Shown piece by piece: positions 1-64,000 of a stretch of DNA of 64,000 nucleotides. Source of the DNA: a virus; the IMG/VR virus record IMGVR_UViG_3300030108_001677, positions 1-64,000 of that record, one strand, 5' to 3'. A program made the position numbers and the translations under genes. Each line of letters starts with the position of its first letter. Positions within the stretch are counted from its first letter, which is position 1. The notes beneath the pieces are model-generated. The model saw only the letters and a program-made list of their open reading frames with translations. It was not told where the DNA came from and made no database searches.

Positions 1-3
1 CTT

Positions 4-1353
4 GTGGAATCCATGAGAGTCGGTGAATTACCACCAAAGCAAATCAAGCCATTCATGGGTCGTTTTAGCGGCAAGAGAGCCGGTATTGTTGATGAATGGG
101 ATATTCCTATGAAATACAAGGAATTGACCGTTGACAACATTCATGGTGAAACTGTCGGCACTGGTAATCACATGGTTATCAATGAAGCCTATGCAAATGA
201 ATCCAACAATTTTGTCGGTATGCAAATTGGTCGCACAAAGACCGATGTGTATGCTTTCGCTCAACACAGTCATGTGCTACCACACTTCATTGACTGGGCT
301 TCAAAGAACGGACTACCATTCCATGCTTATGCAACCAATTTCGGCTGTGACGCTATGGTTGACATTCACATCTGTGACCTTCAATCCAAAGAGCAAGCAA
401 TCGAATCAATGCGTGATGCTATCGCTAACAGCACAGGAATTTCAACCACTGGCTTTGAAGCATTTGACGATCTTCTCAACCCAGCCAACATGTCATTCGG
501 TGTCCAAATTCGACACTCCTTTGACGGTTCTCTAAGTGTTCGTGGTATCATGCAAAGACTGGTTTGTGCTAACGGTATGGTTGGCACCCGTGAAATCAAT
601 CTAATAGCCGCACAGCACAAGAAGGGTGTATGGGAAACTATCTCTTTCAGTGCTATTGCTGAAATGGTCATGACACTGGTTGGCGAATTGTTCTCCCAGT
701 ATGAGGCTGTTGAGTCCATGAATGAAATCAAATTGAACCCAACCGACCTTGAGGCTCTAATTGCATTACAGGTTGAAAGAGGTATCATGTCTTACCCATC
801 CATTGGACAGGATGCACAATTGACTGGTGGCCGCCAATACAGACTATTCACACAAGGCTGGGCTGACCCTAATCAATCATGGGTATCGGTCGGTGAACAA
901 CACGATGGCTCACAGGTCGGCACACTTTATCAAGCATACAATGACATCAACGGTATCATCAACCACCAGCCTTCACTTCGTGATGCTCACGGTAGTGTTG
1001 ATGGCGGCAAGGCAATTTCCTTCGCTAAGACTGAACAGGATCTAGCAAAGCAACACAGCCTATACATGGAGATTCAAGAGGATGCTATCAGTGCTTTCAC
1101 ACAGGCCACTGGTGCCGCACCAAAGGCTGGCGAATTACAGGCTTTCGTTGATGAGTATGGCATCCCTATGCTCAACAACATGGTCGCACAGGAACCACGC
1201 ACTGAAACAGTTAGCACAGACCGTGCTGGTAATGTAACTATCCGCCAGTGGAATGCTGGTGATATACTACCAACCATCATCAAGAATGTCGGTTCTAACA
1301 ATGAGGTATCACGCCCACTAACAGCACAATTCAACATGGCGGTGGTTGCCTAA
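4..1353 (+). CDS. DUF932-like (phage/plasmid TIGR03299-type) protein
   Basis: About 449 residues. The central segment (around residues 165-210) has the DUF932 hallmark: a 'HSFDGS' strand followed by 'RLVCANGM', equivalent to the family's SHDGS...RvVCxNt motif. DUF932 proteins are common on phages and plasmids; their biochemical role is unknown. The reading frame is open to the left window edge, so the GTG at 4 or ATG at 13 may not be the true start and the gene may be truncated. It is the largest gene of the left accessory part and is followed by a 102-nt gap. Confidence 0.6.
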   Translation: MESMRVGELPPKQIKPFMGRFSGKRAGIVDEWDIPMKYKELTVDNIHGETVGTGNHMVINEAYANESNNFVGMQIGRTKTDVYAFAQHSHVLPHFIDWASKNGLPFHAYATNFGCDAMVDIHICDLQSKEQAIESMRDAIANSTGISTTGFEAFDDLLNPANMSFGVQIRHSFDGSLSVRGIMQRLVCANGMVGTREINLIAAQHKKGVWETISFSAIAEMVMTLVGELFSQYEAVESMNEIKLNPTDLEALIALQVERGIMSYPSIGQDAQLTGGRQYRLFTQGWADPNQSWVSVGEQHDGSQVGTLYQAYNDINGIINHQPSLRDAHGSVDGGKAISFAKTEQDLAKQHSLYMEIQEDAISAFTQATGAAPKAGELQAFVDEYGIPMLNNMVAQEPRTETVSTDRAGNVTIRQWNAGDILPTIIKNVGSNNEVSRPLTAQFNMAVVA

Positions 1354-1455
1354 GCGGGATATTCATTTGTTCCCTCACCGGTATGACGGCCAGCGTAAAT
1401 GCTTGCTTGACTGGTGATTGGGCACAAATGACCCAGCAAATTTGGAGAGATTATC
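1354..1455 (+). other. Short intergenic gap with ribosome binding site
   Basis: This is one of the longer gaps of the + block. It holds a GGAGA motif 7 nt upstream of the next ATG. I see no hairpin followed by a T-run and no convincing TATA box. A 54-codon frame starting at 1382 runs into the next gene but has no ribosome binding site. Confidence 0.5.
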
Positions 1456-1977
1456 ATGAGCGCATTGAACCCCCCACAAAGACCGCATGTGAAGGTATGT
1501 TTCCGCACATTCGTCAAGGCACCAGCCATTACTGGTGTGCTTGCTGAAATGGCTGGAATAAACACCCCTAACAGGCAAGTATTTGCTATCCTCCCATACA
1601 CACCCCTTGAGGCCGGTTTGAAGGCCAGCAACCATGTTGCTTGCATCGGAATCGGTGGCGAGAGATTCATTGGAGATTACACCACACTGATTGCTGAAAC
1701 AAGACCCTCTATGCCACAGGAATTGAAGCCATTGATGAATGAAATGACTCACTTCGGTGGCTGGGATGTCGAGCCGATCATGGCGACACAAATCAATCAC
1801 CAGTTACGCAAGATGGAGTCGGTAGTTAGCGATGCTCAAGAAGCCAGTGATTCACCACAGGACACCGAGATTGAGATTGTCAAAGAGGACATATCCATTG
1901 AGGTTGATGTAGTGAACATTGATGTTGATTCTAATGCTGGATTCGGTAGTAGTGCATTCACGGAGGAATGGGCATGA
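1456..1977 (+). CDS. Hypothetical protein, acidic C-terminal tail
   Basis: 173 residues, family not recognised. The first ~110 residues look globular (alternating hydrophobic segments with 'VACIGIGGERFIGDY'). The last ~55 residues are rich in D, E and V and look like a flexible acidic tail ending in 'FTEEWA'. A GGAGA motif sits 7 nt before the ATG. It overlaps the next gene by ATGA, so the two are probably translationally coupled. Confidence 0.6.
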   Translation: MSALNPPQRPHVKVCFRTFVKAPAITGVLAEMAGINTPNRQVFAILPYTPLEAGLKASNHVACIGIGGERFIGDYTTLIAETRPSMPQELKPLMNEMTHFGGWDVEPIMATQINHQLRKMESVVSDAQEASDSPQDTEIEIVKEDISIEVDVVNIDVDSNAGFGSSAFTEEWA

Positions 1978-2303
1978 CCTGTGAATGCTGTGATTACGAA
2001 GAAGTCAATGTTGGCTATTACCAGTGTGTCAATGATGAATGCGACCCAGTGGGTGCTGTTGTCATTGATGTATTTGATTACGGTGAGATTGTATTCCCCG
2101 AAGGTATTTCATTCGACCAGCGTGCTAAGATGTTGCCACCACCCCGTGCTGGCTATGTCATGTTCGCTGATTCAGCACCGGACATCAATGTGCCGCATTT
2201 GCTCGCACAGGGAATTTCACCGGAGAAGATCTGTATCACAACAATGGGTGAGGCTGATGCTGTTTGGCACTTTGTCGCAAACGATGGAGAGGATTCACAA
2301 TGA
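1974..2303 (+). CDS. Hypothetical Cys-rich protein
   Basis: 109 residues, not recognised. The N-terminus carries four cysteines in 'CECC...YQCVNDEC', which could bind a metal; the rest is a small mixed fold. I chose the ATG at 1974 rather than 1968 because GGAGG (1962-1966) is 7 nt from 1974 but only 1 nt from 1968. The start overlaps the previous stop as ATGA. Confidence 0.6.
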   Translation: MTCECCDYEEVNVGYYQCVNDECDPVGAVVIDVFDYGEIVFPEGISFDQRAKMLPPPRAGYVMFADSAPDINVPHLLAQGISPEKICITTMGEADAVWHFVANDGEDSQ

Positions 2304-2476
2304 CACAAATCACCATCAAGCACAGTAACTTAGCCAATCATCCGAATTATGATGTTGAGGTTGCACGATGTGGTGCCAAGCACGGCGTGTCCGTGCGCCA
2401 ATGGGGCGACCCATCAAGGAACATTTGGTTCTGTCAAAATTGCGGCCACAGGGTTGATGTGGAGGTTAGACAATGA
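2300..2476 (+). CDS. Small zinc-ribbon-like protein
   Basis: 58 residues, start chosen at the ATGA overlap with the upstream gene. It contains one cysteine in the middle ('ARCGAKHG') and a terminal 'CQNCGH' knuckle, which suggests a one-zinc ribbon with an incomplete or Cys/His first half. Function unknown. It overlaps the next gene by ATGA with GGAGG 7 nt upstream. Confidence 0.5.
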   Translation: MTQITIKHSNLANHPNYDVEVARCGAKHGVSVRQWGDPSRNIWFCQNCGHRVDVEVRQ

Positions 2477-2907
2477 GAGAAATTTACACAGTCCAAGACG
2501 GCTGGGGTATTCAGTGCTTTAGCACATGGCTTGCGCTTCGTAAGTATCTATTTGTGCTTCGTGGTCGCTTCGCTAATCAACCGGACACTGGCTATCGAAA
2601 CGGCCTGTTCTTTGACACAGACAACCCGACAACCAATGGGGCATACGAACACGGCACACCGGCTACGGCTCGCCGTGTCAAACAGGTTCTTGATGCTGGG
2701 TTCCAATGCACGCTGGTTGACGGTGCGGATAGTGAGTATTTGACATACTCGATCTCAACCCCACATCCACATCACATCGTCATTACACAAGTGCCGTTAT
2801 ACACAGCGAATGACATGGAGGCTCATTGGCACCATCTTCAACAGAATATACTGGACAATTCACCACAAACTGTGGAGGAATGGAAAAACACATTGGAGGA
2901 TTCTTGA
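2473..2907 (+). CDS. Hypothetical protein
   Basis: 144 residues, not recognised. Hydrophobic beta-rich N-terminus ('IYTVQDGWGIQCFSTW') and a His-rich segment near residue 100 ('PHPHHIV', later 'HWHHL'). GGAGG 7 nt upstream of ATG; coupled at both ends (ATGA and TGATG overlaps). Confidence 0.6.
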   Translation: MREIYTVQDGWGIQCFSTWLALRKYLFVLRGRFANQPDTGYRNGLFFDTDNPTTNGAYEHGTPATARRVKQVLDAGFQCTLVDGADSEYLTYSISTPHPHHIVITQVPLYTANDMEAHWHHLQQNILDNSPQTVEEWKNTLEDS

Positions 2908-3191
2908 TGTCGGGATTTGTTGAACAGCAATTCGATGCACCACCTAAAGGAAAAGGTCGCCACCGAAAGGTGCGAACCCTTTGGAGGACAGTGAAGCAAA
3001 CCACAGGCTCACCACCCACGCTTATTCACTACATGCCAGCAAGACGCTGGTATGAGATCGATGGCGAGCGTGTTTTCACCGAGCGAGCGACATGGGTGAT
3101 TCATCACAAAACAGGGAGATTCATTTACACTGGCACTTCACCGGAGATTGTTCAACAAATTCACACAGACGGGCTTACAGGAGAGGCTTAG
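2907..3191 (+). CDS. Hypothetical basic protein
   Basis: 94 residues from the ATG at 2907, which overlaps the previous stop (TGATG) and has GGAGG 7 nt upstream. A longer frame from 2826 exists but its extra start has no ribosome binding site and lies inside the upstream gene. The N-terminal third is Lys/Arg-rich ('KGKGRHRKVRTLWR'), suggesting nucleic-acid contact. Not recognised. Confidence 0.55.
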   Translation: MSGFVEQQFDAPPKGKGRHRKVRTLWRTVKQTTGSPPTLIHYMPARRWYEIDGERVFTERATWVIHHKTGRFIYTGTSPEIVQQIHTDGLTGEA

Positions 3192-3192
3192 A

Positions 3193-3384
3193 ATGAGAAT
3201 GAATGAGCGATTACACGCTTTGAGAAGGTTTCTTATCTTTGAGGGTCTTTCGTGGCTTGATAGGTGGGGTAATGACGCTGTATTGTATGTCAATGACACC
3301 TTCAACAATGAAGGTTACAGTTACACACTGGATGAGATCGAGTATGTCAAAAACTGGATTGTAAAGAGGACAGGAGGTTACTAA
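3193..3384 (+). CDS. Small hypothetical protein
   Basis: 63 residues from ATG 3193, with AGGAGAGG just upstream inside the end of the previous gene. The frame is open further upstream but without a ribosome binding site. Mostly amphipathic helices with an aromatic segment ('FEGLSWLDRWGND'). Not recognised; a short coupled gene in the accessory string. Confidence 0.5.
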   Translation: MRMNERLHALRRFLIFEGLSWLDRWGNDAVLYVNDTFNNEGYSYTLDEIEYVKNWIVKRTGGY

Positions 3385-3386
3385 AC

Positions 3387-4769
3387 ATGACCGCCCAAAA
3401 CCGCATAACAGCGAGCCAGTTTCACCAGCACATTGATATACGCCCGACCCCTATTATAGAGCGAGGGAACCCCAATATGACGATTGACGGAGAAAGAAAC
3501 GAATGGTATTACAATGAGAAATACTCATTGATTAATCCAACGAATAAGGATGTGAGAATAAACATCATGGATGTGGCAAAGCACCTGTGCTTGAACACAA
3601 ACTGGGAGGCATTAGCCCAAGAAGCATACGAGTATGCTATTCGTGAAGGTGAGCGACCAACCAAGTTAAGCAAGAGCAACAGTATCAGCAAACACATGCG
3701 TGCTTTGTGGCAAAAGACTGACAAAATGAAGGGCAAGTATCGTGGTGTAAGAGGCACTATTCGCATGTCTTTGAGGAAACGAAGAAGTGGCGCACGGGCT
3801 TCGCCAATCTATGGCATTACCATGTCTGTCACTGACAAACCACACAACACATACCGATCTATCTATGTGCTATTCCATGAGATTATCCACTGTTCACAAT
3901 TGTATGGCTACGACTGTCACAGGGATAGTAAAAGACGGCCACACGACATCATGTTCAACCGCATGATGCTCAAACTGATGCAACCATACTTCAACCTAAC
4001 AGACGACCAATGTAATGTGTTCAAGCAAGGCTACAAGCGAGGTAATGGATATGCGCCCAGCCGTAAGATTGAGCGTGTTGTTGAGCATAAGTTTCAACAT
4101 GGTATGCCACGCAACCATGCCATCACAAAATTCTTCCATCTTTGGACACGAAAAGCCCAGCCTAAAGTGCGTGGGAGGAAATCAAAAGACCCCCAGCGCA
4201 CACATGCTATGAGGTATTTGACTGACATCACCAACCGCATGAATGACACACACGGTGATGATTGGTGCGAGGAACATGACGACTTCATCAAGTGCCGTGA
4301 ATACTACGACAGCAAGTTTCCTGTTGACCAACCATACATGAATTGTTTTCGTGGTATTACAGAACACATCGTGAAGAAACTCAAGGCCATGCCGGTGATG
4401 CACCTTAGCAAATTAGCAAAGCCCGAACAGGATGCGTGGTGGGCTATCATGTATGACTGTAAGTATGAATGGGATCCGTGGTCTAATCGAGAAACCAGTG
4501 ATGCACGCTACAACGGACTGGTGAAATTGGAGGAATACTTATCCCGTGATTTGACACAAGACTCCCAGCAAGTAAAACCATTCAGTGGGCACATACCACA
4601 GCCACAGGAACCACAGCCAGTGGTTGCCTATACATCGTGGTTCGATGCCCCAATAGAGGCGATTGTAGCGGCCATTAGACAGGCTCAACCATCAGTAGTG
4701 CTGACAGGACATGAATCAAGATTGGCTCTCATACGAGTCTGTGATAGATACAGGATTGAGTTATCATGA
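3387..4769 (+). CDS. SprT-like HExxH zinc metallopeptidase-domain protein
   Basis: 460 residues. Residues 164-168 are HEIIH, the zinc/catalytic HExxH motif. H186 in 'PHDIMFNRMM', about 18 residues on, sits where SprT-family proteins have their third ligand (HExxH...HGxxF/W). This supports a SprT-like fold; Spartan-type enzymes cleave DNA-protein crosslinks. The surrounding basic N-terminal region and the Trp/Lys-rich C-terminal 200 residues are not recognised. GGAGG lies 9 nt upstream. The protein is much longer than bacterial SprT, so the catalytic domain is embedded in additional virus-specific sequence. Protease activity and DNA-repair role are inferences. Confidence 0.6.
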   Translation: MTAQNRITASQFHQHIDIRPTPIIERGNPNMTIDGERNEWYYNEKYSLINPTNKDVRINIMDVAKHLCLNTNWEALAQEAYEYAIREGERPTKLSKSNSISKHMRALWQKTDKMKGKYRGVRGTIRMSLRKRRSGARASPIYGITMSVTDKPHNTYRSIYVLFHEIIHCSQLYGYDCHRDSKRRPHDIMFNRMMLKLMQPYFNLTDDQCNVFKQGYKRGNGYAPSRKIERVVEHKFQHGMPRNHAITKFFHLWTRKAQPKVRGRKSKDPQRTHAMRYLTDITNRMNDTHGDDWCEEHDDFIKCREYYDSKFPVDQPYMNCFRGITEHIVKKLKAMPVMHLSKLAKPEQDAWWAIMYDCKYEWDPWSNRETSDARYNGLVKLEEYLSRDLTQDSQQVKPFSGHIPQPQEPQPVVAYTSWFDAPIEAIVAAIRQAQPSVVLTGHESRLALIRVCDRYRIELS

Positions 4770-5365
4770 ATCTATTTTTCCTCCATCGTTTAGCGTGGCT
4801 TGCTGGCATTATGCACTGCGACAAACATGTGCCTAAGATGATTGTTGAAACATGTCAAATGCTATCAACGGCTCTCATGAAGCACACGGGGCTGGGAGAG
4901 TTAATGCCGATGCGTGTTGACGGTAAGACCCCCTATTCGGGCAATAGTTATCCACACCATCCCAGCACTAAGTGGGTGGGCTTGACAAGAGCAAACTACC
5001 AGTGGGCTGTCGATCTGGGAATGTCATTACTCAATGAATACGAAAAGAGATTCGGCAAGACTCATGGTTGCACTAATGCTCTCCATCATTTCGCACAAAA
5101 CGCTGACTGGATTCCGGACTTGACTGATGGAGTAATTACACCTATGGCACTGGCTATGGCTACCCAGTATGACTACATCATCGAGGAACACCAGCACACC
5201 GACCGTGTGCAAGCATACCGTGACTTCTATGTTGCTGATAAGATACGATTTGCTAAGTGGGAAAAAGGCACACCAGCCCCACGCTGGTGGAAAGAAGCCC
5301 TTGCTATACCACAGCCCACTGAACCCAGCACACCGTTGGTTAAATACCCCGAACCCACTGGGTGA
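4766..5365 (+). CDS. Phage 'CDKHV...ET' family protein (pyrimidine-dimer glycosylase-like annotation)
   Basis: 199 residues. The N-terminus 'MHCDKHVPKMIVET' followed by 'MLSTA', then 'HPSTKWV' and 'NYQWAVDLG', matches a family widespread in phages. Its members are often labelled pyrimidine-dimer DNA glycosylase-like, although most are uncharacterised. Conserved His, Asp, Lys and Glu residues near the N-terminus would be the candidate active site. The last 30 residues are Pro-rich. It overlaps the HExxH gene by ATGA, so the two may form a small DNA-damage pair; that is inference. Confidence 0.55.
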   Translation: MNLFFLHRLAWLAGIMHCDKHVPKMIVETCQMLSTALMKHTGLGELMPMRVDGKTPYSGNSYPHHPSTKWVGLTRANYQWAVDLGMSLLNEYEKRFGKTHGCTNALHHFAQNADWIPDLTDGVITPMALAMATQYDYIIEEHQHTDRVQAYRDFYVADKIRFAKWEKGTPAPRWWKEALAIPQPTEPSTPLVKYPEPTG

Positions 5366-5369
5366 TGAT

Positions 5370-5951
5370 ATGGCGAAGAAGAACAATATTCCGAAAGCAC
5401 ACCGAAAACCACCTAAGCCAAAGGCGGTAAAGAAGCGCAAGAAAAGCCGCTTCGTTGACTTAGAACAGATCCGAAGATGGTTCATTACCAACCACTACGA
5501 TGTGGAAACACCCGAATCATTTGTTGTGAGCGAGGTTTTCTCTTGCTACAAACACCCCAAAGGTAAGCACAAACCACTGGCGACTTCAATCAAGCAAGCA
5601 ATCCGTAGGGAATGGAAACGCTGGGAAACACATCCACAATATGTTTCGCCAACGCCAACGGATAACCCTAATTTATTCCACATGAATTATCCTAACGGTA
5701 AGGATGTGTATGACAATCACATGAAGAAAACTAATCCCAACAATGCGCTGGGTAATGTTGATGCTTTAGCACGAAAGATACAGCGAGATCTGACAAAGAC
5801 AGAACAGCAAATCCAGCGACTAAAGAAGGAATTGCTTGAGGCTCAAAATAAACAATTGCGACTACAACAAAAACAGTGCATACTCAACAATTTCCTTCAA
5901 CACGATATGACCGTTGAAGTAATTTCTCTTGTGGAAAAAGACCTGCAATAA
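5370..5951 (+). CDS. Hypothetical basic protein with C-terminal coiled coil
   Basis: 193 residues from ATG 5370. The first 30 residues are strongly basic ('KAVKKRKKSR'). Residues ~125-175 form a predicted coiled coil rich in K, Q, E and L ('QIQRLKKELLEAQNKQLRL'). The middle has a 'FVVSEVFSCYKHP' segment. A longer frame from 5169 lies inside the upstream gene and is unlikely. A DNA-binding or scaffolding role is possible; the family is not recognised. Confidence 0.55.
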   Translation: MAKKNNIPKAHRKPPKPKAVKKRKKSRFVDLEQIRRWFITNHYDVETPESFVVSEVFSCYKHPKGKHKPLATSIKQAIRREWKRWETHPQYVSPTPTDNPNLFHMNYPNGKDVYDNHMKKTNPNNALGNVDALARKIQRDLTKTEQQIQRLKKELLEAQNKQLRLQQKQCILNNFLQHDMTVEVISLVEKDLQ

Positions 5952-5963
5952 GGTGGGTTGTTC

Positions 5964-6308
5964 GTGACAAAGCGCAAACCACTTGATGTCTATGAATCCG
6001 ATTTTATGGCGGCTGAAAGACATTACAGGAAAAAGAAAGGTGACTGGGAATCAGTCATACAAGAATTACATGCCGATAGAGGAATGCTTCTCGGTTCAAC
6101 ACAATACACCGACTTCACTGGGGTTGAGCGTTGTGAATCTCTATCTAAGATCGACACGGCTATCAAAGACGCACACGAACACATAGCGTGGTTGCGTGTG
6201 CTTCGTGATAAAGCGGTGAAGATACCCTTTCCATACAAAAATAGAGCGAGGCGTGTTAGGAGGAAAGTGTCGGCACTTAGTGACGAAGCACTGGGGGTGT
6301 CCGAATGA
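5964..6308 (+). CDS. Hypothetical protein, GTG start
   Basis: 114 residues. GTG 5964 is preferred over TTG 5958 because AAGGTGGG ends 6 nt upstream of it. Helical, charged, with repeated Arg/Lys at the C-terminus ('KNRARRVRRKVSAL'). Not recognised. It overlaps the next gene by ATGA. Confidence 0.5.
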   Translation: MTKRKPLDVYESDFMAAERHYRKKKGDWESVIQELHADRGMLLGSTQYTDFTGVERCESLSKIDTAIKDAHEHIAWLRVLRDKAVKIPFPYKNRARRVRRKVSALSDEALGVSE

Positions 6309-6577
6309 TATTGTGGACTGACCCCGAAGATGAACAGCGAGTTTGTTACATCAGTATCAGTGAGGCTGACCGTGCTGGTTGGCACGAAGCACTGGTCAAA
6401 TTCCCCGATAAGGAGGATTTGAAATTGGCTACGAGCATACTCAAAGAGCAAGGATATACTCGACCTAACGACAGGTGGGGTCGCCAATCGTGGCATAAAG
6501 AGGAATCCACATACATGAGGAAAACAGAAACCTATTGGACTATCAAGATGCGTAAAGGTGGTGAGAATGATGAGTGA
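6305..6577 (+). CDS. Hypothetical protein
   Basis: 90 residues, compact mixed fold with several Trp ('ILWTDPEDEQ', 'AGWHEALVKF', 'DRWGRQSWHKEE'). Not recognised. Start overlaps the upstream stop (ATGA), and its own 3' end overlaps the next small zinc-ribbon gene by 8 nt. Confidence 0.55.
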   Translation: MILWTDPEDEQRVCYISISEADRAGWHEALVKFPDKEDLKLATSILKEQGYTRPNDRWGRQSWHKEESTYMRKTETYWTIKMRKGGENDE

Positions 6578-6734
6578 AATAACTGATGTGGATTGCCCCG
6601 ATTGTGGGAGTCCTATGTATCGCTGGACTGATGGAGATCACCCAATCAAGGGAATGACACCAAGACTCAAATGCACACAATGTGGCCGTTGGATTTACCA
6701 CACGCATCGTGATTTATCGGCGGTGGAAAAATGA
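6570..6734 (+). CDS. Small zinc-ribbon protein
   Basis: 54 residues from the second of two adjacent ATGs (6567/6570), below usual gene-calling size. Clear paired knuckles 'CPDCG' and 'CTQCG' about 27 residues apart indicate a four-cysteine zinc ribbon, typical of small nucleic-acid or protein-binding regulators. It ends in ATGA with the next gene. The tight packing on both sides supports it as a real gene. Confidence 0.6.
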   Translation: MSEITDVDCPDCGSPMYRWTDGDHPIKGMTPRLKCTQCGRWIYHTHRDLSAVEK

Positions 6735-7399
6735 CAACAGAAGTGGATATTGGTGCTTTGCCACAGCCCAGTGAAGATGATTTTATTTGGGCGCACCGGC
6801 TATGGAATACCTTAGTCGTTAGTGACGAAACACAGGGTGTTTTGGGTGGCGTTTGGGATATGCCCAATGTTGGGCGTTACAGGAGAACGGGCGTTGCTGA
6901 ATTGACACTGATAGAGATTCATGGAAACATGGCGGCTGATAGGTTTGGCATCACGCTGTGGCATAAGCACGATTGGATTAGATTACTCGCTGACAGGATT
7001 GGGTGGTTTGTGCATAGCGACAAGGTGGAGAAGGCTGACTTCAATGAAGAAGCACAAGATCATGACGAACCAGCATTAGAGGACATAGGGCGAGTATTTG
7101 CTTGCGGTTGTGGTATGGTCTATACTTTACTGGATAATACAGCACAGGAAACGAGGCTCAAGGTGCCCGATGATGGACTGTGTTTGAATCCTAATTGCGA
7201 CTTAGTTATACCAGCACCGCACGCTGGTGTGTTAAATGCTGTAAATGACACAGCCGTGATTGCTAAAATGCAAGCGCAAGAATATATTGAATTGGCTATT
7301 GATGAAGATGAATACCCAGCCCCACCATTGGACACAAACGATGGGGATTTAGAGGCACTAATTGGCGAGCCGTTCACCGTTTTGAGCGAAGAAGAATAA
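6731..7399 (+). CDS. Hypothetical acidic protein with putative zinc knuckle
   Basis: 222 residues, not recognised. N-terminal ~100 residues look globular ('FIWAHRLWNTLVVSDET', 'FGITLWHKHDWIRLLADRIGWF'). A later 'ACGCG' and 'CLNPNC' pair, some 35 residues apart, could bind zinc. The last 45 residues are acidic. ATGA overlap with the upstream zinc-ribbon gene. Confidence 0.55.
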   Translation: MTTEVDIGALPQPSEDDFIWAHRLWNTLVVSDETQGVLGGVWDMPNVGRYRRTGVAELTLIEIHGNMAADRFGITLWHKHDWIRLLADRIGWFVHSDKVEKADFNEEAQDHDEPALEDIGRVFACGCGMVYTLLDNTAQETRLKVPDDGLCLNPNCDLVIPAPHAGVLNAVNDTAVIAKMQAQEYIELAIDEDEYPAPPLDTNDGDLEALIGEPFTVLSEEE

Positions 7400-7437
7400 A
7401 CGGTATGTTAATATAGGCTACCCTGTGTGGATAGACC

Positions 7438-7611
7438 ATGACAGGAGAGAACCCCCCGATTACAGGATTACAATGCGTTGGCTGTGGCCGACCTATGAAA
7501 GCAAACCCAACCCGTGCTGATATTGCGATGCAGGGTGAGAATGACAGTGAAAGATGCACCACTTGTATTGAAGTGGGCGATCTTTTCATGATACTGGGGG
7601 GAGAGGCATGA
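7438..7611 (+). CDS. Small zinc-finger protein
   Basis: 57 residues starting at ATG 7438. 'CVGCG' and 'CTTC' about 27 residues apart form a plausible zinc-binding site. It overlaps the next gene by ATGA (stop 7609-7611, start 7608). Family unknown. The shared Cys spacing with the 54-residue protein at 6570 suggests the same kind of ribbon. Confidence 0.55.
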   Translation: MTGENPPITGLQCVGCGRPMKANPTRADIAMQGENDSERCTTCIEVGDLFMILGGEA

Positions 7612-8399
7612 GTAAGAAAAGATTTACAGAATTTGTTGAAGGATTAAACGATGAGCAAATAGAGTCATTGACTGGCGTTGGGGCAACCTTGCGTGATTTT
7701 GGCACATGTCTTGAGGCTGAATGGCTGAAAAGGAACGGTAAATTACTTGACGCTGATGAGCGCAAAGAGAATGATGGCCGACCCAATGCTGTCGCTAACC
7801 CAGTGGTTGATGTCGAAATACCAAATGTAATGTTCGTTACCCTTCAACCATGTGACGAGAACAATAAGACGAGGGGGCATGGCTATGCTAACGATGTCGG
7901 ATTGTCGGATAAAGTCAAGACTGGTAATGTTCCGCCCACATTGGTAGCCGAGATCTTGCTTGACAAGATGATTGGTATGCTAAACGGTAAGGTTGCTGAC
8001 AAAGCACTTACCGAAGTCAAAGAAGCATTGAAGTCGGGTATGACCGTTGACAATGGTAAATTCAAATTCAACAAAGATGCGGCACCGCCACTAAAGCACG
8101 CTGTTGAAGTGGCCGAATGGATGGCTGAATTAAAGACATCATTCGTGGGCACTACCAACGGTGCTACACACACCAGCATGGCTGTTGTGCCTATTCCTAT
8201 GGATTACTCCACTCCACCAGTAGCACAAACCGACACGGCAGACATCCCATCCCCTGCTGATGTGCTATTGCCGATTCCGGCCAACGGGGGTTCGGCTGAT
8301 GTTTCGGCACAAACAGTGGAGGCAAGCCCCGATGTGGTCGCATCGGGCAATCCGCCTTCTTTTATTGATGTATTTGGACAAATGGAGGGGGTCGAATGA
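7608..8399 (+). CDS. Hypothetical protein
   Basis: 263 residues. Residues 1-185 appear folded (helical N-terminus 'FTEFVEGLNDEQIESL', then a beta/alpha core around 'NVMFVTLQPCDENNKT'). Residues 190-250 are Ala/Pro/Val-rich and low-complexity, ending in a conserved-looking 'FIDVFGQMEG'. That layout resembles a flexible linker with a terminal peptide, as in SSB-type tails, but similarity is not established. GGGGGGAG precedes the start. Confidence 0.55.
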   Translation: MSKKRFTEFVEGLNDEQIESLTGVGATLRDFGTCLEAEWLKRNGKLLDADERKENDGRPNAVANPVVDVEIPNVMFVTLQPCDENNKTRGHGYANDVGLSDKVKTGNVPPTLVAEILLDKMIGMLNGKVADKALTEVKEALKSGMTVDNGKFKFNKDAAPPLKHAVEVAEWMAELKTSFVGTTNGATHTSMAVVPIPMDYSTPPVAQTDTADIPSPADVLLPIPANGGSADVSAQTVEASPDVVASGNPPSFIDVFGQMEGVE

Positions 8400-8707
8400 A
8401 CCTTCAAGAAGTAATTGCTAAACTACAATTTATACACGATGATGAGGAAATAATGTCTTACATTCACGAAAAAGAAAAGGCGCATGAAGATTTCAATGGT
8501 GAAAAACTGGCGTGGAATAAGAATGATGATGATGATGATTCTTTCAGTGTTGGTTGGACTGTTCAAGAGGTTCTTGACGCACAAAACGAAGCATATAGGC
8601 AATTAGGATTATATGAGTCCACAGGAGAAACCTTAGACAGATCTGACTTTAGCGATGAAGAATGGTGCGACTGGATTGAAGAAATACTAACGGAGGGTCG
8701 CTCATGA
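8396..8707 (+). CDS. Hypothetical acidic protein
   Basis: 103 residues, strongly acidic, with a run 'NDDDDDS' encoded by repeated GATGAT and a C-terminal 'FSDEEWCDWIEEIL'. Coupled by ATGA on both sides. Acidic small viral proteins can be DNA mimics or inhibitors, but nothing here shows that. Family not recognised. Confidence 0.55.
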   Translation: MNLQEVIAKLQFIHDDEEIMSYIHEKEKAHEDFNGEKLAWNKNDDDDDSFSVGWTVQEVLDAQNEAYRQLGLYESTGETLDRSDFSDEEWCDWIEEILTEGRS

Positions 8708-9114
8708 GTGATTCACCACAAGAAACCAACATTTACTATGCCCGCATTAAGATGCTTCAAAAGCGTATCAATTCGTTAGAAGGTGAGAATGAGCGTATGG
8801 TAAAATGGATGGAGTTAATAGACAAAAGACTCGCTGGGCTTGAAGTCACTACCCACGAAGAACAAATAGAGCGTAAATTAAACACGGCTGTTTGTGATAA
8901 GGTGGGGAAAGACATTGAAGATGCCATAGATGAAGCATTTTCCAGTGATGATAGAATATCTCAAGCAATTGATGTCCATGCTATTATGGTTGAAGCCGCC
9001 AAAGCGGTTGAGGAATTGCATGATAAATTGACGGAAAAATATCCCACTATGTATTTCGGCCAAGATCAGTTAGTCCGAAGGATGAATAAATGGAGGCGAG
9101 ATAGTGTCCGATAA
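8704..9114 (+). CDS. Hypothetical coiled-coil protein
   Basis: 136 residues, almost entirely helical. Residues 10-50 carry heptad-like hydrophobics ('KMLQKRINSLEGENERMVKWM'), so a coiled coil and oligomerisation are likely. The C-terminus is basic ('RRMNKWRRDSVR'). Not recognised. It overlaps the next gene by 11 nt. Confidence 0.55.
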   Translation: MSDSPQETNIYYARIKMLQKRINSLEGENERMVKWMELIDKRLAGLEVTTHEEQIERKLNTAVCDKVGKDIEDAIDEAFSSDDRISQAIDVHAIMVEAAKAVEELHDKLTEKYPTMYFGQDQLVRRMNKWRRDSVR

Positions 9115-9418
9115 TCGTTACAATCAAGCCTTGCATGGTAAGATTGAAACATCTTTCAGTGCTGGTGAAGAAGTCCATGTCTTGACACAAGATGCCCACG
9201 ATAGCCGCATAATGAACATTAGAGTCTATCGTGTTGCACCAAACAGGACAGGCCATGTCGGTTACACAAAGAAGGGATTTTATCTTACAGAAGATGAAGC
9301 ACTGGAATTGCGTGACATGCTCAATAAATTACTAAGCGAGGAAAACATGTCCGAATTGTTTGATAAGACGGACAAAAAGATGAAGCCAGTATCTAACAAA
9401 TTGGAGGCCAAAGAATGA
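9104..9418 (+). CDS. Possible PC4-like ssDNA-binding protein
   Basis: 104 residues with a GTG start and GGAGG 7 nt upstream. Residues ~40-75 read 'NIRVYRVAP...GHVGYTKKGFYLTEDEALELRDML', close to the PC4 pattern (beta strand, turn, 'pTkKGIsLt.eew..L' then a helix). PC4-like folds bind single-stranded DNA and act in transcription or replication, and occur in phages. The C-terminal 30 residues are a charged tail. The assignment rests on this short pattern only and could be wrong. Confidence 0.4.
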   Translation: MSDNRYNQALHGKIETSFSAGEEVHVLTQDAHDSRIMNIRVYRVAPNRTGHVGYTKKGFYLTEDEALELRDMLNKLLSEENMSELFDKTDKKMKPVSNKLEAKE

Positions 9419-9882
9419 AAACAACAGCGTTCACTAAAGCATGGTTTGATGGTTATTATGACGACCTTTTAGATCTTGCTAATCATTTGATTGAGAGCGA
9501 AGGTTGGAGATTGGCCGACCCCGAAGATGAAACATGGTTGGTAGTTTGTGACACAGCACACAGTATTTGGTTGAAAGCGGTTGGCCGTGTTGGTCGTGCC
9601 CCGAAGCCTTTGTTGGTTGATTGCCTGTATATTTGTGCTAAACTATCGGGTAATCGTGTTGGTATCAAAGCCATCAAGCGTGCCACAAAGGATTTGTGGG
9701 GTAAAGGCATAGAGGTATTACCACTTGACCGTAGGCGAGATAACAGGCGTTGGGTATGGGCATACCGCTATGAGATATTACAGGAATACCCCGATGTAGC
9801 CGCATGGGATGATTTCGTTAGCGCATGGAAAGATAAGATAGTCGATCCTGCATATTTCGATGAGAGTGATAATAATGATTAG
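9415..9882 (+). CDS. Hypothetical protein, possible cyclin-like helical fold
   Basis: 155 residues, helical. The segment 'KPLLVDCLYICAKLSGNRVGIKAIKRAT' resembles one cyclin-like repeat of TFIIB/TFB ('..AaclYlAcrl.g.prtlkeIa..'). There is no zinc ribbon and only one such repeat, so a transcription-factor role is speculative. ATGA overlap with the previous gene. Confidence 0.45.
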   Translation: MKTTAFTKAWFDGYYDDLLDLANHLIESEGWRLADPEDETWLVVCDTAHSIWLKAVGRVGRAPKPLLVDCLYICAKLSGNRVGIKAIKRATKDLWGKGIEVLPLDRRRDNRRWVWAYRYEILQEYPDVAAWDDFVSAWKDKIVDPAYFDESDNND

Positions 9883-9928
9883 AGAATGGCTGGATTTACT
9901 GTTTCGACTCATAACATGGGATTGGTGA
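9875..9928 (+). CDS. Possible micro-ORF with hydrophobic segment
   Basis: A 17-codon frame overlapping the upstream stop by 8 nt and followed 4 nt later by the next gene. The peptide is aromatic and hydrophobic ('WLDLLFRLITWDW'). It fills exactly the only gap here and would keep the coupling chain unbroken, but this length can occur by chance. Confidence 0.2.
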   Translation: MIREWLDLLFRLITWDW

Positions 9929-9932
9929 TATA

Positions 9933-10220
9933 ATGCTGGGTATTGACGAAGATGGATTTGAAATAGGCGCACGATGGGTGAACAATCACACTGGTGATGT
10001 AGCACGAATGGTGGGGGCTAACACTGTATGTATTGGCAATCGTGGTGTTCGTGTCTTTCGCTTAGAGTATGAAGATGGTTCGTTATACAAAGAAAATGCT
10101 GTCAAGTATAAGTTTGATTTTATCAACAATTATGACGAGGAATCACTAAGAAAACACTTCACATATTTACCACCACTGGCCGAACATCTTGCCAGTATTT
10201 TACCGGATAGCGAGGAATGA
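9933..10220 (+). CDS. Hypothetical small beta-barrel-like protein
   Basis: 95 residues. The N-terminal ~65 residues alternate strands and turns ('GARWVNNHTGDVARMV', 'VFRLEYEDGSLY'), as in small SH3/KOW-like barrels. The C-terminus is helical and acidic. Family not recognised. GGTGATATA precedes the ATG. Confidence 0.5.
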   Translation: MLGIDEDGFEIGARWVNNHTGDVARMVGANTVCIGNRGVRVFRLEYEDGSLYKENAVKYKFDFINNYDEESLRKHFTYLPPLAEHLASILPDSEE

Positions 10221-10222
10221 GC

Positions 10223-11665
10223 ATGAGCGTTAATTTCCGCCACATCTCCGCTTGCTGTCGCCAAGCATACAATGGTGTTAGGCGACCTGCGGTTGTAGCG
10301 GAATCAGCGTTTGCTCTTTCGCCCCGTGATATACCACAACTGATAGACTTCTTTTACGAGGATAGTCGCATTGACAGGAAATTGACCGATGAGGATTTGC
10401 GTGAGATATTTTATCATCTCACCGACCTTTACCCCGAAGAATGTCAAGACGATCCCGACATCATTGATTTGATGTCGAACCTTGCGCCAAAGGATAAGGA
10501 AACGAGAATGACATTTGGTTTCGCATATCAAAGGATGCAAGACATACTTGATGAAACCGACAACCGCATTCGTGCGTTTGCTATGCGTGTGGTTCTCAAG
10601 CGTAGCGAACCTAAAGACGCTTACTGGTTTATCCTTCGTTTGACACGAACCGCCAACCCTTTCAAGAGGCGTGATATTATTCACGCACTGGCTAAACACC
10701 ACGATATACCGGCTGAAAGGTTGAAGCGGGAATCCATGTTCACTACGCTAAAGGAATTGTCATTTAGGGCTAATGAGGATAAACTGGTTGGGGTTCCAAC
10801 TATTGGCGAGCGCATGTTGTTGCCACTACCAAGAAGGCATACTGATATGGAAAAGCCATTCTCTAAGATGGCTATGGAGGTTATTCGTGGTGAACGACTG
10901 ACGCTACATACACACCCAACATTCTATTGTTTAACATACGATCCGCACGGTGAAGAAATAGAAACCGATGACATAGATACTACACAATTGACAGCGTGCT
11001 TACCAAACGGAATATACATCGTTGAACACACACCACAAGACGATTTCCCGTTGAAGGTCTGTGATGCTTTACATGTAGTGGACACTGAAATATTCGACAA
11101 AGACTACAATGCAAGAAGGGAATGGCTTGAGGAAACTGTTTCGGATTTATTACTCAAAGAAATAGAGCGTGTTGATAACATGAAGCAAGTAATAGGTGCC
11201 GCACCCAAGAATGGTGTTGTTTTCTTACACAATCTTGAGGCAAGCACTACCTTCACTACTTCGCCCAATGAAACTGTATTGTTCAGCACAAAACACAGGG
11301 GAGAGGTATTCCGTGTGTTAGGTGGTGTGTGGAGGCATGAGCCAGCCAAAGGTCTTGCATTGACTGGCTGGCGTATTGGTGCCCGTGATGGGATCGATGG
11401 CTACTATGAGGTCGGAACAATTACAGCCGAACCGGATGTGCAAAAGCGTCTATTCCGTTTGACTGAAAAATCCACAGCCGCCGAAGGCACACGGGTGGAT
11501 ATGAAAGGTGCTACCTTTGTTGAGGTCGAAGTCCATACAGCAGACTATGATGAGCGAGGAATACACCTTCAAGGTATTATCACCGATTTAGCACCAAGCA
11601 TGGGTATATCCGATGTTGTTGCGGTTGAGGATATTGAGTATTTGGTGGGTGATGTTGATGAATGA
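10223..11665 (+). CDS. ATP-dependent DNA ligase-like protein lacking the catalytic lysine
   Basis: 480 residues from ATG 10223, chosen over 10217 because GAGG is 7 nt away rather than 1. The layout follows archaeal ligases. There is a helical N-terminal domain ('RIRAFAMRVVLKR...RRDIIHALAKHH'). An adenylation-like domain starts at 219 'EVIRGERLTLH', where ligases have E.KyDGeR.qiH. It continues with 'LKVCDALHV' (motif IIIa, about 277-285), 'RREWLEE' (298-304) and 'NGVV' (330-333, motif IV EGvv). An OB-fold-like C-terminus follows ('VGTITAEP...LQGIITDLAPSMG'). The nucleophilic Lys and the following Asp are missing at motif I, and motif IV lacks its Lys, so canonical self-adenylation is unlikely. 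It sits directly before the replication genes. Confidence 0.6.
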   Translation: MSVNFRHISACCRQAYNGVRRPAVVAESAFALSPRDIPQLIDFFYEDSRIDRKLTDEDLREIFYHLTDLYPEECQDDPDIIDLMSNLAPKDKETRMTFGFAYQRMQDILDETDNRIRAFAMRVVLKRSEPKDAYWFILRLTRTANPFKRRDIIHALAKHHDIPAERLKRESMFTTLKELSFRANEDKLVGVPTIGERMLLPLPRRHTDMEKPFSKMAMEVIRGERLTLHTHPTFYCLTYDPHGEEIETDDIDTTQLTACLPNGIYIVEHTPQDDFPLKVCDALHVVDTEIFDKDYNARREWLEETVSDLLLKEIERVDNMKQVIGAAPKNGVVFLHNLEASTTFTTSPNETVLFSTKHRGEVFRVLGGVWRHEPAKGLALTGWRIGARDGIDGYYEVGTITAEPDVQKRLFRLTEKSTAAEGTRVDMKGATFVEVEVHTADYDERGIHLQGIITDLAPSMGISDVVAVEDIEYLVGDVDE

Positions 11666-12026
11666 AAATGACATCGCTTTGTTGTATTTGGCTACAAATG
11701 CGAGGTTTAGAATTGCCTCACGCTTGACCACAAGGAACCAAACCGGCTACCAAATAAGACCCGAATGCGACATCATGGGGAGAAAAACGATACCGGCTAA
11801 GGTGAGTAAATTGCTCAAGTCGCAAGGATTACCAGTCCAGCAACGCTATACTAAACCCGAACACTTAACGAGGCTTTTGCGTTTGGTAAAGCCGTTCAAA
11901 GACTTCACTAAAGATCCCGAAGGCTATGAAAGCGTAGTTAATTGGAAACTTTGGGATGAGAAACCTTTGAAAACTCATGCCGATGTGCTTGACATCTTAG
12001 GGAGGTTGGAAAATGAATCTGTTTGA
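11658..12026 (+). CDS. Hypothetical protein
   Basis: 122 residues from ATG 11658, with GGTGATGTTG directly upstream and 8 nt overlap with the ligase-like gene. Beta-rich N-terminus ('ARFRIASRL...GYQIRPECDI') followed by helices and a 'LTRLLRLVKPF' segment. This is loosely like a LAGLIDADG fold without its acidic catalytic motif, too weak to name. Basic overall, so nucleic-acid contact is possible. Confidence 0.5.
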   Translation: MNENDIALLYLATNARFRIASRLTTRNQTGYQIRPECDIMGRKTIPAKVSKLLKSQGLPVQQRYTKPEHLTRLLRLVKPFKDFTKDPEGYESVVNWKLWDEKPLKTHADVLDILGRLENESV

Positions 12027-12582
12027 AGATGAGTCATTGGGCACAAACGACTGGTTCTCCGTGTGCCCTAATTCTGTGGACATTATATTTGAAGAAAGAA
12101 AGCATGGCTTGTTTTACACTATGCGTCAATTCATGACAAACTGGGATAGGTTAGAGGTTGCCAACATGCTATTGAAAACACAATCAAGTGAGCGCATGAT
12201 ACTCGATACCATGAATTGCACAATCCCAAACAATCCAGTAATACAATTCGTGGCAAGGGAATTGACACTTCGTGTTGACCCCAAGATCTTATTCACTATA
12301 CTGGCACTTTCAAGCGATGGGCTGGGTCGTGGTAAAGTAATATTCCCCGACAAACAGAAGGCTGTGCCAAAGCACCTGCTGAAAGTGTTTGGGTTGCGGC
12401 CAACCGAAGGTGAGTGGTTTGAGCCAATTACTGGGAGAATAGAGAATGTTCGGGCTGTCGTTTCACTGTTGAAAGACAGCGATTACCAACACATCATCCA
12501 TGATAAACCAACGGTCTTAAATTTTCAAGATGAACAGGACACTGCAAGCCTGTTTGACGGGGATTGGGGGTCAAAACAATGA
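12013..12582 (+). CDS. Hypothetical protein upstream of clamp loader
   Basis: 189 residues, not recognised. GGAGG ends 7 nt upstream of ATG 12013. Mostly helical ('MRQFMTNWDRLEVANMLLK', 'VARELTLRVDPKILFTILAL'), with an extended acidic C-terminus ('FQDEQDTASLFDGDW'). That tail contains 'ASLFDGDW', which loosely resembles a PIP-type or interaction peptide. Position beside RFC suggests a replication accessory role, inferred from context only. Confidence 0.55.
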   Translation: MNLFEDESLGTNDWFSVCPNSVDIIFEERKHGLFYTMRQFMTNWDRLEVANMLLKTQSSERMILDTMNCTIPNNPVIQFVARELTLRVDPKILFTILALSSDGLGRGKVIFPDKQKAVPKHLLKVFGLRPTEGEWFEPITGRIENVRAVVSLLKDSDYQHIIHDKPTVLNFQDEQDTASLFDGDWGSKQ

Positions 12583-12591
12583 CACCGAATC

Positions 12592-12598
12592 TTTTATA
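12592..12598 (+). promoter_or_regulatory. Candidate TATA box upstream of the RFC gene
   Basis: TTTTATA lies 42 nt before the clamp-loader ATG, in the 57-nt gap after the preceding gene. Archaeal TATA boxes sit about 25 nt upstream of the start site, which would leave a ~15-20 nt leader. This is one of very few gaps in the + block, so a promoter driving the replication genes is plausible. Confidence 0.4.
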
Positions 12599-12639
12599 CC
12601 CAACCCCCTGTTGCCCTATACCCTGCGAGAGATGATACT

Positions 12640-13599
12640 ATGACACAGTTATGGATAACCCACAGACCCGACAAACTTTCCGACATGGTTGGGCTTGAGG
12701 AATTGAAACTTGATGTTCCTAACTGGGTTGTCTATGAACAAAACAAACACAACTTGCGTTGTGGTGGTGTTATCTTCTTTGGGTCAAGCGGCACTGGTAA
12801 ATCCAGTGGTGCAAGAGCCATAGGTATGGATCTATTGGGGGATTCATTCTCGCAGAATTTCCATCCATTCAATGCCTCCGATGATAGAGGAATACAATTC
12901 ATTCGCAATAGGTTGAAGCCTCTTGCTGAACAGCGAGCCGTTGGACATGACTTCAAGATTATATTCCTTGATGAAGCCGATGGATTGACTAACGATGCTC
13001 AAGATGCACTTAGAGAAATTATTGAGTCAACGGGCACACATGTCCTTTGGATATTGGCGTGTAACCGTATAGGTCGCATTATCCCAGCCTTGAGGTCAAG
13101 GCTACCTGCATACAATTTTACTCCCTTGAACGGTGATGATGCCGAAGGTTTCATCTTGCGTATCATAGAACAAGAGGACTTGCCCCAAGAATGGCTTGAC
13201 TCCGTTCCACAATTGGTGAAGAAATACAAAGGTGATATGCGTGCCTGTTTGAAACTTCTCCAAACTCTTAATCCAAAAGACGCTGATGCTTTGAGTCGAA
13301 GCGTGGAGAAAGATACAGACGGAATTAGAAGTCTTTACTCGGCTATGGCTGGTGCTGGTGAATTGATTGAATTATCAAGCGATTTAGTAATACAGCGAGG
13401 TTATTCCCGTGATGATATTATTGATGGTATGCACGATGCGATTATCCATCATTACAACGAAGGTGATGTGGGGCAAGCGGTTGCCCTCAAGCACCTTATG
13501 ATACTGGGTCAGTGGGCGGCAAGATCCTCCGACTGGCTATCGAGCGATGTCCTATTCCTCCAATCAATGGTGGGGGATTACAGACAAAGAGGTTTTTGA
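12640..13599 (+). CDS. rfcS: Replication factor C small subunit (clamp loader ATPase)
   Basis: 319 residues, the length of archaeal RFC small subunits. The N-terminus 'WITHRPDKLSDMVG' matches the family's RP..l.divG. Walker A is G48-SSGTGK54-S and Walker B 'IFLDEAD' has D111, E112. The sensor/arginine-finger segment is 'LRSRL' (152-155), where the usual SRC motif has Leu for Cys. RFC opens the PCNA ring and loads it at primer ends. No large subunit gene is seen, so it either forms a homomeric loader or borrows the host large subunit. PCNA and PolB follow in the same operon. Confidence 0.9.
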   Translation: MTQLWITHRPDKLSDMVGLEELKLDVPNWVVYEQNKHNLRCGGVIFFGSSGTGKSSGARAIGMDLLGDSFSQNFHPFNASDDRGIQFIRNRLKPLAEQRAVGHDFKIIFLDEADGLTNDAQDALREIIESTGTHVLWILACNRIGRIIPALRSRLPAYNFTPLNGDDAEGFILRIIEQEDLPQEWLDSVPQLVKKYKGDMRACLKLLQTLNPKDADALSRSVEKDTDGIRSLYSAMAGAGELIELSSDLVIQRGYSRDDIIDGMHDAIIHHYNEGDVGQAVALKHLMILGQWAARSSDWLSSDVLFLQSMVGDYRQRGF

Positions 13600-13600
13600 A

Positions 13601-14941
13601 ATGAGCGAAAATAGAGAAATAGGTAACGAATGTATTGAAGAAGCGAGCAAGATATTGGGTATCAGTGTTGAAGAAGCACAGGCATCCTTTGGTTCGTGGA
13701 TGAACGAAACTTTCCCCGATATGTGGGATATGGTCGGTAAAACGGTTGATGGTCTTGATGATGATGATTACAATGACTTTGCTGATATGTTCGTTTGTGC
13801 AAACCGCCCGACAGGCGGTGGCGGCGGTTCCGGTGAGGAATGGGTCGGTGCATTCATTGGTTTTGATAGAAGAATTGACTTGATGAAAAGAAAGCGTGAA
13901 ATGGCTATTGACATAGCCACTGCTGATTTATCGGGTGCTATCAATAACGGTTTCACTTACAATGGCAACAAGACCGGTATAGGTCGTGCCTTTACTGCTG
14001 ATGGTGTTTGGCGTGCTGAACACAGTGCGGGAACCTTCGTTTCCACTGTGGCATCCGACACAACACCGGACTGGGTTATCCCTCTCAATGAGAAACTATC
14101 TATCTGTATGCTCAAGCCGGACAATACTCCACAGCGTGCATCAGCACTAAAATCTGTATGGGCGTTTCATGGCAACTTCAAAGACAAATTCCTTGAAGAA
14201 GGTCCGATCACCATCGCTGTTGAAGGTGCATTTGAGGCCGCAAAGCATGATTGGAAACTGTGGGCACCTGTGACTATCAAAGGTAAATTCGATGAAGAAG
14301 GTTGGAAAGGTAGCGGTGCTACTCTCACTGTTTCATCACCAAATGCTGAATACGGCCTTGACTGGGTTCCCGAAGGTAAGAAGCGTGAAACCTGTGAAAA
14401 ATTATTCCAGCCCGACCAGTATCTTACTACCACTGGTGAATGCGCTGTGAATGTCAAGGATTTACTACAACACCACTTAGACAACCGAAGGGAGTCCTAT
14501 GTTGACCGTAATGGTGTTCAGCGATATGACGGTGCTTTGGTATGTGTTGTGGGCGGTGTCATGGACATCAACCATGAAGGCCGTGAAACCGAATGGGATC
14601 CAACAGGCCGTGACTATTACTTATCTATCAGCACACAGGTTCTAAGGCGAGAAAATCCAAACGCTCGCATCGGTATCAAAGTCGGTGGATTACTCAAGGA
14701 GAATCACAATGGGCTATCTGTGTTGAAAGGTGGAGAATGGATGCCATTCGCCAAAGGCTCAAGGATTTGGGTTGTTGGCCGCACTGATTCATACATGAAC
14801 CAAGACGGGGATGAGGTAGTCAGCATTCAAGCACAGGGTATCTATGCTATCCCTCACAAATCTATTCCAGCACGCAAGCCAAGCGAGGACAGCAACGATC
14901 TCGGCAACCTAAGTGGCTTCGGTGTCGGGGGTGATGAATAA
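13601..14941 (+). CDS. Probable ssDNA-binding (RPA-like) protein
   Basis: 446 residues from ATG 13601. The N-terminal ~70 residues are acidic and helical, then a flexible 'TGGGGGSGEEW' linker leads to a beta-rich core. That core (residues ~80-430) has repeated OB-like strands ('WAPVTIKGKFDEEG', 'GSRIWVVGRTDSYMNQDGDEVVSIQAQGI'). The tail ends in 'LGNLSGFGVGGDE', an SSB-like acidic end. It lies between the clamp loader and the RecA-like ATPase, where magrovirus-type genomes are expected to encode RPA. Assignment relies on context and OB-like patterns, so it is moderate. Confidence 0.5.
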   Translation: MSENREIGNECIEEASKILGISVEEAQASFGSWMNETFPDMWDMVGKTVDGLDDDDYNDFADMFVCANRPTGGGGGSGEEWVGAFIGFDRRIDLMKRKREMAIDIATADLSGAINNGFTYNGNKTGIGRAFTADGVWRAEHSAGTFVSTVASDTTPDWVIPLNEKLSICMLKPDNTPQRASALKSVWAFHGNFKDKFLEEGPITIAVEGAFEAAKHDWKLWAPVTIKGKFDEEGWKGSGATLTVSSPNAEYGLDWVPEGKKRETCEKLFQPDQYLTTTGECAVNVKDLLQHHLDNRRESYVDRNGVQRYDGALVCVVGGVMDINHEGRETEWDPTGRDYYLSISTQVLRRENPNARIGIKVGGLLKENHNGLSVLKGGEWMPFAKGSRIWVVGRTDSYMNQDGDEVVSIQAQGIYAIPHKSIPARKPSEDSNDLGNLSGFGVGGDE

Positions 14942-16137
14942 TGGGAACAGGATTTTTAGACGGATTCAAAGAAAAGAAGGGCAACTACGAACCACCAACC
15001 AAAGAGGCTGGTGGCAACAAGAAGGCTAAGGCGAAGCCAAAGGCTAAACCTGCGCCCAAGAAAGAAGAAGCGATGCCTATTGAGGCGTTGGTTGATGATG
15101 CACCACCAGTGCTTGAACACGAACCGGAAGAACCTGTTGAGGAACCTATGCCCCAGCCACCTGCAAAGGCTAAACCTTCACCGAAGGCCAAAGGCGACTC
15201 TCACCTTGAGCGTGTCAATTCTTCTATTGCTAACATGATTAGACAGGCGAGAAACAGCATTCCAATCCAAACCTATGTTATGTGTGGTATCGCTGGTATG
15301 CCTAAGACTGGTAAAACTGGTATGGTTCTTGACAGCCTCACAGAACAAGAAGTCCAAAACGGTGCTGAAATATGGCACATTGATTTTGATTTAGGCGGAG
15401 AAACCACAAAGGCGGCTCACCATCAAGATAAGATGGATAACCTTGTGGTGCTTAATCCGTGGGTTTTCAACTACGGACAAAGCCGTGTGCCTTACGATTT
15501 CCCAGCCACATTCCAACAGACTATTGACATACTAAAGACAGCACAGGCTCAAATGCAAGCACAGAATGAATACTACGCTGAACATGGTAAGATGCCCAAT
15601 CCGTATCTAAAGACAGTCGTGTTCGATGGTGCCGACCATTGGCTACATATCACTGAAACCTGTATGAAGGTGGATGATTTGGATTTGGGTGTTGATGGTA
15701 TTGCTGTATCAAGCAAGAAGGCTACTACACAGATCGGTCGCTTCAACTGGAACATCCGTGCTACACGATACCAAACCGCTATGGTTGCTCTCCGTGAGTT
15801 ATGTCGTGGTGGTGTTCACTGTTATGTCATTACACACATGAAGCCAGCATACGATTCATCGGGTAATGAATTGGCTGGACAGCATTCACCAAAGTGGCTC
15901 AAAGATACCGAAGGACATCTTCAACAGGTTATCCATACCGAGTTAGAAGAAGAAAGGAACGAGCAAGGTGAATTGACTGGTGTAGTGCGTGGCTACGCTG
16001 TTATTGTTGCCGACAGGACTTCACTGCAAGCCAGTGGTCGTGTCCTGTTGTTTGAGCGCAACCAAGACGGTGGTGTTTGGCACGGCTGGCAAGGACTCAA
16101 GACTGGCGATTTCAATGTTGTAAGGGGTGATGAATGA
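14941..16137 (+). CDS. RecA-like P-loop ATPase (Sak4/AAA_24 type recombinase or RadA-like)
   Basis: 398 residues. A Lys/Ala/Pro-rich N-terminal ~80-residue linker precedes a RecA-type core. Walker A is 'GMPKTGKTG' (119-127, K125), followed by 'EIWHIDFDLGGE', Walker B-like 'VVFDGAD' (D229, D232), and 'CYVITHMKP' near residue 300. Sak4/AAA_24 ATPases assist single-strand annealing and recombination in phages. The GMPxxGKT loop fits this group better than canonical RadA, and no N-terminal HhH domain is seen. Start overlaps the previous stop with GGGGGTGAT upstream. Confidence 0.7.
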   Translation: MGTGFLDGFKEKKGNYEPPTKEAGGNKKAKAKPKAKPAPKKEEAMPIEALVDDAPPVLEHEPEEPVEEPMPQPPAKAKPSPKAKGDSHLERVNSSIANMIRQARNSIPIQTYVMCGIAGMPKTGKTGMVLDSLTEQEVQNGAEIWHIDFDLGGETTKAAHHQDKMDNLVVLNPWVFNYGQSRVPYDFPATFQQTIDILKTAQAQMQAQNEYYAEHGKMPNPYLKTVVFDGADHWLHITETCMKVDDLDLGVDGIAVSSKKATTQIGRFNWNIRATRYQTAMVALRELCRGGVHCYVITHMKPAYDSSGNELAGQHSPKWLKDTEGHLQQVIHTELEEERNEQGELTGVVRGYAVIVADRTSLQASGRVLLFERNQDGGVWHGWQGLKTGDFNVVRGDE

Positions 16138-16931
16138 TGGTGGTTGCTGTAACTTTACATCAACACACAATCAAGCATTTTCTAAATGGTTTCAAGGGCA
16201 TGGATGATTTGGTTATCAGTATCACTGAAAACGGAATCCGTGCGGCTGGAACAATGGATAAAGCATACTTTGTTTCACGCTGGTTTTCATACCGTAATGA
16301 TGAGGAATGCCACACTGCTGGTGACATAGCACTGGGTCAATTGTCCACCTTTGCCGCACTTGTTGAAGAATGTGGTAATGGTGGTGAATTGGTTAAGATC
16401 TCCTTAGACGACAAAGGTGTGTTAAGGGTGGTTGGTAACAGTCAAGATTTCAAAATGCCGACAATCCAAAACGCAACATCACAGGCTGGTGTATCAGTAA
16501 TCCAAAAACAAATTTCTCTATCAGCCGACACAGAATACAAGACATTTGGTAATGAAAACATACCGTTTGACTTTAGTATGTCTTTTATGGCTTCGGACTT
16601 CTCCGCTTTACAAACGACCGGTAAAACAATACAGAATGGTGCATTGTTTTGCCTATCGGTTGAGAGCGACAATACACTTAATCTTGGTGTTCAGCGTGAT
16701 TCTATTCGCATGAACGCTAAACTTGAACCCGAACCTCCACACACTGTGTTAAACGACACAGTAATGTGGTTTGGAAAGTGGCTAATGGATGCTCTTAGGG
16801 CTATGCCTAAGACTGGGGTAATCCATTTGCACGGTGGCAATAATACACCTTTGCTTATGATACATGAGTTAGACAGTATCATGTCCACCACCGCTATCAT
16901 CGCACCCCGCCAAGAGGAAAGCGGGGAGTAA
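16134..16931 (+). CDS. pcn: PCNA-like sliding clamp
   Basis: 265 residues, typical clamp length (about 250). It shows the two-domain pattern of PCNA: 'LVISITENGIRAAGTMDKAYFVSRWF' in domain 1, 'SMSFMASDFSAL' and 'ALFCLSVESDNTLNLGV' in domain 2. The C-terminal 'TTAIIAPRQEE' is equivalent to the 'y.lAPr.e' end of archaeal PCNA. It forms a ring that tethers the polymerase. Start at 16134 (ATGATG; 16137 also possible) with GGGGTGAT upstream. It precedes PolB directly. Confidence 0.85.
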   Translation: MMVVAVTLHQHTIKHFLNGFKGMDDLVISITENGIRAAGTMDKAYFVSRWFSYRNDEECHTAGDIALGQLSTFAALVEECGNGGELVKISLDDKGVLRVVGNSQDFKMPTIQNATSQAGVSVIQKQISLSADTEYKTFGNENIPFDFSMSFMASDFSALQTTGKTIQNGALFCLSVESDNTLNLGVQRDSIRMNAKLEPEPPHTVLNDTVMWFGKWLMDALRAMPKTGVIHLHGGNNTPLLMIHELDSIMSTTAIIAPRQEESGE

Positions 16932-16933
16932 TT

Positions 16934-19234
16934 TTGATTGTAACAACATACGCTACTGAAGATCATGATTGTCCTTCAATCCACATTCGTTTCCGCAACC
17001 AAGACGGAAAGGTGATGGAGAAGGTTGTGGATAAATACTATCCTTACTTCTTCATTTCAGCCGACAGTGATATGGCACATATCACCCAAGTGTTTGATGA
17101 AAGATTTGATGGTTGGTATGTTGGTGCTGTTGAGGCAAATTCGCTACCCACAAAGGAATATCCCGAAGGGAGGAAACTGATACAGGTGATTGCACCCGAC
17201 TTGAGTGCGATGAAGCAAATGCGAGATGTTTGTGATGAAACATGGGAGGCAGACATTGGTTATGCCGACCGGTATTTGATAGATGAGATCGCGCCCGAAG
17301 ATTTCCCCGACTGGTTTCCGAACATGGTTCGTGCTGGTGGACTTGACTTAGAATGGAATAAAGACGGTGAGATTACTGCTATGGGCTATACCACAGACGG
17401 TGGGGTTGTTCAGCAGTGGTCTTGGCATCCAACCTATGAGGGTTTTCTCAATTGTCTGTTTTTCCGTTCCGAGAAGGATATGCTTGAGTCATTTGCACAA
17501 GCGTTTGAGGAATTAGACCCCGACATGATTACTACATGGTCGGGAAACCGTGCCGACTGGCCTAAGATATACGAAAGATACAAACACCATGACATCGGTT
17601 TAGACTGGATTTCACCGTTGGCTGGGGTCAGTGCTTCGCCACCAATGATGCACTTGCCGAGAGATGGTCGCTACAATGACGGTAGCCAAATCATACTCGG
17701 TCGCATGGTTTTAGACTTAGCGGATCGGAATCATGGTTTTGAGCGTGTATGGAAAGATAGTGGCAACGGCCAGTTATCCGATAGACGATTAGGTGCTGTT
17801 GGTAAAGAGGCGTTTCCTAACAATCCCGAATTGTGGAAAATAGATACCAACGGCATAACACATCACGACCTTTGGCTTAATCATTTTGAGGATTTCTTGA
17901 AATATCATCGTGCCGATGTTTTACTAACAGACAGACTGGATAGAGAATATCATGTTGCACGCTTCTTCATGGCATTACAGCGAGTATGCGGTGTTTCTTT
18001 TTCATCGGTATTTACTGTCAGTAAATTCGCAAGAGGGTTATTACGAAGGCGTGCTACATGGGCGGCACCCACTGGAACATACAAGAAGGGCGTTGGTGAT
18101 TCATACGGTGGTGGCTTTGTTCCGCACCCAAAGACTGGGCGTTTCTATGATGTAGCATGTTTCGATTTCCGAGCCATGTATGCTGAAATACAGCGTGGTA
18201 ACAACATCAGCCCCGAAACCATACGCTTTAGCACAGGAGATGGAATCCGTGAATTGGGTAATGGCACTTATTGGTATCAAGGTGAGCGTGGGGTATTGCC
18301 CCAACTGCAAATGGATCTTGCCGATGCGAGGAATGCCGCCAAAGCGGAGATGAAAAAACATGCACCGGAATCATCGGAGTATGCCGGTTTCAACACACTA
18401 CAATTAGCCTTCAAGCGTGCCGCCGCCAGCGTATATGGTTTGATGGGTCATACTGGGCACGGTGAGTCGCACAAGACTGTGGCATCAACCATTACCTATG
18501 TCGGTCGCCAATTGACATCACGCTTGATGGAGATATGCGAGGACATGGGCTTTGAGCCGTTGGCTGGGCACACCGACAGCGCATACATACAAATCGGAGA
18601 TAACGATGGTGAGAATATCGCTGATGCTTTGACACAAACCATACAGAAGGAGTTTGACTCCGATAGGTTTGTTGTCGAGTATGAGAAGCACATGAGGGCG
18701 TGGGTAGCGGCTAAGAAGAATAGAAATTTTGGCTGGGTCACTTGGCCGAAAGAAGGACTACACTGCACAGGCTTTGAGATGAAGAAGTCAAATGCGGCAC
18801 AGATAACAAAAACAATACAAGAAAATGCCTTTGAGGCTATGTGCAAAGACAATGCCGATGAGTCATACATACAAAGACTGGTCAATGATGCAATCGCTGA
18901 TGTCCGAAATATGAACCGCAAGGATCTTGTTATGCGTTCTCGCTTAGGTGAGAAAGCCGAATCATATTCACAGAACGGTGGCTTTCAAGGGGCGGCTAAG
19001 AAATACAACCGCTTGAACCCCAACAATCGCTTTGACAAAGGCGATGGTGTTCCTCATGTATATACTACAAAAGGGATTGAAGCGTTCAAGACCGATGAAG
19101 AATTGAGCAAATTAGACATAGATTTCACCACTGTGATAGAAAAGCAAATTATAGCACCCGTTTCCCTTATCTTTGAGGCGATGGGTTGGCGTTTGCCGTC
19201 AGCCGATGGTGCTAAACCACAGGAGTGGTGGTGA
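16934..19234 (+). CDS. polB: Family B DNA polymerase with 3'-5' exonuclease
   Basis: 766 residues. Exonuclease motifs: ExoI D138-L-E140, ExoII 'WSGNRADWPK', ExoIII 'YHRAD'. Polymerase motifs: A 'DFRAMYAEI' starting at D411, B 'KRAAASVYG' from K494, C 'GHTDSAY' with D548. 'KKNRNFGW' corresponds to the KKRY thumb motif. Motif C reads HTDS instead of DTDS; the retained second Asp is the metal-binding one in RB69-type enzymes. The start is TTG, supported by GCGGGGAG 6 nt upstream and overlapping the PCNA end. It is the replicative polymerase, working with PCNA and RFC. Confidence 0.93.
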   Translation: MIVTTYATEDHDCPSIHIRFRNQDGKVMEKVVDKYYPYFFISADSDMAHITQVFDERFDGWYVGAVEANSLPTKEYPEGRKLIQVIAPDLSAMKQMRDVCDETWEADIGYADRYLIDEIAPEDFPDWFPNMVRAGGLDLEWNKDGEITAMGYTTDGGVVQQWSWHPTYEGFLNCLFFRSEKDMLESFAQAFEELDPDMITTWSGNRADWPKIYERYKHHDIGLDWISPLAGVSASPPMMHLPRDGRYNDGSQIILGRMVLDLADRNHGFERVWKDSGNGQLSDRRLGAVGKEAFPNNPELWKIDTNGITHHDLWLNHFEDFLKYHRADVLLTDRLDREYHVARFFMALQRVCGVSFSSVFTVSKFARGLLRRRATWAAPTGTYKKGVGDSYGGGFVPHPKTGRFYDVACFDFRAMYAEIQRGNNISPETIRFSTGDGIRELGNGTYWYQGERGVLPQLQMDLADARNAAKAEMKKHAPESSEYAGFNTLQLAFKRAAASVYGLMGHTGHGESHKTVASTITYVGRQLTSRLMEICEDMGFEPLAGHTDSAYIQIGDNDGENIADALTQTIQKEFDSDRFVVEYEKHMRAWVAAKKNRNFGWVTWPKEGLHCTGFEMKKSNAAQITKTIQENAFEAMCKDNADESYIQRLVNDAIADVRNMNRKDLVMRSRLGEKAESYSQNGGFQGAAKKYNRLNPNNRFDKGDGVPHVYTTKGIEAFKTDEELSKLDIDFTTVIEKQIIAPVSLIFEAMGWRLPSADGAKPQEWW

Positions 19235-19235
19235 C

Positions 19236-20183
19236 ATGATAACATATAGAGAACCCCGACCATATCCCGTGCCCGACCATGACAATTTATTCTCATGTTA
19301 CAACTGGCACCCCGATATGCCGGACAATGTTATTCTCCGTGCAAGTAAATCATCGGTGAGCGACTTTACCTTCTGTAAGCAACAATACGCAATCAACAGG
19401 GTTCTTGGTATGAAAGAGCCACAGAATGACAATATGCTACGAGGAACAAATGTCCACGACAGTGTTGAATTGTTTTACCAGCGTGTTGATGTTGACAAGG
19501 CAAGCGAAGAACACGATCTTGAAAGATACTTTCGTGATTGTATTCCACATTCCAGTGAGATACGCTCGGCTCAAGACAATTTTTTCTTAGGAGAAGATTT
19601 GCATATTGATAGATTCTTAGAGAAAGAGATTCAGCGTTTCAACGCAAGCGACCCACAACACTTTTTGCCTACCGGTAATGAATTGGTGATTGACCATGTG
19701 CATGAAATAGAAGTGGATGGTATATCACAAAGGGTGCATTTCACCGGTATCATAGATAGGATATTCACTAATCCCGATGGGTCATTACATATACACGAAT
19801 TAAAAACTGGGGCATGGAAAGACAGTGCAAATAAATTTACCAACATGAGAAAGGAAATGGCTTTCTATGTATGGTTACTAAGAAAGTCCGACCCTACCAA
19901 TACAATTACACATTGGGGTTGGGATCACACCAAAGGTGTCAAGAATACCGATACATTTGATGCTGAAATGTTCCGTTATGTTGAGGCTGTTCGGGCAAAA
20001 GAGATAGGTGAAATGTTGGGCGACATACAGAATCTAATCCGCACGCACAGGAAATACAAAGGTGATGATGATATTAGCATGTTTCCTTTGCTACCATCGG
20101 GTGCCCAGTATATGATATGCGATCCGTGGTGTGGATTGAAAGAATTTTGCCCACGCTATCACCAGCACTTAGGGGATGAGTAA
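19236..20183 (+). CDS. Cas4/RecB-like Fe-S PD-(D/E)XK nuclease
   Basis: 315 residues from ATG 19236. One Cys near the N-terminus (C47 in 'FCKQQY') and three near the C-terminus (C295, C299, C305 in 'CDPWCGLKEFC') are arranged as in Cas4/AddB-type Fe-S nucleases. The nuclease core has D174 ('GIIDRIF') and E188-L-K190 ('HELKTG'). Such enzymes are ssDNA exonucleases used in end processing and recombination. No Cas1/Cas2 or CRISPR array accompanies it, so a replication/recombination role is more likely than adaptation. Confidence 0.8.
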   Translation: MITYREPRPYPVPDHDNLFSCYNWHPDMPDNVILRASKSSVSDFTFCKQQYAINRVLGMKEPQNDNMLRGTNVHDSVELFYQRVDVDKASEEHDLERYFRDCIPHSSEIRSAQDNFFLGEDLHIDRFLEKEIQRFNASDPQHFLPTGNELVIDHVHEIEVDGISQRVHFTGIIDRIFTNPDGSLHIHELKTGAWKDSANKFTNMRKEMAFYVWLLRKSDPTNTITHWGWDHTKGVKNTDTFDAEMFRYVEAVRAKEIGEMLGDIQNLIRTHRKYKGDDDISMFPLLPSGAQYMICDPWCGLKEFCPRYHQHLGDE

Positions 20184-21186
20184 TATGACACGAAGCACGG
20201 ACAAGGACTTCACGCATGGAAAACACATTGACATCATGGTTGGTGATTGTGTTGAAAGCATGAAATCATTACCGGACAAAAGCGTGCAAACTTGTATCAC
20301 CAGCCCACCATACTGGGGGTTGCGTGATTACGGCCATGAAAAACAGTTAGGTATGGAAAAGACACCCGAAGAATTTGTGGCTAATATGGTCGAAGTGTTC
20401 CGTGAAGTGAGGCGTGTCTTGCGTGATGATGGCACGCTATGGCTCAATCTTGGAGATAGTTATGCCAGTGGTAAAGCAAGATACTCCACAAAAGAACAAA
20501 CACTTGCTGGTGGCAAAAGAAATGACGCTAAGTTAGGGGCATTACAAGATGGCAAGCGTGCTTGCGTTAAGCATCATGATTACTTGAAGGATAAAGATCT
20601 GATAGGCATACCGTGGCTTGTTGCCTTTGCTTTACAGCGTGATGGTTGGTGGCTAAGGCAAGACATCATTTGGGCAAAGCCTAATTGTATGCCCGAATCA
20701 GTAAAAGACCGATGCACTAAATCGCATGAATATGTATTCTTACTAACTAAATCACCCCGATATTACTATGACATAGATGCCATAAAAGAACCCGTAAAAC
20801 AGGATTGGGGCACAAGGAACCGCACAAACGGCAAATACCACAATGAAGGCACGGGCTTACAACCTCACACCGGATTAGAGAAATCATACACTACAAAGAA
20901 TAAGAGAAGTGTATGGTGGGTTTCTCCTAAGCCGTTTAACGGGGCGCATTTCGCAGTATTCCCTCCGGAATTGATTGAGCCATGTGTGTTGGCTGGCTGT
21001 CCAAAGGGTGGTGTTGTGTTAGATCCGTTTGGTGGTTCGGGAACCACTGGGGCGGTTGCGCTAAAGCATGGGAGAAAGGCGATATTGTGCGAGTTAAACG
21101 AAGAATATGCAAAGATAATACCAAAGAGGATAGAATCTATCACTGGTTTGTCTGCAACACAAAAGACATTTGATGATTGGTGGTGA
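20176..21186 (+). CDS. DNA methyltransferase, beta type (N4-cytosine or N6-adenine)
   Basis: 336 residues. The catalytic motif 'TSPPYW' (42-47) comes before the SAM-binding motif 'DPFGGSGTTG' (283-292), giving the beta-class order. SPPY is most frequent among N4-cytosine enzymes but also occurs in N6-adenine ones, so the product base is unclear. The target-recognition region lies between residues 90 and 240. No restriction endonuclease neighbours it, so it probably protects viral DNA. It overlaps the nuclease gene by 8 nt. Confidence 0.85.
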   Translation: MSNMTRSTDKDFTHGKHIDIMVGDCVESMKSLPDKSVQTCITSPPYWGLRDYGHEKQLGMEKTPEEFVANMVEVFREVRRVLRDDGTLWLNLGDSYASGKARYSTKEQTLAGGKRNDAKLGALQDGKRACVKHHDYLKDKDLIGIPWLVAFALQRDGWWLRQDIIWAKPNCMPESVKDRCTKSHEYVFLLTKSPRYYYDIDAIKEPVKQDWGTRNRTNGKYHNEGTGLQPHTGLEKSYTTKNKRSVWWVSPKPFNGAHFAVFPPELIEPCVLAGCPKGGVVLDPFGGSGTTGAVALKHGRKAILCELNEEYAKIIPKRIESITGLSATQKTFDDWW

Positions 21187-21190
21187 TACG

Positions 21191-22255
21191 ATGGCGCACA
21201 TGTTTAGACACTTTCCCCGTGAGATAGACATGCGTAAGCGTAAGGTGGTTCATTCGATGGATGAATTACAACACTATGTAACAGCAACAAACGGTGCTGA
21301 CAACCTAACCACTACTGTGTATGGCTTTAGACAATTGAAGCCGAATGGTCATAGAGGGGAATACAACACTGCTGTGATACCACACTTTGTCATGGACTTT
21401 GACTATGAACGGGCACTGAATGAAAATACAACGGCAAAGCAAGCGGGTAATCAGTGTTTCAAGCAAGTCTATGCTTTGCACCAGCATCTTGTGTCAAACG
21501 ACTGGCGACACGCTATGTTTTTCACTGGGGGCGGTGTTCACATTTGGGTTAGCCTTGACAAAACATACGAACCCACACCGGCTGAATTGGGTGACTTCTT
21601 ATTTAGTGGCCGTAAATTGATTGAGAAGTGGGTCAAAACATGGGATTTGACCACGCTTGACCCCGTTGTTTCTTTCCGCCCCGACCGCCATATTCGCATT
21701 CCTAACACATACAATTTCAAGCGTGGTCTTTGGGGTATGCCTCTTTCGACACAAGACATAGAGAAAGGTTGGGAGTATGTGTTGAAACAAGCACAAGAGC
21801 CTCAAGGTGGCATGATTATGTATGGCAAACAAGGCATGGTCATGAAAGTCAAAAAGCGAGATCCTAACCAGCCATTTGCGGCTGAAAAGGTTGATGTTGA
21901 CATGAAGCGTGTTGGTAAAATGACGGTGTTACCTTGCTTGGCATCAGCCGCTTGTGAAAAGGGTAGCAACCCTACCCATGAAGCAAGGGTGTATTTGGTT
22001 CAGTATCTTCAAGACAGACTACGCTCATTTGCACGACCCCCTTCTTCATCACCAATCACCAAGTCCAGTATCAAGAATACAATCGCATCTTTCATAGCCG
22101 ACTTACAATGGTCGGACTACAATGAGGAAACTACACGGGGCTACATTGAACACAGCGTCAACAGGGCATACATCACACCCTCTTGTCGCACCCTCTATGA
22201 GAAGGGGTATTGTATTGGGAGATGTCCGTTTTATGACAGGAGTGGTGGACAGTGA
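21191..22255 (+). CDS. priS: DNA primase: PriS-type AEP fused to PriL-type Fe-S domain
   Basis: 354 residues from ATG 21191 (an upstream TTG at 21170 is less likely). AEP motifs: D69-F-D71 ('VMDFDYE'), T112-GGGVH117, and R169-I-P-N ('HIRIPNTYNFK'). The C-terminal ~110 residues match the PriL Fe-S domain: C249 in 'LPCLASA', 'EARVYLVQYL', then C332, C341 and C345. Archaea and eukaryotes normally keep these on two subunits; here one chain carries both catalytic and Fe-S modules. It makes primers for PolB. Confidence 0.8.
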   Translation: MAHMFRHFPREIDMRKRKVVHSMDELQHYVTATNGADNLTTTVYGFRQLKPNGHRGEYNTAVIPHFVMDFDYERALNENTTAKQAGNQCFKQVYALHQHLVSNDWRHAMFFTGGGVHIWVSLDKTYEPTPAELGDFLFSGRKLIEKWVKTWDLTTLDPVVSFRPDRHIRIPNTYNFKRGLWGMPLSTQDIEKGWEYVLKQAQEPQGGMIMYGKQGMVMKVKKRDPNQPFAAEKVDVDMKRVGKMTVLPCLASAACEKGSNPTHEARVYLVQYLQDRLRSFARPPSSSPITKSSIKNTIASFIADLQWSDYNEETTRGYIEHSVNRAYITPSCRTLYEKGYCIGRCPFYDRSGGQ

Positions 22256-22315
22256 ATTTTTCAATTGGAAATTCGATTTTTCAATTGGAATATTCAATTT
22301 CAAATTCTAATTGGA
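22256..22315 (+). repeat. AT-rich iteron-like repeats with CAATTG cores
   Basis: The gap between the primase gene and the next small gene holds two identical 15-mers, ATTTTTCAATTGGAA at 22256-22270 and 22276-22290, exactly 20 bp apart. Both are near-palindromes around CAATTG. A degenerate third copy (CTAATTGGA) lies at 22306-22314, and AATTTCAAATTC lies between. Spacing of two helical turns places repeats on one DNA face, as in operators and replication-origin iterons. The function is inferred from its structure and its place next to the primase. Confidence 0.6.
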
Positions 22316-22337
22316 TGTTAGAAAACAGGTGAAAATT

Positions 22338-22460
22338 ATGGCGAGATTAACAGCGAGATTTTGTGTGAAGAAGGACTGTAAGAAAATAGCATTAAGCGGA
22401 TTCCGTAAATGTGCTGATTGTATGTTTGGGAGAACCAAAAGGGTTGGTGAAGAAGAATGA
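22338..22460 (+). CDS. Small Cys-containing basic protein
   Basis: 40 residues, too short for routine calling. ATG 22338 has AGGTG 7 nt upstream and the stop overlaps the next ATG (ATGA). Two Cys pairs ('FCVKKDCKK' and 'CADCMFG') about 11 residues apart with many Lys/Arg suggest a tiny zinc finger. Function unknown. Confidence 0.55.
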   Translation: MARLTARFCVKKDCKKIALSGFRKCADCMFGRTKRVGEEE

Positions 22461-22777
22461 GCGAAGATATAGAGAAGATCCGTGCTGAAAAGATAGCGGC
22501 ACTGCAAGCAAAGATGAAGAAGGCTGATGAAGAAAACGAAGAAATAACCGCCATGAAGCAAGAATTTACATGGTCGGATTTCGGTTATGAAGAACCACCA
22601 TTTGGTTTTCGTGAAAGCGAAGAAATGCCGGGTGCATTTGATATTTGCCAAGAGCGTCAATCGGTTGCCATAACTGGCGACCCAAGATTCGCTATGCTTG
22701 TCACAGACTTGTTAAACAGGGCTAAGAAAGAGGAACTCATCATTAACCACAAAGCAGGGGAGATAAAGGATGAGTAA
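22457..22777 (+). CDS. Hypothetical protein
   Basis: 106 residues. Helical charged N-terminal ~40 residues ('IEKIRAEKIAALQAKMKKADEENEEI'), then an aromatic region ('FTWSDFGYEEPPFGF') and a helical C-terminus. Not recognised. It overlaps the ERCC4 nuclease gene by 8 nt. Confidence 0.55.
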   Translation: MSEDIEKIRAEKIAALQAKMKKADEENEEITAMKQEFTWSDFGYEEPPFGFRESEEMPGAFDICQERQSVAITGDPRFAMLVTDLLNRAKKEELIINHKAGEIKDE

Positions 22778-23474
22778 GATACTATACATTGACAACCGTG
22801 AACGGTCGGGTCTTGAACAGGCAGTGAAAGATAAGGCCGACAAAGCCGGTATCAAGTGGGAAGTAAATCAAAATCTTATCACTGATTACTCATACGGGCA
22901 AATTGGCATTGAGGCCAAAAGCATAGATGATTATTTTTCCTCGCTACAAGGCGGGCACCTTGCCAGTCAATTAGCGAGCATGGATGAAAACTACAACCAC
23001 ATGATACTGGTCATTCACGGTAAGTTAGACGCTTACATAGCCCGTTTGAAGAAGCGTGGTAATAGAACACCATACGCACGCATACAGGCTCAATTTGTGG
23101 GTTCGCTTGCGAGGCTTGATGTGGACTATGATATGACCATCATGCACTTTCCTACGCCCTCCACAGCCGCCTATTGGATTGTTCAGCGTTGTGCTAAAGA
23201 CGGCACACTGGGTAGTATATCCACATACAGAACAATGAGGCGCACATCAAGCGAGGACATACGCATTGATGGACTAAGGGCACTGGGTTGTAGTGAAGCG
23301 ATAGCAAAGCGGTTGCTCAAAGAGTTTGGTTCGATTACCGAGATCGCTGGTGCCAATGCAAAGGAATTGATGGCTCTTGAAGGCATAGGAAAAATCCGTG
23401 CTAAAGCAATTGTAAATGCTCTAAATAGTGAGTCGGCTGTGTCAAAGGAGAAGGTAAAAATCACCAACGCCTAA
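22770..23474 (+). CDS. ERCC4/XPF-type nuclease with tandem HhH domain
   Basis: 234 residues, the size of crenarchaeal XPF or the nuclease half of Hef. ERCC4 motifs: D8-N-R-E11 and E48-A-K50...D53, where the usual ERKxxxD has Ala for Arg. The C-terminal ~70 residues are an (HhH)2 domain ('LRALGCSEAIAKRLLKEFG', 'LMALEGIGKIRAKAIVNAL'). XPF-type enzymes cut branched DNA such as flaps and forks, and archaeal versions bind PCNA. No helicase domain is present. Confidence 0.88.
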   Translation: MSKILYIDNRERSGLEQAVKDKADKAGIKWEVNQNLITDYSYGQIGIEAKSIDDYFSSLQGGHLASQLASMDENYNHMILVIHGKLDAYIARLKKRGNRTPYARIQAQFVGSLARLDVDYDMTIMHFPTPSTAAYWIVQRCAKDGTLGSISTYRTMRRTSSEDIRIDGLRALGCSEAIAKRLLKEFGSITEIAGANAKELMALEGIGKIRAKAIVNALNSESAVSKEKVKITNA

Positions 23475-23480
23475 GCGTTG
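23465..23480 (+). other. Hairpin enclosing the ERCC4 gene stop codon
   Basis: CAACGC-CTAA-GCGTTG forms a perfect 6-bp stem with a 4-nt loop, and the TAA stop lies in the loop. It is followed by a 44-nt gap before the next gene, without a T-run, so it is not a classical intrinsic terminator. It could be a processing or attenuation structure. Confidence 0.4.
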
Positions 23481-23524
23481 ATATATGAGAGTCAAATAGG
23501 GCAAAGTCCAACGGAGGTAGTGAG
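23481..23524 (+). promoter_or_regulatory. Gap with possible TATA element and ribosome binding site
   Basis: The gap contains a TATATGA element just after the hairpin (about 40 nt before the start) and ACGGAGG ending 9 nt before the next ATG. Together with the hairpin, this could mark a new transcription unit beginning with the helicase-like gene. Weak evidence. Confidence 0.3.
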
Positions 23525-25063
23525 ATGGGAATATCAGTTAATAGCGACATGAATGATATAATGGCGCAACAAAGACAGTGGGATGATTACCAAGTCGTAG
23601 CAAGTGAAAACGAAGGTTCAAGGTTTATTCGTGGATATATTGAGCGTTTCAATACTGTATCGTTTTTCAACGAATACGCTGGCCTGTTGTCCTTCTTTTT
23701 CGTCATGGGTCAATTGTGTGCCCCATACATGAGAATACCCATACACGGCACTTTCATTGATTGCAGGGTGCATATCTATTGGATTCAACAATCAAGGACT
23801 GGTAAATCAATTGCATGGGAATTTACGGACAGGTTGTTAGATGCTTGCGGTATTGAGAGCGATACTTTCACCGCAGGTTCGGATGCTAAACTCATAGGAA
23901 CAGTCCAGCAAACACCCGTTGTTGATGAGAATGGCCGCCCAACAGGTGAAGTCAATCACATCACTGTGCCGGGTTTGCTGAACGGCTACAAGACGCTTCT
24001 ATTCGATGAGGCTTCTATACTGCTCAATGATTCAAAGGCACACTTCTCCGATAAGATCCTTTACCTTCAACAAGCGATGGCACCTTTGGGTTCACGAACC
24101 AATGTATTGGTTAAGCACCTTGTGGGTGGCGATGTAAGAACACCATCGGGTGTTTCATTGTGGATGACAACATTCCCACCTAAAGACATCATGGCGCATG
24201 TGCTGGACAAAGGTTTCTTTCAGCGTGTATTCTTATTCCAAAATGACATATCCAGTGAACAGCGACAAACTACCAGCGAACACCGTGTGGGTGGTGCTTA
24301 TGTCCGTGTGCGTGAGGAAATCATGGACTACGGCAATTTGGCCGAATATCTCAATGCGTGTGTTGGTGATGTAAGAGAACGCCTGTTTGATGCTATGGGT
24401 CTTTCGTGGCAAACTGTGGAGATTAGAAACGAAGAAGGCGAGTTAGAAGAACGCCGTATAAGCCGTGAAGATGTATGGGCACAGATGGAGGATGGAGAGC
24501 GTGAGCAAGCCGCCATGAGGCACGCACACGACATATTCACGGTATCATCGGGCTACCACCCAGCGATACTCAACGCTGTTGACGATTACTATGGTTTGGT
24601 CAATAACATAGCCAGTGAGAATGTCCGTGAAACAGCACTGTCATTCTTGCCTAACATAGAAAACTACACTATGATTTTCTCCAACTTGATTGCGGTTCTC
24701 ATGCGTTCATCACAAATCACTGAAGATCATGTGATGATGGCAAGCGAGATTATCTTCGACAACCTACACAATCTAACTATTTGGCTTGAACAAAAGGAGT
24801 CGGCTAAGGATAGAAAGAAGGTTAGTGCCGAGCGTGCGTCATGGATGGCCGCATTCCGTCAGTGTCAAAAGTATGTCAATGAGGCTGATGGCGTGGAGAG
24901 AGTCATGCAATCCGATCTTCTCAAGGTATATGCGGCACAGCAATCGGTTGCTGATATTACAGCACAGCGAAGATATAACGCACTGCGTAAGGGTGGACAG
25001 GTTGAAGTCGTTAAGCAAGGCAAAGGTGGCCGCAACTATGTTTCATTCAAGTGGGGGAAATGA
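23525..25063 (+). CDS. P-loop ATPase, probable replicative helicase
   Basis: 512 residues. Walker A-like 'QSRTGKSIAW' (K94, S95) and Walker B 'LLFDEAS' (D161, E162). Then come 'VSLWMTTFPP', a sensor-like strand, and 'FFQRVFLF', a candidate arginine finger. The last ~60 residues look like a winged helix ('ITAQRRYNALRKGGQVEVV...YVSFKWG'). An AAA+ core plus C-terminal winged helix is the arrangement of MCM- and DUF3987-type helicases. It is the only helicase candidate in the replication block, so this role is likely but not proven. A transcription break may precede it. Confidence 0.55.
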   Translation: MGISVNSDMNDIMAQQRQWDDYQVVASENEGSRFIRGYIERFNTVSFFNEYAGLLSFFFVMGQLCAPYMRIPIHGTFIDCRVHIYWIQQSRTGKSIAWEFTDRLLDACGIESDTFTAGSDAKLIGTVQQTPVVDENGRPTGEVNHITVPGLLNGYKTLLFDEASILLNDSKAHFSDKILYLQQAMAPLGSRTNVLVKHLVGGDVRTPSGVSLWMTTFPPKDIMAHVLDKGFFQRVFLFQNDISSEQRQTTSEHRVGGAYVRVREEIMDYGNLAEYLNACVGDVRERLFDAMGLSWQTVEIRNEEGELEERRISREDVWAQMEDGEREQAAMRHAHDIFTVSSGYHPAILNAVDDYYGLVNNIASENVRETALSFLPNIENYTMIFSNLIAVLMRSSQITEDHVMMASEIIFDNLHNLTIWLEQKESAKDRKKVSAERASWMAAFRQCQKYVNEADGVERVMQSDLLKVYAAQQSVADITAQRRYNALRKGGQVEVVKQGKGGRNYVSFKWGK

Positions 25064-25064
25064 A

Positions 25065-25613
25065 ATGAGAGGGATGGCTGTATTATTTGATTTTGAGTAT
25101 GAAGATGGCTACCGCAAAGATGCGGATATTTGGCTTATTGCTACATGGGATGGCAACAAATCGGTTGTTTATACTGATGTGTCTATGAGCGAAAAGAGTC
25201 TAAAGACGGACTTGAGGGATTTATCGGAATGGAATATTGATGATGATGAATATGTTGGTCATAATTTGCATAGCCTGTTTGACGGCAAGGCATTCGATCT
25301 TCTCAAGGCCACCAAAGAAGCCAGTGCGCCTGTCCTTCAAAATGAGGGCAAGCGGTTTCAGTTATACGATTTAGCAAGGTGGAACGGTGTGCGTGGCATA
25401 CCCGTTGAATTTGTTACACGAATGAGGAAAGCAAGTGCTTGGTTCAAAGGCCAGCACATAAAGTCGGCAAGATGGGCGATAGAAGATGCCATAATGTGTT
25501 ATGACCTGTTCAATAAAGTGAAAAAGAAAGGACATGTTAGATTTCTTGACGCAAAGACCGGCAAACGGCCTTCGGCCAGTGTTTCGTGGTCAATTGCACA
25601 AGAGGATGAGTAG
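25065..25613 (+). CDS. Probable DEDD-type 3'-5' exonuclease (RNase H-like fold)
   Basis: 182 residues from ATG 25065. Motif I D9-F-E11 ('LFDFEYEDG'), motif II 'GHNLHSLFD' (65-73), motif III D141 within 'AIEDAIMCYDLF'. Order and spacing match compact DnaQ/YprB-like exonucleases. It could proofread, trim ends or degrade host nucleic acid. A longer frame from 24786 is an artefact overlapping the helicase gene. Confidence 0.5.
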   Translation: MRGMAVLFDFEYEDGYRKDADIWLIATWDGNKSVVYTDVSMSEKSLKTDLRDLSEWNIDDDEYVGHNLHSLFDGKAFDLLKATKEASAPVLQNEGKRFQLYDLARWNGVRGIPVEFVTRMRKASAWFKGQHIKSARWAIEDAIMCYDLFNKVKKKGHVRFLDAKTGKRPSASVSWSIAQEDE

Positions 25614-25614
25614 T

Positions 25615-25839
25615 ATGCCTTATCAGTGGTATGAATGCCGCACGAAAAAATGCAATAAAAAGCGAAAATGGTCAATTGCTAAGAGGCCGGGGTGCATAAA
25701 CTGTGGTCGTAAAAAGAATATGACTGTAATGGAACCTCAACCTCCACCACCGAAAGACTTTTTCAAGCAAGACCGTATAGAGGCCGCAGATCGTGTGTTA
25801 AAGGGCTGGGTTGATACCTTCAAGAGCCGTTCAAAATAG
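25615..25839 (+). CDS. Small zinc-ribbon-like protein, last gene of the + block
   Basis: 74 residues from ATG 25615. 'ECRTKKC' and 'CINCG' give four cysteines in a ribbon-like arrangement with many Lys/Arg around them. The second half has 'PQPPPPKDFF' and an amphipathic helix. Its 3' end overlaps the convergent methyltransferase gene by 9 bp. Nucleic-acid binding is likely; function unknown. Confidence 0.55.
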   Translation: MPYQWYECRTKKCNKKRKWSIAKRPGCINCGRKKNMTVMEPQPPPPKDFFKQDRIEAADRVLKGWVDTFKSRSK

Positions 25840-27201
25840 ACGCTGTTGTAGCGTAGTCGGCATTTGTAGTCCTTTCAACCCGAACATCTCCACCTGTGGG
25901 AATTTGTTTGCCTTTGGCTTACGAAGCCACGGATATATGGTGTAGCCACTGTCTATCGCATCTTTGATATATTCTTCCAGTGGTTGGTGCTTATCTTTAG
26001 CATACATGTAATTAGACAGTATAGATGGTCCGGAATGTTCCCTGCCTAAGCGCAAAATACCACGCTGGAAATCATCGTATGTTCTCCCCAACTGCTGTAA
26101 GCCCGTAGCACCATAGTCCATATCACGGGATATGTAAGGCGGATCTAGATACAACAGGTCGGTGGGTCGTAACAAATCACCGATGTCTAACGCATTACCC
26201 TGTGTAATGTCCACGCCTTTGTAGCGTGGTGCATAAGCATCAAGATTTATTTTGCGACTCATGTAAGGGAAAGCACGGAAATTTTTTGCTTGCTTTTGTT
26301 CATCTTCGCTGAACCCATCCCACGAACCCTGTGCGTGGTATCTGTTGAATTGTTCCATAGTGGCTCGACTGTTATCTCGGAATTTTTGGTTGGGGTATCG
26401 GCCTTCTGTATATGGAACACGATAATCACCTTCAAAATTCTTCATAGGCACTTGTTTGCCCTTCTCATTCATCTCGGTGCGACCCTGCCAATCTGTGCCT
26501 CTCCAATCGGTGCGGTAACTTGCTAAGTTATTTCCTACGAATAGACGAGCCATTCTCAACAATTCTTCATCGGTCATGTCCTCTCCATACATGTCACGCC
26601 TCATTCTCAAATGATTCAATTCGGCAAAGTTATCGTCTAACTCCTGTTGATTTTGAGGAATCACAACATCACCCATGCCTCTTTTGGCCTGTGTGTGTAT
26701 ATTCACAATGTCGGGATTCATGTCATTAATCAGCCCAGTGCCACGATTCATACCTAACACGAATGAACCACTACCACCCATAGGCTCAACGGGTCTATCC
26801 CATTCACCTAACTTAGATGCCATGACACGAAACTTGGGCATTTCGCTGGTCTTACCTCCCTCCCAATTGATGAAGGTTGTGAGCATGTTGTTTTCCGAAT
26901 CGGTAAATCCTCTCATAGCGTCAAAAATAGGTTGAGGATCTTGTCCAGCCAACACAGCGTTACGCATAGGCATGAGGGGTGTTCCCTCACGGACACCAAT
27001 AGAACCCTTCTTTTGCGCTTCTGTGGGCGTAAAAGGTGGGGGTGGTAGTGCTTTCCCTTCTTCTGTGAGTAAGCGCAAGGATTCAACAATCATAGGGTCT
27101 AATTCGTCTATGTCCTCATACTCAACTCCGTTGAATACAATACCTTTCATGATCGACCACGCTTCGGAGAACGCATCTCGATTCATAAACCAACGCCTCA
27201 C
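25831..27201 (-). CDS. Dam-like (D12 class) N6-adenine DNA methyltransferase
   Basis: 456 residues from GTG 27201, which overlaps the upstream stop as GTGA; ATG 27186, with GAGG 9 nt upstream, is the alternative. The SAM-binding loop is 'EPMGGSGSF' (139-147) and the catalytic motif D353-PPY356 sits in 'LLYLDPPYISRDMDYG', as in Dam/T4 Dam alpha-class enzymes. About 60 N-terminal residues and a long 150-300 insertion ('NHLRMRRDMYGEDMT...') are extra compared with the ~270-residue Dam. It is the last gene of the - block and the only enzyme at that end. Confidence 0.8.
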   Translation of the reverse strand: MRRWFMNRDAFSEAWSIMKGIVFNGVEYEDIDELDPMIVESLRLLTEEGKALPPPPFTPTEAQKKGSIGVREGTPLMPMRNAVLAGQDPQPIFDAMRGFTDSENNMLTTFINWEGGKTSEMPKFRVMASKLGEWDRPVEPMGGSGSFVLGMNRGTGLINDMNPDIVNIHTQAKRGMGDVVIPQNQQELDDNFAELNHLRMRRDMYGEDMTDEELLRMARLFVGNNLASYRTDWRGTDWQGRTEMNEKGKQVPMKNFEGDYRVPYTEGRYPNQKFRDNSRATMEQFNRYHAQGSWDGFSEDEQKQAKNFRAFPYMSRKINLDAYAPRYKGVDITQGNALDIGDLLRPTDLLYLDPPYISRDMDYGATGLQQLGRTYDDFQRGILRLGREHSGPSILSNYMYAKDKHQPLEEYIKDAIDSGYTIYPWLRKPKANKFPQVEMFGLKGLQMPTTLQQRLF

Positions 27202-27359
27202 TTTTTCGTGTGCCTAAGACCCGACCAGCATATCTCCTGTAATTCAGCGTCATTCTCAAAGATAACAAAATTCAATTCTTCGGTATCAACCACATCATAA
27301 GCAACCCAAGTTACAATAAAACCCAGTATCATTCCGCCTACAAACAAATATCCTATCAT
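27198..27359 (-). CDS. Small single-pass membrane protein
   Basis: 53 residues, too short for routine calling. The N-terminal ~20 residues are one hydrophobic helix ('YLFVGGMILGFIVTWVAY'); the rest is a polar, acidic tail. It is joined to both neighbours by ATGA/GTGA overlaps, which supports it. Position at the end of the late block would fit a holin/spanin-like or entry-related membrane protein, but that is only context. Confidence 0.55.
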   Translation of the reverse strand: MIGYLFVGGMILGFIVTWVAYDVVDTEELNFVIFENDAELQEICWSGLRHTKK

Positions 27360-27631
27360 CTATCTCTCGCCACCCTTTGTCCACCTGCACCTAATTGCCT
27401 TCGCATCTTAGGTCTTGCGCCCGAACCGCTACCTCTTGTCTTACTTCTCTTGTATCGGTTCGCTGTTCGCTTGGATTTGTTCTTGCGTGATACGCCCCAC
27501 GCCCTTCTTTTTGCCTGTCGTTCAGCACGGCCTGTGAGAGTATTCTTTGAATATCCTCTAAAATTACCTTTGATTACTGACCATCCGACATCTGCGGCAC
27601 GCTTTTCAACTTGGGATTTGCGTTCCGCCAT
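27356..27631 (-). CDS. Highly basic Arg/Lys-rich protein
   Basis: 91 residues with about a third Arg or Lys ('SRKNKSKRTANRYKRSKTRGSG'), and no hydrophobic core in the second half. GGTGAT directly precedes ATG 27631, so the start is well supported even though it lies 58 nt inside the upstream zinc-ribbon gene. Likely binds nucleic acid non-specifically (condensation or packaging), inferred from composition. Confidence 0.55.
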   Translation of the reverse strand: MAERKSQVEKRAADVGWSVIKGNFRGYSKNTLTGRAERQAKRRAWGVSRKNKSKRTANRYKRSKTRGSGSGARPKMRRQLGAGGQRVARDR

Positions 27632-27810
27632 ATATCACCGCATGAAGGACATTCCCATAAAAATATCCTATCACGACTACCTGCATAGAACCCGTTTATG
27701 CGTAATGCCAACACTTCGGAACCACAAGATTTGCATATTTGTGACACCTTCGCACGATATGTTCTCGCCTTCATTCCAATTAGGTCTAAGTCCAAATCAA
27801 TACCCCGCAT
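27574..27810 (-). CDS. Zinc-ribbon protein
   Basis: 78 residues from ATG 27810; GTG 27837 or ATG 27774 are alternatives because no clear ribosome binding site decides. 'ICKSCG' and 'ECPSCG' about 30 residues apart form a classical zinc ribbon. It overlaps both neighbours (14 and 58 nt). Role unknown. Confidence 0.55.
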   Translation of the reverse strand: MRGIDLDLDLIGMKARTYRAKVSQICKSCGSEVLALRINGFYAGSRDRIFLWECPSCGDIWRNANPKLKSVPQMSDGQ

Positions 27811-28924
27811 GTGTATATGTAACTTCGACTTGACCACCGGCAGGTGGTATGGGCTGTAATGTTGTTATTGTTTTACCCACTACATTGTAATGCACACCTT
27901 CAATCAAAATTAATGGACCCGTCATGGGGTTTGGTGCGGGCACTGTAATCAAATGCAAATTGTTAACTTGAGATAGTAATGGCTCAAACGACAACAAAGG
28001 CGCACACACACCGGGTGCGGCTGGTAAGGTAATCAATTCCTTTTCCATACGGTGAACAGGCGTTATTTGGTAAGAGCCACCGTTACCTACACCAACTGCT
28101 TGGTCGGATTGGAAAAACAAGTGCGTTTGCCCAGCACCGTGTGGTTGAGTATTGGCTGGCGAATGCCCAGTCGGATCTCTTGTATAGAAAACACCCATGC
28201 CATTAACAGGCAAGTTTCCAGCGTTCAAAGCGGGTGTTAAGGAGTAATCATTCAACGGGTCGGTTGGGTTGCCGCCAGCATTTACTAATTTAGTCAAGGG
28301 TATAGGACCGCCACGAATGAACATGCGCTTATCTTCTATGGCGGCTACATTCAAAGGATTAGCGAAGGCAACACGCAGTGCGCCCAATACTACTGATTGT
28401 TTGACAAGGTGTGAATATGGCATTTGTGGATATACGCCAGTGGTGGTGTCCACAATATCACCACAAACCAAACCTATGTTGTTTGTTCCATTCAATTCGG
28501 GGTCAACTATGACAAGAACCCAGCATTCTTGATTTGCTTGTGAAGGCAAAACCATACCTGCGGCATTGAATCGTGAATTGTAATAACCGGCAGTATCAAC
28601 ATTGAAGGCATTTGCTGAACCAACAGTGTAAAAACATCCGTCAAGACACGCAACACCCTGATCGACAAAGATAGAGTTAGTGCCACCACCACTGTTTGGC
28701 CTCACCACACAATTACCTACAACGGGATTGTTTCTATCAGTGCCGCCACTGTCTTGTGAGTAATTTGTTAGATTGATTGGCACTACTCCATTAGTAATAC
28801 CACGCTCAACCATATTCGTCAAGGTGGCTGACGACAAAACATCCGTATCACGCAAGCCATCGGATTGCCATGTGGCACCCGTTCCTGTTTTCTCATGTCC
28901 TTCATTGAGTCCTGTTGTGCCCAT
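27797..28924 (-). CDS. Virion (tail/baseplate) structural protein candidate
   Basis: 375 residues, beta-rich, Gly/Asn/Thr/Val composition typical of tail and baseplate proteins ('VVRPNSGGGTNSIFVDQGVACLDGCFYTVG'; 'GGQVEVTYTHAGY' at the end). No transmembrane segment or signal peptide. It follows the 3111-residue tail protein and a 113-residue adaptor-like protein with one-nucleotide stop-start overlaps. Specific family not recognised. Confidence 0.5.
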   Translation of the reverse strand: MGTTGLNEGHEKTGTGATWQSDGLRDTDVLSSATLTNMVERGITNGVVPINLTNYSQDSGGTDRNNPVVGNCVVRPNSGGGTNSIFVDQGVACLDGCFYTVGSANAFNVDTAGYYNSRFNAAGMVLPSQANQECWVLVIVDPELNGTNNIGLVCGDIVDTTTGVYPQMPYSHLVKQSVVLGALRVAFANPLNVAAIEDKRMFIRGGPIPLTKLVNAGGNPTDPLNDYSLTPALNAGNLPVNGMGVFYTRDPTGHSPANTQPHGAGQTHLFFQSDQAVGVGNGGSYQITPVHRMEKELITLPAAPGVCAPLLSFEPLLSQVNNLHLITVPAPNPMTGPLILIEGVHYNVVGKTITTLQPIPPAGGQVEVTYTHAGY

Positions 28925-29265
28925 TATCTCACTTCCATGACGACATCTATTCTTACTTCATTGGTAGCATTTTTACTGATAGGAATGAAAGACGACCTAA
29001 ACGCTGGGTTGTCTAATGGTGTGTTACCGTGTATAACTACTTCTTTGATTGCTTGTGCCGATACTTGGTCTGTTCCAAACAGTGCATTCACTGATATGGT
29101 TCTATCATCAACACGCTGAACAACTGGTGTTTTGGTTAGTGCTACATTACCCACACCGTTGTTTCTCCTTGAGGCTTCACCGCCCGTTGTTCCAAGACTC
29201 ATGTTTTTCACAAGGGTCTGTAAATGGTCTGTTAATTTTGCTTTGATTGAATCTAATATTGGCAT
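28924..29265 (-). CDS. Small tail/baseplate-like protein
   Basis: 113 residues. The second half ('ISVNALFGTDQVSAQAIKEVVIHG', 'FRSSFIPISKN', 'EVRIDVVMEV') has the pattern of phage tail-fibre or baseplate adaptor segments, where a strand describing 'EvgLf' precedes a strand ending 'i..ei'. GAGGTG precedes the ATG. Context: directly after the giant hub protein. Confidence 0.45.
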   Translation of the reverse strand: MPILDSIKAKLTDHLQTLVKNMSLGTTGGEASRRNNGVGNVALTKTPVVQRVDDRTISVNALFGTDQVSAQAIKEVVIHGNTPLDNPAFRSSFIPISKNATNEVRIDVVMEVR

Positions 29266-32200
29266 TATCGCACCTCGTAAAACACCGACTTAGAATGACC
29301 CAATGGGTCTGCCCTGTTAGAACTTACCCTTAATTCGGTGTTGTCGGGTATAGTTACTAAGTTATTCGCAGTGAGCGTAATTTGTGTGGCTGAAACAGGG
29401 TTGCTCGCAACCACACCAACAAACTGACCATCAGCCAAATACACACCGTCATTCGCTTTGAAACGCTGTCGTGGATCTTTACCATCCACAGTGATAAAGG
29501 TGGTAGTGTTGGCATTGATAGCACCATTCTTCAACACACCAGTAAGACCACCTTTCACACCAATAGCACCCAACTGGCTTGTTTGTTCAGTGTTTCGCCA
29601 CCTACCACCAATCAATAATCTATTGTTGAGAACAAATCGTGTCAAGATTCTTTGGGCTGATAGTATGCGAACAGTGTCCGACATACTTACTGATACCTGC
29701 TCACTAAATTCACCCGTTGGTTTCTCACTGGTAGTTTGTAATGACGACAAAATATCAGCCAGTAAGCCTTCAATGCCTTTTTCGTATTGACCAATAACCA
29801 TAGATGTCATTCCAGTGGTGCTGTCGTGTGTTGTTTCAAACACTGCGAACAAGCCTTTGATACCTTCGTTTGTGAAGTCCACTGCTATGATTTCACCGGG
29901 TTCAATGTGGCTGGCACTTACTAATCCATCCACCTTAATCAGCGATGCACCTTGTTCAGTTTTATTCATTATTCTCTTAGCCATTTTCTTTGCTACGGAA
30001 TTAGATGTCAAACCAGCAACAACATTGGTGGATGTCCTTGTAACCCCATTTTCATTACCACTACCACCCATTTGCTTTATCTTTTCCAAGTCTTTTATTT
30101 CCGCACGCACCTTTTCATTTTGAGCAAGTCTTTCTCCCTCAACAATTACATGGTTTGCCATTTCCAACATAGCACTGACTTCTATGTTTTGAGGACCGCT
30201 ACTTGTTCCAAGTCGCTTTTCTTTAGCCACAAAAGCATCCTTTGAGTATAGTATGATACCTGTGCTATCCATTACTAATTGTCTATCATCGAATTGAGAT
30301 AGTGAGCGCAAAACCTCCATCAATCCAACTCCGGTCATATCACGATCTGTAAATACACTACTGTGTTCAATGGTAGCATATAATGATGGGTGGGCATTCA
30401 AGTATGCTTCTTGGGATTCTCCAATGTCAAACAACAAAATGCTGTTAAAAATAAGGTCGGTGATTTGATTATCCATTTTTTGTGACAATACTGGTTCGTA
30501 TGGCAATAAGTCGGCACCATCGAGAGTATCTTCGACATCTTTCAATAACAACAAAGCGGCATCGGTGGTTCTTACCCCAACGCTCATGTAATGTGCGAGT
30601 CTAACATATCCGTCTAAGGCAACACCGGAGTCTGCAAGTGAATTTTCTGTAAGGTTACGGAATTTTAGTGTGTTGTCAACAGCACCCGATATTCTCCATC
30701 GGTTTCTTGAGGCATCAAGCAAATACGGGGAGAAGTGATTTGTTGAAAGAGCCTTGCCGTCAATATATACGGTGCTTAGACCACCTGTGCCCGGTTTGCG
30801 TATGTAAGACAATGTTCCTTCTTTGTTTCCATCGTTTAGCACGAAACGCTGGGGAGTTAGCATCGTGAAATCGGATGGTTCGTAGTGCCCTATCCCACGA
30901 TATGATATTGCGGTGGATAGTGTAGTATCATCAAGTGGACTGGTAGCCTCCCACTTTTCTATTTCATACCCCGCCATTGTTATAGCGTTATCCACTAACG
31001 AAGGCAAGACTACAAGTGAGTGACCTGCTGGATATGTGTGTGCTATTGTGGATTTTATGGTAGCCGATGGGTTCTTTCCAAATATTACCTCCCTACCCGA
31101 TAAGTCATTTATAGCAAGACAGTCACCTGTTGATGATGAAATAATAAAAGTGGTTTCAGTCCTTGAAGTGTAAAGTAATGAACCACTTAGACCTATGATT
31201 ACTAATGCCCCCGAAGTCGGAAATCCTGTTGCATCTTCAACCGTCAATACATTACCAGCGTCAACCCGAATGGTAGTCCTTGAGCCGAGTGTTGTCATTG
31301 TGTGATCTGCTTGAGAAGTCACGGCAATCTCATCATTTGCCATTCGCAAATATGGGCGCATCCTTCTATGTTGGTCTGTGTAATTGAGTCCGGTTTTGAT
31401 TTCCGTTTGAGAAACTACATGGCCGCCACCGGGATGTGTGCTTTGAGAGTATCTTGCGTCAATTGTAGTGTCCAATTGCCCATTTTGGTTACGCCTTGCG
31501 GCATCGGATTTGAAGTGTTGAAGCATGTTTGCGCTCGGTATCAAATGCCAAATTTCATCTCTATCATTACCATCCGGCCATGTCATAACTGGCGACTTAT
31601 CATCAATTGCAGTGATAGGTTCGATGAAACCTTTTTGTTTGTTGTTGTTTAACTCAAACATACCATATCGTTTGTCACGGGTGAATGGTTGATGAGCGTT
31701 ACCCGATTGTGATAGTGTGCTAAACCCACCAAGCAACCACCCGTCTTGGCCTAAATCATTAGCATCGTCTTGTCTTGACGACCAGCCAAAGACCTTCAAT
31801 GGCCTTACCATACGCATGATGTAGTGTGCTTCTTTACGCACTGGTTGTAAAGTGGCAGATGCCTGTGCTTGTGTGAAGTCAATGTTAGCCAAATCACCAA
31901 CGGGGGTGACAGAACGCATTTTATTCTTATTATCTCTATACTCTAACCATTCTCGTTTCAAGATATATACACCACCCCACGGTGGCAAATCACCACAACC
32001 TCTAACTGCCCAATGGTCTTGTATGTGTTCAGTAAAATTAGATACGGTGTCGCCTTGCACTGGATTTCCTAAATTGGTTTTATTATTCAAACACCATTGG
32101 GGATAATCTTGTCTTAGGTTGGCATTACTTACACCGCCGTATGTTCCTTCAAAGGTTGAAGCGTTAAGTCTTGATGAACCAGCATTTTTCGACATGACGG

Positions 32201-35200
32201 TTTCCGTAACATAGGATGGAGTCAATGGGAAATGTTGCCCTATCGCCAAATCACTGTGCAAAGAAACAGCCTTTGTGCTGGTAACAAGATATTCTTCATT
32301 CTTGTTGTCTTTCCTTTCACTATTGGTTTCAACAACCATACCAAGTCTTGGTGATAAGTCGGATTGGACTTGTCTGTGATCGGCTATCTCGGATAATGGA
32401 ATCGGCATTACGCCCCTTTCAGCACTTGTTCCACCCGTAGCGTCTTTCATGTTTAATGACCGACCCCAATTGTTGGCTGGGTAATGGACTAAATCTCCGC
32501 TTGTTTGGGCGTGGTCGGTTGGGTGTGCGTTAAGATGCAGGTTGTTACCTTTGTATGTTGCTTGATTACCGTTACCAAGTATTGGGTCGGAACCCTCATT
32601 CAACACTTTGGCGTGTAAGAATTTAGCATTGGCACCGGTTGTGTCTGTGATGTTGGTTCTTTCCGCAGTGACTATACCTGCTGGCATCGCTTTGGGAGAT
32701 ACCATACCTAAACTTTCAATTTCTAATGTCCTACCCATACCGACCTTTCTTTCCTTTGGAGTCCACTTATCGTTAGACAACCTTGTGTAGCCTTGTAAAT
32801 CAAATGCTTCGTTAGTATGTTCGCTCATTACTACACCAATAGGAACGGTTCTATGTATTCCATCATTCAATGCTGATGTTTGCCAATCGTCACCAACAGG
32901 CAATTTGTTCATGGTGTCATGTATTCCTCCGTCAAACCTACCCGAAGCCTGTATCTTTTGTTGATTGGTGGCATCAACATTAGGCTTACCTGCAAGCATG
33001 TTCAAAGAGTCACTACCGCTTCGGAAACCAAAGGCTCTTACAGGCAACCTGCGACTCCAATCAACAGCAACCATAGGATTTCTTACTGATGTTACTTCAT
33101 TCCACACATCACTGTTGCTAACATCTTGGTCTAAGATTGAACGGAGAATGTTTTTGGTCGGATTCAACCCATCGCCTATGCCTTCACCACGACTTTTCCT
33201 TCTTGTGTAACCGTAGTAAGAAAAGTGTGGTCGCAATTCAAGTGTTCCTTCGGCCTCATTGATACCATCATGCCCCATTAAAACTGCACCTGCGGCTCTT
33301 TGACCTAAAACACTGCCGTGCCCTGCGGCAAGGAGTCCGTTGTAGCCGTAATTCTGTAACCACTGAAAAGCATATAGCCTTTCAAACGGCATAGCAACCT
33401 TTGGTGTTCCTTCTTGCTGATTACCACCTGCCTCAACATTAGCATTTCTTAACATCAAGCCTCGTAGTGGAGGGGTGTTGATGCCCTTCGGCATACCTGC
33501 ACTTCTATACCGGAATGTCATGTAATGTTCACGGCTTGTGCCAAACAACGCAGGGTGACTATACTCCGCAAGCCATGTGCATAAGAAAGCATCGGGGGTA
33601 GCACCGGAGTTAGTGCCATCAGCCTTCACTAAAGCCAAGTCATTGTGTTCAGCGTTTCTATCGAACCCTGCTGATAATGATTTATCTTTTGGAATAGGCG
33701 ATGCGGAGGCATTGACAAGATCAGGGTCATGTGCTATGAGAGGCGGCACCGTTCCTAACTCCGTTCCTACACGGGGTTGTAACCAACCAGCAGGGTGTCC
33801 ATAATATGTGTTAGTGCATCGGTTTAATAACATGCTACCGGGTTTTCTTTGAAAGTTTTGTAAAGAAGGCTGTGGGCGGCCACCCATTTGTAAATACTGA
33901 TTTAATATAAAGCCGTTCAAGGTAAATTCTTCTCCGGCATTATGTCTATTTGTTACGGTTCTTGATGTTGCTAAATCTAAAGCCACAGCCGCATTGTGGG
34001 CGGCATTACCGTAGCCACCAAAATTCTGTAACTCTTTACCTAAAACATCTTGAACAAAGTGTTGTTGTTCCTTAGCACCTTCGGTGGCAGTATGCTCTTG
34101 GCCGGGTGCAAATAAGATGTCATAATTATCTTTAGGCGCACTGGTAAAAACACGATGGTGGAAAGGCATGGTATTGTTTTTGATTTCACCGTGTGGTAAT
34201 CCATCAGCCGAGAAAGAACCTGCGTTCATGACTTGGTTTCTTACTTCTAATGTATCAAGATAATATGTTGTTGCATTTTGACTGGTGTGTGCTGATTGAA
34301 AGCCCCAGTGTTTGTATTCCGACTCCGCTTCAAACATAAGTGAATATGCCGAACCACTTGAGCGATGCAATTGCCTACGCATAGAAATAGGCGTTCCTCT
34401 TACGGTCATTGGGGTTACGAATGAATGCCCCTGCCTACCAAATCTAATTCGATGGTGTGCTAATTTGTATGCGGCTAAACCTCCATTACCATCAAGCACT
34501 GAACCCCTTTCCACATGATCTGATAATCTATGAGATGCAAACAGTCGTGTGGTGCCGCTTGGTTTGGCACCGGGTGTATTGTTCAAGTCTAAACCAAATT
34601 TGCTGGTCAAAGTATCGTGAAGAATGCGAACAGGATGAAAGTGAAGAACCATGTCGTTTGTGTCAAACTGTGAGGCTTCTCCCTGCGTGGAGTATGGACT
34701 CAACCCTGCTTCAATTACACCCGGCTCATCGGGTCTTGGTATGCTCAATCCACCCATTCCCCAAGATAAGTGTCGCCATGCTTGCACCCTATCATGACCC
34801 GAATATACGAGAATGTTACCCGGTATCTCATCTTGACTCGGTAAGCGTAATTGCAGGTTAGGTTCAATACCACTGTTTGGCGATGAGGGCACTGTTGTTT
34901 CTTGATTGGTTGCAGGATCTATGCGTGATTGTTTGTAATTGTAATCTCTAATAACTGTGCCAAACGGTGAACCTCCCTCAAGCACTAACTCGGCACCGGT
35001 ATCATCAACTACCGGTATTGAATCAAATACTCTTTCTTCATTTGGTATTTGTAATCCTTTTACCCGTTCAGTGTTGACATCCCTTACAACTCTATACGGC
35101 CTGTGTATATGTCCAGCACCACCTGTTGGTAAAGAATTTATGCCCCTTATCAAACTACCAGTTTTTAGACTATGGTAATTTACTGCTTTATTTTTACTCA

Positions 35201-38200
35201 AGTCGTTATTTGTCATGGTTGTAAATTCGGTGTATTCATCGGTATTTCCGTTACGCAATACGGAGAACCGTGAATCTAAAACTCCACCATCCTCAAATGC
35301 CACTTTCCATTTACTGGTTTGCTTTGCCTTGAAAAGCATCTCCCCATGTTGAAGTGTGGTTGCTACATTTTGAGTCAAGGTTATTGTGGGTGCGGCTCGA
35401 TACAATTGCGTTCCTGTTGGTATATCTTCAACAAGGCTGGAAAACAACACCCTTGAGAATGTGACACCGTTGACTACTCTTTCATCTAAGACACCTTTGA
35501 TGATACCATACAGTTTGCCGTTAATATCAACCACTTGTGCTAAGTTACCCACTGATTGATTGACATAATCAGTCAATAATAAATTGCCCCCATAGGTTTG
35601 ATTGTCTATACTTTTTATGCCAGCGTTAGATTTTACCACTAAGTGTCTATCGGTGGTAGCATGTTCAGTCGTAAATGCGTTCAGTGTGCTTGTAGCATTT
35701 TCAAAATCTAATGTTGGTTTGTAAAACGCTGTTCCTTTGTTTATTGTCGTGGCGTTAGTGCCGGGTTGGATTGCCTCTAGATCGGCACCTGCAAAAGTAA
35801 GAGTCTTTTCGGTAAGAGATTCACCAAGTATTGATTGGTTATTGGCTAATCTCAAGTTAACATTTTCAACAGCATTCATTCTATAAGTGTGGGTGCTGGT
35901 GCTTAGGTTACTTGCCAGTGTGATTGTCCAATGTTTGGTGGCTCTTGTCCTTAGCCCAAATTGATAGGGCACCAATGTCAAAGCAATCAAGTTATTTTCG
36001 GCAAGTGTTATGCGTGTTTTTGTCACGCTCGCTATTGTGCCCACTTCGGAACCGGCATTTGTTTCTAAAATAGCACCCGGAACAATCCCTCTTTGTCTTA
36101 AATCTTGCATTAATATGTTGGGTTCAAATTCTAATTGTGTGGTTGTTTGTGCGCCAACGGTAGTGCCCACACCCAACCCCATCGAAGCCTGTGACATGAA
36201 TGCACTTATGGCTTGAGAATAAGATGTTTGTTGGATTTCCGATATTGTTCCAATATACGCTGGTGTGTATAACACGGTGCCCCCTGCTATGGCTGAATTG
36301 TATGCTGAATGCAAAACTATTGTAGTGGCAGTGACGCTTTTTACTACGCCTATGAAAATGTTACTTACTCCATTCACACTGTATATTCTTTCACCTACCT
36401 TTATGCGGTCGCCAAATTGACCTGCTGATAAAGGATTTATGTTACCACCACCACTGTTCAATGTGATGGTGTCCGTATTTTGTGTAAATGCACTAACAGT
36501 AACTTCAGTCTTATACAGCGTATGTTCCGAGTATATCCTTTCACCTTCATGGTATATCAAATTAGGATCGGTGCCATCAACAACTATTGTGTTTATGTCT
36601 TGGGCACTTGATGGTTCTATTGCGTTGCCCGATTCTGTATGAATCTCACAGCCACTAAAGCCAAAACCGGGTGCAAAGCGTTTCACGACTGTTGTTATGG
36701 GTATTGTTCCAATCAAGGTGTCACTATCTGTTCTAACTTCATCTCCCAAATTGAATACAGCATTTGCTTGACCACCTTCTTGGTCGGCAAGTATGGTGCT
36801 TAAATCTCCTGTGCCGTGACTGTTACCCGTTGGGAATGGGTTGAATGTCCTACCTTCAAACCTGTAAATCTTAGTGCCGACTTTCATGCCACTGTCTATA
36901 TTCTTCGGTCCTACTGCTGTCAATCCTGTTGGCGTAGTTTCGCTGATGGTTGATATTGTTCCTATCTCCAAAGCATCGGCAGTGTAAATTTTATCCCCAT
37001 CCTCAAAGTGTGCTTTTACGGTGGTTGCAGGGGTCAATATCGGAATACTTGTGCCGGTTGTAATATCGGCATTTGCCGAAACTACACAGTTTGTGCTAAA
37101 CGGTCCGGCTGTATCTAATTCAGTGCCGTGTTCATTGTCGGTAATATACAATGAATCTGTATTCACAAGTGTATTGCCGAGAACATCTTGCCCCCGCCAC
37201 TGATATGGATCGACTTCACTTGAACCCATGATGTTTGGTCCGTCAAATGGCATATCCGGTGGCGGCATATCGGGCATCGTGCATGAGTTAAGACCCTCTA
37301 TGGAAAATCGTGAATAACCATGACCTGTGCTGTGAGTTTGAGGCTGTGCCCCTCTTGAATCCGCATTGACATTTGGCAACCCCATGTTGCCTCCATCCAT
37401 TGGTTTCGCTGTTAGATGCCACACTGGTAAATCAACACCAAGACCTTGAACAATCGGACCTCCATTTGCTGTTCCCCAATACCCACCACCTGTTGGTGTG
37501 TCTTGTTCCCACGAAACAACAACAGTGTGTTGTTCACTGGTTTCATTATCAATCAACCATGTTGGATATGAAGATAAAATCGAAAACTGAACATCTCCTA
37601 CTGTTCCACTTGATGTTTCTATTTTTGTAATGTTGAATGATAATGTTGCATCGCTATCTATTTCATACCCATCGTATGTTAGCGTATAGAAACTGACTGG
37701 TTGACCACCACTATCTTGAATTGATGAAGCCGGATTGCCTCTAATCGTGCCACGCTTAGGAATATCGGTTGGCATATTACGATTGAAACCTGTAAATGTT
37801 CGCCTGTTAGGGGTGCCTATTTGCATCAAACGCAATAAGCCGCCTCTAACCGGTTGAGCGTTGCTCAAACCCACTGCAATTGGCTCATAGAACCTAACTT
37901 GTGCGCCTTGTATTTCCATTATCTTTCCTATATATTCATTGTTTAGGGTGTATAGGCTGGTGTTTGGTGATAAATAACCACCGATACCGTAATTGAAAGT
38001 CAATGTTGTTGTCGAGCCAGCAACATGGTTTCCGCTTACCTGCAATACACCTTGACCAACATTCAAACCAGCACCGTATAGTTTAATGGGGGCATTTCCA
38101 ATAGTGCTACCATACGCACCATACTGACTATTGCCGGACATCTTTGTGTATCTTGCTCTAAGATACCTGCTGACTGAATGTTGACCTACTTGCCTATGCC

Positions 38201-38600
38201 TACTTGAATTGATGTGAGATGCGATAAGTCGTGCCGCTTCTTCTGTGCCCAAGTCAAATGTTTTGATTGGTATTGCCGAACCATTTGCTCTTGCTGTTGC
38301 ATTTGCCTCCGCCGCCCTTTTCAAATCAATCAACTGAAAGTTTGTTCCATTCCTGTTATCTTCTCCGTTAGTTTGGGCGGCAGTGGTGTCATTCGCTAAC
38401 GGTGTTCTAATTAAGAAATTGATACCCAACTGATTTGTTCCGTTCTTAGCGAATGTCATGTCGGTAGGATCTTCATAAGCAGTATCGGGGTAAGTGAAGT
38501 GAAGGCTGAAATAGCCACTGGCTGTTACACCACTGTCTGTGCCTACTGCTGTCAATTCAGCCGGAAACTCCCGCTTCATGAAAGACAGTCTTTCGCCCAT
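29265..38600 (-). CDS. Giant tail hub/baseplate protein (~3111 residues)
   Basis: About 3111 residues from ATG 38600, preceded by GGTGATAAC; an in-frame ATG at 38624 is less well supported. It spans 9.3 kb without a stop. Most of it is beta-rich, Thr/Asn/Gly-heavy, with repeated 'iGtis..t...i.l' strands in residues ~500-900. Near residues 2730-2950 there is a segment resembling tail-hub proteins (gpD/gp27/XkdQ type): 'VLRSLSQFDDRQLVMDSTGIILYSKD', 'NHVIVEGERL', 'HIEPGEIIAVDFTNEGIKGLFAVFETTHD'. The hub would sit at the tail tip; the N-terminal 2700 residues could be fibre or receptor-binding. The hub reading is a pattern-level inference. Confidence 0.6.
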   Translation of the reverse strand: MGERLSFMKREFPAELTAVGTDSGVTASGYFSLHFTYPDTAYEDPTDMTFAKNGTNQLGINFLIRTPLANDTTAAQTNGEDNRNGTNFQLIDLKRAAEANATARANGSAIPIKTFDLGTEEAARLIASHINSSRHRQVGQHSVSRYLRARYTKMSGNSQYGAYGSTIGNAPIKLYGAGLNVGQGVLQVSGNHVAGSTTTLTFNYGIGGYLSPNTSLYTLNNEYIGKIMEIQGAQVRFYEPIAVGLSNAQPVRGGLLRLMQIGTPNRRTFTGFNRNMPTDIPKRGTIRGNPASSIQDSGGQPVSFYTLTYDGYEIDSDATLSFNITKIETSSGTVGDVQFSILSSYPTWLIDNETSEQHTVVVSWEQDTPTGGGYWGTANGGPIVQGLGVDLPVWHLTAKPMDGGNMGLPNVNADSRGAQPQTHSTGHGYSRFSIEGLNSCTMPDMPPPDMPFDGPNIMGSSEVDPYQWRGQDVLGNTLVNTDSLYITDNEHGTELDTAGPFSTNCVVSANADITTGTSIPILTPATTVKAHFEDGDKIYTADALEIGTISTISETTPTGLTAVGPKNIDSGMKVGTKIYRFEGRTFNPFPTGNSHGTGDLSTILADQEGGQANAVFNLGDEVRTDSDTLIGTIPITTVVKRFAPGFGFSGCEIHTESGNAIEPSSAQDINTIVVDGTDPNLIYHEGERIYSEHTLYKTEVTVSAFTQNTDTITLNSGGGNINPLSAGQFGDRIKVGERIYSVNGVSNIFIGVVKSVTATTIVLHSAYNSAIAGGTVLYTPAYIGTISEIQQTSYSQAISAFMSQASMGLGVGTTVGAQTTTQLEFEPNILMQDLRQRGIVPGAILETNAGSEVGTIASVTKTRITLAENNLIALTLVPYQFGLRTRATKHWTITLASNLSTSTHTYRMNAVENVNLRLANNQSILGESLTEKTLTFAGADLEAIQPGTNATTINKGTAFYKPTLDFENATSTLNAFTTEHATTDRHLVVKSNAGIKSIDNQTYGGNLLLTDYVNQSVGNLAQVVDINGKLYGIIKGVLDERVVNGVTFSRVLFSSLVEDIPTGTQLYRAAPTITLTQNVATTLQHGEMLFKAKQTSKWKVAFEDGGVLDSRFSVLRNGNTDEYTEFTTMTNNDLSKNKAVNYHSLKTGSLIRGINSLPTGGAGHIHRPYRVVRDVNTERVKGLQIPNEERVFDSIPVVDDTGAELVLEGGSPFGTVIRDYNYKQSRIDPATNQETTVPSSPNSGIEPNLQLRLPSQDEIPGNILVYSGHDRVQAWRHLSWGMGGLSIPRPDEPGVIEAGLSPYSTQGEASQFDTNDMVLHFHPVRILHDTLTSKFGLDLNNTPGAKPSGTTRLFASHRLSDHVERGSVLDGNGGLAAYKLAHHRIRFGRQGHSFVTPMTVRGTPISMRRQLHRSSGSAYSLMFEAESEYKHWGFQSAHTSQNATTYYLDTLEVRNQVMNAGSFSADGLPHGEIKNNTMPFHHRVFTSAPKDNYDILFAPGQEHTATEGAKEQQHFVQDVLGKELQNFGGYGNAAHNAAVALDLATSRTVTNRHNAGEEFTLNGFILNQYLQMGGRPQPSLQNFQRKPGSMLLNRCTNTYYGHPAGWLQPRVGTELGTVPPLIAHDPDLVNASASPIPKDKSLSAGFDRNAEHNDLALVKADGTNSGATPDAFLCTWLAEYSHPALFGTSREHYMTFRYRSAGMPKGINTPPLRGLMLRNANVEAGGNQQEGTPKVAMPFERLYAFQWLQNYGYNGLLAAGHGSVLGQRAAGAVLMGHDGINEAEGTLELRPHFSYYGYTRRKSRGEGIGDGLNPTKNILRSILDQDVSNSDVWNEVTSVRNPMVAVDWSRRLPVRAFGFRSGSDSLNMLAGKPNVDATNQQKIQASGRFDGGIHDTMNKLPVGDDWQTSALNDGIHRTVPIGVVMSEHTNEAFDLQGYTRLSNDKWTPKERKVGMGRTLEIESLGMVSPKAMPAGIVTAERTNITDTTGANAKFLHAKVLNEGSDPILGNGNQATYKGNNLHLNAHPTDHAQTSGDLVHYPANNWGRSLNMKDATGGTSAERGVMPIPLSEIADHRQVQSDLSPRLGMVVETNSERKDNKNEEYLVTSTKAVSLHSDLAIGQHFPLTPSYVTETVMSKNAGSSRLNASTFEGTYGGVSNANLRQDYPQWCLNNKTNLGNPVQGDTVSNFTEHIQDHWAVRGCGDLPPWGGVYILKREWLEYRDNKNKMRSVTPVGDLANIDFTQAQASATLQPVRKEAHYIMRMVRPLKVFGWSSRQDDANDLGQDGWLLGGFSTLSQSGNAHQPFTRDKRYGMFELNNNKQKGFIEPITAIDDKSPVMTWPDGNDRDEIWHLIPSANMLQHFKSDAARRNQNGQLDTTIDARYSQSTHPGGGHVVSQTEIKTGLNYTDQHRRMRPYLRMANDEIAVTSQADHTMTTLGSRTTIRVDAGNVLTVEDATGFPTSGALVIIGLSGSLLYTSRTETTFIISSSTGDCLAINDLSGREVIFGKNPSATIKSTIAHTYPAGHSLVVLPSLVDNAITMAGYEIEKWEATSPLDDTTLSTAISYRGIGHYEPSDFTMLTPQRFVLNDGNKEGTLSYIRKPGTGGLSTVYIDGKALSTNHFSPYLLDASRNRWRISGAVDNTLKFRNLTENSLADSGVALDGYVRLAHYMSVGVRTTDAALLLLKDVEDTLDGADLLPYEPVLSQKMDNQITDLIFNSILLFDIGESQEAYLNAHPSLYATIEHSSVFTDRDMTGVGLMEVLRSLSQFDDRQLVMDSTGIILYSKDAFVAKEKRLGTSSGPQNIEVSAMLEMANHVIVEGERLAQNEKVRAEIKDLEKIKQMGGSGNENGVTRTSTNVVAGLTSNSVAKKMAKRIMNKTEQGASLIKVDGLVSASHIEPGEIIAVDFTNEGIKGLFAVFETTHDSTTGMTSMVIGQYEKGIEGLLADILSSLQTTSEKPTGEFSEQVSVSMSDTVRILSAQRILTRFVLNNRLLIGGRWRNTEQTSQLGAIGVKGGLTGVLKNGAINANTTTFITVDGKDPRQRFKANDGVYLADGQFVGVVASNPVSATQITLTANNLVTIPDNTELRVSSNRADPLGHSKSVFYEVR

Positions 38601-38604
38601 GTTA

Positions 38605-41600
38605 TCACCAAGTGTTCCTCGCATTATAGAGATTGGCGACTTGCTGGGCTGTCATACCATGATTCCACATAGCCATTTCACTAAGCACCCCTTTCCAATA
38701 TCTTGGGTCATTATTACCACTACCGTGTGTTCCGTGATAATAACCCGGATAATTTGAAGGGGCTAAAAGATCTATTCCAACACAGTGCATGTATGATGAT
38801 TTACCATAAAGACCACTTGCCAACGCATTACCAACACCAATTGTTTGTGGTAAGTGCCTTCCACTGTCCAACGCTAACGGTTCAAGTAAAGTCCACGGTG
38901 CATACGCCTCCAATACTCCATTGACATAAAGTAATGCTTGTGTTGATGTTGGGTTTCTTGTGATTACTATGTGCTGATATTCGCTCTTTGGCCTATCGGT
39001 GATTTCAGCCGATACCACAACATCAGTGCCATTGTTGTGCGGTGTCATTACCGCCACACGATATGAAAATACTCCGCTTGAAGAACCTTGCTTTGAAAAT
39101 ATTGACACGCCTAACCCTTTGTAATCGGCTTGGCCTGTATTGATAAAACCGTGATACACCGGACCGTTACCCCATGCTTGACTTGACCAATTGCCAGTAT
39201 CACCCGGTAAGAAAAAGAAAGAAAGCGTGTATTGTGATGTTGCATCGTCAACCCATTCATCTTGTATGGGCACTAAACTTGGAACATTGGTAAGGGCGTT
39301 GTTGTTATTTACCACTAAGTCTTTGTCGTGCAAGGCGATTGCGAATGCTGATGTGTGGCCGTTGGATAATACCCCTTTACAACTTGGATCTGCTGTTGGT
39401 CCGGCCACTAATGCAACAGTGTCGCTTCGATTGACATACACTTTAGAGCCATGAATTGTGTCTATGGCTAACTTCTTTCTTGCCTGTGGCTGTCCTAATT
39501 CCTCTTGGCTCATTGGTAAATACCAAAGGCATGTGTTCCTTGTATCTAATGTATTGGCGGCATCGGGCAAAGCCCCAGTGACAACTGTGTTCACTTGATG
39601 GTGCATCCCACGATATGTGTTAGAATTTACAGTATCTTCATTTTTCAATTCACTAAAATCAAGCACTGCGGCTGATGTTTGCACGCCTTCTAAATTTTGG
39701 AAACCACTGTTTCCAGCCGGACCTTTAGAATAATGGTGGGTATAGAAATCACTGTAATCGTTATCGGTTCCATCGCTTATATCGAAGGTCACGCCTGTAT
39801 GACCACCACCAAAGAATAGAATGCCGTTGGCATCAACAAGCGGGTTTAGTAATTTGACAGGCACTTCTTTCAGTGCGCCCGTGTTATCATAAAACAAATC
39901 TTTCCATTTCTTACCAAGTGTTTTGTCTAAGGGTTGTGTGTTAGCCAAACCAATACACGAACCTACACCGGAAACCTTGCTTGGTGGAACACCATTCACA
40001 CCTGTGATTATGTCATCAAATTCTCCTAAATGTTGACCATCAACCAAGATTAATCCTTTATTCTCCCTTGAGATCGTTCCTTTAATTCTATACAATATGT
40101 CCAGTGCTTTGCGCTCAACCATGAGGGTTGGTTGAGATTCGGGGTCATAATTTGGAATTGCATCTCCATTCTCAAATTGCGGTAGCGACACCGTGTTAAA
40201 CTCAAACTCTTGACCAACTCCTTCGTAAGTCCGAAGGTTATTATCAGCATCGCTTACAGCCCCATGCACACCCCCTTGAAATGTAGTTATGGGCAAGTGT
40301 GTTTCACCATCCATACCTAACGGTAAAGGCACGGGGAACGCACCCGCTTGATATGAACGGCTGTTGGTAGCCAATAGGCCACCGTGACCTACCGCTTGTA
40401 TTGGTCTGTATGGGTATGGACTTTCATTGTTTATCCACACTGCAAAGTTACGACCCGAAGCACCCGGCACGGTGCTGTGGATTACTATTGACAGTCCTTC
40501 TTCACCATCCCTGCTCTCAACGGTTTGTCCTAAGAACGCTCTCAAATAACCCATGTGAGAGCCAGTATCGTTACTTGCTACAACAGTGTGTTGACCGGCA
40601 GTGTTTGTGAACAAAGGCGGAGGGTCGAAGGCACTACCGCCCTGCAAATTCTTTGCGTTAGGATGTCCGGCTTGATTGATACGCCTTATTAATTCATCAA
40701 CAGCATCTTCAAATTTGCTTACTGTTCCAACACTGGCAATATCGCCCAGTTTTATTTTCATAGGTCTAACCCAATCAAGTGTAAGACCATCGCTTCTTTT
40801 TCCTTTTAATGACAAATAACCACTGCGGCATTCAACAGGCGGAACCAATGGTTTGGTATCTTGCGAATAAAGATAATTTCCGGGGTCAAAGGTAAAACCT
40901 TCCATAGTCGGACCATCATATATCAACACAGTATTCGGGTCATTGGGATCTAAATGTATTCCGCTTCTATCTGTAACTCCGTTTGTTATTGTCCTACCAA
41001 GTGCAAATGTTTTTTCTAACGGACCAATAAAAGACTGTGCTACGGTGCTTTCAGTGCTGTTCGCACCTACCACACCAGCGTTTAATGCGCTAAAATTGCC
41101 TTCAAGCGCAGTTTGAGTATTAGGAATAACATAATTAACTGGTGGAAATCCTACTCCAACACCGTTTGCGTTAGTCAACCAACTACCCATAACGACAGGC
41201 AACCCAGCAACAATAACACTTTTCAACCCAGCATAACTTAGGTTATTATCTTCAAAGTCTTGGTATGCGTTAAAGTATAATCTGCTTTCGCTACCGACTG
41301 TTAGTGCTTGATGTATGTGTAATCGTATGCCTTTTTCACTGATGATGCCCTCTCCTACGGTTACTACAAAACCCGTATTGTCAAATGGTTCTGTTGCTAA
41401 GGGGGCAGTGACATAATTCCCAGTGTTAGTGCCTTCAAATCCACCTTCTTCGCCTTGTATAAAGGGTAAGATTGAGTCAACTAAAAGGTATGTGCCAAAG
41501 TGCGAAAAGTCTGCATTGTTATTACCTCCACCAAGCACAACTTGTGTGTCGCTGGCCGCACCACTATATGATGCGGCACGGGTGAAAGTGGATGATGATT

Positions 41601-43668
41601 CACGCATGGCTCTTATCCAAAAATCACTTACAACTTCATTGATGGTTAATGCTTGGACTTTGTTTTTAGCACCCCAGTCAATTGCGTTTCGGCTTTCATA
41701 GTCTTTCATTTGTGGCCTATTCATAGCGGTCATTGTTGCATCTAAAACCAATTCCATAGACTTGTTAGAAGGCAGTGGTGAACGCTTTTTAGTGCTGGTC
41801 GCTAAACGCTGTTCAACATCGAAAAACATAGATGGGAATAATGGTAACTCAACTAAAGCACGGGTTGAGGCATAATAGGTTGATGTTTGCTTATCGTTTC
41901 GCACCGATGGATTATCCGCCCCAATCACTTTGTCTTTCCATACAGGCAAGAAAGAATGCTCGGTTCTATCGGGTTTGATGTCTATACCGCCCTGTCCTAA
42001 TCCAGCCATAGTTAGACTTACTGACGGTGAACCCAAGTCACCGATTTCTTTTATTGCGTAGCCATCGGTTAGACTAAAATCTCTTTCAACTATTCGATCT
42101 GTTATGTCCATTAATTGTGATTTGCCACGAATCAAAACACCCCCAGTGTTAGACTCACTGTTCGGTGCTATTTCCTCAACACGACCTTTCATTGTCAACA
42201 AATTGACTTGACATATATGCGGGCTATCGCTGTTTGTTGTTGTTGAAATCGTGTTAAGAATACCACTACGCTTTCGATTCTTTGGATGTATTAACAATAA
42301 ATTCAAATCATTGTCTTTAACATTGTCAATTATGTCAAACTGCTCAAATGTGATAGGTCTTAACGATGTCCTGTGTCTTGATATAGGTTGATTGTAATGG
42401 TTCCCATCAGTGTTACCGGTAGCGGCTGGCACCTTCTCTTTCTTAGGGGATATAACCGATAGCGTATGGTAAGATGATAGGCTTTTCTTAACCGGGCTGA
42501 TAGTGTTAGGTATGCCTTTTGGTCGCCCGTATGCGGATAATTTTGGATTACGACCAACTGAAATAGCCTCTTGTATTATTGTATGTGGACAATTAGACAC
42601 ATCAATAAATGGAGAAAGTGTTTCATCACCAGTCGGATTGACACGCATTACATGGTCTTGTGGTGGCTTATTGAAATTAGCCGATGGTAATGATATAATG
42701 CCACCGGGTGCGGCTATCTCAAGTGCATCCGGTAGCGGAATGGTGGAATTAGGGTCGGTAGGATCTCCCCCATCTGCTATGAAGCGTGCATCAGTGAATG
42801 GCCTTTTCAACCAATCAGCAAGTGTTCTGTTGCGGATTGTTTGTGTTGTAGTATCTGTAAAAACAGTGTTTGAGTCCGGCACTGTCTTTTCAACAATCAA
42901 CCAAGATTTTTTACCACCTACACCCCCAACAGTGTATGACATTCCTTGTATGTCATTTTTGTCGTTTTGGAATTGTTGCCAAGCGGCCACATTACCTACT
43001 GTAAGAAAATTAGGGTCGTCTTTGTATGCGGCTATAACCTCACCGGACAGGTCTATGGCGTTGTAGTGAACCTCGACCACACTTGGCAAGCCACCACCGT
43101 TGATACATTCACTTGGAATAGTTATTTTTGCTATTCTTGATTCTTTTTCCGGTGTCAAGTGCCTTATGTATTCTTGATTTGTTGGCTTAGTCCGGTCGTT
43201 TGTGTCAAACAATGCACGGTGTTCGGTATCAAGACCCTTTAACAAAAACGGTCTTATGTCCTCAACGGCAATTGCTAATATAGAATCGGCTGTGCTTGAA
43301 GGATAAGTGCCGGTCAAGTCTGTATTACCTTGTCCACCCTGCACAATAATTGAAGAAACTTCTTGACCGTTACCTTGTATAGATTCAAAGGTTGATACAA
43401 CACTGTTTGTAATAACATCTAAAGCCTCTCCTTGATACACTGTTTCAGTAATATTGACATTATCATTTAATGAAACAACGCTACCAATAGAAGCATCTTC
43501 ATAAGTGGATTCAAACCTGTCGGCTATACCTTGAACCGTGCGTGTAACTACCTCTTTGTTGGGCTGTGGTAACTTCGCTAAGAAAAAGTGTCCTTCGACT
43601 TTGTTGTATGAAGTAAATCCACACTGACCAACAAAATCATCAACGGCTTCGGGTAGTGTAATTGTCAT
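38605..43668 (-). CDS. Large tail protein with C-terminal LamG/ConA-like domain
   Basis: About 1687 residues from ATG 43668, which overlaps the upstream stop (TGATG) with GGGG 6 nt before; the longer GTG start at 43680 is less likely. The last ~250 residues read as a LamG/concanavalin-like lectin fold ('YTLSFFFLPGDTG...EYQHIVITRNP...ALLYVNGVLEAY...GVLSEMAMWNHGMTAQQVANLYN'). The rest is beta-rich and unrecognised. LamG-type domains bind glycans, so a receptor-binding or adhesin role is likely. It sits in the distal-tail gene series. Confidence 0.6.
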   Translation of the reverse strand: MTITLPEAVDDFVGQCGFTSYNKVEGHFFLAKLPQPNKEVVTRTVQGIADRFESTYEDASIGSVVSLNDNVNITETVYQGEALDVITNSVVSTFESIQGNGQEVSSIIVQGGQGNTDLTGTYPSSTADSILAIAVEDIRPFLLKGLDTEHRALFDTNDRTKPTNQEYIRHLTPEKESRIAKITIPSECINGGGLPSVVEVHYNAIDLSGEVIAAYKDDPNFLTVGNVAAWQQFQNDKNDIQGMSYTVGGVGGKKSWLIVEKTVPDSNTVFTDTTTQTIRNRTLADWLKRPFTDARFIADGGDPTDPNSTIPLPDALEIAAPGGIISLPSANFNKPPQDHVMRVNPTGDETLSPFIDVSNCPHTIIQEAISVGRNPKLSAYGRPKGIPNTISPVKKSLSSYHTLSVISPKKEKVPAATGNTDGNHYNQPISRHRTSLRPITFEQFDIIDNVKDNDLNLLLIHPKNRKRSGILNTISTTTNSDSPHICQVNLLTMKGRVEEIAPNSESNTGGVLIRGKSQLMDITDRIVERDFSLTDGYAIKEIGDLGSPSVSLTMAGLGQGGIDIKPDRTEHSFLPVWKDKVIGADNPSVRNDKQTSTYYASTRALVELPLFPSMFFDVEQRLATSTKKRSPLPSNKSMELVLDATMTAMNRPQMKDYESRNAIDWGAKNKVQALTINEVVSDFWIRAMRESSSTFTRAASYSGAASDTQVVLGGGNNNADFSHFGTYLLVDSILPFIQGEEGGFEGTNTGNYVTAPLATEPFDNTGFVVTVGEGIISEKGIRLHIHQALTVGSESRLYFNAYQDFEDNNLSYAGLKSVIVAGLPVVMGSWLTNANGVGVGFPPVNYVIPNTQTALEGNFSALNAGVVGANSTESTVAQSFIGPLEKTFALGRTITNGVTDRSGIHLDPNDPNTVLIYDGPTMEGFTFDPGNYLYSQDTKPLVPPVECRSGYLSLKGKRSDGLTLDWVRPMKIKLGDIASVGTVSKFEDAVDELIRRINQAGHPNAKNLQGGSAFDPPPLFTNTAGQHTVVASNDTGSHMGYLRAFLGQTVESRDGEEGLSIVIHSTVPGASGRNFAVWINNESPYPYRPIQAVGHGGLLATNSRSYQAGAFPVPLPLGMDGETHLPITTFQGGVHGAVSDADNNLRTYEGVGQEFEFNTVSLPQFENGDAIPNYDPESQPTLMVERKALDILYRIKGTISRENKGLILVDGQHLGEFDDIITGVNGVPPSKVSGVGSCIGLANTQPLDKTLGKKWKDLFYDNTGALKEVPVKLLNPLVDANGILFFGGGHTGVTFDISDGTDNDYSDFYTHHYSKGPAGNSGFQNLEGVQTSAAVLDFSELKNEDTVNSNTYRGMHHQVNTVVTGALPDAANTLDTRNTCLWYLPMSQEELGQPQARKKLAIDTIHGSKVYVNRSDTVALVAGPTADPSCKGVLSNGHTSAFAIALHDKDLVVNNNNALTNVPSLVPIQDEWVDDATSQYTLSFFFLPGDTGNWSSQAWGNGPVYHGFINTGQADYKGLGVSIFSKQGSSSGVFSYRVAVMTPHNNGTDVVVSAEITDRPKSEYQHIVITRNPTSTQALLYVNGVLEAYAPWTLLEPLALDSGRHLPQTIGVGNALASGLYGKSSYMHCVGIDLLAPSNYPGYYHGTHGSGNNDPRYWKGVLSEMAMWNHGMTAQQVANLYNARNTW

Positions 43669-46439
43669 CAAATACCCCACTTATCTTCAATATATTGCCT
43701 CACATCAGTCAATTCGTTTTGGTTTAATTCCTTCTTGTAAAAAAGAATTTCGTGAATCATAAACCCGCTTGGTGCCGTTCCTTCAAAAATTAACCCTCTC
43801 CTACCTTGACCTATGAAACCGAATAGGTTTATGCCAGCGTTGAATACATCGGAGAATGTTGCTGGGTTTCCTAACGGCCAATTGCCCTGTGGATCATCTA
43901 ACACAGGGTGAAAAACAAATCGGCTTGCACCCGGATTACCAGCGAATTGAGCGTTGTATAATGGGTTAGAACCACCAACTTCGGTGTAAAGCGACCAAGT
44001 GCCAGCATTACCGTTTTGTGGGTCACAACGCACTATAACTACTGATGGTGTTCCGGCAACTGGTGTTCCAGCCGTTCCTACTGATACCGGTCCAAAGCCA
44101 CCACCATCCATTAGTAAAGTCGGACCTACAACGGCTGGCAATCCAGCATCTAACTTTTGACTTCTATGACCAACACCAAACTTACTGTCAAACATATTCA
44201 ACGGCACATTAGGGTCGTATGGTGCGGGCGTTACCACATAAACAAAGGTGTATTTACCATTTGTGTGATTTACTTCATTGTGGAACGCACTGAATTGTTG
44301 CTTACCCTGTGGCACCAACAATGGGAGGCTTGGGATATATCCACGATAACCCACTGGATTGGCTGGGTCAAACGGTGCCATGCCTAATCGGCTACCAAAT
44401 TTATTGACCCAACCACTAAATATGGTCGGACCTGTTTTTCCTATTCTTGCCATTTCCCATTCTAACGGCATACCGCCAAATGAATGGAGTCCTTCACCTT
44501 CGGAAAACTCAAGAACCCAACCCATTTGTGTGTCCAAATCGTGTAAAAACGGCACACCTATTTGGCCTTGATAATTATAATCTGTAATGCTGGCCGCTTT
44601 CAAAGAACCTATACTGTTAGTGGCTGGGTTGTGTTTAACATAGATCCACGGAAACATAAACATCGGACCGGAATAAAATACCGCTTCCGGATGAAGTGTT
44701 GATTTGCTTTTCCACCAAGAAACTTCTGTCGTTTGCTTACCTACTTGTTGTCCGTGAGCATCAAACATATAACGAGGATCATTCCCATCCAGCCACAAAA
44801 TCAACTCATTTGTAAAAGGTGCAAGGTAATCAGCAGGGTTGAAAAGACCGGTTGTTTGTGATGGAGAAACACGATTTGCTTCGGTGTTTCGTGATGTTTT
44901 ACTGACCCAATAAGCATCATTCCCGAAGCCCGATTTGTCCGTAAAGAATTGACCTTGTGTGAACCTTGCTCTTGTCATTTGACCCTTCTTTCTCAATTTG
45001 CCACCATTGTCAATGATTAAGTCACCATTACCAAGCGTGAACCAAACAGGGGTATTATCGGTGTGTTCAAACAAAAACCCTTGAGTATGAGGATCTGCAT
45101 CAACATCAGCATCAATCAAGATACTGTTTTGCACTACTACCCTATCGTTTTGAAAATCTAACGCTATGATTCTTACTCTTTCAATAGGGTTTCCAATCGG
45201 ATCTAATGCTATCCCGCCATCGGTATCGGCATCAGTGGGATTAAAAGAATAAGATGAAAAGGGCAAGCCGGTGATAGGATCGGTGCCCGATGTGTTGACA
45301 ATAGCATTTAGACTGGACACAGGCAAGCCATCTGTATGATATGAGTCCTTTGTTACGATAGCACCTATGTCTAAAATTCGACTACCCCACCATGTTTGTA
45401 ATGGCAATTCTTCGACTGGTATTTTCAATAAGTAAGATGCAATTAATTCTAAAGCGGTTGCCTTACCAAAAGGATGATTTCTTATTTTGAATGTTCCATA
45501 ATCCATACCTGTGGCTAAAGAAATCGGATTAGTGACGGGTTGTGTTACTGCAACATTGGTAAAATCATACGCTACACATACCATCGGTAGTGGCATGTCT
45601 GCATCTTCATCTCCTGTTCCGTCAATAATCGGTGTAGTGAATGCGGGTGTCTTGTTGTTAAAGAAATACAAATCCGGCACATCAATTTCATCTTCAAAAT
45701 CCCATAAGCCTATGGTGTCTTGTGTCTTGGTAAGAGGCTGTAATTGTGGTGCTACAATCCCCCTGCTAATACGCACACTTTCGATAACGCCCCTGTATTG
45801 GCCGCCTGTTCCTCCGATGTGAAGATCCGATGAGAATGCTTTTGTTGTCCGTGTTTCACCACCAAAGTCTAACTCGCCAAACAACTCTCCGTTGACAAAG
45901 ACTCTTAGCCCCTCTCCTGTGAATTGAGCGTTAATGTAAAACATCGGATTGCCACTTAACGATAAATCATGAGGCAAATTGCCACCTACGCCGTATGTTC
46001 CACCTACGGCAAATTCATTTGCGGCTGGCGACCACAAGTGTGGGATAGTTAGAGTTTCTATTGCTTCACTATTCCCAGCATTTCGTGTCAAAACACTGAA
46101 ACTAAGATTTGCTGACTGGCGTATTTCACCAAATTTCAAAGTGTAACAGCCTTCTTTATGCACTATAACACCGCCACAATCCGGTATAACATAGGCTTCT
46201 ATTGTGAATGGTCCGATTAGATTGTTCAACGGATTCCCTTCGTTTGGAATATGTCTTAGGCCAATCTTTGGCTCATCACTGTTATATGAAGAAACTTTGT
46301 TGGTTATACCCTTTTTTTCAGCATGACCGCTTGGGAATAAATCAACACCGGTTTCTCTAAATGCACCAGTGGGAACAACCATGCCGTCAGTAAAGCCGTT
46401 CAACCGCACGGCTTGTGTGCTTACCCTCTCAACCGCCAT
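43668..46439 (-). CDS. Tail protein with two LamG/ConA-like regions
   Basis: 923 residues. Residues ~60-245 form a LamG-like region ('GPFTIEAYVIPD...LRVFVNGELFGELDFGG...GVIESVRISRGIV'). Residues ~690-920 form a second one, ending with 'GFMIHEILFYKKELNQNEL', a common end of phage ConA-like domains. Between them are beta-rich unrecognised segments. Candidate glycan-binding tail or fibre protein, next to the 1687-residue one with the same domain class. Confidence 0.6.
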   Translation of the reverse strand: MAVERVSTQAVRLNGFTDGMVVPTGAFRETGVDLFPSGHAEKKGITNKVSSYNSDEPKIGLRHIPNEGNPLNNLIGPFTIEAYVIPDCGGVIVHKEGCYTLKFGEIRQSANLSFSVLTRNAGNSEAIETLTIPHLWSPAANEFAVGGTYGVGGNLPHDLSLSGNPMFYINAQFTGEGLRVFVNGELFGELDFGGETRTTKAFSSDLHIGGTGGQYRGVIESVRISRGIVAPQLQPLTKTQDTIGLWDFEDEIDVPDLYFFNNKTPAFTTPIIDGTGDEDADMPLPMVCVAYDFTNVAVTQPVTNPISLATGMDYGTFKIRNHPFGKATALELIASYLLKIPVEELPLQTWWGSRILDIGAIVTKDSYHTDGLPVSSLNAIVNTSGTDPITGLPFSSYSFNPTDADTDGGIALDPIGNPIERVRIIALDFQNDRVVVQNSILIDADVDADPHTQGFLFEHTDNTPVWFTLGNGDLIIDNGGKLRKKGQMTRARFTQGQFFTDKSGFGNDAYWVSKTSRNTEANRVSPSQTTGLFNPADYLAPFTNELILWLDGNDPRYMFDAHGQQVGKQTTEVSWWKSKSTLHPEAVFYSGPMFMFPWIYVKHNPATNSIGSLKAASITDYNYQGQIGVPFLHDLDTQMGWVLEFSEGEGLHSFGGMPLEWEMARIGKTGPTIFSGWVNKFGSRLGMAPFDPANPVGYRGYIPSLPLLVPQGKQQFSAFHNEVNHTNGKYTFVYVVTPAPYDPNVPLNMFDSKFGVGHRSQKLDAGLPAVVGPTLLMDGGGFGPVSVGTAGTPVAGTPSVVIVRCDPQNGNAGTWSLYTEVGGSNPLYNAQFAGNPGASRFVFHPVLDDPQGNWPLGNPATFSDVFNAGINLFGFIGQGRRGLIFEGTAPSGFMIHEILFYKKELNQNELTDVRQYIEDKWGI

Positions 46440-46443
46440 CTCA

Positions 46444-47709
46444 TCAAATCCCTATCAACTGCTCAACTGCGGCGAACCCAATGTTGAATGTATAGACCGA
46501 ATCACCTGCCGCATAGGCTGGTGTGAATGTCTGTATTACACCGGGTATTGCCACCTTTTGCTGGAAAAAAGGGTTAGGTCTGTTTAGAACCCCTCCTTCA
46601 ACAGTGACAGGATCGAAAGGTTCTGTATTATCTTCGGATGGGTAGTCTGTGCCCGGTCCGGATGGAATGATAAACTGCCTCAAGACCTCACCACTTGCCC
46701 CAGCAGTTATCATGGATTCGTAAGGCACCCTTAAACCAACGATATACTTCTTTACCGATGAAGATTCATCTATGTTCAACAATTTAGAAACATCAAATGA
46801 TGATAATGAATCGGGCAATTCAACTAAATCTCCCGTCAAGGCTTGTGGTGAAATCATACCACCACCAGCCGATGCGTTCATTGTCATATTCAACAAGTCT
46901 TGAACCTTATCTCCCTTGCTTTTGCGTGAGCCAGTCACGCCTCCTGTAAAGGCTGATACAAAGAAAGAGTTAGTCCAAACACTGCTGTTTGATACAAGAG
47001 GATCGGCACCTTTTATGACCGGCTTGTTACCCTTTTCACTTTTTACTGTATTAGTAATGGTAATCTTGCCATTACCTTGCCCCGCACCCCCCATTTGGTT
47101 GCTCAAAATTTGATTTGCACCTGCGCTTACTGTTGCAGTAACAACGGTATTTATGACCACCTGTGTCGCCGCAACTTGCACAAACGAATTACCTGCAACA
47201 GCCGTTTGTATTGCTGTGGCAACTCCGCCTATGTTGGTGACATTTTGTATATTGATGGGTATTGTGGACACACCACCAGTGATAGTGTTGTTGATTGCGC
47301 CTGTTTTGTCGAATTTCAAAACAATTGATTCTCCGTTACCAGCGTCAATTTGACCAGCAGTGCTAAATCTAATTTCCTTGCCATGCAAATCATCTTTTAT
47401 GTTTTGGGCGGATGCCTGTGCTACTGAAAGTGCGGTGGCTAATTGAGAAGCCCATGTCGTGTAATTGCCCGTTGCTCTTGTTAAATCAATCACACAAGAA
47501 GCGGCACTACCAGCCGATGCAAACTCATCGTCTGTGATTACCCCATCAATCGTAATGGACAACATGTTGCTGTTCAAATCTAAAGCGGCACGGGTAGCGA
47601 CAATCGGTATAGGCCATGTTGCTACCCCCCTTGTTACTGCAAACGAAATTTGTGATGCCTTTAATTCGATGATTTGTCCGTCTTTACGAATTAATTGTAT
47701 CATTGGCAT
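46444..47709 (-). CDS. Tail protein downstream of tape measure
   Basis: 421 residues. GGGGGA ends 7 nt before the ATG. The N-terminus ('LIRKDGQIIELKASQISFAVTRG', 'LDLNSNMLSITIDGVIT') and C-terminus ('VYTFNIGFAAVEQLIG') look like distal-tail or LysM/gp53-type baseplate parts. The middle (~60-220) is Ala/Thr/Val-rich and low-complexity. Placement right after the tape measure is where distal tail proteins lie in siphoviruses. Family not recognised with certainty. Confidence 0.5.
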   Translation of the reverse strand: MPMIQLIRKDGQIIELKASQISFAVTRGVATWPIPIVATRAALDLNSNMLSITIDGVITDDEFASAGSAASCVIDLTRATGNYTTWASQLATALSVAQASAQNIKDDLHGKEIRFSTAGQIDAGNGESIVLKFDKTGAINNTITGGVSTIPINIQNVTNIGGVATAIQTAVAGNSFVQVAATQVVINTVVTATVSAGANQILSNQMGGAGQGNGKITITNTVKSEKGNKPVIKGADPLVSNSSVWTNSFFVSAFTGGVTGSRKSKGDKVQDLLNMTMNASAGGGMISPQALTGDLVELPDSLSSFDVSKLLNIDESSSVKKYIVGLRVPYESMITAGASGEVLRQFIIPSGPGTDYPSEDNTEPFDPVTVEGGVLNRPNPFFQQKVAIPGVIQTFTPAYAAGDSVYTFNIGFAAVEQLIGI

Positions 47710-47711
47710 GA

Positions 47712-49286
47712 CTAAATCCCCCTACTAAACCCACCTTGTCTTGAACGGTTCTTGAATAATCGCCCAACTTCTTCGCCCACCATTCGTGCTATCCTACGGG
47801 GGTCGCCATTTGCACCACTTACATTGATGTTGATTGTGGTTTCACCGCCTCCCATATCACCCGCACTTTGTATAGTTACAGGTATGGTTCGGCCATCGGG
47901 TAGTGGCACTACTGCTTCTGTGCCGTGCAATTCAGCAGGGTAGCCGGACTTAGGACCAGTTACTACACCACCCCTTGCTAACTTCAACCCTTCAATGTTA
48001 ATTTTCGGCACATCGTCAAATGGATTAATCTTGTTAAATACGCCAATTACTTTGTTCAATAACTTCAATGCTGGTGAAATGAAGTCAATTAGGCTATTAA
48101 CGAATTGCTTGAAGAATGCCTTAACTCCGCTTAATACATCTTTCCAAACACCGCCAATTGATATTAGAATCTCCTTAACCTTGCCAAAGTCACCACGCAG
48201 TAATGCTACAAACGCACTAACAAGTTTCATGGCGGTTCTAACGATTCCCATAAAGATAGTCAGTATAAAGCCAAATGCGGCTATCAGCATTTTGTAGTAA
48301 GGTGCTATGTATGGATATACGAAACGCACGATCCTAATCACGATAGAAATGATGGCCGCCGCAAGGAACACTACGGTTGCTATAATCTCACTTACTAACT
48401 GGATTATGTCACCTATGAAAGCAAATATGCCGGAATTGACCAAGAAATCCATAAGATATTGGAATAATCCGACAACCATATCGAAGAATTGTTGAACACC
48501 ACCGTCACCAAGCGCACCCATTATCATATCCCATGCGTCAGCAAACCCTTCGTAAATTGTAACAATACCATCAAGCACTGCTTGTAAGAAACCGGATTCG
48601 GCTAAAGCAGTAATAAAGGACATGATGATGCCAGTTATCATTGTCCAATAGCCCATGAATAACTCCGCTACGAATGTTAAGGCATCAACAATACCATCCA
48701 CTACTGATTGGAAATCAAGACCATCGGGCAGTGTCAAATTATCTTTGAGCGTTTGCCATGTTTCTTTTATCTTAGCGATAGCGTTGTCAATAACGCCCAT
48801 CAATCCACCGATAATTGGCAGATCTTCTAACCACTTTCTAAGCGTTCCTCCACCTGTATCGAAAGCGGCAACAAGTAACATAACGACACCTACCACCCCC
48901 ATCATCAGCCCCATAAGCGGCAATATAGACATCAATAACATCTTGAAGAAACCACCAACCCCCTTGACAACACCACCAAGCAACATGAACGGTGCGGCAA
49001 GGACTGTGGCCGCCACACCCATACGCTCACTGGATTCTTCGGTTTTATCAGCCGATTCTTCCATAGTGTTGCCCAAATCTTGTGCTGGTTTGTTAGCATC
49101 AGTGAAGGTTGATGTAAGGCTCTTTACAGCCATGTCCACTTTCATGTATGTTTTCATCAAAGGACCGAATACCTTGAGCAACACACGGGTTTTATCGGGT
49201 AAAATTGTTAGAACATCGTTAAATTCTTGATAGGTAGCAATCAGATCCGCCATAGCGTAATTGTTTTGCTTTAACGAATTAGCCAT
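47712..49286 (-). CDS. Tail tape measure protein
   Basis: 524 residues. Several long hydrophobic helices in residues ~90-360 ('MLLGGVVKGVGGFFKMLLMSI', 'IIQLVSEIIATVVFLAAAI') and helical linkers. The C-terminal 'ARGGVVTGPKSGYPAELHG' then 'EAVVPLPDG' is characteristic of phage tape measures. Length sets tail length; at about 1.5 A per residue this would be a short tail near 80 nm. GGGG ends 7 nt before the ATG. It overlaps the frameshift chaperone frame by 8 nt, the usual siphovirus order. Confidence 0.85.
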   Translation of the reverse strand: MANSLKQNNYAMADLIATYQEFNDVLTILPDKTRVLLKVFGPLMKTYMKVDMAVKSLTSTFTDANKPAQDLGNTMEESADKTEESSERMGVAATVLAAPFMLLGGVVKGVGGFFKMLLMSILPLMGLMMGVVGVVMLLVAAFDTGGGTLRKWLEDLPIIGGLMGVIDNAIAKIKETWQTLKDNLTLPDGLDFQSVVDGIVDALTFVAELFMGYWTMITGIIMSFITALAESGFLQAVLDGIVTIYEGFADAWDMIMGALGDGGVQQFFDMVVGLFQYLMDFLVNSGIFAFIGDIIQLVSEIIATVVFLAAAIISIVIRIVRFVYPYIAPYYKMLIAAFGFILTIFMGIVRTAMKLVSAFVALLRGDFGKVKEILISIGGVWKDVLSGVKAFFKQFVNSLIDFISPALKLLNKVIGVFNKINPFDDVPKINIEGLKLARGGVVTGPKSGYPAELHGTEAVVPLPDGRTIPVTIQSAGDMGGGETTININVSGANGDPRRIARMVGEEVGRLFKNRSRQGGFSRGI

Positions 49287-49620
49287 CTTGATACCCCAGT
49301 TTTGCGTTCATGCGCTCAAAGAAGTCAGCGTCACTTGTTGTTTTTACGCTACGCCCCTTATTACCGCCCACATCGTTCTCACGCTTTAATTTCTCCATCT
49401 CATTGGACTCTATTTCTTTATATGTGGACAGTATGTAGTAATCCATAATCACCTGTTCGGGTGGCATGTTATCCCACGCTTGTGGAGAACACTTGAAAAA
49501 ATGTGCAAGGAAAAACACTGGTAGTCTGTGTGCAATCACTGGGATTTTGTATTCGTCTATTGGCGTTTCGCCCTCTCCATCCCATGTCATGAATGACCGA
49601 ACATCGTCAAGGGTTATCCC
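49279..49620 (-). CDS. Tail assembly chaperone, -1 frame extension (T-like)
   Basis: 113 codons in the -1 frame after the slippery site, continuing the upstream chaperone to a ~232-residue fusion. The frame is open back through the slippery site. Its own first ATG (49590) has no ribosome binding site, so it is unlikely to start alone. The sequence ('DNMPPEQVIMDYYILSTYKEIES') has the aromatic/acidic helix typical of the second chaperone ORF, whose product binds the tape measure in lambda-like phages. It ends inside the tape measure start. Confidence 0.65.
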   Translation of the reverse strand, partial: GITLDDVRSFMTWDGEGETPIDEYKIPVIAHRLPVFFLAHFFKCSPQAWDNMPPEQVIMDYYILSTYKEIESNEMEKLKRENDVGGNKGRSVKTTSDADFFERMNAKLGYQDG

Positions 49621-49976
49621 AAAGGGGCTGAACCGCCCGCAATACCACGCATCAAATCCTCAAACGAAGGCAGTATTGATTGTAGTGCTTCACCGACTTC
49701 GGGTTTGATGTTTAGCAATTGAGATGTTGTCAATGATGGTTCGGTCTTTTCGACACATGTTGTGATTACGAATTTCCAATAACCACCAAAGTCAATCTTT
49801 GGTGTCATATCCCCGCCATCAGCACTGATACTAACGAATTTTGTCAAAGCATTTTGACGCTCAAGCCAAGTCAATTGCTTGACCCATACCGTCATTTCGC
49901 CAAATGGCGTGTCAATTGTATGTTCTTCTGCTTCGTTTCCAATCAATAAATCATTCGCTGTCGCTTTCTCCGCCAT
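49614..49976 (-). CDS. Tail assembly chaperone (G-like)
   Basis: 120 residues from ATG 49976, with AAGGTGA upstream; the GTG at 49985 is less supported. 'TPFGEMTVWVKQLTWLERQNALTKF' and the C-terminal 'LPSFEDLMRGIAGGS' fit the small phage chaperones that precede the tape measure. Its last codons contain CCCTTTG, allowing a -1 shift into the downstream frame. It stops at TAA 49614 when no shift occurs. Confidence 0.65.
   Translation of the reverse strand: MAEKATANDLLIGNEAEEHTIDTPFGEMTVWVKQLTWLERQNALTKFVSISADGGDMTPKIDFGGYWKFVITTCVEKTEPSLTTSQLLNIKPEVGEALQSILPSFEDLMRGIAGGSAPLG
49620..49626 (-). promoter_or_regulatory. -1 ribosomal frameshift slippery heptamer
   Basis: On the - strand the bases read C CCT TTG in the zero frame, an exact X XXY YYZ heptamer. 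The zero-frame stop TAA follows one codon later. The -1 frame is open for 113 codons. This is the arrangement of the conserved tail-chaperone frameshift of tailed phages. Confidence 0.75.
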
Positions 49977-50316
49977 CTGTTTCACCTTCGGTTACTGGCT
50001 CGGCTTGACCTGCATCATCTTCGCTCAAACGAGCAATAAGATCTGCTTTCAGTCCGGTAGCGTCAAGACCACGCTGGCTACACAAGACCTGCAATTCAGT
50101 CTTGTTCATGTCAGCGTATTCTTTGTTTTCCGCTACTGGTGCCTCAACAGTCACTTCCGGTGATGATGTCGGTTCAACAACAGGAACAGTGCTTACGGAA
50201 ACTTCTATGCCTTGTGCTGAAACACCAACGCCTTCAATAATTCGGCCATTGGTAATAGTCCAATTCAAAAATTCCCTGCGCCCTGCGATTTCAACATATC
50301 CTGTTAGCCTTACCAT
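49951..50316 (-). CDS. Virion-cluster protein with SAP domain
   Basis: 121 residues from ATG 50316 (AGGGTGA upstream; ATG 50334 lacks a site). Residues ~75-105 read 'MNKTELQVLCSQRGLDATGLKADLIARL', a SAP helix-turn-helix motif known to bind AT-rich DNA. A Pro/Val/Glu linker precedes it and an acidic tail follows. The N-terminal 35 residues look like a small beta unit. It lies between the tail tube candidate and the chaperones, a common place for short tail-associated proteins, but a SAP domain there is unusual. Confidence 0.65.
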   Translation of the reverse strand: MVRLTGYVEIAGRREFLNWTITNGRIIEGVGVSAQGIEVSVSTVPVVEPTSSPEVTVEAPVAENKEYADMNKTELQVLCSQRGLDATGLKADLIARLSEDDAGQAEPVTEGETDGGESDSE

Positions 50317-50353
50317 TATTCTCACCCTTGTCATGCTTGTTAATTAACTTTAT

Positions 50354-52621
50354 TCAAATGATGTAATACGGGTTATGCTCTTGAACCTTTAGATGTCGGA
50401 CAGCAAACTCCACGCTTGCAGTAACCGGTCCTTTATCATCGGGCATTGGATGTTCCGCTTTCATCAATGTGTAATCTTCAAGTGTAATTGTGCCTCTTTG
50501 TCTTGTGCCAGCCGAGCCGGGTTTATTCAAGACCAGTGTGCAATCGTTTGTGTTTATGTTATGCTTACGGGTTCTCAATTCTTCAAAGAACCTATCATCT
50601 TCAACCAATGCGGTGAAGGTGAATGAGTATTCCCTTGCCGCCTCCGTGATTTCCGAAGCATACTGTGTAGCGGCTTCTTGCACCTGATCTGCATCAGCAT
50701 ACGCACCATCTGTGCCTCTAATGTAAAACTGTGCGGTGTTGCCATTAGCAATACTGATGTTGACATCTTTTGCTCGCAATACGGTAGCACCAAAGGCACT
50801 GAATAACATGTGCTGGAATAGGTATGGCTTTTCGCCATTGACGGCAATACCGGACACACTACGCTTGGTTATGTCATTTGCAGTGTTCTCAAACATACGG
50901 TGTGGTGTAATGAATTGGTTGTTGGTGTCTTTGAACATGCGTGTCGCTTCAAAGTTAGTGGTCATTTTTAATTCACCTTCACTGTCAGCAGTTAGGCTCA
51001 AATCACTCACTTTACAACCGGAAAACACCCGTAGCATTTGGTTTGTGCCCGGTGTTGTATCGGTGGTGCGGAATGATTGCTCAAAGCAAAAGGTCGGTAG
51101 TGTAGTGTAGCCAAAGAAGTTATGCTCAACACCATTCTTCAATTCGCCAGTGGACAACAGTGCTGGTGAGCCACGCTCATGTGCTACTGTTCCATCAAGA
51201 GTATATTGTAGTCTTTCCACACCACACGATGCGGCTACATGGTCGAATAAGAATGGTTCCTCAACATAGATGTAACCTTGATCTGAACCATTTGCACTAC
51301 CAATGCCAATGACCCTGCGGATTTCATGCTTGTGTAATGTGGGTGCTGTAACATCAGCACCCGGCACTTGAACAGTATCTTTGTCAAAGATTTGAATGTA
51401 ATCACCAAGAGTAAATTTAGCCGCATTTGCATTTGATAGTTTGATGCGTATATCGCCAGCACTCACAGCAAGGGTTGGTCGAGCCAGTAAGTAAAGTGGC
51501 ACACCTACGGTCTGTGCCCTTGCTTTAGCACCTGTATCAATGTCAGCCAAGCCATCTATTTGTGCGGCGTTTAGTGTAGTGTATGAGCCAAGTAAAGGCG
51601 CACCTGCGGCACTTAGCACCTTAAACAGCCCTGCGGCTGGTGCATCTTCAAAGATTGAAGCAAAGCCAGTTATGCCATTACCAGCAGTGCTGATTTGTGC
51701 ATCGGTAGCACCTGCCGCCGCAACGGTCAATCCACCTATCAATATATCTTGGTCAAGATGGCCGGGTTGGTCAAGACCTGTTACATCTGTGCCATTTGCG
51801 GCAATACCCGTTACAGTGATGTCAAGAACCGGTGCAGGGTCAAATGTGTTTTGTGCGGCGTATGTCATGTTGTTGACATTTGTTTTGAGATTTAATGGTG
51901 TAGCCGTTATGGTTCCATTACTGTCACAGTGAGCAAACTCACCTACGCTCTTTGCAGTGTGTCCACCCAAAGCATATTTCCACATCTTCAATGAATGTGC
52001 ATTCAAGTCCATAGAACCACCAGCAAGAGTTTCCTTGCCCGATGTTAAGACATTCACATCACGACCCATACCTATGATGTGTTGCTTTCTAACATCTATC
52101 TCCGGTTCGGGTAGCGTGAATGAGTTAAGCAATCCTAAAAATTGGTCGGTTTTGATTCTTTCATCGGAACCTGCTGTGCAATTGTGGTCGTATGTTGGAA
52201 CACGCAGTGAATCAATAATGAAGAAATCGCCTGTGTTTGCAGTGGCCGGACTGGTTGCCAATCTCGGTGTGACGGTTATGGTAGCATCATCGTTTGCAGT
52301 GATGTAGTATGTTCTCTTTGTTGTTGGAAAGTGATCGGCAGTGAAAGCGTTGCTACCGCCCGATGAATAGATACGCAGTGTAGCACCAATCAACATGCCA
52401 TTGGGCACCATCATGTGCCCATCGGTGTCAACCCAATACATGGCCTCTCCGATAGTAATTATACTGCTGTTCTCGGTGGTTCCGTTGGTTGTTGACCAGC
52501 CCGATGTAGCACTGCCTCCGCCCGCTACATTGGTTCCTTGTCCTACTAATCCGGTTTCTTTGCCCATAGATATTTCAATTAAATCTCCTTTGAATACTTG
52601 ATTTACTGGCATATTTATCAT
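50354..52621 (-). CDS. Major tail tube protein candidate with large insertion
   Basis: 755 residues, beta-rich. Around residues 165-190 'LLNSFTLPEPEIDVRKQHIIG' with 'GGSMDLNAH', and around 540 'SGCKVSDLSLTADSEGELKMTTNFEA', resemble phage tail-tube proteins. Between them lie ~250 residues of Ala/Gly-rich insertion, which would explain the unusual size (tube proteins are usually 150-300). Context, upstream of the chaperones and tape measure and downstream of the tail terminator candidate, supports tube. ATG 52621 is preceded only by weak signals. Confidence 0.55.
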   Translation of the reverse strand: MINMPVNQVFKGDLIEISMGKETGLVGQGTNVAGGGSATSGWSTTNGTTENSSIITIGEAMYWVDTDGHMMVPNGMLIGATLRIYSSGGSNAFTADHFPTTKRTYYITANDDATITVTPRLATSPATANTGDFFIIDSLRVPTYDHNCTAGSDERIKTDQFLGLLNSFTLPEPEIDVRKQHIIGMGRDVNVLTSGKETLAGGSMDLNAHSLKMWKYALGGHTAKSVGEFAHCDSNGTITATPLNLKTNVNNMTYAAQNTFDPAPVLDITVTGIAANGTDVTGLDQPGHLDQDILIGGLTVAAAGATDAQISTAGNGITGFASIFEDAPAAGLFKVLSAAGAPLLGSYTTLNAAQIDGLADIDTGAKARAQTVGVPLYLLARPTLAVSAGDIRIKLSNANAAKFTLGDYIQIFDKDTVQVPGADVTAPTLHKHEIRRVIGIGSANGSDQGYIYVEEPFLFDHVAASCGVERLQYTLDGTVAHERGSPALLSTGELKNGVEHNFFGYTTLPTFCFEQSFRTTDTTPGTNQMLRVFSGCKVSDLSLTADSEGELKMTTNFEATRMFKDTNNQFITPHRMFENTANDITKRSVSGIAVNGEKPYLFQHMLFSAFGATVLRAKDVNISIANGNTAQFYIRGTDGAYADADQVQEAATQYASEITEAAREYSFTFTALVEDDRFFEELRTRKHNINTNDCTLVLNKPGSAGTRQRGTITLEDYTLMKAEHPMPDDKGPVTASVEFAVRHLKVQEHNPYYII

Positions 52622-52622
52622 C

Positions 52623-53054
52623 TCATAATGTTGGTAATGGTTGGGCGAAAATTATACATTCGGCTTGCATCGTGTATCGGAACAACCTCTTGCTACGGTC
52701 CGACAAGTCGGTTCGGGTCTTGAAGATTACCCTATCAAAGTTAACATTATCGCCCTTTCTCACCAAATGTAGTATGCGCCGAACCTCATCTCTAAGCGTG
52801 CTAAGACGCTTACGACTTTTTACGGTGCGTATGTCAATGGTGAGATTAATGTGTTCATTAACGAAGTCAAACAGCAATTCCGGCTGTGCTTCGTTATGTG
52901 CAGTTTCAAAGACACGAATGATGTCATGATCTTGAAGCCGTGTCCTTTTACCCTCGCCAGCCTCAAGTGTGGCAATATCCAAAATAGAAGGTTTGGGTGA
53001 CACATTCCAATTGCTGTTCAAGGCAGTAACTATGCCATCAATAGCGTCAGTCAT
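52623..53054 (-). CDS. Tail terminator/completion protein candidate
   Basis: 143 residues. The pattern of N-terminal helix ('IDGIVTALNSNW'), strand ('LFDFVNEHINLTIDI'), then 'LSTLRDEVRRILHLVRKG' and C-terminal strands ('YTMQAECIIFAQ') fits phage tail terminators (gpU/gp10-like). Positioned between the connector and the tube as expected. Assignment from fold pattern and synteny. Confidence 0.5.
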   Translation of the reverse strand: MTDAIDGIVTALNSNWNVSPKPSILDIATLEAGEGKRTRLQDHDIIRVFETAHNEAQPELLFDFVNEHINLTIDIRTVKSRKRLSTLRDEVRRILHLVRKGDNVNFDRVIFKTRTDLSDRSKRLFRYTMQAECIIFAQPLPTL

Positions 53055-53329
53055 TCTTTCATAGCCCCCATGAATTTGGCCTCGGCTGTCTTTACATCAA
53101 GTGCGAAAGGACTTGCTTTTTTATGTGCCTCCATTACAATGGCTAATTCTTCATCGGATTTAGGTTCAACGCTTTCAGCATCTTCACTATCCATGTTCCT
53201 TTCTTCTATCATTAGCCTCTCAAGGTGTGCTGGCTCACTGGCCTCCTGTGTTCGCATAGCGGCAAGCAATTCTTTCAATGCCTTACCTGCATTATCGCTA
53301 TACTGTATGAGATCTTCCACATCAACCAC
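53051..53329 (-). CDS. Hypothetical helical protein, GTG start
   Basis: 92 residues, highly charged and helical with many Glu/Ala/Lys ('LKELLAAMRTQEASEP'). It lies between the connector and the terminator gene. Could be a minor neck or head-completion protein, but nothing specific is recognised. Start GTG 53329 overlaps the previous stop region; ATGA overlap downstream. Confidence 0.5.
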   Translation of the reverse strand: MVDVEDLIQYSDNAGKALKELLAAMRTQEASEPAHLERLMIEERNMDSEDAESVEPKSDEELAIVMEAHKKASPFALDVKTAEAKFMGAMKE

Positions 53330-54965
53330 CCATACCTGCTACAACAATTGATTCTTGATATGGCACTAAGAGTTTAGCAACCTCCGCTTCTAACTTTTGG
53401 TGCTTGGTTGTTATATCCATGTTTGATGTTCCTTCGGGGAATAATACTGAATAATCATCGGACATCAATATATCCATCACAACCAATTTAGTGCAAGCCT
53501 CTTGTATAGAACCCTCCACATACCTCTCCCCATAGATGTAAGCACATCTCAAAGAATGATTCTCAAAGAACGGATATTCATTGTTGAACGCAATCATACC
53601 GTTTTCTTCAATAGACCACCAAGACTTTTGGCGTTCTTCATCAGTGATGTCACATGCAAACCTGTTTTGTCGTATAACAACATCTTGAATCAATGTAGTC
53701 GCATTGTCAAAATCATTTTGCTCATCATTGACAATTGTAAAGGTGTTACCATTTCTTGTAACCAATGCAATCTTGTTTTGGTTGCCCACAGTATAATACA
53801 CAAGACTGTGCCCTTTGACAAAGTTAGTGCCATCATCCACTGTAAATGATGTGACAGGATTGCCCGATACTGAAACAACCTTGCTCTTGATTTGGTCTGT
53901 CAAACGGGCATCCACTGTAACTGCTGTGTCGTTTGTGATAGCCAGTGTAGCATTTTCTCCGCCTTCGGTGCTACGCATACTGCTAATCTCAATCACACCA
54001 TCCCCCATGTCGCTATTGGCAAGTCCTAAAAATTCGTTATTCACATTCAACACACTGTCGGAGGCTGAATCGGACTCAACCGTTAAAGAGCCAATTGGCA
54101 CAGCCGCCTTACTAAATGCAGGGTCTTTATTGACCAAAGCCGATAGGTTTTCAGCCGCACTTTTGTTATCGAAGTCGGCTCTCCATTTTGTCTGTGCATC
54201 ATTACCTTCGGTTAGCGTGGCTACACCATTAGCACCCGGACACAGCAGTATTGATTCGCCCGTCATAGCCGTATGATCGTTGAATCTTAATGCCGCACGG
54301 GCACCAGCCATCTCACGGTAATAATCTCCTTGCCAAGCACCTAACTTTAGCATACGCTGAATTGCGCCTCTTTTCATGAACACAGCACCTACATAGTCTG
54401 TGTAGTATCGCCTTCGGAATGGTTTGAATGTGGTGAAGTTTTGATATTCTTCGGCTACCAATCGTGGTCGCCATGCGTGTCGTGTTACTTTGTCAATGTA
54501 GTCTTGCCTGTTGGCAATCAAGTGCTTTACATGGTCAAGTTTTATCCCACGCTCATTACTGTTGGTGAACGCTGATTGATGTTGAACATGTGCTTGGTTG
54601 TTTGTGGTAAAGGACTCCGGTGTTGTTTGGTCAGCCGCCTTAGCCACCAAATACACCTGTCCGGCTGAACCAACCGATTCAATGCCTGTCAATTTGTATA
54701 TGTTGCCGACAGCGTTTGCGTTGTCATATACAAGAACGCTCTCACCTGCCGCATAACCCCAGCGTCTAAAGTCAGCACCGGTTATTGGAAATTTTATGTA
54801 ATCCACCGTCAAAACAGTGGCAATCACAGTGTCGCCAGCCAAAGCCACAGGATCGGGTAATGGCAATTGAAGATACTCACTAACCTTAGCGGGTGTTGTA
54901 TATACTGCTTCATCGGGGTATAATGGTGAATCGGGTCTATGACCGGGTGAAAAAGAACGGGGCAC
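53322..54965 (-). CDS. Head-tail connector/adaptor-like protein
   Basis: 547 residues with a GTG start overlapping the upstream stop (TAGTG) and GGGGG 8 nt before. The N-terminal 'YTTPAKVSEYLQL' and 'ANRQDYIDKVTRHAWR' fit the helical start of gp6-type head-tail adaptors ('..V..yi..A...ID..T...W'). The C-terminal 'YVEGSIQEACTKLVVMDILMSDDY' fits their final helix. A ~330-residue beta-rich insertion lies between. It sits upstream of the terminator and tube genes, as adaptor genes do. Confidence 0.5.
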   Translation of the reverse strand: MPRSFSPGHRPDSPLYPDEAVYTTPAKVSEYLQLPLPDPVALAGDTVIATVLTVDYIKFPITGADFRRWGYAAGESVLVYDNANAVGNIYKLTGIESVGSAGQVYLVAKAADQTTPESFTTNNQAHVQHQSAFTNSNERGIKLDHVKHLIANRQDYIDKVTRHAWRPRLVAEEYQNFTTFKPFRRRYYTDYVGAVFMKRGAIQRMLKLGAWQGDYYREMAGARAALRFNDHTAMTGESILLCPGANGVATLTEGNDAQTKWRADFDNKSAAENLSALVNKDPAFSKAAVPIGSLTVESDSASDSVLNVNNEFLGLANSDMGDGVIEISSMRSTEGGENATLAITNDTAVTVDARLTDQIKSKVVSVSGNPVTSFTVDDGTNFVKGHSLVYYTVGNQNKIALVTRNGNTFTIVNDEQNDFDNATTLIQDVVIRQNRFACDITDEERQKSWWSIEENGMIAFNNEYPFFENHSLRCAYIYGERYVEGSIQEACTKLVVMDILMSDDYSVLFPEGTSNMDITTKHQKLEAEVAKLLVPYQESIVVAGMGG

Positions 54966-55297
54966 TATTGAAGCCCCCTGCTCAAACCATGACTACCAAG
55001 ATTGAATCCCATAGGCGCACCACACGCACCACACTGGGGTGTCCAACAAAAGTGTAAGCAACCGCAGGTTAAACACCGTGTTCCGGCACCTATATTTTGT
55101 ATGTCTTTGCGATCTTTAGATTTAAGCATGATACGCTTTGTTGTAGCATATTCCATATTTTCTTTGGAAAATGGACTTTCCGATTCGTGAACGGATGATT
55201 TGTTTGCATTGGCGATTTCCGCCATACGGACACGCCTACGCTTCTCGATGTCAATGACTTCTCCTAAGTCAATGTCCTCAATTTCCATGCGTGCCAT
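54965..55297 (-). CDS. Zinc-ribbon protein in the head-tail region
   Basis: 110 residues. A basic/acidic N-terminus precedes a C-terminal 'CLTCGCLHFCWTPQCGACG' cluster, six cysteines that can bind one or two zinc ions. GGGG about 9 nt before the ATG. Role in the virion cluster unknown; packaging-accessory or regulatory roles are possible. Confidence 0.55.
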   Translation of the reverse strand: MARMEIEDIDLGEVIDIEKRRRVRMAEIANANKSSVHESESPFSKENMEYATTKRIMLKSKDRKDIQNIGAGTRCLTCGCLHFCWTPQCGACGAPMGFNLGSHGLSRGLQ

Positions 55298-55321
55298 TTG
55301 ATGCCACCCCTTGAGGCAACA

Positions 55322-55699
55322 TCAGCGACCGCCAGTAATAACGATTTCAGCAACCATATCTTGTAATTGTGCGCTTGTATCGGCTATTTCGATAAAAGAC
55401 AATCCACCTGCTATTGCGGCGGCACCTTTAGTAACTTGATTGCCACTGGCTTCTGTGCTACTGGCGAAAGCCTTGATTGTTTTACTGGTGTAATCATATC
55501 TTAACAAAACACCACCAAGATCGATATTTGGTGACTCTTTTACAAGAATGTCAACACTATCAACATCTCCCACATACGCATTTGCGTCAAATGGCTCTCC
55601 GCCTAACGGATAAGAATTGTCAAAGGTTACATTTACAAAGGCTTGGATTTTAGTGCCGGTTACATTGTTTCTTTTGGTTTGGGTAATCGTCAGTGCCAT
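55322..55699 (-). CDS. Virion structural protein candidate (head-associated)
   Basis: 125 residues from ATG 55699; TTG 55708 is a less likely start. Beta-rich: 'LTITQTKRNNVTGTKIQAFVNVTFD' then 'LLRYDYTSKTIKAFASST'. It is reminiscent of small marine-phage capsid or head-decoration proteins with a 'y.y.s.tIkaf' strand. Not firmly recognised. Located after the capsid gene series. Confidence 0.45.
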   Translation of the reverse strand: MALTITQTKRNNVTGTKIQAFVNVTFDNSYPLGGEPFDANAYVGDVDSVDILVKESPNIDLGGVLLRYDYTSKTIKAFASSTEASGNQVTKGAAAIAGGLSFIEIADTSAQLQDMVAEIVITGGR

Positions 55700-55742
55700 G
55701 TTGCTCAACTCAAGGGAATGTGTCAGTGGTCATAAAGGTTGC

Positions 55743-56318
55743 TCAAGAATAAAGGATTGTCATACGGATTGCACCGGTATCAGCCGCCCATGACTCCGTG
55801 CAAGCAATAGTGAAACCGACCCTACCACAAACCCTACCAGTCCACGGTTGGTTTTTGTCAATCACGGTTGCTGTTCCACCAGTGTTTTGGACTTTTGGTG
55901 CGGCTGGTGTGGTATGTCCACTCAATCCTACTGATACGGATAGAGCATGTTCCATAGTGCCTTGAGCCGCACCTTCATTGGTTTGAAATTTATACACACG
56001 GTTTGAGCCTTTGTTGGTAAAATCCAGTGATGTAATAACATTACAGTATAGGTTTGAACCCCCACTTAGAAGGGTGTAATCTTTGTTATCAATACCAAAA
56101 GAACCCTTTACAGTGTCAGCATCATTGTTGGAACTTAATTTAGATTGACTAACATCTAAAATTACCATGTGTATGTCGCCATTCAAGTTAACTTGCGCTA
56201 CTGCGCTATTGTTACCAGCAAGATCTTCTTGTGTGAAATCATAGACTAACCTATTAACACGGGTTCGACCAGCGTATCGTGCTTCACCGTCAAAGATGGT
56301 AAAGTCACTTTCACCCAT
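55743..56318 (-). CDS. Virion structural protein candidate
   Basis: 191 residues, beta-rich with Asn/Thr/Gly ('VNLNGDIHMVILDVSQSK'; 'IRMTILYS' at the end). No known motif. The stop-start overlap TAATG with the upstream gene and position in the capsid cluster suggest a minor head or decoration protein. Confidence 0.45.
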   Translation of the reverse strand: MGESDFTIFDGEARYAGRTRVNRLVYDFTQEDLAGNNSAVAQVNLNGDIHMVILDVSQSKLSSNNDADTVKGSFGIDNKDYTLLSGGSNLYCNVITSLDFTNKGSNRVYKFQTNEGAAQGTMEHALSVSVGLSGHTTPAAPKVQNTGGTATVIDKNQPWTGRVCGRVGFTIACTESWAADTGAIRMTILYS

Positions 56319-56785
56319 TACTGCTCACCTGCCGCATTGTCAAGAAGGGCGTGAGCCATTTCAGTGATTGCGGCCTTTGTAGCAGATCTTGGAACACTAT
56401 GTCCTCTTGCTTTCATCCACTTGACCATCTCATTTCGTGTCCAAGATTCATTGAAAGCGGAGTCAGCACTACCGGAGTCGTCATTTGCTATGGCTTCAAC
56501 CATTTGCTCGGACTTACCAGCGTCAACCAGTGGTTCCTCAACTACTGGTTCCTCAATTACTGGTTCCTCAACTACTGGCTCAACTGCTTCGGCCATTTGC
56601 TTAGTCTTTTTCTCAACTTCGCTTTCCTCAACAATAACTTTCCATTGAGGGTAGTTATCACCTTTGAATCGCTCACACAATTCTTCGGGCAATTCTTTGA
56701 TTGTGCCTCTTGCGAAACCAATCATTGTTCCGTTGACAGGAAATTCCACATAAGGTCTATGCCCAATGTATTGCACTTTACCCAT
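56318..56785 (-). CDS. Virion-cluster protein with EEPVV repeats and HeH/LEM-like domain
   Basis: 155 residues. The N-terminal ~45 residues form a small strand-rich unit. Residues ~70-87 hold four copies of a five-residue Glu/Pro/Val repeat. The C-terminal ~40 residues ('WTRNEMVKWMKARGHSVPRSATKAAITEMAHALL') match HeH/LEM/SAP-like DNA-binding helices. GGGGGAA precedes the ATG. Together with the SAP-domain protein at 49951, it is one of two capsid/tail-region proteins with such a domain. Confidence 0.6.
   Translation of the reverse strand: MGKVQYIGHRPYVEFPVNGTMIGFARGTIKELPEELCERFKGDNYPQWKVIVEESEVEKKTKQMAEAVEPVVEEPVIEEPVVEEPLVDAGKSEQMVEAIANDDSGSADSAFNESWTRNEMVKWMKARGHSVPRSATKAAITEMAHALLDNAAGEQ
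56531..56585 (-). repeat. 15-bp in-frame tandem repeat
   Basis: Four copies of a 15-bp unit beginning TGGTTCCTCA on the + strand at 56531, 56546, 56561 and 56576; the fourth copy is diverged. They encode the EEPVV-type repeats of the protein at 56318-56785. Copy number may vary between related viruses. Confidence 0.7.
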
Positions 56786-56805
56786 TATTGATTCCCCCTA
56801 CCGAC

Positions 56806-57186
56806 TTAACGGTATAGGAAAACCAACCGATAAACAGTGTCAGCACCGTTAGCACCTGCGCCTCTCCACTTGATTTCAGTGGATGTGTGAGCAAGGTGTT
56901 GAAAGTCAACTGCGTTTGCACCTGCTGTGGTTGAGAAGATTCCCAAAACCGCCAACAATTCTGTGCCTGTTACTGGGTTGGTTGATACTGAAATATCGTA
57001 TGCTGAATCAGCATCACCATCATCAATGGTCAACTCAACAACTGCCATGCTTGCTGTTGTCTGTGCATCATTACTACCCATTGGGGATTGAAGCCAATCG
57101 GTTGAAGTCGGTCCAACTCCACCCCAAAGCCTTGAATCAAATACTGCCTTAATTTCTGCTGTTCCTAAAAGATTTGCGTTTGCCAT
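56806..57186 (-). CDS. Small virion protein candidate (decoration-like)
   Basis: 126 residues directly after the major capsid gene, with AGGTGAT before the ATG. Beta-rich C-terminal half ('VVELTIDDGDADSAYDISV', 'VYRLVFLYR'). Capsid-adjacent small beta proteins are often decoration or cement proteins; no motif proves it. Confidence 0.5.
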   Translation of the reverse strand: MANANLLGTAEIKAVFDSRLWGGVGPTSTDWLQSPMGSNDAQTTASMAVVELTIDDGDADSAYDISVSTNPVTGTELLAVLGIFSTTAGANAVDFQHLAHTSTEIKWRGAGANGADTVYRLVFLYR

Positions 57187-57220
57187 GTAATCACCTACTT
57201 TGTATCTCCTATTTTAATCC

Positions 57221-58381
57221 TCAACTCAAATCTCGGATTTTACCGCTTGATTTGAAGAACGCTTGCCACAATTCACCCATTGTGTGAAACATACCCATTT
57301 GACCCAATCTGTTAATTCCGAAAGGATCGCCTGTTTCAATACCGGACTCATGGTATAGTGTTGGTTTTGCAGTGCAGAACCACATGTAGTCAGTATCAAG
57401 GAAGTATAGTCTTGAAGAACCGCCAGTGCCCTTGTGGACATCCTTAGATGGGATAATTGGCACACCATTGTATGTTGCTACCATGAATCCACCTTGAATA
57501 CCCGGAACACCCTTTACACCGTTAACACCCGGCACAACTCGCTTCATTTCCATAAAGCGTTGTTGAGGCTGTAACAATTGCTGGATTGTTTCAAGAGTAT
57601 CGTAGCCAGTTAGGATAACCTTTGGCTGGCCTCCCGCTTCCCAAATTTGTCGGAACATTCCGTCAAGTATGTTTAGAGTTAGTGGCCTGTCAACACCGTT
57701 GTTAGCACCTGCATCAACTTGAGCATCATACCAGTGTTGTGCTGGCTTGGTTGTTCGTGTCAAATTGTAAATGTTGTGTCGGCTGATGTTGTCAATGTCA
57801 CTGAATGCCGCAGTTTCCACGAAAGCCGAAGAAGTGATACGGTCAAGAGATTCAAAGTCATTTCCAGCCACAGTGTTAACATCGGTAAGAAGCATCTTGT
57901 TGATGTGTTCTGTGTGGTGTTTTGCCATTTCCATCTTCATGACAGCCCTTGCATCACCAAGTCCATCGTCTTTGTCAGCAAGGAACATAGCAGTTTCAGT
58001 CAAGTCAAAGGTGTGAGCCACAGTCTTTGGCTTGGTGTTCACATGCTCAAATGTTGGCTTGCTTGTTTCCGGAATTGTTGCGTTCTCCGGCACACCGCCA
58101 CCCTTGTTGAAGTCGGGTTTAGCGGTGGTTACACGCCATCCGGACTTTTCCCACGGTTTCTTTGGTAGTATAGAGAATGCGTTAAACTCTTGATTCAATT
58201 GTGACCATACTTTACGACCAAAAATCGCTTGGTATGTTCCAGCAGTGCTGGACATCAACGGTGAGTCAGCCTTCAACAGATCTGTTCCGGAATACGCCCA
58301 TGCGTTTTGTCCGGCACCTGCACCGTAGTATAGTCTTTCCATATCTTCAATTGTTCTAATATAACCTGTGCTTCCACTCAT
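57221..58381 (-). CDS. mcp: Major capsid protein, HK97 fold
   Basis: 386 residues. Early N-arm, then 'VWSQLNQEFNAFSILPKKPWEKSGWRV', typical of the HK97 start of the folded region. The central 'FDLTETAMFLADKDDGLGD' helix region and the P/A-domain-like 'PKVILTGYDTLETIQQLLQPQQ' and 'YNGVPIIPSKDV...RLYFLDTDYMWF' also fit. It follows the protease/scaffold gene and has GAGGGGTGAT upstream. No separate scaffold gene is needed, as the protease carries one. Forms the icosahedral shell. Confidence 0.85.
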   Translation of the reverse strand: MSGSTGYIRTIEDMERLYYGAGAGQNAWAYSGTDLLKADSPLMSSTAGTYQAIFGRKVWSQLNQEFNAFSILPKKPWEKSGWRVTTAKPDFNKGGGVPENATIPETSKPTFEHVNTKPKTVAHTFDLTETAMFLADKDDGLGDARAVMKMEMAKHHTEHINKMLLTDVNTVAGNDFESLDRITSSAFVETAAFSDIDNISRHNIYNLTRTTKPAQHWYDAQVDAGANNGVDRPLTLNILDGMFRQIWEAGGQPKVILTGYDTLETIQQLLQPQQRFMEMKRVVPGVNGVKGVPGIQGGFMVATYNGVPIIPSKDVHKGTGGSSRLYFLDTDYMWFCTAKPTLYHESGIETGDPFGINRLGQMGMFHTMGELWQAFFKSSGKIRDLS

Positions 58382-58394
58382 CTTAAATCACCCC

Positions 58395-59717
58395 TCAAAG
58401 GTTTCCTCCGCCATATAACGCACGCTGTCCTAATTCCTCAAGCGCACGCCATCCGTCTAATTCATTTCCAAGTGCCGCAAATTCCTCATGGGTTGGCACA
58501 CGGATTTGGCTTTGTTCCGGCATAGGAACAGCCGATTTTGTAATAGTGGAGTTTTCTTGCTTTAGGTTCTCAATTTCTTGCTTTAGCATTTCAATCTGTG
58601 AAGAATAGTCTTTGGACTTTTGAACAGCCAATGCTTGCTGGGTTTCAGCCTCATATCGGTTTGCCCATTCTTTCTCAACCAGTGCTTTTACCGCTTCTTC
58701 GTCACGAATTGCGGAGTATGCTGAATATCCACGCTCAAGGGATTGTGGAGATAGGTCAAGTCCGGACTTGATTACATGCTTGCCACTGTTAGGTGCGCTC
58801 ATTTGCATGTTTGGAACCTGTGGTTGCTTGATAACATACTTGTTGGACACTGCGTTAGGTAGTGTTGGTGCTGGTGCTAATGTTGCATCTTCACCTGTTC
58901 CGTATAGGTCGCCTTGTCCTCGGTGTGTAAATCCGTGATTGCCGTCAACGCCAACCATGTAAGCCTTTCCGAGTCCGAAGTGGTCACGAAGTCCATCAAG
59001 GTCAACGCCTTGTTCGTGGGCAAATTTCTCAAGTGAGTCAATGTATGCCACTGCCGCTTCTTCTTCTTTAGCAAGTGTAGTTTCCTCCATTACTGGCGGT
59101 GCTTCCACTGCTACTTCTTCTTCCATGTGTTTGTTTATGCGTGCGAGCGCATCTCGTATTTCCGTCAATGTTTCTGCTTGTTCAGTCATAATATCATCAT
59201 CCATCTTCAATAGTGTATAGGTCGATTCGGGGTTTATTCCTTTTTTACACAGGGTAATTTCATGCAACTCCATGTCCGTGATTTCACGGTGGGTTCCATG
59301 TTCCGGTGTTGTTTTACTAACACGGAATAGAGCCTGTCCTCCAATAGAGAAGGCTCTCAACTCTCCTGTGCGAATTTGTTTTTGGACTTCACGGGCTTTC
59401 TCGATGTCATTCCTAATTCGGCAAATGACAAACAAGCCGTGATCGTCAACAGTGGATTTCCATACTCGGCCATCACTGTCTGTGTAATTTGGCAAGACTT
59501 CGCCCACTTGAATACCACTGTGTGCCAATTGCACATTACGGTATGCTGGGTCTTTCATGAAGCCATCAAATGCTTTCTTTAGTGCTGATACTGGGATTCT
59601 ATCTCCCTGCTTGTCAACCATATCAACCGAAGCATAGCCCGCTATAACAAGGTCGTTGCCAGCATCCGATTTCAAAATGAAATCGCTACCAACTGCTGTC
59701 CATGTTGCGGTCGCCAT
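58395..59717 (-). CDS. Prohead protease with C-terminal scaffold
   Basis: 440 residues. The S78-type protease domain covers the first ~170 residues: 'VDKQGDRIP' near the start, H66 in 'QLAHSG', S124 in 'RAFSIGG', and 'ELHEITLCKKGINPES' (E150/E153), the HK97-family H-S-E arrangement. The rest is Glu/Lys/Gln-rich with a coiled coil around residues 370-410, a scaffold for capsid assembly that the protease later digests. Adjacent to the capsid gene, as in many siphoviruses. GGTGAG precedes the ATG. Confidence 0.85.
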   Translation of the reverse strand: MATATWTAVGSDFILKSDAGNDLVIAGYASVDMVDKQGDRIPVSALKKAFDGFMKDPAYRNVQLAHSGIQVGEVLPNYTDSDGRVWKSTVDDHGLFVICRIRNDIEKAREVQKQIRTGELRAFSIGGQALFRVSKTTPEHGTHREITDMELHEITLCKKGINPESTYTLLKMDDDIMTEQAETLTEIRDALARINKHMEEEVAVEAPPVMEETTLAKEEEAAVAYIDSLEKFAHEQGVDLDGLRDHFGLGKAYMVGVDGNHGFTHRGQGDLYGTGEDATLAPAPTLPNAVSNKYVIKQPQVPNMQMSAPNSGKHVIKSGLDLSPQSLERGYSAYSAIRDEEAVKALVEKEWANRYEAETQQALAVQKSKDYSSQIEMLKQEIENLKQENSTITKSAVPMPEQSQIRVPTHEEFAALGNELDGWRALEELGQRALYGGGNL

Positions 59718-59744
59718 TGACTCACCAATTTTATGTCAAGGTAT

Positions 59745-62700
59745 TTAACCGCTTTGGGGAGGCGGGGGTAGTGGAGGCATCATTTCATCTTGCACCGAAT
59801 CATCCATTGGCACTTCAACTTCTTGCTCATCCTTCATTTCTTGTTCAGTCTTTCTTGGTAAGCGAATTGTGGCTCGGTTGCCCTCAACTTCTAACTCTCC
59901 CTCAAGATCTTCACCCCTACCATCTTTGGTGCTGATGCGAATATGTTGTGCCCCGCCTGTTGGTATTGTATCTTCGGGTTGATATGGGTCATAGAAAGGC
60001 GTGGCTTCTTCATCCACCAACTCGGTCGGTCCTGTTGGATTAGTGAACATATCCATCATACCCGACCAACCACCACCAGTAATGCTACCGGTCAATCTTG
60101 CCAATGGTGAGCCTTTGCCACCTTTCTCGGTAACATCATCGTCAATTGCTTCATTGACAGTCCATTTACCATTCTCATCACGCTCAAGTCCGTATTCTGT
60201 GCCAAACTGCTCAACATCTTTTTCAGTTAGTCCTTCGACAGCATTAGTCAATTCGTCAATGGACATAGACTCATCTTTCTCGGCAATAAGCCTCCTTGCC
60301 GCTACCAGTTTTTGCTCAACGGGTTTAGGATCTCCTTCGGCATCTAACAGTGACGCTTTGTATAGTGTTGACTTGACTGTGGTTAGTTTGGGTGGGTATG
60401 GTGTCAATTGTTTTATGTCATACTTCAACAAATGCACACCGATAGCACCCCATACGGGTATTTGTCTTTCAGCGTGCTGTGCTAAAGGACTGGCTGGTTC
60501 AATACTCTCAATGTCAAAACCCTCACCATCCCATTCACCTTTTACTACCAAAGGTGCAGGGTGCCCACTGTATTCTAACACGATGTTTTGGTTACGAATA
60601 GACACTGTTGGGAATGGCGCATACATCTTTTTCATGTCGCCATCCGGTGTGTAACACACCCATTTGTGGTGAGTTTCCTTGCCCTTCATGAATGTTGAAG
60701 TGGCATCACGCAACCACAAATCACCACCCAAAGCATCCATGTTTGAGCGCAAACCACCAGCATCGCTGAATTTACAATCGGCTGGCATAGGGAATGAAAT
60801 GCCTTCATCGGTTTCATACAAGGTGCGGAGTATAGACAACCTATCCTCCAATTTTTCCATGTGTATATCATCGCCTTTATGCACTAACAAATCAATAGCC
60901 CGATAATGCCCATCATTTAGAACACCATCAAATAGGCAATCGCCATCTTGCTTTCTAACTCCCTCTTTTACCTTTAATGGTAGTGATACATTTTTGCCCC
61001 TACCGTTGGTTGCCTTAACATGACCACCTTTCTTTTCGACAAAGACACGCTTGCCTTCGGGTTTCTTTTGCACTACCCAATCACCAGTAAAGCCTTTGAG
61101 ATCTGCAATAGATGAAAAGTCGTATATGGTATGTGCTGGTATTATTGATTGCTCAAATACACCTGTCGGTTTGTAATCATCGGATTTGAATAAGTCACCA
61201 CTTATCATAGAGTTTGCACCCATCATATCCGTAGCCTCAAGCGCAGGTATGCCGTTGACCTTTTCTTTGATTTGGTAATCTTGAAATGTTGGGTGAACCA
61301 TGCCTACATGGCCTTCATGTGCGGTTCTTTGTAATGTTTCAAACGGTTTGTCTTTTACATCAAAGCGTATTGCATTGTTTTTCCTATCCCAATTATATGC
61401 CAATGTCGCTGGCATTTTATGACCCCAAGCATCTTTATCTCCTGTAAGATACACTGGTGGCATTGTAGCCATTGATGTTGGTGAAATAGGTCCGATTGGC
61501 ACATCACGCTGTGCCAAACCTAAGCCCATCACCATAGGTGCAAATGATGTCATGCTGTCGTCACCACCAGCCCTCATCAATTGCATGTTAGCCGCTTTAG
61601 CCAACTGTTGAATGTTTGCTCTTGCTATTGTATTGCCTAAAACATCTTTAGGATCTGTTCCAAATAACAACTCCGGACCGTATTCTTTGCTCAACTGTGC
61701 CGCCATTTGTTGCATCATTCGGCCTAAGTGTGCATCGGTCTTTTCATAATGGTCATTGTGATATGTGTGAAATTCCTCATCACCGGGATGTCGCTCTCTT
61801 GTCGGTCCGATTCTTGGTTGCCCTGCATCTGTATGTGATGCGATTATCCTACCCAAACCATTCGGATTGGTAGCGAAAGCATAAGATGGTATTATCATAC
61901 GCTTACCTGTGCCTTGAATCTCACTTGGGTGATAATGTGCCCCGTTTGATATTGTTGACCACAAAGCCCTTCGCCTGTTGAAACCACGAACATAAGGATG
62001 TTCCGAACCTGCCGCCCACCCTGTTGAAATGGCTGAACGGTGCGGGTGTCCTTTCATCATTTCGTGGTTTGCAGTTTGAGGAAAAAATGATGAGCCACTA
62101 CTATGCCAAGCATCTTCACTGTCATTTAATGGATGATTGCGGTCAGCCAACCAACCAAACAACTCATCACCAAGCCAACCTTTGAATGCGGCAGGGTATG
62201 AATCTCGCATCATTGTTTGGAGGGATTGAGCATCACGACCAACCCCTCCCCAGTATTGGAAAGGCAACCAATAGTGATGAGTCATTGATGGCTCAATCGT
62301 GTTATTGTCACCCATAACATACGGGCTTTTCAAATGAGTCAAACCCGAAGCCGTATCTTCGGGCGATACAGGTCCGTGGCGATCTGATGGGCGTTCCCAC
62401 CAACGGGCTATCGGTAAGAAACGCTCAAACCAATTGCGCTTTGCTCTATCCCACGATACACCCGATGTTGCTTTGAAATCATTTTTTATCTTTCTTGCAT
62501 CGGCACCGTTTGGATTTTCAGTTTGACCCAATTTCTTGAGGGTGTTCATGAATTGCTCACGCTGGTCAATACCTTGCCATTCTAAACCAAACAAGTATGA
62601 CAATAGGCCAAGCCTACCTTGTTTGCCAGCCCACTGCTCTTTCTTTTGCTCAAGATATTCTTCATCGTCAAGATATGAAAAACGGTTCATCCTATCAGCC

Positions 62701-63251
62701 ATATACAAATCATGTAGTGATTCGATTGGCCTACCTACAATATCAGCATACTCTTTGGGTATCTTGCCCAGCCTTTGAGCCTCTTTCATTGATTTGATAA
62801 TTGATTGACCTTCTTCATCTTCCTCAATCAAATGTAAAAGGTGGTCAACAAATGATGGTTCACCATATTCAGCCCCGTGTAGCAAAGGCATTGTTGGCAA
62901 TTCGTATGACATTGGGTGTCGCTTACCAAACCTGTTATCTTCACTTGCTACCGGCCAATCCTGTGCGTATGTGCGTGAGAACCTTCTTTGACCAGCGATA
63001 TAGTCCTCATACCCCTGTGGTAAATTGAGCGTGGTCATTGGTGATGGCTTGTCCATATCAAGCATCGAATACTGTGGTGGTGCTGTCATTGGTAGCATAC
63101 CAAGTATTGCCTGATCTTCTTTCTCTATTTGTGTGCTATCGCCATAGTAATCGTCTAACGCTTTGAGATAGATGTCGTGGTCTATGTCTTGATTTTGAAC
63201 AATTGACAAAAATGTGTCTGTTCTTATCCTTACAAATTCTTCACGGTTCAT
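59745..63251 (-). CDS. 1168-residue head-region protein with ligase-like nucleotidyltransferase domain
   Basis: 1168 residues in the position before protease and capsid genes. Residues ~1-690 are unrecognised and rich in Trp/His/Met. From ~720, 'GDWVVQKKPEGKRVFVEK' holds K730-P-E-G-K-R735, matching the ligase/capping KxDGxR motif I with Asp changed to Glu. Then come 'DCLFDGVL' (near 775; motif III, DGE changed to DGV), 'YRAIDLLVHKGDD' (motif IIIa) and 'EDRLSILRTLY'. The order and spacing fit the adenylation domain of ATP-dependent ligases. The C-terminal ~160 residues are acidic and end in 'PPLPPPP'. Portal-type signatures were not seen. GGGGGG upstream. Confidence 0.6.
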   Translation of the reverse strand: MNREEFVRIRTDTFLSIVQNQDIDHDIYLKALDDYYGDSTQIEKEDQAILGMLPMTAPPQYSMLDMDKPSPMTTLNLPQGYEDYIAGQRRFSRTYAQDWPVASEDNRFGKRHPMSYELPTMPLLHGAEYGEPSFVDHLLHLIEEDEEGQSIIKSMKEAQRLGKIPKEYADIVGRPIESLHDLYMADRMNRFSYLDDEEYLEQKKEQWAGKQGRLGLLSYLFGLEWQGIDQREQFMNTLKKLGQTENPNGADARKIKNDFKATSGVSWDRAKRNWFERFLPIARWWERPSDRHGPVSPEDTASGLTHLKSPYVMGDNNTIEPSMTHHYWLPFQYWGGVGRDAQSLQTMMRDSYPAAFKGWLGDELFGWLADRNHPLNDSEDAWHSSGSSFFPQTANHEMMKGHPHRSAISTGWAAGSEHPYVRGFNRRRALWSTISNGAHYHPSEIQGTGKRMIIPSYAFATNPNGLGRIIASHTDAGQPRIGPTRERHPGDEEFHTYHNDHYEKTDAHLGRMMQQMAAQLSKEYGPELLFGTDPKDVLGNTIARANIQQLAKAANMQLMRAGGDDSMTSFAPMVMGLGLAQRDVPIGPISPTSMATMPPVYLTGDKDAWGHKMPATLAYNWDRKNNAIRFDVKDKPFETLQRTAHEGHVGMVHPTFQDYQIKEKVNGIPALEATDMMGANSMISGDLFKSDDYKPTGVFEQSIIPAHTIYDFSSIADLKGFTGDWVVQKKPEGKRVFVEKKGGHVKATNGRGKNVSLPLKVKEGVRKQDGDCLFDGVLNDGHYRAIDLLVHKGDDIHMEKLEDRLSILRTLYETDEGISFPMPADCKFSDAGGLRSNMDALGGDLWLRDATSTFMKGKETHHKWVCYTPDGDMKKMYAPFPTVSIRNQNIVLEYSGHPAPLVVKGEWDGEGFDIESIEPASPLAQHAERQIPVWGAIGVHLLKYDIKQLTPYPPKLTTVKSTLYKASLLDAEGDPKPVEQKLVAARRLIAEKDESMSIDELTNAVEGLTEKDVEQFGTEYGLERDENGKWTVNEAIDDDVTEKGGKGSPLARLTGSITGGGWSGMMDMFTNPTGPTELVDEEATPFYDPYQPEDTIPTGGAQHIRISTKDGRGEDLEGELEVEGNRATIRLPRKTEQEMKDEQEVEVPMDDSVQDEMMPPLPPPPQSG

Positions 63252-63265
63252 CTAATCCCCCCTAT

Positions 63266-63982
63266 TTAGAGGCGATTAGCAATTGACTCCATGAGGTTAG
63301 CAATCTCATCAACAAGTCCGGGATTTGTAGCCCCTTTTTTCAATTCCGTTAGCCTTTCTTCGATTGGTGCGATATTCCAATTGCCATCAGCACGGTCGCC
63401 TCCGTCAATCAATTGCATGTGTAAAGATGAGCCTTTAGCATCATAGCCTGTCTTAGCAAACGCTGGCATCTTTGCCTTTTCGCTAATTGCGTTGATATTT
63501 TGTGCGTTTTGTTCGTAGTGTGGTATGCGCCCATTGGTTTGGTAATTAACCGCCCTAATTCCATAGTGGTCAACAAACTGTGGCACACCATTATCGCTGA
63601 TTGACTCTTGCTCATACTTTACTAAGTCAAGCCCAGTCTTTTGTGATATAAAGAGGGAGGTAGCATCGGCTGATGCCTCTTTCATCCAGTCGGGTTTAGG
63701 TGCTAATATGCTTGACCCATCACCTTCTGTGCTGAAATCCGAGCGTTGTCCGAAACCGGGTCGTGGTGTTCGTGTTATTTCTCTCCTTGCATCGCCCGTT
63801 AATGTGTTCTTTGAACCCGGCACTGCTTTACCGGTTCCACGGATTTTGTTTCCGTGTTCATCTTTATCCTCCGAGTCAGTGTAGTGTTGCCGACTCGCCA
63901 TGTTAAACGCTCTCGGATCGACGGTATATGCCCCGCCCATACGGTCGCCTTTGCCACCACCCATCGCTTCGTCTTGACTCAT
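63266..63982 (-). CDS. Hypothetical protein, probably 5'-truncated by window edge
   Basis: 238 residues from ATG 63982; the frame stays open to the right edge and no ribosome binding site precedes that ATG, so the gene probably begins outside the window. Polar N-terminal ~110 residues ('MGGGKGDRMGGAYTVDPRAF'), then 'IRAVNYQTNGRIPHYEQNA'. The C-terminus is helical ('IEERLTELKKG'). Not recognised; first gene upstream of the ligase-domain protein, where portal or terminase-linked genes are usual. Confidence 0.5.
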   Translation of the reverse strand: MSQDEAMGGGKGDRMGGAYTVDPRAFNMASRQHYTDSEDKDEHGNKIRGTGKAVPGSKNTLTGDARREITRTPRPGFGQRSDFSTEGDGSSILAPKPDWMKEASADATSLFISQKTGLDLVKYEQESISDNGVPQFVDHYGIRAVNYQTNGRIPHYEQNAQNINAISEKAKMPAFAKTGYDAKGSSLHMQLIDGGDRADGNWNIAPIEERLTELKKGATNPGLVDEIANLMESIANRL

Positions 63983-64000
63983 TCTTCGGCTGGTTGAATT

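Follow-up and report, generated by a model that had tools for sequence, protein, structure and literature searches.

A probable pseudo-ligase module in the head-gene cluster of a tailed virus, with an apparently intact counterpart in sister viruses

Introduction

The DNA ligase superfamily is old and well known, and few viral genes are mapped as well as those that build the heads of tailed viruses; to our knowledge, a DNA ligase is not expected among them. What, then, is a ligase-type nucleotidyltransferase (NTase) domain doing in a protein encoded just before the head maturation protease? We address this question in a stretch of 64,000 nucleotides (hereafter the window), positions 1 to 64,000 of the IMG/VR virus record IMGVR_UViG_3300030108_001677 (G000), which is 86,382 bases long in full. 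An original prediction made from the letters of the window had proposed a virion- or packaging-associated ligase or nucleotidyltransferase at this locus.

Results

Gene context and likely host

The gene occupies positions 59745–63251 on the minus strand and reads from an ATG start through a clean frame of 1168 codons to a stop. It belongs to a minus-strand head cluster with the order TerL, a 440-aa gene, portal, three small genes, a 487-aa gene, the 1168-aa gene, an S78/XkdF-type protease and an SU10-type major capsid protein (MCP). The head maturation protease (Peptidase_S78/XkdF-like; 58395–59717, minus strand) lies directly downstream and is followed by the HK97-fold MCP of the SU10_MCP family (57221–58381, minus strand). 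On the other side, the neighboring gene (63266–64000, minus strand), which belongs to no family and encodes 487 aa in full, runs past the end of the window, and the portal (G000:66070–67872) lies beyond it, ~2.8 kb upstream of the 1168-aa gene. The suggestion in the original prediction that our protein replaces the usual gene before the protease does not stand, given that TerL and the portal are present upstream and the protease and MCP directly downstream. No family in PHROGs, NCBIfam or Pfam covers the protein above threshold, and annotated phage records contain no convincing direct homologue; from its gene context, it is a putative head protein.

The plus-strand half of the window encodes a family B DNA polymerase (PolB), an AAA clamp-loader-like ATPase and an N6/N4-type DNA methylase. 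The nearest relatives of the polymerase come from haloarchaeal tailed viruses, whereas TerL (G000:69181–70617, beyond the window) is closest, among annotated phages, to that of the Bacteroides phages SJC03/DAC16-23, with 27% identity over 97%. A Poseidoniales single-cell genome includes a 106-kb contig that encodes a 38%-identical relative of the whole 1168-aa protein, with the same gene order around it. On the strength of this relative and of the PolB affinities, a marine archaeon is the likely host of the window virus. Among the closest known systems are the magroviruses (Magrovirales) and the Satyavativiridae of Poseidoniales, tailed viruses of marine archaea whose head modules are of the HK97 type. 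Elsewhere in the window, three very long minus-strand ORFs of 3119, 1691 and 923 aa lie between positions 29265 and 46439.

A ligase-type fold at residues ~700–935

Residues 1–680 of the protein (61212–63251, minus strand), which are mostly helical and conserved throughout the window-type relatives, give a confident predicted structure (pTM 0.82), for which a fold search against the PDB returned no match. They are followed by an adenylation-type NTase domain at residues ~700–870 (60642–61154, minus strand), delimited from an AlphaFold2 model with Foldseek, Pfam and hhalign. The model, which covers residues 650–960, has a mean pLDDT of 77.6 and reaches ~90 in the NTase core. Foldseek returned 109 PDB matches at E ≤ 0.001, headed by archaeal and human DNA ligases (4eq5, 3.6e-9; 6bkg, 4.9e-9; 2cfm, 5.2e-9), with guanylyltransferases and snurportin complexes further down; in BFVD, the matches are viral DNA ligases and capping enzymes, the best of them an unnamed 827-aa protein (1.3e-15). 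The NTase domain is clear in the PDB matches, and the OB domain is recognized from the span of the match. We take a β-strand region that follows the NTase domain in the model's secondary structure (residues ~880–935; 60447–60614, minus strand) as a putative OB-fold remnant, because the ligase structure matches extend over it. The TM-scores are modest (about 0.4–0.47 relative to the query length); disorder in the first 46 residues of the model accounts for part of this, and a different angle between NTase and OB probably does so too.

At the level of a single sequence, PDB and PHROG searches with the 1168-aa protein gave no match, and the Pfam model DNA_ligase_A_M (PF01068) reached E = 0.28 with the whole protein (11.3 bits against a curated cut-off of 26.2) and 0.013 with the domain alone, both below the curated cut-off. 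Searches of IMG/VR for homologues provided 15 loci and then 55, and a profile of the degenerate domain finds at least 584 relatives among the contigs scanned. With Pfam applied to an alignment of 40 of these domains, DNA_ligase_A_M matched 29 (best 1.1e-5), SPN1_m3Gcap_bd matched eight (best 0.0027) and mRNA_cap_enzyme matched five. The match to DNA_ligase_A_M, for which the original prediction had suggested a search, is below cut-off for the window protein and evident in most of the 40 domains, and the adenylation fold that the prediction placed inside a head-cluster protein is borne out by both structure and profile searches. By model and profile, residues ~700–935 read as an NTase domain of the ATP-dependent DNA ligase type plus an OB-like region.

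An apparently intact ligase at the same position in sister viruses

A scan of genome contigs identified a viral contig (L151), binned into a Maricaulis MAG, that encodes an 842-aa protein at the same gene position, with the portal upstream and the protease and MCP directly downstream. This protein displays the motifs K-Y-D-G-I-R, L-D-A-E-L, F-D-I-M, S-E-G-V-V-I-K and K-W-I-K-F-K. It matches DNA_ligase_A_M at 1.6e-30, the Archaeoglobus fulgidus ligase 3GDE at 7e-17 and TIGR00574 at 2.9e-33, though the last score is under that model's cut-off. BLASTP aligns it with the window protein (P0001) at 70.5 bits, and hhalign relates the degenerate family to the intact ligase family at 99.3% probability (E 4e-20). 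The intact type is represented in IMG/VR by 17 close loci and, by profile, 536 relatives. Since motifs I–V are intact in all 65 distinct sister-type (~840-aa) domains, the idea of a head-cluster ligase may hold for these sister viruses. Motif VI (R-x-D-K) is not recognizable in the sister family, in which EIPEVDAPE aligns with ALREDKGPE of 4EQ5 in a weak stretch of the alignment. The ~840-aa protein apparently contains an intact ligase domain, and its exact chemistry is putative.

The order TerL, portal, NTase-bearing protein, protease and MCP is kept in all loci that reach these genes, in both virus types, with identities between the types of 43% for the portal, 31% for the protease and 39% for the MCP. 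Many of the loci compared for gene order are overlapping versions of single contigs, and their counts are not independent. We base the orthology of the window and intact proteins on the NTase domain and synteny, because nothing recognizable as residues 1–680 is present in the intact type; a profile comparison of this part with the ~840-aa protein gave no match.

The convergent or chance origin of the likeness to ligases, which the single-sequence Pfam value of 0.28 would suit, is ruled out by the predicted structure, the family-wide Pfam matches and the direct homology with the intact ligase that occupies this position in the sister viruses, and we give it a vanishingly small probability.

Several further features of the intact-type contigs may be recorded here. 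The Maricaulis sp. IN14 MAG bin (L151, L153–L158) is virus-contaminated and holds several viral contigs with an intact head-cluster ligase, and L151, L154, L156 and L157 match the intact-family profile strongly. A frameshift, which may be an assembly error or real, divides the ligase ORF of the intact-type contig L164 (5810–8354) into 5810–7912 and 7875–8354. By eye, the C-terminal end of the L151 protein (residues ~700–842) resembles the 3'-phosphoesterase-like part of LigD, and this end has no family match.

Loss of catalytic residues under purifying selection

The window protein has the NTase and OB fold in common with the archaeal/eukaryotic-type ATP-dependent DNA ligases (PF01068, TIGR00574; A. 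fulgidus 3GDE, T. sibiricus 4EQ5), and motif I (K-x-[DE]-G-x-R) and motif IIIa are recognizable in it, whereas the sister homologue keeps motifs I–V. It differs from these ligases in that it lacks the Glu of motif III, the Glu/Lys of motif IV and the Lys of motif V, in that no N-terminal ligase DNA-binding domain is recognized and in that the domain is part of a 1168-aa head-cluster protein.

The reading frame and the motif positions are as the original prediction gave them, from K730 of KPEGKR and the D775-G of DGV to AIDLLVHKGDD, starting at residue 785, and EDRLSIL. Its assignment of motifs I, III and IIIa is right for K730, which is the motif I lysine, and fails at motif III, where the acid of D-x-E is a valine; motifs IV and V, of which it made no mention, are degenerate. 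All of the motifs are encoded on the minus strand. Motif I (K730-P-E-G-K-R735; 61047–61064) begins with a lysine that is not conserved across the family. Motif III (D775-G-V777; 60921–60929) keeps an invariant Asp and maps by hhalign onto D-A-E of the intact ligase, with Val in place of the catalytic Glu, and motif IIIa (A785-I-D-L-L-V-H; 60879–60899) includes the invariant D787. At the motif IV position (G843-D-L-W-L-R848-D849; 60705–60725), the E-G and Lys of active ligases are replaced, the first six residues mapping onto E-G-V-V-I-K. At the motif V position (K863-W-V-C-Y-T868; 60648–60665), the stretch W864-V-C-Y-T868 maps onto W-I-K-F-K, with both catalytic lysines replaced (C866, T868) and W864 invariant.

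These replacements extend through the family. Alongside the window type there is a giant type of ~1,790–1,915 aa (L053–L058) in the same gene slot, which has the pseudo-ligase domain and a large N-terminal extension and is otherwise collinear and conserved; the stretch at residues ~174–300 of the 1168-aa protein is common to the giant type and has no detectable counterpart in the intact type. We surveyed 71 window-type domains, 70 of which have a residue at the K730 position. The motif III Glu is missing from all 71 (Y, V, F or T instead; Val777 in the window protein), the motif IV Lys is Arg in all 71 (within GDLWLR in the window protein) and the second motif V Lys is likewise missing throughout. 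The motif IV Glu column varies and depends on the alignment, and we left it out of the proof. The nucleophile position is Lys in 46/70 domains and Met, Val, Arg or Gln in the remaining 24; in the giant relatives, it is Met in six of six. The R735 position is His in 16 window-type domains. Conservation of K730 and the G-x-R pair among homologues, the lack of which the original prediction had named as speaking against it, therefore largely fails.

The domain is nonetheless under strong purifying selection, with dN/dS values for the NTase region of 0.01–0.08 across six pairs. These values are lower than those of the C-terminal part in all six pairs and lower than those of both the N- and C-terminal parts in five. 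The loss of catalytic residues together with retained constraint indicates a role other than that of a ligase.

Could the window protein still be an active adenylyltransferase or ligase, in which K730 attacks ATP and neighbors such as E732, D844 and R848 stand in for the missing residues? The constraint would agree with this, as would the survival of K730, E732, G733 and R735 in the window and most of its own subclade and the invariance of R848–D849 throughout the degenerate clade. Against it stand the three residues missing from every window-type domain and a nucleophile lost in a third of the window type and all giant relatives, and we regard an active enzyme as improbable. A working ligase in the window virus is not supported, and the ligase or AMPylator of the original prediction is disfavored for this virus by the same losses. 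Some nucleotide-linked role of the domain is conceivable, because motif I survives in most of the window subclade, unlike what pure decay would leave.

Phylogeny and ligase inventory

We built a maximum-likelihood tree of 75 NTase domains at <85% identity, with 36 window-type and six giant rows. The outgroup consisted of ligases from T7 and bacteria and of stand-alone viral ligases. The window and giant types form one clade (100/99), and the intact ~840-aa type forms its sister clade (98/89). The simplest reading is that the catalytic residues were lost once, before the degenerate clade diversified. The root, and hence the direction from intact to degenerate, is less sure than the clades because the outgroup has long branches, which the tree program flagged.

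Two PF01068 ligases, that of the head cluster and a separate one of 512–527 aa, are present in 11 intact-type records, including all nine records of 84 kb or more; some shorter intact-type records have the head-cluster ligase only. The separate ligases belong to the same superfamily, score over the PF01068 cut-off, are encoded outside the head cluster and group with canonical ligases (98/72, under the full-support mark). Given their presence, the sister viruses probably do not use the head-cluster ligase as their replicative one. No PF01068 match over cut-off occurs in the 17 window- and giant-type records searched (up to 108 kb, the window virus included), nor does any match over cut-off to NAD-dependent ligase or RNA-ligase families occur in the window- and giant-type records searched. 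Window-type viruses thus seem to have lost both ligase activities, in records that may be incomplete.

Discussion

Our preferred reading, to which we give a probability of roughly 70%, is that a second DNA ligase encoded in the head cluster decayed into a noncatalytic pseudo-ligase module in the lineage of the window virus. It builds directly on the fold, the homology, the synteny, the residue loss, the tree and the purifying selection described above. An ancestor would have gained a second ligase of the ATP-dependent type in its head-morphogenesis operon, between the portal and the prohead protease, and the sister lineage would still have this ligase with motifs I–V intact. In the window lineage, the module, placed behind a large helical N-terminal domain, would have been stripped of the Glu of motif III, the Glu/Lys of motif IV and the lysines of motif V, as well as of the nucleophilic Lys in many members, and would have been retained as a noncatalytic part of a head-assembly protein. 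Its most likely job in packaging and maturation would be to hold protein partners or DNA, be it an end, a nick or a duplex on its way through the portal. We infer from the same results that the window protein would lack activity, would bind DNA and would be present in the procapsid or virion.

The pseudo-ligase reading admits two versions, which the present data do not separate. The module may be a nucleotide- or nucleic-acid-end-binding pocket without chemistry, in the manner of snurportin-1, whose dead guanylyltransferase-type fold binds the m3G cap. The m3G-cap-binding domain of snurportin-1 (PF21974) is likewise a reused dead member of the same fold, and the weak matches seen here at the family level (SPN1_m3Gcap_bd in 8/40 members) and to snurportin complexes in structure would agree with such a pocket. 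So would the position of the invariant residues G733, D775, D787, R804, R848, D849 and W864 in or near ligase motifs, although they are placed from the alignment and not from coordinates. Snurportin-1 is a cellular import adaptor, and its gene context is not shared by the viral domain. As a specific proposal, the pocket is tentative.

The alternative version is purely architectural: a β-rich module that would touch the portal, scaffold or protease and have nothing to do with nucleic acids. The gene always adjoins those of the maturation protease and MCP and the catalytic residues are free to vary, as such a contact would allow; yet the sister form, probably the ancestral one, looks like a DNA-acting enzyme, and the NTase domain is the best-conserved part between distant members. 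We hold this version to be just as doubtful as the pocket.

The available text of papers on Poseidoniales viruses places ligase among the replication genes or mentions none, and describes neither a head-cluster ligase nor a pseudo-ligase (PMC10160649, PMC12999244, PMC10768690, PMC13108676). Searches of the literature for tailed viruses with a ligase or pseudo-ligase in the head cluster or virion returned nothing relevant. As far as we have checked, the place of a ligase domain in the head cluster and its series of decay are new.

For the biology of these viruses, a broader proposal is possible, at clearly less than even odds: abundant marine archaeal tailed viruses may encode a dedicated second ligase or other covalent nucleotidyltransferase in their head-assembly and packaging machinery, which would join or mend nicks or the ends of the genome when the DNA is packaged or ejected, and the window lineage would run a dead, DNA-holding copy of it. 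Both families are common in ocean data, where the degenerate domain has at least 584 relatives among the contigs scanned and the intact domain has 536. Across a whole family, the module would show an enzyme that has become what is probably a structural part, and the intact and decayed forms in collinear viruses make up a natural series in which to ask whether the sealing or holding of DNA accompanies packaging or ejection in some tailed viruses.
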